Below, one piece after another: positions 1 through 21,930 of a stretch of 21,930 nt of DNA; the first letter of the stretch is position 1, and each line of letters opens with the position of its first letter. The position numbers were made by a program, and so were the translations under genes. Source of the stretch: an uncultured Ruminococcus sp. (GTDB taxonomy: Bacteria; Bacillota_A; Clostridia; Oscillospirales; Ruminococcaceae); contig ONBA01000038.1 of NCBI GenBank assembly GCA_900315975.1, positions 1-21,930 on the forward strand, written 5' to 3'. The notes under the pieces were generated by a model. The model had not been told where the DNA came from and made no database searches. It saw only the letters and a program-made list of their open reading frames with translations.

Positions 1-96
1 CCCTTGACATACGTCAGTATGCCTGCGGAATTTCTATACAATCTGACGAAAAATCTCACGGCGCATCTTCAGCACAATCTTTGTGCGGTATTGCCT
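1..96 (-). repeat. Dispersed repeat, inverted copy of 15554-15649
   Basis: These 96 bases match the reverse complement of 15554-15649 with six mismatches by eye (90 of 96 identical). Homology stops sharply after position 96, inside the symporter gene that ends at 56. The repeat therefore covers the symporter's last 12 codons, its stop codon and the sequence beyond. The left edge of the element is outside the window. The other copy continues past the matching point with hairpin-forming sequence, so this copy is probably only the visible part of a longer element. Confidence 0.85.
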
Positions 97-1510
97 TAAC
101 TTTTCCTTCTTTAAGCCTTTTGAAGTAGTCCTTTGTTTCGGCAGTTACAACTCCCGAAAGCAGTATTATTGCGACAACATTCGGAACAGCCATGAGTCCG
201 TTGAAAATGTCTGCAAGGTTCCACACAGCCTCTACCGTCAGATACGGTCCTATAAATACTGCCGCTATGTATATCCACCTGTAGATGTCAGTTGTCTTCT
301 TGCTTGCACCTGTCAGATATGAAAGACATCTCTCGGAATAGTAATTCCAGCCGAGTATGGTCGTGAATGCAAAAACTGCAAGGCAAGCCATAAGTATGAA
401 CGATGACACCCTTTCACTGAACGGAAGTCCATAGTCGAATGCGTCCATAGTTATCATGACACCTTTCAATTCGGCAGTGTTATGACTTCCTGACATGATT
501 ATCGAAAGACCTGTCATAGTGCATACTATGATAGTATCTATGAATGTGCCGGTCATTGTTACAAGTCCCTGACGGACAGGTTCGTTTGTTCTGGCGGCAG
601 CTGCTGCTATAGGTGCTGAACCAAGTCCGGCTTCGTTTGAGAAGATTCCCCTTGCAACACCGCTTTTCATTGCGTACATCATGACGGTACCTGCCGCACC
701 GCCTGTCATTGCCTTTGTACTGAACGCTCCCTCTATGATTGATACTACAGCCGCAGGTATCTCAGTTATATGACAGCATATTATTGTCAGGCAGCAGCCT
801 GTGTAAGCCACTATCATAACCGGTACAACTACCTCAGATACCGTTGCAATACGCTTGATACCGCCTATAACGATAAGTGCCGTAAGCAGAGTGATAATTG
901 CACCTGCAAGGATAGTCGTCCATGTATAATCCATGCCGAAAAGGTTTACCGTATGCTTCTGTTCAGGGTCAAAGAAATTGTTTGCAGCCGACGTGATTCC
1001 GTTTATCTGCGTTATTGTTCCTATACCCATAACACCTGCAAGAAGTCCGAAAAGTGCGAAAATCTTTCCAAGCCACTTCCACCTCTTGCCAAGTCCATTC
1101 TCAATATAATAGAACGGACCTCCCAGATAATTGCCGCTCTCGTCCTTGACACGATACTTTACCGCAAGCAGACCCTCTGCATATTTCGTAGCCATTCCGA
1201 AAAATGCAGCCAATTCCATCCAGAAAAGTGCTCCCGGACCTCCTGCCGCTATCGCAGTAGCAACACCGACTATATTGCCTGTTCCTACCGTAGCAGAAAG
1301 CGCGGTACAAAGTGCCGCAAAGCTCGAAACTTCGCCGTTTCCGCCTTGTTCGTTCTTCACCATATATTTCAAAGCGAGCCACAATCGGCGCACTTGCAAG
1401 AATCCAAGTCTCAAAGAAAGGATTATACCGCATACCATAATGAGGATAATAAGCGGAAGTCCCCACACATAGGAATCGAACTGACTGATAAGTAAATTGA
1501 TTTTGTCCAT
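56..1510 (-). CDS. Sodium:alanine/glycine symporter (AGCS family)
   Basis: This is an integral membrane carrier of about 484 residues that should import alanine or glycine with sodium. The AGCS signature is clear: GTGNIVGVATAIAAGGPGA near residue 76, followed by FWMELAAFFGMATKYAEG, then GGPFYYIENGLG, and later SGVARGIFSNEAGLGSAP. Many hydrophobic segments run through the protein. Two Met codons lie two codons apart. AGGAG sits 8 bases before the second (1510) but only 2 bases before the first (1516), so I start at 1510. The gene has its own promoter at 1543-1571. The last 12 residues (AIPHKDCAEDAP) and the stop are encoded by a dispersed repeat, so the cytoplasmic tail looks recently replaced. 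Substrate choice between alanine and glycine cannot be read from the sequence. Confidence 0.93.
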   Translation of the reverse strand: MDKINLLISQFDSYVWGLPLIILIMVCGIILSLRLGFLQVRRLWLALKYMVKNEQGGNGEVSSFAALCTALSATVGTGNIVGVATAIAAGGPGALFWMELAAFFGMATKYAEGLLAVKYRVKDESGNYLGGPFYYIENGLGKRWKWLGKIFALFGLLAGVMGIGTITQINGITSAANNFFDPEQKHTVNLFGMDYTWTTILAGAIITLLTALIVIGGIKRIATVSEVVVPVMIVAYTGCCLTIICCHITEIPAAVVSIIEGAFSTKAMTGGAAGTVMMYAMKSGVARGIFSNEAGLGSAPIAAAAARTNEPVRQGLVTMTGTFIDTIIVCTMTGLSIIMSGSHNTAELKGVMITMDAFDYGLPFSERVSSFILMACLAVFAFTTILGWNYYSERCLSYLTGASKKTTDIYRWIYIAAVFIGPYLTVEAVWNLADIFNGLMAVPNVVAIILLSGVVTAETKDYFKRLKEGKVKAIPHKDCAEDAP

Positions 1511-1542
1511 TGACATCTCTCCTGTCTGTAATCATCGTTAAA

Positions 1543-1571
1543 ATTATATCATACTATTCACTAAAAGTCAA
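1543..1571 (-). promoter_or_regulatory. Promoter of the AGCS symporter gene
   Basis: On the minus strand TTGACT (1571-1566) and TATAAT (1548-1543) are 17 bases apart. Transcription should start near 1536, about 26 bases before the chosen ATG at 1510. This separates the symporter from the upstream lipoprotein gene. Confidence 0.8.
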
Positions 1572-1626
1572 CGGATCCCCTGTTTTGACGGATATATTAT
1601 TTTTATGTAAAAATAAGCCTGTGCAA

Positions 1627-1662
1627 TCACTTCTTACCATAAAAAGAGCTTAAATTCTTCAT
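1627..1662 (-). CDS. Possible 11-codon leader peptide or gene remnant
   Basis: A perfect AGGAGG (1676-1671) lies 8 bases before an ATG opening an 11-residue frame, MKNLSSFYGKK, ended by TGA. It sits in the roughly 300-base gap between the lipoprotein and the symporter genes, just downstream of the dispersed repeat at 1695-1768. Nothing nearby suggests a specific amino-acid attenuator: there is no run of one codon, and the only hairpin beyond it (1597-1616) is entirely AT. It could be a translated small peptide, the start of a decayed gene, or chance. I do not recognise the peptide. The ribosome site is the only real support. Confidence 0.3.
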   Translation of the reverse strand: MKNLSSFYGKK

Positions 1663-1694
1663 AGTGTTAACCTCCTGTTTTTTTACGAGTTTAG

Positions 1695-1768
1695 CGGACG
1701 ACCAATGTTCGCCCCTACACATACAAACGTAAAATAGCAAATCGTAGGGGCGCACATTGTGCGCCCCT
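1695..1768 (+). repeat. 74-base intergenic repeat, copy 1
   Basis: This matches 10551-10624 without gaps over 74 bases with about 17 differences. Both start CGGACGACCAATG and both end in a strong palindrome. In this copy AGGGGCGCACA (1746-1756) pairs with TGTGCGCCCCT (1758-1768), an 11-base stem around a single base. It lies just beyond the 3' end of the lipoprotein gene, and the hairpin may protect or end that transcript, but no T-run follows it. Confidence 0.7.
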
Positions 1769-1808
1769 GTTGATTCCATATGAAATTGAACTTTTTCAGA
1801 TTACCCGC

Positions 1809-2867
1809 TTATGAAGCAATCTTCTCTTCTTCAGCTTCTCCCTGATCAGAACTCTCGTACATTTTGTCTGTCTTTCCGACCTGATTAGCAAGTGCTGAAC
1901 CGTCAAGCTTTACATTAGCCTCACAGCTTTCGATAACGCTGTTTTCAGCACGTCCTGCAACTGCTCCGGAAGTTACTGCACCTGTTATTTCGCCGTTTAC
2001 AGTGCAGTCAATATCATCAGTAAGGACTACTGTTTTTCCTGCATATCCGCCCTCTGAACCGTCTGACACACTCTTTGCAAAGTCTGAGAGTTCTTTAGCA
2101 GTGCTTATCTCGATTTTGTCACTGCTTTCTTCTTCATCTGTATCAGAAAGATTCTCTTCAGCGAAAAGACCTATAACGTCATCAATCATTTTATCGTCAT
2201 AGTCAGAGAGGATTCCAGCAGCAAGCCAGTACGCATATTCGCCTTTATCATACTCAGCAAGCGCATCGATATCGCTTCCGTAACGGAATTCAATATGATA
2301 TGTTGATTCAGGAGTGTCAGGCATCATAAAGAAATATTTGAACTCGCCTGCGTCCTTGTCAGATGTTTCGTAGAGAAACCCGTCCATCATTCCGCCGAGA
2401 GAGAGGTCTTTTACGTACTCATAATTATGCTTGAAAACTTCTTTGCCGTTATCATCAAGACCTGATATAGTCTCTCCGTCGAAATCAAACTGCTTAACTC
2501 CGTTGATGAAGTAACAGTCAAACTGCACATTCTCATTATCGGTGTATGCCTTCACAGCTTCTTCGCCGTAAACCGTTCCGGTGCATGACTTTTTCAGCAT
2601 TTCCGCACAGCTTTCCGCCATATCCTCACCGACGACAGCTTCACACTTGTCGAGCCATACCTCATCATATTTCGGGTCGCAGATAACAGTAAAGAGTTCA
2701 TCATACGTACCCTTTACGTCTTCGAGAAGCTGTTCAGCAGAAGTAAGATTTTCTGCGGCAGTAGTTGATTCTGATTTTTCAGATGCAGAATTGTCGCTTT
2801 CAGAACCGCACGCACACAATGACGCTATCATCGTGAGAGCGACTGATAATGTAAGTATTTTTTTCAT
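1809..2867 (-). CDS. ZinT-like metal-binding lipoprotein with a C-terminal GLUG-like segment
   Basis: The 352-residue product starts at 2867, where GGAGGG lies 5 bases before ATG. It begins with a lipoprotein signal and LCAC lipobox (Cys20), so it should be anchored outside the membrane. After a Ser/Glu/Thr-rich linker, residues about 44-240 resemble the ZinT/YodA (AdcA C-terminal) zinc-binding fold. Visible supports are the INGV-KQFDFDG-ISG block, MMDGFLYETSDKDAGEFKYFFM, YHIEFRYGSDIDAL and GEYAYWLAAGI; His147 and His191 are plausible ligands. Residues about 255-325 (AKELSDFAKSVSDG, GYAGKTVVLTDDID, GAVAGRAENSVIESC) look like one turn of a GLUG-type beta-helix repeat. The fusion is unusual to me. 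It is divergent from eno across palindrome-rich DNA. The ZinT assignment is from memory of motifs; Cys and acidic residues are frequent throughout. Confidence 0.65.
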   Translation of the reverse strand: MKKILTLSVALTMIASLCACGSESDNSASEKSESTTAAENLTSAEQLLEDVKGTYDELFTVICDPKYDEVWLDKCEAVVGEDMAESCAEMLKKSCTGTVYGEEAVKAYTDNENVQFDCYFINGVKQFDFDGETISGLDDNGKEVFKHNYEYVKDLSLGGMMDGFLYETSDKDAGEFKYFFMMPDTPESTYHIEFRYGSDIDALAEYDKGEYAYWLAAGILSDYDDKMIDDVIGLFAEENLSDTDEEESSDKIEISTAKELSDFAKSVSDGSEGGYAGKTVVLTDDIDCTVNGEITGAVTSGAVAGRAENSVIESCEANVKLDGSALANQVGKTDKMYESSDQGEAEEEKIAS

Positions 2868-2882
2868 TTTTACCCTCCGTTG

Positions 2883-2898
2883 GTTAGTTTTTGCTAAC
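2883..2898. promoter_or_regulatory. Palindrome GTTAG-N6-CTAAC in the lipoprotein leader
   Basis: GTTAG (2883-2887) and CTAAC (2894-2898) form an inverted repeat between the proposed transcription start near 2952 and the ATG at 2867. It belongs to a group of such sites up to 3130 and could be an operator or a leader hairpin. Confidence 0.45.
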
Positions 2899-2958
2899 AA
2901 TTATTCAAAAAAACAGGCACGGACTGAATTTATCCCTGCCGTTTTTTCAACGAAGAAT

Positions 2959-2987
2959 ATGATATCACAAAGCTTACTGAGTGTCAA
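2959..2987 (-). promoter_or_regulatory. Promoter of the ZinT-like lipoprotein gene
   Basis: On the minus strand TTGACA (2987-2982) and TATCAT (2964-2959) are separated by 17 bases, giving a start near 2952 and a leader of about 85 bases that contains the 2883-2898 palindrome. Confidence 0.65.
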
Positions 2988-3010
2988 GACAGAAAAAAAT
3001 AATCTGTATA

Positions 3011-3053
3011 GTTATCTATAACTAACAAACTGTGTGAAGCGATTTTTGTTAGT
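3011..3053. promoter_or_regulatory. Overlapping palindromes with GTTAG/CTAAC cores
   Basis: GTTAT-CT-ATAAC spans 3011-3022. ACTAACAAA (3021-3029) is exactly repeated in inverse as TTTGTTAGT (3045-3053), with 15 bases between. The group lies between the two divergent promoters, about 60-100 bases upstream of the lipoprotein start and about 60 bases upstream of the eno start. That is a typical place for a regulator binding site serving one or both genes. Confidence 0.45.
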
Positions 3054-3077
3054 TTATACAAATATGTATTTTTCAAA

Positions 3078-3106
3078 TTGACACTTGCTTTGATTAGTGA
3101 TATAAT
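3078..3106 (+). promoter_or_regulatory. Consensus promoter of eno
   Basis: TTGACA (3078-3083) and TATAAT (3101-3106) are spaced by exactly 17 bases, a full sigma-A consensus, as expected for a highly expressed glycolytic gene. The start should fall near 3113, on the first base of the palindrome at 3113-3130. The leader to the ATG is about 140 bases. Confidence 0.85.
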
Positions 3107-3112
3107 CAATTT

Positions 3113-3130
3113 CGTTAGATAAATCTAACG
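3113..3130. promoter_or_regulatory. Palindrome over the eno transcription start
   Basis: CGTTAGAT-AA-ATCTAACG is an exact 8-base inverted repeat around two bases. It begins at the predicted +1 of eno, a position where a bound repressor would block initiation. It shares the GTTAG/CTAAC core with the sites at 2883 and 3021-3053. Confidence 0.5.
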
Positions 3131-3144
3131 TACAAATCATTATA

Positions 3145-4551
<1,407 letters not shown>

Positions 4552-4572
4552 TTTCCAGATAATCTCTCCCAT

Positions 4573-4613
4573 AAAAAACTCGTCTGTATCCACTTCTACA
4601 GACGAGTTTTTTT
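4573..4613. terminator. Bidirectional terminator after eno and the CE2-type esterase
   Basis: ACTCGTCTGTA (4578-4588) pairs with TACAGACGAGT (4597-4607), with an A-run before and a T-run after. It can therefore stop transcription of eno from the left and of the minus-strand esterase gene, whose stop is at 4646, from the right. Confidence 0.9.
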
Positions 4614-4645
4614 CATTTATGAACATCTTTTTACAGGAATGCAGT

Positions 4646-6355
4646 TTAGCCGATGCGAATAACTTTAAGGTCGTAAATACTGCATCTCAGGTTATCAGTA
4701 CCACCGAGGTCAAATACTATCTCTGAGCTTCCGCCTTCAGAAGATGTAAATGTAGCTTCGTATGCGGTTTTAGCGCCTTTACCGGTAAACACGTCATCGT
4801 AAATGACAGCATCTGTACCTGTTTTGCTCACTTTGAAAGGTATCTCCTGTCCGTCAGCAGTGTCTATACTGAACTGCAAACGGTACTTTCCGCCCTTACG
4901 GATATCTATTCCGGACGCTTTCGCCTGTATCGACTCTTTTGCACTTCCGCCTGTAACGGCAGTAATATGATATGAGCCGTCCCAGTCACTGTAATATGCG
5001 CTGAAATTAGCACCGTCGCTCTTTTCCGATGAATACTCAGCTTCTGAGGCAACATCAATGCCGTACTGGTCAGATTCTATACCAAGAGCCTGACATATCT
5101 TGTCAGCGAGAACGTAAGAACTGTTCTTGTGTGTAGTCTCACTGGGGTGCCAGTCAGAACCATAACCGTCAGCCTGAGACTGAGTTACCGACTGATAGCA
5201 CATTATCTTTTCCCAGCCGGTGTCCTTGCGGAATGTTTCAACCGCTTCCTCAATGCACGGATATAACTCGGTACAGCCCATAGTTCCGAGAGTACATATA
5301 ATGTACGCATCAGGATTCAGCTCGTGCACCTTGCTGAGAAAATCAACATAACCGCTTGTATACTCAGCTGAACGTGTATCAAACTCCTTTGACACATACG
5401 TATCATCATTAGTACCGAGATTGATGACTACAACATCATTTCTGTTAGCTTCAAAGTTCCACGGCTTAGCATAATTTCCGTTGCCTATCTTTTCGTAGCA
5501 GTCAGGAACGAGTGAACCTGTCTGCTTATTTCCGTTTGAAGAATAACCTGAAATTATACCATATCCGCTGTAGCTGACTGCCGAGTAGTCTGCACCGAGT
5601 CTCTCAGCTGTAAGGTACGCATACGACTTCATGAAGTTTTCAGTCGATGCCTTGAAGTTTTCATACTGGTCCTTGCCCTCAACACCGTATGCACAGGTTA
5701 TCGAGTCGCCTATAAACTCGATATGAAGGTCCTTGCCGATAGTTGGTGCTACAGGTACAGGAACGTCTGAATCAGTCGTTATCTTCTTTATTCCGACTGC
5801 GCCGTTGTTTGCTTCTGAAAGATGTATTACCCTTATGGTCGCGGTACGCGACTCCTCACCGCTGAAAAGTTCAACAGTTTCCCTGCCCGATGTAAGCTGT
5901 TTGTCACAGAAAACTTCACCGTCCACAAGGATTGCATATCTCGGGCAGTTATCCTCATTGCTGACCACATAATTGTCGCCGCAAAGCTCTATAGAAGCCG
6001 ATTTGCCGGTAACTGTGAATTCCGCAGAAGCACCGCTCTGCACAAGCCAGTATGCACCGTTATCATCGGAGAAGCCTCTGCCGATGAATCTGACGTTTTC
6101 ACTGTTCACTTCCCAGTCACGCTGAGTGAAAACTCCGGTATGGTCGAACATCTTACGCATCAGGACGAGGTCAAATGAATCTACACTGCCGTCACCGTTG
6201 AGGTCCTGTTCTGATGTAAGCGCTGATTTGCCTAATAATGCGCTTCCGAGGTCTCTGAGTCCGGTAACTGACGGCTGTGTTTCCGCAGAAGCGGTCAGAC
6301 CTGCAAGTGCCGCCGCTGAGATTGCCGCTAAAGCCGCTGAAGCAAGTTTCTTCAT
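4646..6355 (-). CDS. Secreted SGNH esterase, CE2 type, with a dockerin-like half module
   Basis: The 569-residue protein starts with a Sec signal peptide (about 1-24, ending ASA). Residues about 30-72 hold one complete dockerin-type calcium loop, DLNGDGSVDSFD (51-62), preceded by only a degenerate helix (GLRDLGSALLG), so it is half a classical dockerin. A beta-sandwich of about 80-195 follows, then an SGNH hydrolase domain: GDSIT (Ser218), GTNDD, and DWHP (Asp401, His403). This order fits carbohydrate esterase family 2, which removes acetyl groups from xylan or mannan. The last 125 residues resemble a carbohydrate-binding beta-sandwich. AGGAG lies 9 bases before the ATG. It follows the YaiI gene by 19 bases and ends before a terminator. 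Substrate is inferred. Confidence 0.8.
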   Translation of the reverse strand: MKKLASAALAAISAAALAGLTASAETQPSVTGLRDLGSALLGKSALTSEQDLNGDGSVDSFDLVLMRKMFDHTGVFTQRDWEVNSENVRFIGRGFSDDNGAYWLVQSGASAEFTVTGKSASIELCGDNYVVSNEDNCPRYAILVDGEVFCDKQLTSGRETVELFSGEESRTATIRVIHLSEANNGAVGIKKITTDSDVPVPVAPTIGKDLHIEFIGDSITCAYGVEGKDQYENFKASTENFMKSYAYLTAERLGADYSAVSYSGYGIISGYSSNGNKQTGSLVPDCYEKIGNGNYAKPWNFEANRNDVVVINLGTNDDTYVSKEFDTRSAEYTSGYVDFLSKVHELNPDAYIICTLGTMGCTELYPCIEEAVETFRKDTGWEKIMCYQSVTQSQADGYGSDWHPSETTHKNSSYVLADKICQALGIESDQYGIDVASEAEYSSEKSDGANFSAYYSDWDGSYHITAVTGGSAKESIQAKASGIDIRKGGKYRLQFSIDTADGQEIPFKVSKTGTDAVIYDDVFTGKGAKTAYEATFTSSEGGSSEIVFDLGGTDNLRCSIYDLKVIRIG

Positions 6356-6374
6356 TTTCTATTACTCCTTTTTA

Positions 6375-6812
6375 TCATTTTTGTCTGTCTATAATTTTTA
6401 TGAGAGACTGTTCAAAGTCTGTATTCTGCTGAGAAGTGCGCTTCGGCATACCCTTTGTCCGTCCGCCGCTTCTGCGTATCTTTGCAGATACTGCACGGAA
6501 TTCAAGAAGTCCCGATATATTCTCCTCCGTGTATTGCTTTCCGTCCTGATTGAGAACGACCGCACGCTTACTCAGGCACATTGCCGCAAGTCCGTAGTCC
6601 TGAGTTATGGCGATATCGCCTGCACTTACAAGGTTAACAAGCCTGAAATCGGCACTGTCCGCCCCTTTGTCTACTATTATAGTTACTGCACCCTCCCGAT
6701 TTATCGAGTGGGCAGTATCACATATTATCGTACATTCTATGCCGTACTTCAAAGCCGTCCTGACCGCAATATCAACCACCGGACAGCCGTCAGCATCTAT
6801 AAATATTCTCAT
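6375..6812 (-). CDS. YaiI/YqxD family protein (DUF188, UPF0178)
   Basis: This 145-residue cytoplasmic protein carries the family pattern MRIFIDADGCPV at the N-terminus, HSI near residue 35, VDKGADSADFRLV, the acidic GDIAITQDYGLAA block, and a basic tail RRSGGRTKGMPKRT. The family has a PIN-like fold with conserved aspartates, but its function is not established. Its ATG lies 3 bases after the stop of the AlkZ-related gene, and its AAGGA ribosome site lies inside that gene. The two are almost certainly translated from one message that continues into the esterase gene. Confidence 0.9.
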   Translation of the reverse strand: MRIFIDADGCPVVDIAVRTALKYGIECTIICDTAHSINREGAVTIIVDKGADSADFRLVNLVSAGDIAITQDYGLAAMCLSKRAVVLNQDGKQYTEENISGLLEFRAVSAKIRRSGGRTKGMPKRTSQQNTDFEQSLIKIIDRQK

Positions 6813-6815
6813 ATT

Positions 6816-7583
6816 TCATTCCTTCGGTGCTTTTCCGATAAGTCCTGAAATGTCGGATTCTGCGGCATCGGGATAAAGTTCCTTCACCCTGTCGGTTATA
6901 CGCTTCCACGATTCTCCCGGAGTTTCACTGTAAGCGGAAGTGACCGCATCATACCCCCATAATGCCTCCGGCGGAAGCAATACCGACACCGCCATTCCGT
7001 ACTCTATGCCCTTCTTGTTCAAGCGGCGATGGAAATCAGCAGTAACAAGATAGGTTTTCATCATCAGGTCAGCAGTAATGCCCGGGAAGTTCTTTTCGCC
7101 GCCCTTTCCAAAGCCTGCAAGCTTTTTCAGGTCAGTTGTGAGTATCTGTTTATCGGTCCATACGATATCACCGTCGCTGTCTTTATCAGTGAGAAGGTCC
7201 ATGATAAGCTTCTCACGGCGGTTTACCCTGCTGTCCTCCCAAGCAGAGTCGAAGTCATAGCCGTCGCGCCTGTAATTGGCAAAATACGGAAGCCACTCGA
7301 GACTGATAAAGCCTGCCTTTTTGCCGAAAAATTTACCGTATGCCACTTCGTGACCCGCGGCAATTATCTCCCGCCACTCCCAGGGGTCGTTTTCCTTGTC
7401 ACCTGTCCACCAGTAATCGGGGGAAACGTGTTCCTCTGCTGAGAAACCTTTCACTTCATTGGCAAATAAAGGCAGGAAGCCAACCTCTTTTATCCAGTTA
7501 ACAAGTTCTTTCGGACTGCGTATTCTGTAAGGGTCGTCCCATGCAAGTCCGTGCATTATCCATTCACCGTTTTCTACTGCCAT
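6816..7583 (-). CDS. AlkZ-related protein of unknown role
   Basis: The 255-residue product is rich in Trp and acidic residues, with blocks DDPYRIRSPKELVNWIKEVG, WWTGDKENDPWEWRE, GKFFGKKAGFISLEWLPYF and NYRRDGYDFDSAWED. I recall this as a family usually labelled AlkZ-related because of distant similarity to a winged-helix DNA glycosylase; I cannot confirm any catalytic residues. The start is decided by two signals. An ATG nine codons earlier (7610) lies within the -10 box TATAATG and upstream of the probable +1, whereas the ATG at 7583 has AGGAG 6 bases ahead. It heads a three-gene run with YaiI and the esterase gene. Confidence 0.6.
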   Translation of the reverse strand: MAVENGEWIMHGLAWDDPYRIRSPKELVNWIKEVGFLPLFANEVKGFSAEEHVSPDYWWTGDKENDPWEWREIIAAGHEVAYGKFFGKKAGFISLEWLPYFANYRRDGYDFDSAWEDSRVNRREKLIMDLLTDKDSDGDIVWTDKQILTTDLKKLAGFGKGGEKNFPGITADLMMKTYLVTADFHRRLNKKGIEYGMAVSVLLPPEALWGYDAVTSAYSETPGESWKRITDRVKELYPDAAESDISGLIGKAPKE

Positions 7584-7608
7584 AATCTTCTCCTGCGTTT
7601 TTTCTTTC

Positions 7609-7637
7609 ATTATAACACAATGGTCATCATTTTACAA
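7609..7637 (-). promoter_or_regulatory. Promoter of the AlkZ-related/YaiI/esterase run
   Basis: TTGTAA (7637-7632) and TATAAT (7614-7609) on the minus strand are 17 bases apart. The start near 7602 lies downstream of the in-frame ATG at 7610, which rules that codon out. Confidence 0.75.
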
Positions 7638-7654
7638 CAGTACTTTTATAAAGT

Positions 7655-7701
7655 GGCTGTATCCCGCCTATAGGATACAGCCGCCGGACATCAGGCTGTC
7701 C
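7655..7701. other. Two adjacent hairpins in the 340-base divergent gap
   Basis: GGCTGTATCC (7655-7664) pairs exactly with GGATACAGCC (7673-7682). GGACA (7686-7690) then pairs with TGTCC (7697-7701). Neither is followed by a convincing T-run. A third small hairpin, CAAAAAG/CTTTTTG, lies at 7801-7818. Between these and the two divergent promoters I see no gene in 7640-7845. Confidence 0.5.
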
Positions 7702-7848
7702 CCCTTTTACATTGGAATAAATGGGTAGTGCAGATACTCATTTTCGACTTCCATACCTATTCTATCACTAATCCGGAGCGTAAACAATGCTGTTTTAAAT
7801 CAAAAAGATGACTTTTTGCATACTATATCAGAAATTTTCAACGTCCTA

Positions 7849-7877
7849 TTGACAAAAAGCAAAACTCAGTGTATAAT
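7849..7877 (+). promoter_or_regulatory. Consensus promoter of the GNAT/citrate synthase-type/GntR operon
   Basis: TTGACA (7849-7854) and TATAAT (7872-7877) are separated by 17 bases, giving a start near 7884 and a leader of about 40 bases. Such a strong promoter overlaid by palindromes is what a repressed operon would show. Confidence 0.88.
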
Positions 7878-7909
7878 TGTATACAATCACACAATGATAC
7901 AATTATACA
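7870..7909. promoter_or_regulatory. Probable GntR (FCD) operator over the start site
   Basis: ATTGTATACAAT (7876-7887) is an exact 12-base palindrome spanning the -10 end and the +1. A larger exact inverted repeat encloses it: TGTATAATTGTAT (7870-7882) with ATACAATTATACA (7897-7909). The FadR/FCD branch of GntR regulators commonly binds TTGTATACAA-like sites, and this operon encodes such a regulator as its third gene, so negative autoregulation is the simple reading. No site of this exact form was noticed elsewhere in the window. Confidence 0.72.
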
Positions 7910-7925
7910 TGAATGGAGGTCTGTT

Positions 7926-8390
7926 ATGGATATCTGCATAGTACCCTATCAGGAAAGTCTCAGACAGCAGGTTTTCGATTTTACAAGTAATTGCTTCAAT
8001 GAACTCGGTAAAAGATTCGAGCCATGCGGACGACATAGTTTCTACACCATTATTCCCCAATATTTCGTACAATTCTGGTGTATGCTCTCAGGTGGGGATA
8101 TAATCGGCACAGTCGCGTTAAAGCGTCACGAAGATGATACTGCCGAGCTGAAAGCGCTTTACCTTGCAAAAGAATTCCGAAGTAAGGGACTGGGTACTCG
8201 TCTGCTTAATAAAGCTGTTGATTATGCAAGAGAATCAGGTTACAAAAGAATAGTCCTCGACTCAATGTCACAGTACACTGCCGCAATCAGTCTGTACAAA
8301 AAATCAGGATTCAGGCAAATCGACAGATTCAATGACAATATCCATGCAGACATTTTTATGGAACTTATTCTTAAGGAGGAACAGTTATGA
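7926..8390 (+). CDS. GNAT family N-acetyltransferase
   Basis: This 154-residue protein has the GNAT acetyl-CoA loop FRSKGLGTRLL at 84-94 (pattern R-x-x-G-x-G), a preceding beta strand ELKALYL, and the late motif AAISLYKKSGF typical of small-molecule or protein acetyltransferases. GGAGG lies 6 bases before the ATG at 7926; an upstream in-frame ATG falls inside the operator and before the +1. It is the first gene of the operon and overlaps the next by ATGA, which implies translational coupling. Why an acetyltransferase precedes a citrate synthase-type enzyme is unclear: it could modify the enzyme or be a passenger. The substrate is unknown. Confidence 0.85.
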   Translation: MDICIVPYQESLRQQVFDFTSNCFNELGKRFEPCGRHSFYTIIPQYFVQFWCMLSGGDIIGTVALKRHEDDTAELKALYLAKEFRSKGLGTRLLNKAVDYARESGYKRIVLDSMSQYTAAISLYKKSGFRQIDRFNDNIHADIFMELILKEEQL

Positions 8391-9781
8391 ACCATTCAAT
8401 GCCGAATATCAGCCTTAGCAGACGTACAAATCTGCTTGACTTCGATACATATGAGTACGAATTGCAGGAAGTTGAGAGTCCTGAACTTTTCCGTGAGATG
8501 TTTCCTTATACGGAAGTGCCGAAGGTTGCTTACAACTACCGCCATGTACCCATGAATATGCCTGAGAATATCTATATCACCGATACTACATTCCGCGACG
8601 GTCAGCAGTCACGCGCACCGTACACAACTGAACAGATAATCGCACTTTACAAAATGCTTCACCGTCTCGGCGGTGAAAACGGTATAATAAGGCAGACCGA
8701 ATTCTTTGTCTATTCTAAGAGTGACCGCGATGCACTTGAACAGTGTATGGCACTCGGCTATGATTTTCCCGAAATCACTACATGGATAAGAGCTAATAAA
8801 CAGGATTTCGAGCTTGTCCGCAATATAGGCGTAAAGGAGACAGGTATACTCGTTTCATGCTCCGACCACCATATATTCAACAAAATGGGTCTCGACAGAC
8901 GTAAAGCACTCGACAAGTACCTTGGCATCGTTAAAGAATGTATTGCCGCAGGACTTCGTCCGCGATGTCACTTTGAGGACATTACCCGCGCCGATTTTTA
9001 CGGATTCGTTGTTCCCTTCGCTATCGAGTTGAGAAAGCTTTCAGAGGAAAGCGGGGTTCCTATAAAGATTCGTGCCTGTGATACTATGGGCTACGGCATT
9101 CCCTATCCCGGTGTCGCTCTGCCGAGAAGCGTTTCCGGTATTATCTACGGTTTACAGCACTATGCAGGCTTTTCAAGCGATATGCTCGAATGGCACGGTC
9201 ACAACGACTTCTACAAGGGTGTGACAAATGCGGCAACTGCATGGCTGTACGGTGCAGGTGCAGTAAACTGCTCCCTGCTCGGCATAGGCGAGCGCACCGG
9301 AAACGTCCCCCTTGAAGCAATGGTTTTTGAATACGCTTCTCTAAAAGGCACTCTTAACGGTATGGATACAACGGTAATTACCGAAATTGCTGATTACATC
9401 GTCAACGAAACTCACTACGACCTCCCGCCTATGACCCCTTTCGTCGGCAGAAGCTTCAACGTTACACGCGCAGGTATTCATGCCGACGGACTCATGAAAG
9501 ACGAGGAAATCTACAACATCTTCGATACCGATAAACTTCTCGGCAGACCACCGTATGTGTCGGTCAGTGCATCTTCGGGACTTGCCGGTATCGCTTGCTG
9601 GATAAACAACTTCTACAAGCTCAAAGGTGAAAAGTGCATTGACAAAAAGAGTCCTGCCGTTGCAAAAATAAAAGAGTGGGTAGACAATGAATACTCCGGC
9701 GGACGTGTTACAGTCATAAGTGACGATGAACTCATAACTCTCACTGAAAAGTATTTACCCGAAATCGGAAGGAGGTCATGA
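8387..9781 (+). CDS. DRE-TIM acyltransferase, probable Re-citrate synthase
   Basis: The 464-residue enzyme belongs to the isopropylmalate/homocitrate synthase superfamily. It shows TDTTFRDGQQ at 65-74 (metal ligand Asp66, catalytic Arg70), RCHFEDITRADFYG, the metal-binding EWHGHNDF (His270, His272) and GIGERTGNVPLE (299-310). A C-terminal block, FVGRSFNVTRAGIHADG then MKDEEIYNIFD, follows. The 60-residue N-terminal extension and these details fit the clostridial group that includes the Re-citrate synthase described in Clostridium kluyveri, which condenses oxaloacetate with acetyl-CoA. AAGGAGG lies 7 bases before an ATG that overlaps the GNAT stop. Isopropylmalate synthases usually carry a leucine-binding regulatory domain; none is visible here. 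No leucine genes are nearby. Homocitrate or another 2-oxoacid product cannot be excluded. Confidence 0.75.
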   Translation: MNHSMPNISLSRRTNLLDFDTYEYELQEVESPELFREMFPYTEVPKVAYNYRHVPMNMPENIYITDTTFRDGQQSRAPYTTEQIIALYKMLHRLGGENGIIRQTEFFVYSKSDRDALEQCMALGYDFPEITTWIRANKQDFELVRNIGVKETGILVSCSDHHIFNKMGLDRRKALDKYLGIVKECIAAGLRPRCHFEDITRADFYGFVVPFAIELRKLSEESGVPIKIRACDTMGYGIPYPGVALPRSVSGIIYGLQHYAGFSSDMLEWHGHNDFYKGVTNAATAWLYGAGAVNCSLLGIGERTGNVPLEAMVFEYASLKGTLNGMDTTVITEIADYIVNETHYDLPPMTPFVGRSFNVTRAGIHADGLMKDEEIYNIFDTDKLLGRPPYVSVSASSGLAGIACWINNFYKLKGEKCIDKKSPAVAKIKEWVDNEYSGGRVTVISDDELITLTEKYLPEIGRRS

Positions 9782-9782
9782 A

Positions 9783-10457
9783 ATGATACTCGAAACAGAT
9801 GACCGCTCACTGCGGATAAGAGTCTTCAATGCAATAGAAAATGCCATTCTGGACGGTGAATACAAAGACGGCGACAGTCTCAACGAGCTGAAGCTTTCAA
9901 AGGAACTGGGTGTCAGCAGAACTCCTGTCCGTGAAGCTCTTATGCAGCTTGAACTTGAAGGACTGGTGCGAAATGTCCCTAACAAGGGCGCAGTCGTGGT
10001 TGGTGTTACCGAGCAGGATATACATGATATCTACGAGATACGCATACGCATAGAAGGTCTTGCAGCACGTCTGTGTGCTGAAAATATCACAGACGATGAA
10101 CTCCGCGCACTCGAACAGATAGTTGATTTGCAGGAATTTTATCAGATGAAAAACGATACAGAGCAGATATGGAAACTCGACGGTGACTTTCACAAAATAA
10201 TCTATGACGCTTCAAGAAGCCGTCCTCTGCGTTTCACACTCTCAAATTTCCACAACTACATAAAAAAAGCACGTGACATCTCCGTTCAGACAGAGGGACG
10301 TGCTGAAAAAACTGTAGCCGAGCACAGAGCTATACTCGACGCTATTAAGGAACATAACGGCAGTCTCGCTGAACAGCTAACTGCTAAACATATATCCAAC
10401 GCAGAGGATAACCTCTTTGAAAACGGACTTAAAATGGACGAGCATAAAAATGGCTGA
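9783..10457 (+). CDS. GntR family regulator, FCD subfamily
   Basis: This 224-residue transcription factor has an N-terminal winged helix (about 8-75, with NELKLSKELGVSRTPVREAL as the recognition region) and an all-helical FCD effector domain. Likely metal or carboxylate ligands of that domain are Asp133, His137, His181 and His203. FCD regulators usually respond to organic acids, which fits a citrate or related signal from the preceding enzyme. The ATG lies one base after the preceding stop, with AAGGAGG 7 bases ahead, so it is the last gene of the operon. It probably binds the palindrome at 7876-7887 and so controls its own transcription. The effector is not shown by sequence. Confidence 0.9.
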   Translation: MILETDDRSLRIRVFNAIENAILDGEYKDGDSLNELKLSKELGVSRTPVREALMQLELEGLVRNVPNKGAVVVGVTEQDIHDIYEIRIRIEGLAARLCAENITDDELRALEQIVDLQEFYQMKNDTEQIWKLDGDFHKIIYDASRSRPLRFTLSNFHNYIKKARDISVQTEGRAEKTVAEHRAILDAIKEHNGSLAEQLTAKHISNAEDNLFENGLKMDEHKNG

Positions 10458-10550
10458 ATCTAAGCTGATTTGAGAAGCATCTTGCCAATAATTCATACGG
10501 AAGCAAACAGGAACGTGTGTCACTCAAAATGCCAAATGTTATGAATCTAT

Positions 10551-10624
10551 CGGACGACCAATGGTCGTCCATACAAAACCAAACGTAAACAGCAAAAATG
10601 TAGGGACGCACAGTGCGCGTCCCT
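10551..10624 (+). repeat. 74-base intergenic repeat, copy 2
   Basis: This is the second copy of the element at 1695-1768, aligned end to end without gaps. AGGGACGC (10602-10609) pairs with GCGTCCCT (10617-10624). It lies between two convergent genes, and its right end includes part of the stop codon (10623-10625) of the minus-strand GNAT gene. The rest of the 165-base gap after the GntR gene shows nothing clear. Confidence 0.7.
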
Positions 10625-11195
10625 AAAATATTGCTACCAACTCGTCAAAGCGAGTTTTTGAAATGAAACTTTTGTATAGGTCAGCGTACCGCATTCTTAT
10701 CTCGTCTTTTGTATGCTTTCTGCCGAGGTCAAAGTCAAGCAGGATATAATCAACTCCGTAAACAGAAGCGGTCACACCAGTTTCAACGAACCCGTTTCTG
10801 AGGTAAAAATTCACCCTTCTCTGCCTGATAATGAGTTCATCTTCTTCGCTTCCGTAAGGGTTCTCAGCCTCGCATATTACCATCTCTGTACCTTTAAGTA
10901 TATCTTTCAGAAGCCGCAAAAATTCAGAACCTATCCCCTGCCCCCTCATATCGCTAATGACAGCAAAATAATCAAGAAGGCAGTACTCTTTTGATTCTGT
11001 CAGCAAAGTCACAAAGCAAGCATATCCGCAAAACTTATCACCATTGAATATACCACAGCAGAAATACTGTCCCTTTTCAAGGGATTTCTCAATAATTGAA
11101 AACGGCTTCAATTCATTTGCAGGGAAGTCCTTCTTCATGTACAAGTCGTATACAGAGGCAATTTCGTCATTTGTAAGCTTCCGGCAATAATACAT
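10623..11195 (-). CDS. GNAT family N-acetyltransferase
   Basis: This 190-residue protein carries the acetyl-CoA binding motif MRGQGIGSEFL near residues 83-93, preceded by the strand LLDYFAVI. A late segment, RRVNFYLRNGFVETG, matches the GNAT motif B region. The C-terminal 35 residues (KHTKDEIRMRYADLYKSFI) form an added basic helix. It is a single gene with its own consensus promoter at 11239-11267; the ribosome site before the ATG is weak (AAAGGG). Its stop codon is shared with the repeat at 10551-10624, so the C-terminus may have been trimmed or set by that insertion. The substrate is unknown. Confidence 0.87.
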   Translation of the reverse strand: MYYCRKLTNDEIASVYDLYMKKDFPANELKPFSIIEKSLEKGQYFCCGIFNGDKFCGYACFVTLLTESKEYCLLDYFAVISDMRGQGIGSEFLRLLKDILKGTEMVICEAENPYGSEEDELIIRQRRVNFYLRNGFVETGVTASVYGVDYILLDFDLGRKHTKDEIRMRYADLYKSFISKTRFDELVAIF

Positions 11196-11238
11196 ATTTT
11201 CACCCTTTCCGGCTCATAGATCCAATGATCCTATTTAA

Positions 11239-11267
11239 ATTATAAGCTGTTTTAAAGTATTTGTCAA
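11239..11267 (-). promoter_or_regulatory. Consensus promoter of the second GNAT gene
   Basis: TTGACA (11267-11262) and TATAAT (11244-11239) on the minus strand are 17 bases apart. The start should lie near 11232, about 37 bases before the ATG. Confidence 0.85.
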
Positions 11268-11335
11268 CTGATGCACGTTTCAGTATAAAAGTCACAAGAT
11301 TTGACTTAAATCCGCTGTATTCAACAATATCCGAC

Positions 11336-11364
11336 TTGTATTACTGTTAAGCATGAGATATAAT
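11336..11364 (+). promoter_or_regulatory. Promoter of the GH11-like dockerin gene
   Basis: TTGTAT (11336-11341) and TATAAT (11359-11364) are 17 bases apart. The leader is about 85 bases. The 260-base divergent gap holds only this and the opposing GNAT promoter as far as I can see. Confidence 0.65.
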
Positions 11365-11455
11365 TAATGTAACCTCAATAACCGCCATTATGCGTTTATT
11401 GCCACGAACTTCGTTCAGGAAGCAGACATTTTATTATTATTTCCGGAGGTGTATT

Positions 11456-12394
11456 ATGAAAATAAAACGTTTACTCTCTGCCTTGACCGCTATTGTGTGC
11501 ATTTCAGCGTCATCAGCTTTATCAGCGAGTGCAGAGCAAAATGAAGTAATAACGATTGACGGATATGACTATGAATACTGGGAAGACCCTTCATACAGTG
11601 ATACAACTTTCGTTCCCGATGGAAACGGTGGATTTGACGCTTCGTGGTCAACAGACTCTTATTGCTTTTTCAGTAAGGGACTGATAAAAACCAAACCAAA
11701 TTCCTGCAACTACAATGTAAGCTATGACATTTCTCTGAATGTTGAAACGAATCCGGAAATTAAAGGTGACAACTCAATAGTATGCGCTTATGCTTACTAT
11801 TCAGAACCGATGACTTTTTTCTATGTCACAGACAGCTACACCGATGAATACCCCCTGACTTTTGATAAGGATGATATGAAATATATCGGAAATTATACCT
11901 CTAACGGCAATACCTATGACATCTACTACGAAAGGATAATACAGCGCAGTATCGCCGGTTATGAAACTAAATTCGACCAGTTTTTCAGTGTACGCAGAGA
12001 CGGTAAAATAGAGGGAAACAGTGCAGAGCTGAAGGGTAGTATCAATATGAAAGACAGTTTTGATGCTATCGAAAAAGCAGGATATAAACTCGGCACCCCC
12101 GATGTGATATCCATGAACGTTGAAGCTTTCAGATGCAAAGGCTCCGCAAAGCTTAAAAGCTGTGAAATAACTGAAATCACAGACTCTGAACCTGATATTA
12201 TCGCCGGCGACCTTAACGGTGATGAGAGAGTCGACTCATTCGACGTTGTTCTCTGCCGTCAGGAAATCGTAAATGTACAGAACGATTCAAAAGTAAATGT
12301 CCTCGCAGATATCGACAAAAACGGAAAAGTACAGGTCAACGACCTCGTTTTGATCGCTAATTTTGTACTCGGCAAAAAAACTTATATCTCATAA
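11456..12394 (+). CDS. Secreted GH11-like protein with C-terminal dockerin, nucleophile missing
   Basis: The 312-residue protein has a signal peptide (about 1-26, ASA/EQ). Residues about 36-240 follow the GH11 xylanase order: YDYEYWED, GGFDASWS, AYAYYSEPMTFFYVTDSY, RSIAGYETKFDQFFSVRRDG, the helix FDAIEKAGYKLG, and SMNVEAFRCKGSA. In active GH11 enzymes the nucleophile lies in P-L-[VI]-E-Y-Y-[VI]-V-D; here the position is Phe121. The acid/base position remains Glu223, and the tyrosines expected near the subsite (Tyr112, Tyr123) are kept. It is therefore probably not a normal xylanase but a binding module or an altered enzyme. A type I dockerin follows with two calcium loops (Asp252-Asp263, Asp285-Asp296), so it should dock to a scaffold outside the cell. 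GGAGG lies 6 bases before the ATG. The alignment is by eye. Confidence 0.78.
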   Translation: MKIKRLLSALTAIVCISASSALSASAEQNEVITIDGYDYEYWEDPSYSDTTFVPDGNGGFDASWSTDSYCFFSKGLIKTKPNSCNYNVSYDISLNVETNPEIKGDNSIVCAYAYYSEPMTFFYVTDSYTDEYPLTFDKDDMKYIGNYTSNGNTYDIYYERIIQRSIAGYETKFDQFFSVRRDGKIEGNSAELKGSINMKDSFDAIEKAGYKLGTPDVISMNVEAFRCKGSAKLKSCEITEITDSEPDIIAGDLNGDERVDSFDVVLCRQEIVNVQNDSKVNVLADIDKNGKVQVNDLVLIANFVLGKKTYIS

Positions 12395-12401
12395 AACTGA
12401 T

Positions 12402-12430
12402 AAGCCAGTCCATATGGACCGGCTTTCTTG
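12402..12430. terminator. Terminator between the GH11-like gene and xylB
   Basis: AAGCC-A-GTCC (12402-12411) pairs with GGAC-C-GGCTT (12416-12425) around ATAT, followed by TTTCTTG. It lies 7 bases after the stop of the plus-strand gene and just before the xylB stop, so it may serve both convergent genes. Confidence 0.7.
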
Positions 12431-12436
12431 TTGCAT

Positions 12437-13963
12437 TTAAGACAGTGCCGCCAATTCGGCAAATGAACTCTTTAACTGAGGATATATCTTCCTGTAAAGC
12501 TGATAATATTTTTCATACTCGGAAACCCTTTTCTCAACCGGTACCTGTATCTTGTCTGTTCTGACAATTTCGCCGCAAGCTTCGGTAACACTCGAATATA
12601 TTCCCGAACCTACGCTCGCAAGAATTGCCGCACCAAGTGCAGGTCCTTCTTTGGATTTTACAGTTTTCACACTGCAATTGTATACGTCTGAGAGAATTTC
12701 TCTCCACAATGCCGATGAACCTCCGCCGCCGCAAGCCATCATGTCACTGACATTTACATTCATTTCGCGGAAAACTTCAACGCAGTCCCTGAGCGAATAT
12801 GTCACTCCTTCCATCACTGCACGAAGCATATCACTGCGAGTATGCATTGCGGATAAGCCAAAGAATACTCCTCTCGCATCAGGGTCGAGGTGGGGTGTAC
12901 GCTCCCCCATCAGGTATGGCAGATAAAGCAGTCGGTTTGCACCTATACCTACTTTCTCCGCCGCTTTATCCATTAAGAAATACTCATCTTCCCCCATAAG
13001 CTTTGCTGTTTCTTTTTCAGTCATGCAGAAATTGTCGCGGAACCATTTCAGCGATAGTCCGGCACTCTGTGTTACTCCCATGAGGTGCCATGAACCCGGA
13101 ACTGCCGCACAACAGGTGTGAACTCTTCCAAGCCTGTCTATCGATAATTCAGACGTATGTGTAAACACTACTCCTGATGTGCCTATTGTTGTAAACGCTT
13201 TTCCGTCCCCGACCACACCTGTTCCGACTGCTGCCGCTGCATTATCTCCTGCACCTCCGACTACTACTGTATTCCTTGAAAGTCCGAGTTCATCAGCCAT
13301 TTCTCTTGTCAGTTTTCCGGTAACTTCACATGACTCATAAACCGTGCCAAGCCAGCTTTTATCAATCCCGAAATCAGACAGCAATTCGTCCGACCAGCAC
13401 CTGTGAGGTACATCAAGAAGCTGCATACCTGACGCATCACTGACTTCCGTAGCATATTCGCCGGTGAGAATAAGTCTCAGATAGTCCTTAGGCAGAAGTA
13501 TATGGGCAATTTCAGAATATATTTCCGGTTCGTTATTCTTCACCCACAGTATCTTCGCGGCAGTCCAGCCGGTGAGTGCGGGATTAGCCGTTATTTCCAC
13601 GATACGCTCACGTCCGGCAATACGGTTCATTTCCTCAACTTCTGCTGCTGTTCGCTGGTCGCACCATATAATGCTTCTGCGGAGTACCCTGTTATATTTA
13701 TCAAGCAACACAAGTCCGTGCATCTGTCCCGATATACCTATACCCTTTACATCATTCTTTTTTACTCCGCCCGAATCCATTACTGCCTTTATCGTATTTA
13801 TCATCGCATCAGCCCAGTCTTTCGGGTCTTGTTCCGCGTAACCATTTTTTGGCTGATACATCGGGTACTCTACTGTCGATGTTGCAATTACCGTACCCTT
13901 TTCATCAAATAATACTGTTTTTGTACCGCTTGTTCCACAGTCTACACCTATTAAATATGACAT
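12437..13963 (-). CDS. xylB: Xylulokinase
   Basis: This 508-residue FGGY kinase phosphorylates D-xylulose with ATP to xylulose 5-phosphate. The first actin-like domain starts with IGVDCGTSGTKTVLFD and contains GISGQMHGLVLLD and WCDQRT, sugar-contact regions in this subfamily. The catalytic base is Asp240 in GGAGDNAAAAVGTG; the second domain has GTSGVVF, GERTPHLDPDARG and ACGGGGSSALWREI for nucleotide binding. Length fits the family. AGGAA precedes the ATG. It lies 68 bases downstream of xylA on the same strand, with a strong hairpin between, so it is probably expressed from the xylA promoter at a reduced level. Confidence 0.95.
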   Translation of the reverse strand: MSYLIGVDCGTSGTKTVLFDEKGTVIATSTVEYPMYQPKNGYAEQDPKDWADAMINTIKAVMDSGGVKKNDVKGIGISGQMHGLVLLDKYNRVLRRSIIWCDQRTAAEVEEMNRIAGRERIVEITANPALTGWTAAKILWVKNNEPEIYSEIAHILLPKDYLRLILTGEYATEVSDASGMQLLDVPHRCWSDELLSDFGIDKSWLGTVYESCEVTGKLTREMADELGLSRNTVVVGGAGDNAAAAVGTGVVGDGKAFTTIGTSGVVFTHTSELSIDRLGRVHTCCAAVPGSWHLMGVTQSAGLSLKWFRDNFCMTEKETAKLMGEDEYFLMDKAAEKVGIGANRLLYLPYLMGERTPHLDPDARGVFFGLSAMHTRSDMLRAVMEGVTYSLRDCVEVFREMNVNVSDMMACGGGGSSALWREILSDVYNCSVKTVKSKEGPALGAAILASVGSGIYSSVTEACGEIVRTDKIQVPVEKRVSEYEKYYQLYRKIYPQLKSSFAELAALS

Positions 13964-13988
13964 AGCAAATTCCTTTCAAAAATGAATT

Positions 13989-14030
13989 GTCCGGACACCG
14001 TCCCGAAATAAGAGGTGTCCGGACTTTTTT
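13989..14030. terminator. Strong hairpin between xylA and xylB
   Basis: GTCCGGACACC (13989-13999) pairs exactly with GGTGTCCGGAC (14014-14024). The run of six T lies on the plus strand, so as an intrinsic terminator it faces the wrong way for xylAB. In the xylAB direction only a delayed T-run (AATTCATTTTT) follows. It may be a leaky terminator or a 3' stabiliser of the xylA message. Confidence 0.55.
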
Positions 14031-14031
14031 A

Positions 14032-15354
14032 TCAGAGACTGAACATTATATTATTCATTATTGATTCAAGCATTTCCTGTCTGCCGCTTCCGAGAGAATC
14101 AGTAACCTCGCCCTTTTCGAGTGCATACTTTTCAAGTTCTTCAAAGCCGACCTTTTCGTCGATGATATCCTTTCCGATACCATTTGTCCATGAAGAGTAT
14201 CTCTCCTCAACAAACTTGTCGATACGTCCGTCCTCTATCATTTTCACAGCAATGCGCAGACCGAGTGCAAAGGTGTCCATACCGGCAATATAGCTGTGGA
14301 AAATGTCCTCGGGAGTAAACGAACCGCGGCGTGCCTTTGCATCAAAATTGAGTCCGCCGTTGGTGAATCCGCCTGCTTTCAGCACCTCATACATACAAAG
14401 TGCCGCATCGTAAACATTTGTCGGGAACTGGTCTGTATCCCAGCCAAGCAGAGTATCACCCTGATTTGCATCGATAGAACCAAACACGTTATTATCGCGC
14501 GCCATTCGCAGTTCATGCTGGAAGGTATGCTGTGCAAGCGTAGCGTGGTTGGCTTCAATATTCATTTTGAAATCGTTTTCAAGACCGTATTTCCGCAGAA
14601 AGCCGAGTACTGTTGCAGTATCGAAATCATACTGGTGTTTTGTCGGTTCCTTTGGTTTCGGTTCGATGTAAAAGTCTCCGGTATATCCGATAGAACGCGC
14701 ATATCTGACAGCCATTTTCATAAGACGTGCCATATTGTCAAGTTCAAGAGCGGTATTCGTATTGAGCAGCGTTTCATAACCTTCACGTCCGCCCCAGAAA
14801 ACATAGCCCTTGCCGCCAAGCTTTACGGTAGCTTCTATCGCTTTCTTTATCTGCGCCGCTGTAAAAGCAAAAACGTCAGCCGACGGCGAAGTACCTGCAC
14901 CATGCATATATCTTGGGTGGTCAAAGCACTTTGCAGTTCCCCACAAAAGCTTTGCACCGGTTTGTGCCTGCTTTTCCTTGACATAGTCGGTTATTTCATC
15001 AAGCTTTGCATTTGTTTCTGCAAGACTTCCGTATTCAGGCGACAGGTCACGGTCATGGAAGCAGAAATAATCTATCGAAAGCTTCTCCATTATTTCAAAT
15101 GCCGCATCGACCTTCGCCTTTGCCCTTGCTTCGGGTTCACTTTCTCCCCACGTTTTATCGGCAGTTCCGACACCGAACATATCTGTTCCGTCTCCGCCCA
15201 TTGTGTGCCACCATGAAAGCGCGAACCTGAGATGTTCGCGCATAGGCTTTCCTGCGATCACTTCATCGGGATCGTAGTACTTGAACGCGAGCGGATTTGT
15301 TGAATTCTTGCCTTCGTACGGGATTTTTCCGATATTCTTAAAAAACTCGCCCAT
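14032..15354 (-). CDS. xylA: Xylose isomerase
   Basis: This 440-residue cytoplasmic enzyme converts D-xylose to D-xylulose using two divalent metals. The catalytic YFCFHDRD gives His100 and Asp103. Metal-site residues appear as [14 protein letters not shown] (Glu231, Lys233), [18 protein letters not shown] (Glu267, His270), DANQGD (Asp295) and WDTDQFPTN (Asp306, Asp308). [14 protein letters not shown] near residue 48 is typical of the long, clostridial-type class. The chosen ATG at 15354 is preceded by AAAGGGG with suitable spacing; the open frame upstream runs through the promoter and is not coding. Its promoter is a full consensus with a palindrome on the -10. It is the first gene of a two-gene xylAB unit. 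Confidence 0.97.
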
Positions 15355-15421
15355 ATTTTTTACCCCTTTGTTATTATCTGTTTCAGCATCTGCGACTATG
15401 GCATCGCTGAATTTATTCACA

Positions 15422-15455
15422 GTATAATTATACAATGCGGGGTATATTTTGTCAA
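15422..15455 (-). promoter_or_regulatory. Consensus xylA promoter with palindrome on the -10
   Basis: On the minus strand TTGACA (15455-15450) and TATAAT (15432-15427) are 17 bases apart, giving a start near 15420. GTATAATTATAC (15422-15433) is an exact 12-base palindrome covering the -10, a possible operator. No xylose regulator gene is in the window, and I found no clear catabolite (cre) site here. Confidence 0.8.
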
Positions 15456-15501
15456 TAATAATATTAAAGTTAAAAGATTGTTTTAATATACAACCCAGAT
15501 T

Positions 15502-15727
15502 CAGCACAAAGCCGTCAGGCAGGCTTTGTGGGGTGTTGCCTTAAATTTGTTATAGGCAATACCGCACAAAGCTTGTGCTGGAGATGCGCCGACAGATTTT
15601 TCATCAGATTGTATAGAAATTTCGCAGGCATACTGACGTATGTCAAGGGATTTCTGTGCAAGATGACGGAAAATATGCAAGCATATCCAGTACAAAGCCG
15701 TCAGGCAGGCTTTGTGGGGTGTTGCCT
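15502..15727. repeat. Composite intergenic repeat upstream of the NSS symporter
   Basis: A 40-base unit, 15502-15541, recurs directly at 15688-15727 with one mismatch; each folds as ACAAAGCC-gtcaggca-GGCTTTGT. Between them lies 15554-15649, the inverted partner of window positions 1-96, which contains the palindrome GCACAAAGCTTGTGC. Also present are GGTGTTGCCT/AGGCAATACC flanking 15532-15563 and ATATGC-AA-GCATAT near 15674. No transposase frame is present. The nested layout suggests a non-autonomous, folded mobile element or a set of merged insertions. With the promoters on each side, this accounts for the 480-base gap between xylA and the symporter gene. Confidence 0.75.
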
Positions 15728-15760
15728 ATACTTTTTTAGTGAAATATGCCAGTTTGCATA

Positions 15761-15789
15761 TTGCAATTTCCAGTGAACTATGGTATAAT
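15761..15789 (+). promoter_or_regulatory. Promoter of the NSS symporter gene
   Basis: TTGCAA (15761-15766) and TATAAT (15784-15789) are 17 bases apart, with a start near 15796 and a leader of about 40 bases. It lies just beyond the composite repeat. Confidence 0.72.
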
Positions 15790-15835
15790 GATTTGCGGAC
15801 TATCATCTCACTGACACTATGAAAGGACCTTGAAA

Positions 15836-17236
15836 ATGAAAGAAAAAAGCAATACGCAATCACCTGAAAAACGAGGTGGATTCGGTTCAAAAATCGGATT
15901 CATTCTCGCGGCAGCCGGTTCTGCCGTCGGACTGGGAAACATATGGAGATTCCCGTATCTTGCCGCTAAGTACGGCGGCGGAATCTTCCTGCTCATCTAC
16001 CTCATATTTGCTGTAACATTCGGCTTCACTCTCATGATAACCGAAATAGCTATCGGACGAAAAACCGGTAAAAGTGTTATCGGTGCATACAAAGACGTAA
16101 ACAAACATTTTGCTCCCCTCGGCTGGATAGCGGCGGCAGTACCTGCGCTGATTCTGCCGTATTACTGCGTTATAGGCGGCTGGGTCATGAAATATATGGT
16201 AGAATTCGTGTCTGTACACGGTCACAGGATCGCAACTGAGACTTACGGCGACTCTAACCTCAGTTTCTTTGAGAACTTCATCTCCCACCCACTTCAGCCA
16301 ACTATTTTCTTTGTTATATATGTAATAGTCAACGCATCGGTAGTAATGCTCGGTGTACAGAAGGGTATCGAGACCCTTAGCAAATTCCTCATGCCGGTAC
16401 TGCTGATAATCATTTTTGGTATAAGTATATACACTCTAACTCTCGACGGTGCACTTGAAGGATTAAAATACTACGTGCTGCCGAATTTTAAAGGCTTCAC
16501 CTTTGAACAGCTCCTGAAAACCATTGTCGGAGCTATGGGACAGCTTTTCTACTCTATGTCACTTGCAATGGGAATCATGATTACATACGGTTCATATATG
16601 CGCAAGGAAGACGCTCTTGAACAGTCTGTACGACAGATAGAAATATTCGATACTTTTGTCGCATTCCTCGCAGGACTCATCATCGTACCGTCAGTATTCG
16701 TATTCTCAGGCGGTAATACTGACCAGCTCAATGCAGGTCCCAGCCTCATGTTCAAAACTCTGCCGGCTGTATTTGACAGTATGCCCGCCGGAGATATCAT
16801 TGGCGGAGCATTCTTCATACTCGTTACCCTTGCAGCACTGACCTCGTCAATCTCCCTTATGGAGACAGTCACCGCAGTAGTTATGGAAAAGTTCAGACTC
16901 AACAGAGTCGCAAGTTGCTTCGTAGTTATCGGTATCACTCTCGTACTCGGAATGCTTTCTGTACTCGGTTACAGTTCATGGTCAGAAGTTAAACTGCTTG
17001 GTATGCAGTTCCTCGACTTCTTTGATTTCATCACAAACAACGTCATGATGCCTATTCTCGCATTCTTCACCTGCATACTCATCGGATACGTAGCAAAAAC
17101 TTCTTACATTGAAGATGAAGTGCTGCACGGTCAGGATAGATTCAGTGCAAAGCATTTGTTCCGCATTATGATAAAGTTCGTATGTCCGGTTTGTATGATA
17201 ATCATACTCCTTACCCCTTTCATCACTACAATATAA
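15836..17236 (+). CDS. Neurotransmitter:sodium symporter family transporter (SNF/NSS)
   Basis: This 466-residue membrane protein should import an amino acid with sodium. The first transmembrane segment holds the hallmark GSAVGLGNIWRFPYLAAKYGGG, whose unwound region binds sodium and substrate in LeuT-type proteins. GGAFFILVTLAALTSSISLMET matches the eighth segment, which supplies the second sodium site. About 11 hydrophobic segments are visible, the usual number for the short bacterial branch. ATG at 15836 has AAAGGA 8 bases ahead; a TTG two codons earlier is too close to that site. It is a single gene with its own promoter and terminator. Tyrosine, tryptophan or hydrophobic amino acids are typical substrates, but the sequence does not decide. 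Confidence 0.94.
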   Translation: MKEKSNTQSPEKRGGFGSKIGFILAAAGSAVGLGNIWRFPYLAAKYGGGIFLLIYLIFAVTFGFTLMITEIAIGRKTGKSVIGAYKDVNKHFAPLGWIAAAVPALILPYYCVIGGWVMKYMVEFVSVHGHRIATETYGDSNLSFFENFISHPLQPTIFFVIYVIVNASVVMLGVQKGIETLSKFLMPVLLIIIFGISIYTLTLDGALEGLKYYVLPNFKGFTFEQLLKTIVGAMGQLFYSMSLAMGIMITYGSYMRKEDALEQSVRQIEIFDTFVAFLAGLIIVPSVFVFSGGNTDQLNAGPSLMFKTLPAVFDSMPAGDIIGGAFFILVTLAALTSSISLMETVTAVVMEKFRLNRVASCFVVIGITLVLGMLSVLGYSSWSEVKLLGMQFLDFFDFITNNVMMPILAFFTCILIGYVAKTSYIEDEVLHGQDRFSAKHLFRIMIKFVCPVCMIIILLTPFITTI

Positions 17237-17238
17237 CA

Positions 17239-17286
17239 AAAAACTTCTCGGTACACTTTTCAATGTACTGAGAAGTTTTCTTTTTT
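17239..17286. terminator. Bidirectional terminator between the symporter and deformylase genes
   Basis: AAAACTTCTC-G-GTACA pairs with TGTAC-T-GAGAAGTTTT (17264-17279), with A-run before and T-run after. It ends the plus-strand symporter gene and the minus-strand deformylase-containing transcript. The right-hand T-run overlaps the deformylase stop codon. Confidence 0.88.
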
Positions 17287-17698
17287 ATATCAAAATTCCA
17301 TTGCAGTGGTCGACCTCATGCTGGATTATTTGCGCTGTAAAACCGCTGAAACGCTTTTCGTGGTTTTTCATGAACTTGTCCTGATAGCGGACTTTTATAC
17401 TTTTATATCTGGTCACAGACCTCGGACCTCCAAGCAGTGAAAGACAGCCTTCTTCCGTTTCATACGGCTGATTCTTTTCGGTTATCTCGGGGTTGAACAT
17501 CGTAATGATCTTTTTACTATCATAAAATGCAATGATCCTCTTCGGAACACCGATCATATTCGCTGCCATTCCAACACAGCCTTCTTTATGGTGTTCGAGA
17601 GTCTCGGCAAGATCTTTTGCTGTCTGAACATCTTCCGCATCAGCATCTTTGGCACGTATCTTCAAAAATATAGTATCATGTACGAGCGGTCTTATCAT
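17285..17698 (-). CDS. Peptide deformylase-like protein, short Gram-positive form
   Basis: The 137-residue product has two of the three deformylase motifs intact: EEGCLSL (Cys85, metal ligand) and QHEVDH (His127, Glu128, His131). Motif I is GCVGMAANMIG, with Asn47 where classical enzymes have Gln (G-x-G-x-A-A-P-Q region). The protein is some 30 residues shorter than canonical Def. The same short, Asn-bearing form occurs in other gut Firmicutes as far as I recall. It may remove formyl groups from nascent proteins or act on another N-acyl group. AGGAG lies 6-7 bases before the ATG. It follows the hydrolase gene by 67 bases with no obvious promoter, so it may share the transcript of the acyl-ligase group. 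Confidence 0.82.
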   Translation of the reverse strand: MIRPLVHDTIFLKIRAKDADAEDVQTAKDLAETLEHHKEGCVGMAANMIGVPKRIIAFYDSKKIITMFNPEITEKNQPYETEEGCLSLLGGPRSVTRYKSIKVRYQDKFMKNHEKRFSGFTAQIIQHEVDHCNGILI

Positions 17699-17765
17699 AT
17701 TGCTTCTCCTTTAAACGAATGTCAGTACTGTCGAACCTTTATCTGTTAATTTTCCGGTCTCAATT

Positions 17766-18710
17766 TCATTTTCCTATAAACCTTAGTATATCCCTGAAAA
17801 CACGTTCTTTATCCCTCTCATGAAGAATATCGTGTCTCATATTATCGTAAAGCTGTCCGCGGACATCGCTGTATCCGATTTTTTTCAAAAGCATGATAGA
17901 TCCTGTCATTTTCTTTTCCGACACATAACATGGGTCGTCCTTACCTGAAAAAAACTTTATCGGCATATCAGGATTATCCGGAATATAGTCGTCCTTATAA
18001 GCAAGCCACCCCATTTTCAGCATTGCTTTATATGCTCCTATCGTAAACCTATATCTGCAAAGAGGGTCGTTATTGTGCGCGATAACATCTTCCCTGTCAG
18101 TGTTAGTCCACGCATTTCTCAGACCTTCTTTTTTATATCTGAACCCATATGGAAGCTCCATTATCAGGAAATCAGCGAGTCTTGATCTTGACCTCTCCCC
18201 CGATACAGCACCAAGAATTTTCAAAAGCAGAACTCCTGCTCCGGATAAAACGAATTTTGACGGTGAACCAAGTATGCACAGCTTGTCGATATCTCCGTCG
18301 TACTTACGGATATAGCACCTTACTGCAAGTGAGCCCATACTATGCCCGAGCAGAGTAACAGGCAGGTCGTCACGACCGCATTTTCGCTTTGCATACTCTT
18401 TTATTTCAAGTGTGATCTCGTGAACATCGTCCACAAGAGCATCTGCCCCTCCGCTGTACATATATCCGCGGTCATCATCACAGAGAACACTTTCACCATG
18501 TCCCCTGTGATCGTTTGCAACAGCAATATAGCCATGCATCGCAAGATATCTCATGAACTCCGCATATCTGCCCTTATGCTCGTTTTTACCGTGAACTATC
18601 TGTACAATTCCCCTGACATCTGCCGCATTTTCCGGCTCTATCCGCAAAACACGGAGAGGAAGTTCATCAGTTCCCGATACGTGAATATAATTCGTTTCTG
18701 TTATATTCAT
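17766..18710 (-). CDS. Alpha/beta hydrolase, monoacylglycerol lipase-like
   Basis: This 314-residue protein has the Hydrolase_4 layout: the oxyanion block VQIVHGKNEHKGRYAEFM near 37-54, DHRGHGES, the nucleophile elbow GHSMGS (Ser124), the acid in FFSGKDDP (Asp258 or Asp259) and His293 in MRHDIL. There is no signal peptide, so it is cytoplasmic. It should hydrolyse esters or thioesters with acyl chains. Its ATG overlaps the stop of the acyl-ligase gene by four bases (ATGA), so the two are coupled. In this setting it could release a product from the carrier protein, edit misloaded chains, or free fatty acid for the ligase. Those roles are inferred. Confidence 0.86.
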   Translation of the reverse strand: MNITETNYIHVSGTDELPLRVLRIEPENAADVRGIVQIVHGKNEHKGRYAEFMRYLAMHGYIAVANDHRGHGESVLCDDDRGYMYSGGADALVDDVHEITLEIKEYAKRKCGRDDLPVTLLGHSMGSLAVRCYIRKYDGDIDKLCILGSPSKFVLSGAGVLLLKILGAVSGERSRSRLADFLIMELPYGFRYKKEGLRNAWTNTDREDVIAHNNDPLCRYRFTIGAYKAMLKMGWLAYKDDYIPDNPDMPIKFFSGKDDPCYVSEKKMTGSIMLLKKIGYSDVRGQLYDNMRHDILHERDKERVFRDILRFIGK

Positions 18711-20239
18711 GCTGTAGTTTCGTCGATCATTACCTTAGTGCGGATGATCTTTCTTGATGAATTTTTGATAAACGGATTTTTCCTTACCACAAGACGTGAG
18801 AGCTGTTTATATGTAGGCTGATCGCGGTTATAATCATCAAGCACCTTTTGAAGTGCACTGCGAATCTCGTCCTCGCTCATATTCTCTACTGCCTGCTCGT
18901 CGGGGTATATCCTTGCAGTAAGCAGGTTATCGTCACCTGTTACTACTATCTCGTCAATTAACTCATTCAATGCAAGCTTTGACTCTATTTCCTCAGGCGA
19001 AATATTCTCGCCGTTAGAGAGAATGATAAGATTCTTGACTCTGCCGTTGATGAACAGGAAGCCGTCCTCATCAATATACCCCTTGTCACCGGTATGAAGC
19101 CAGCCGTCATGCAGAGCGGTCTCGGTCTCGTCTTCCATGTTGTAATAACACTTCATTACACTTGTTCCGCGAACCAGTATCTCGCCGTTTTCAAACTTTA
19201 TCTCTACGTTGCGAAGCGGCTTTCCAACTGAACCCGGTTTGCAGTCACCTACTCTGTTAGAGCTTATTACAGGTGAGCACTCCGACATTCCATAGCCTTC
19301 ATATATTTTAATACCATACTTTGCAAATTCTTCTATATAATATGGTTCAAGATGTGCACCGCCGGTAAAGATGTGTTCAAGCTTACTTCCGAACACCTTC
19401 TTTGCCAGTATTTCAGGCGGAACACCCGCTCCCGCAGATTTAAGGCGCTTGTAGATAGTCTCTATCATAAGCGGTACCATGAGCATTACATGAGGATTGA
19501 ATATACTCATATTTCTTACCATGTGCATGAATGAATCGTTTATACAGATTATTCCGCCCATGCAGAATCCCTGAAGCCAGTCCATAACAAGACAGTAAGC
19601 GTGATGTACCGGAAGAACGCTCATAAACACTCGTCCCGGACCAATTTTATAAAGCATTGCCTCAACATTTGAGTAAAGATTGCTCTGCGTAAGAACAACA
19701 CCCTTGCTCTTTCCGGTAGTTCCCGATGTAAAAACTATCATGCTGATGTCGTTTTCCTCAGGCGGCTCAGAATCTGAATGGTCCGCACCTGAAGCGATAA
19801 GGTCAGCAAGAGTTTCAGCACCGTCGATGCTTTCCTCTGAAATCAGCCATATTTTTCTTACCTTAGGGCATTCCGCCTTAATAATATCTGCCAGCTTAGC
19901 AAGCTTCCTGTCGATGAAAACACCCTCTGTATCCGAGCGGACTATCATATCAGCAAGGTCACTTGCCGGAAGTGCGGGGTCAAGGGGGACTGCGGCATTG
20001 CCTGATGTCATAACAGCCATGTAAGTCTCTATCCACTCAACCGAGCTTGTACCGATAAGCGCGATATGCTTCTTTGAAAAGTCAAAAGACGCCAGTCCCT
20101 TTCTGATTCCTTTTACCTTTTCAGCAAGCTCACCGTATGTGCGCTCCTGCACTTCATGCTTTATCAGCCAGCGTACTGCCGGAAGCTCTGCATACTCTTC
20201 CCCGCACATTTTCCACATTTCATATATTGTCTTTCCCAT
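18707..20239 (-). CDS. AMP-forming acyl-activating ligase
   Basis: The 510-residue enzyme belongs to the ANL superfamily. It has the P-loop TSGTTGKSKG (171-180), GYGMSE (315-320), DGWLHTGD (378-385), the hinge region INGRVKNLI (397-405) and a C-terminal SSRKIIRTK with the probable catalytic Lys497. The hydrophobic middle (MDWLQGFCMGG) is more like fatty acyl-CoA ligases than amino-acid adenylation domains. It should adenylate an acyl acid and load it onto the partner carrier protein or CoA. I start at the ATG one base after the carrier-protein stop; an in-frame TTG six codons upstream would overlap that gene. The ribosome site is weak, so coupling is likely. It overlaps the hydrolase gene downstream. 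Confidence 0.88.
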   Translation of the reverse strand: MGKTIYEMWKMCGEEYAELPAVRWLIKHEVQERTYGELAEKVKGIRKGLASFDFSKKHIALIGTSSVEWIETYMAVMTSGNAAVPLDPALPASDLADMIVRSDTEGVFIDRKLAKLADIIKAECPKVRKIWLISEESIDGAETLADLIASGADHSDSEPPEENDISMIVFTSGTTGKSKGVVLTQSNLYSNVEAMLYKIGPGRVFMSVLPVHHAYCLVMDWLQGFCMGGIICINDSFMHMVRNMSIFNPHVMLMVPLMIETIYKRLKSAGAGVPPEILAKKVFGSKLEHIFTGGAHLEPYYIEEFAKYGIKIYEGYGMSECSPVISSNRVGDCKPGSVGKPLRNVEIKFENGEILVRGTSVMKCYYNMEDETETALHDGWLHTGDKGYIDEDGFLFINGRVKNLIILSNGENISPEEIESKLALNELIDEIVVTGDDNLLTARIYPDEQAVENMSEDEIRSALQKVLDDYNRDQPTYKQLSRLVVRKNPFIKNSSRKIIRTKVMIDETTA

Positions 20240-20240
20240 C

Positions 20241-20495
20241 TCAAACACCTGCCGCAACTTCTAAGTACTCTTTTGTAAGCTCTATTGCCCCGCCAACAGT
20301 GTTGATACGGTCAAACTGCTGACCATTTTCGTCAAAATCGAATTCCACATCAAACTCGTCCTCAAGGTCACCCAAAAAAGTCATGATATCGAGCGAACTC
20401 ATTCCGAGGTCATCACGAAATTTCATATCGTCAGTTATCTCGTCAGCTCCTATACTGCAATAACGAGCCGCTATCTCTTTAAATCTTTCTTCCAT
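20241..20495 (-). CDS. Stand-alone acyl carrier protein
   Basis: This 84-residue acidic protein has the four-helix carrier pattern, with the phosphopantetheine attachment serine at Ser34 in DDLGMSSLDIM (the usual motif is GxDSL, with Ser in place of Asp here). Helix II then runs through FLGDLEDEFDVEF. Two ATG codons lie two codons apart; AAGGA is 9 bases before the second (20495) and 3 before the first (20501), so I prefer the second. It lies between a condensation-domain gene and an acyl ligase gene on one strand. It is thus probably the dedicated carrier for that pair, not the fatty acid synthase AcpP. Confidence 0.9.
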   Translation of the reverse strand: MEERFKEIAARYCSIGADEITDDMKFRDDLGMSSLDIMTFLGDLEDEFDVEFDFDENGQQFDRINTVGGAIELTKEYLEVAAGV

Positions 20496-20529
20496 TTTCA
20501 TTCTTCCTTTCAGGTATTTATAAATCAAC

Positions 20530-21318
20530 TCATACCATGTCTATTATCTCTGACAATGTACGACCGGGGTCTTCAATTCCTCTGAAAAGAATACGCATCA
20601 TGTAATAATACATAAGCTCTGCATCCTTTTCGGTAAGGTGAACAGTCTGATAATGATATGAGAAATTCAGCATTCTGTTCGGCAGATGCGAAACAGTCAG
20701 ATACATCTTCTTTGTCGCCGCACCGTTTGCAAACCACTTTACATGCATCGGCGGATTTTCCGGCTTTGCACTCAGGTCATCATTTGTAAGCGGCGGCTGA
20801 TATGTAAGGTAAACGCTTACATAGGTAGTGTCGTCAGGAGTTTTATAACGCTTTTTCATCTCAGCTCTTATAAACTCGGGGTCATATCCGCTGAACATAT
20901 AAAGCTGATTCTGATGACTCTGTATCTTTCTTGCGGCTTCGATGAATGAAGTATTTCCCGGTATCACCATTCTGCAAGGGAAACACAGTGTACGGCTTCC
21001 GCCCGATGTCAGCTCGTCATTTGTAGAGCGGCGGGAAATGAAGTTCTCAACGGTGATATCTTCCTGACCGCCATTCATCTTTGAAAGATATGTCCTTACA
21101 ACAAGCAGTATGAGATTAGTCGGTGATATCTGATTATGCAGACAAAAATTTATCGCCCTCTGCATACTGTCAACTTCAAGCTGATAGTCCTTGACAGCTA
21201 CAAACAATTCCTTACGTTCAATATCAGCGGCACGGAGAGAAGAGTCATTATGCTTTCTGCGTGCTTCTTCGAGGACTGATGTTCCCTGAATGTCTGAATA
21301 AAGGGGTTCACCCAGTTT
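20530..21318 (-). pseudogene. Condensation-domain protein, N-terminal half missing
   Basis: About 262 codons remain of a stand-alone NRPS-type condensation domain. The segments NQISPTNLILLVVRTYLSKMNG, DITVENFISRRSTND, TLCFPCRMVIPGNTSFIEAARKIQ and NFSYHYQTVHLTEKDAE fit the C-terminal subdomain. The N-terminal subdomain with the catalytic HHxxxDG is absent. The reading frame meets TAG at 21319-21321, and just upstream lies a serine recombinase gene end. No ATG with a ribosome site starts the remaining frame; a TTG at 21207 is the only long alternative. The simplest reading is a gene cut by integration of the element on its right, with the missing half at the element's far end. A functional short form cannot be excluded. 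ACP follows 35 bases downstream. Confidence 0.72.
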
Positions 21319-21388
21319 CTAAGCATTCCTTTATCAACAAATTTTGTTTTCGTATGTCTCCGAGGGTATTAGTCCTCGGAGAATTGCT
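21319..21388. other. Probable mobile-element end and attachment region
   Basis: These 70 bases join the broken condensation frame to the recombinase stop. They contain the hairpin CTCCGAGG (21358-21365) with CCTCGGAG (21374-21381), a plausible terminator of the recombinase gene though without a T-run. The exact crossover dinucleotide cannot be placed without the other end of the element. Confidence 0.5.
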
Positions 21389-21930
21389 TTATGCGGCGTT
21401 TATTAGCTTTTCAGTGCCAATTATAATGCCGTCCACCTCAAACGCATTGGTTGTGGTAAATGTAAAGTCGATAGTGATTCGATTGGTGCAGTTTCTTGCA
21501 TACTTTTCGGGCTTTTCATACACTTCAATGCGCTTGATAAATGTCCTGAGAAGTTCTGGTGTTACTTTTGTGATATTAACATTCTCCTTGGCATTTGCTA
21601 TGAATTCGCGTATACACTGTTCGCGCACTTTAACGGCACTCGCCTTTGAATCGAGCTCGTCGAGCTTTGTCTTTAAGTCCGACTGCTCCTTTTCGTAGCC
21701 TGCCGAAAGACTGTCATAACGCTCGGGAGATACTCTGCCCGTAACTCTGTCCATGTAGAGCATACTGATCGCGGTTTCAAGCTGCTTAATTCTGCTCTCG
21801 TACTCGTCACGCAGTTTCTCGGAGTCCTTGAACTGCTCCTTAGCTTCTTTCTCACCATTGCTCATTGCCATGTTGAAAAACTCGTCCGAATGCTCCCTTG
21901 CGTAAGTTGTTACCTTTTTCAGCGATTGCA
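21389..21930 (-). CDS. Large serine recombinase, C-terminal part only
   Basis: About 180 C-terminal residues are visible and the frame stays open to the window edge, so the catalytic serine and the DNA-binding domains lie outside. The visible portion shows the long charged coiled coil typical of these proteins (KEQFKDSEKLRDEYESRIKQ, then DRVTGRVSPERYDSLSAGYE and QSDLKTKLDELDSK). A conserved end region follows: ITKVTPELLRTFIKRIEVYEK then RITIDFTFTT. This pattern matches transposon and conjugative-element recombinases of Firmicutes. An ATG at 21871 is internal, since upstream codons continue the same pattern (TTYAREHSDEFFNM). The gene points towards the broken condensation-domain gene. Confidence 0.85.
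   Translation of the reverse strand, partial: QSLKKVTTYAREHSDEFFNMAMSNGEKEAKEQFKDSEKLRDEYESRIKQLETAISMLYMDRVTGRVSPERYDSLSAGYEKEQSDLKTKLDELDSKASAVKVREQCIREFIANAKENVNITKVTPELLRTFIKRIEVYEKPEKYARNCTNRITIDFTFTTTNAFEVDGIIIGTEKLINAA

Follow-up and report, generated by a model that had tools for sequence, protein, structure and literature searches.

The window analyzed here is a 21,930-nucleotide stretch of an uncultured Ruminococcus sp. contig. At 11456..12394 it carries an open reading frame of 312 codons plus stop, preceded by GGAGG at 11445-11449, whose product combines a putative signal peptide, a domain derived from the glycoside hydrolase family 11 (GH11) fold, and a type I dockerin. The features of the gene, all on the forward strand, are as follows.

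11357..11423, +: degenerate copy of a multicopy, promoter-like two-hairpin intergenic element, directly upstream of the gene
11456..12394, +: gene of the GH11-derived dockerin protein (312 amino acids plus stop)
11456..11536, +: signal peptide, residues 1-27, its end set by eye from ...ALSASAEQ
11558..12154, +: GH11-like jelly roll, residues 35-233 (Pfam, AlphaFold2 model, Foldseek and VIA)
11789..11791, +: Tyr112, equivalent of Y69 of Bacillus circulans xylanase, kept (alignment)
11816..11818, +: Phe121, codon TTT, at the nucleophile position (E78 of B. circulans xylanase; alignment)
11822..11824, +: Tyr123, equivalent of Y80, kept (alignment)
12122..12124, +: Glu223, codon GAA, in NVEAF, at the acid/base position (E172), kept
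12203..12370, +: type I dockerin, residues 250-305 (Pfam PF00404, Dockerin_1)

The Pfam GH11 model (PF00457) matches residues 35-233 with 86.8 bits, above the curated cut-off of 27, and Dockerin_1 matches with 31.3 bits (cut-off 22.9) over model positions 1-57 of 57. A phmmer search against PDB chains returned 106 distinct sequences at E ≤ 0.001, headed by 7zsz (1.4e-22). In the AlphaFold2 model (pLDDT 88.1), the domain is predicted to form a GH11 jelly roll, and Foldseek and VIA comparisons gave matches to GH11. An earlier note, made from the letters of the window, had proposed a dockerin-borne GH11 fold and suggested a Pfam search and a structure prediction as checks; both came out in its favor. 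The two calcium-binding loops and the helices of a type I dockerin are present, two helices appearing in that part of the model. Pfam coverage agrees with the claim that both loops are intact, with the caveat that a Gln (seen by eye) occupies position 9 of the second loop.

The placing of residue 121 comes from aligned sequences: in the alignment to 7zsz, PLVEFY of the enzyme lies over PMTFFY of the window protein, with Phe121 opposite the nucleophile Glu. This is where the earlier note had put it, and the acid/base Glu223, Tyr112, Tyr123, and the Q-x-x-SVR strand (here QFFSVR, beginning with Q175) likewise align as it had described. A sequencing slip at Phe121 is unlikely because TTT shares no base with GAA or GAG at any codon position, the reading frame is open, and the protein's own 90%-identity cluster comprises 28 sequences on 7 contigs. 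Retaining hydrolysis by GH11 requires the nucleophile. The window protein has the acid/base Glu of a retaining xylanase and lacks the nucleophile Glu, which predicts the absence of retaining xylanase activity. It is a homologue of GH11, derived from the GH11 fold, without the family's full catalytic pair; as an intact, maintained homologue lacking a required catalytic residue, it is a probable pseudoenzyme.

Genomic setting

Downstream of the gene, xylulokinase and xylose isomerase are encoded on the opposite strand. Elsewhere in the window, 4646-6355 on the reverse strand encodes a CE2-type acetylxylan esterase-like protein, in which a single dockerin-like loop near the N terminus was seen by eye and was not called by Pfam. 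Cohesin and dockerin matches were found in 11 of the 11 genomes checked, and the 3 cohesin and 59 dockerin matches of the nearest of them (G001) make a docking partner for the window protein likely.

The locus recurs in the close relative RUG127 (L047, the same contig as C69 of G001), whose DNA is 99.3% identical to the window from position 12198 onward. The GH11 part is absent there, unrelated DNA stands ahead of the dockerin, and the dockerin remnant carries changes; the GH11 part did not turn up elsewhere when G001 was searched at the protein level. The departure from the window sequence lies inside the gene (L047 7900-8370), with the start of an IS3-type transposase reading frame seen nearby by eye, and may be a rearrangement or an assembly join. 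Unless it is an assembly fault, the missing part together with the lack of another copy suggests that the domain may be dispensable.

The intergenic element ahead of the gene is about 66 bp long and consists of a TATAAT-like box followed by two hairpins. It is multicopy in the genus (copies L097 to L126): across eight genomes there are at least 39 matches in G014 (where 40 of 47 candidates were scored), 8 in G001, and 1 to 6 in each of the other six, at varying distances from the next open reading frame. An alignment of 25 copies shows two-sided changes at 3 of the 13 predicted pairs, including one pair so changed in 9 copies, but the covariation term is small. The element has no Rfam match. 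Another short stretch (window 10539-10622) also has matches in several genomes of the genus.

Relatives and their catalytic residues

A protein search over about 5.8 billion proteins (E ≤ 0.001) returned six, one of them the window protein's own cluster of 28. P0002 to P0005 have the same layout as the window protein at 48-51% identity, and P0006 is an ordinary GH11-CBM-dockerin protein at 31%. When 125 genomes of the genus were queried with an alignment restricted to the GH11 part, 95 contained a match at E ≤ 1e-12, and ten matches in ten genomes were set apart at E ≤ 8.1e-38 (next best, 5.1e-32). Three of these ten (L087, L088, and L089) are short forms or a variant of them, six (L090 to L095) are long forms, and L096 is a distant form. 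In L089 (4956-7436, forward strand) a degenerate GH11-like domain, with C and D at the catalytic positions, follows BspA-type leucine-rich repeats and precedes a dockerin. A search with the L094 protein yielded at least 19 proteins, P0007 being the L094 protein itself; P0024 and P0025 match it over 33% of its length only, so their C-terminal halves differ. Long relatives have one clear and one probable extra roll of the GH11 fold, and a Pfam scan of seven long or distant forms turned up no further kind of catalytic domain, an arrangement that might serve a multivalent binder.

Three of the long forms (L090, L094, and L095) adjoin or lie near ordinary GH11 xylanase genes, encoding GH11-GH10 once and GH11-CBM-esterase twice. 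The neighbor of L087 is a GH43-CBM6-dockerin gene, and a GH9 gene lies in the vicinity of L089; no such neighbor was found for L088, L093, or L096 among the genes scanned.

For residue counts, the long forms (n = 18) were 17 of the 19 proteins from the L094 search plus L090, leaving out P0017 (failed motif) and P0022 (truncated); L088, part of which reads N, was excluded. The ordinary set came from 50 loci (L001-L031 and L068-L086), of which 42 were parsed, giving 43 domains with P0006. Of the eight not parsed, L001 has PLVEFY and VEGW, while L015, L068, L072, and L086 are absent from the ordinary catalytic counts. The remaining three, L069, L073, and L075, form another degenerate group; they carry tandem degenerate GH11-like domains, with a dockerin starting at the locus end, and by eye their first domain has Glu at the nucleophile position and Arg at the acid/base position.

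All 43 ordinary domains have both E78 and E172, complete active sites that partly reflect selection, since these loci are the best GH11 profile matches. In the seven short forms, the nucleophile position reads F (window), E, T, E, N, E, and C, and two of the three sequences with E (P0004 and L087) are almost identical to each other. The acid/base residue is E in six of the seven and D in L089. Among the long forms, the nucleophile is E in 17 of 18 (V in L090) and the acid/base is E in all 18. The earlier note had suggested looking for relatives sharing the substitution; the nucleophile is lost in three of the six other short forms, as T, N, and C rather than F.

In a tree built without the nucleophile column, the clade (24 rows without L096) stands apart from ordinary GH11s with support of 98/95, and an earlier 32-row tree agrees (13 rows, 99/97); L096 and B. 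circulans xylanase were flagged as long branches. On this tree, Glu versus not-Glu takes at least three changes and the residue itself five, but the number of separate losses is uncertain, as support for the short-form group is only 88/75. By its sequence, then, the window domain groups within a larger remodelled clade of GH11 folds. The earlier note overlooked this clade, whose changes go far beyond the nucleophile, and it is more interesting than the window protein itself.

Erosion of the cleft

None of the 7 short and none of the 18 long forms has the equivalents of Trp71, Pro116, Trp129, or the cord residues Trp88 and Arg89. Asn35 is kept in 0 of 7 short and 14 of 18 long forms, Gln127 in 2 of 7 short forms (the window included) and 0 of 18 long forms, and the Tyr123 position is Phe in 18 of 18 long forms. 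The window protein thus lacks cleft residues that are conserved in ordinary GH11s; it retains, among others, the equivalents of Trp9, Tyr69, Pro75, Tyr80, cord Pro90, Gln127, and Arg132. R112 was not counted as lost, a basic residue lying one column off in the MAFFT versus the HMMER alignment. Of 56 positions at least 95% fixed in the 42 ordinary domains, the window protein keeps 28 and the nine other clade members compared keep 18 to 29, against 39 in B. circulans xylanase, 55 in P0006, and 45 and 47 in L031 and L020 (both among the 42).

We compared mean entropy in the cleft, defined by 32 presumptive cleft positions (31 usable), with that in the rest of the domain. Ordinary enzymes guard the cleft most (0.44 bits versus 1.19 bits for the rest; 42 domains), whereas the clade cleft is no better conserved than the rest (1.19 versus 0.98 bits in 6 short forms and 1.07 versus 0.95 bits in 18 long forms). 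This counts against plain xylan binding in the old cleft and against catalysis, and it suggests that relatives with both Glu residues may not be xylanases. Aromatic residues occupy 12 of the 32 cleft positions in the window protein, 10 in B. circulans xylanase, 10-11 in P0002 to P0004, and 5 and 6 in P0005 and L089. Several residues are conserved in the clade and atypical of ordinary GH11s (K74, I77, P81, S83, Y90, A111, S219, S235, and C236); Asp126 is present in all 24 clade rows counted, but ordinary GH11s have Asp or Glu at the matching position. Of the xylan-binding pseudoenzyme offered by the earlier note, the pseudoenzyme part is supported (intact, secreted, dockerin bearing, with the fold retained and the nucleophile gone), and xylan binding is weakened by the loss of Trp71, Pro116, Trp129, Asn35, Trp88, and Arg89 and by a cleft that is not preferentially conserved.

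What the remodelled fold may do

We give about an even chance to the reading that in the window protein a GH11 xylanase fold has been disarmed and retained as a nonhydrolytic subunit of a Ruminococcus cellulosome, with its roll binding plant wall polysaccharide. The protein would be secreted and then held on a scaffoldin cohesin through its dockerin. The jelly roll would most likely serve as a binding module. Many residues with which ordinary GH11s grip xylan are gone from the cleft that it would use, and the ligand is probably other than plain xylan. The predicted fold and dockerin (Pfam, PDB search, and model), the varying nucleophile position of the short forms, the separate clade, the adjoining genes for xylose isomerase and xylulokinase, and the 12 cleft aromatics (10 in B. 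circulans xylanase) support this reading, as does, by analogy, the binding of glycans by pseudoglycosidases of other families described in passages of PMC7828330. Against polysaccharide binding, a shared sugar-binding cleft would be expected to be conserved, and the clade cleft is less so than the rest; the aromatic lining dwindles in P0005 and L089; and RUG127, without the GH11 part, may indicate a dispensable domain unless its assembly is at fault.

The main rival holds that the roll no longer binds sugar and instead has a structural role in the cellulosome or binds protein there, whether as spacer, adhesin, or partner surface. The inverted conservation of the cleft, clade-conserved residues such as K74, I77, and P81, and the fusion of L089 to leucine-rich repeats fit this account, and passages of PMC2930009 list many Ruminococcus flavefaciens dockerin proteins with such repeats or unknown modules. 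We nevertheless consider it rather unlikely: 5 of the 6 other short forms retain the acid/base Glu, and 4 of 6 short forms (P0005 and L089 being the exceptions) maintain the number of cleft aromatics, neither of which a pure spacer would need. It is improbable that the gene is simply under weak selection and on its way out, its nucleophile lost as xylanase activity became redundant. The differing nucleophile residues of the lineages and the truncated, altered locus of RUG127 would agree with such decay, but full-length layouts persist in P0002 to P0005 and open frames in L087 and L088 at about 50% identity, the 90% cluster holds 28 sequences, and many fold positions and the dockerin remain conserved.

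The acid/base Glu, retained by all 18 long forms and all but one of the 7 short forms, the invariant Asp126, and the acetylxylan esterase-like gene in the window could suggest a glycosidase with another mechanism, either substrate-assisted cleavage of 2-O-acetylated xylan by Glu223 alone or use of a replacement carboxylate. We think this quite improbable. No conserved new residue occupies position 121, so that the different mechanism entertained in the earlier note is unlikely if it is to rest on that residue; one short form has Asp at the acid/base position, Asp126 is no novelty of the clade, and many cleft residues, presumably those that hold the sugar, are gone. Most improbable is a decoy soaking up plant xylanase inhibitors (TAXI or XIP), also offered in the earlier note, because the cleft is not conserved and the thumb Pro116, Asn35, and the nucleophile, which we take to be contacts of such inhibitors, have all changed. 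Phytophthora sojae XEG1 is a GH12 protein. Its paralogous decoy, mentioned in PMC6549527, offers a precedent.

Beyond the nonhydrolytic, polysaccharide-binding subunit that we favor for the window protein, we tentatively suggest that the GH11 fold has given rise to a dockerin-borne class of non-xylanases in Ruminococcus cellulosomes along at least two separate lines, often as tandem rolls. In this possible scheme, the nucleophile was given up in the window line and the acid/base residue (by eye) in the line of L069, L073, and L075, and the members would be unrecognized GH11-derived binding modules or, where both Glu residues remain, enzymes acting on a different wall glycan. Since the short forms, at about 50% identity, differ at a single catalytic site (E, F, T, N, or C), the conversion of an enzyme into something else within the cellulosome becomes directly testable, and these forms may explain some dockerin proteins without clear function. 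Two long relatives bear the NCBI name "glycoside hydrolase family 11 protein"; with such names and the Pfam filing under GH11, xylanase counts of cellulosomal genomes may be inflated.

Possible long forms appear among listed R. flavefaciens proteins. Passages of PMC5301203 give ZP_06144896 of strain FD-1 as GH11-UNK-Doc with a group 3 dockerin and report a binding preference of groups 3 and 6 for the ScaC cohesin, and passages of PMC4081043 list GH11-GH11-Doc in strains 17 and 007c. Compared by listed architecture alone, these proteins fit the long forms and may belong to them. Passages of PMC2930009 count 118 R. flavefaciens dockerin proteins with unknown regions; the passages of PMC5301203, PMC4081043, PMC2930009, and PMC2721979 contain no mention of missing GH11 catalytic residues. 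Pseudoglycosidases such as the pseudo-chitinase YKL-39 (passages of PMC7828330) likewise have a hydrolase fold without catalysis, but they belong to other families and are noncellulosomal, and their glycan binding was measured, whereas here it is inferred. With GH11 endo-1,4-beta-xylanases (B. circulans 1XNB and 7zsz), the window protein shares the fold, domain length, acid/base Glu, equivalents of Tyr69 and Tyr80, and the SVR strand; unlike them, it lacks the nucleophile Glu and six cleft equivalents and keeps half of the 56 fixed positions.
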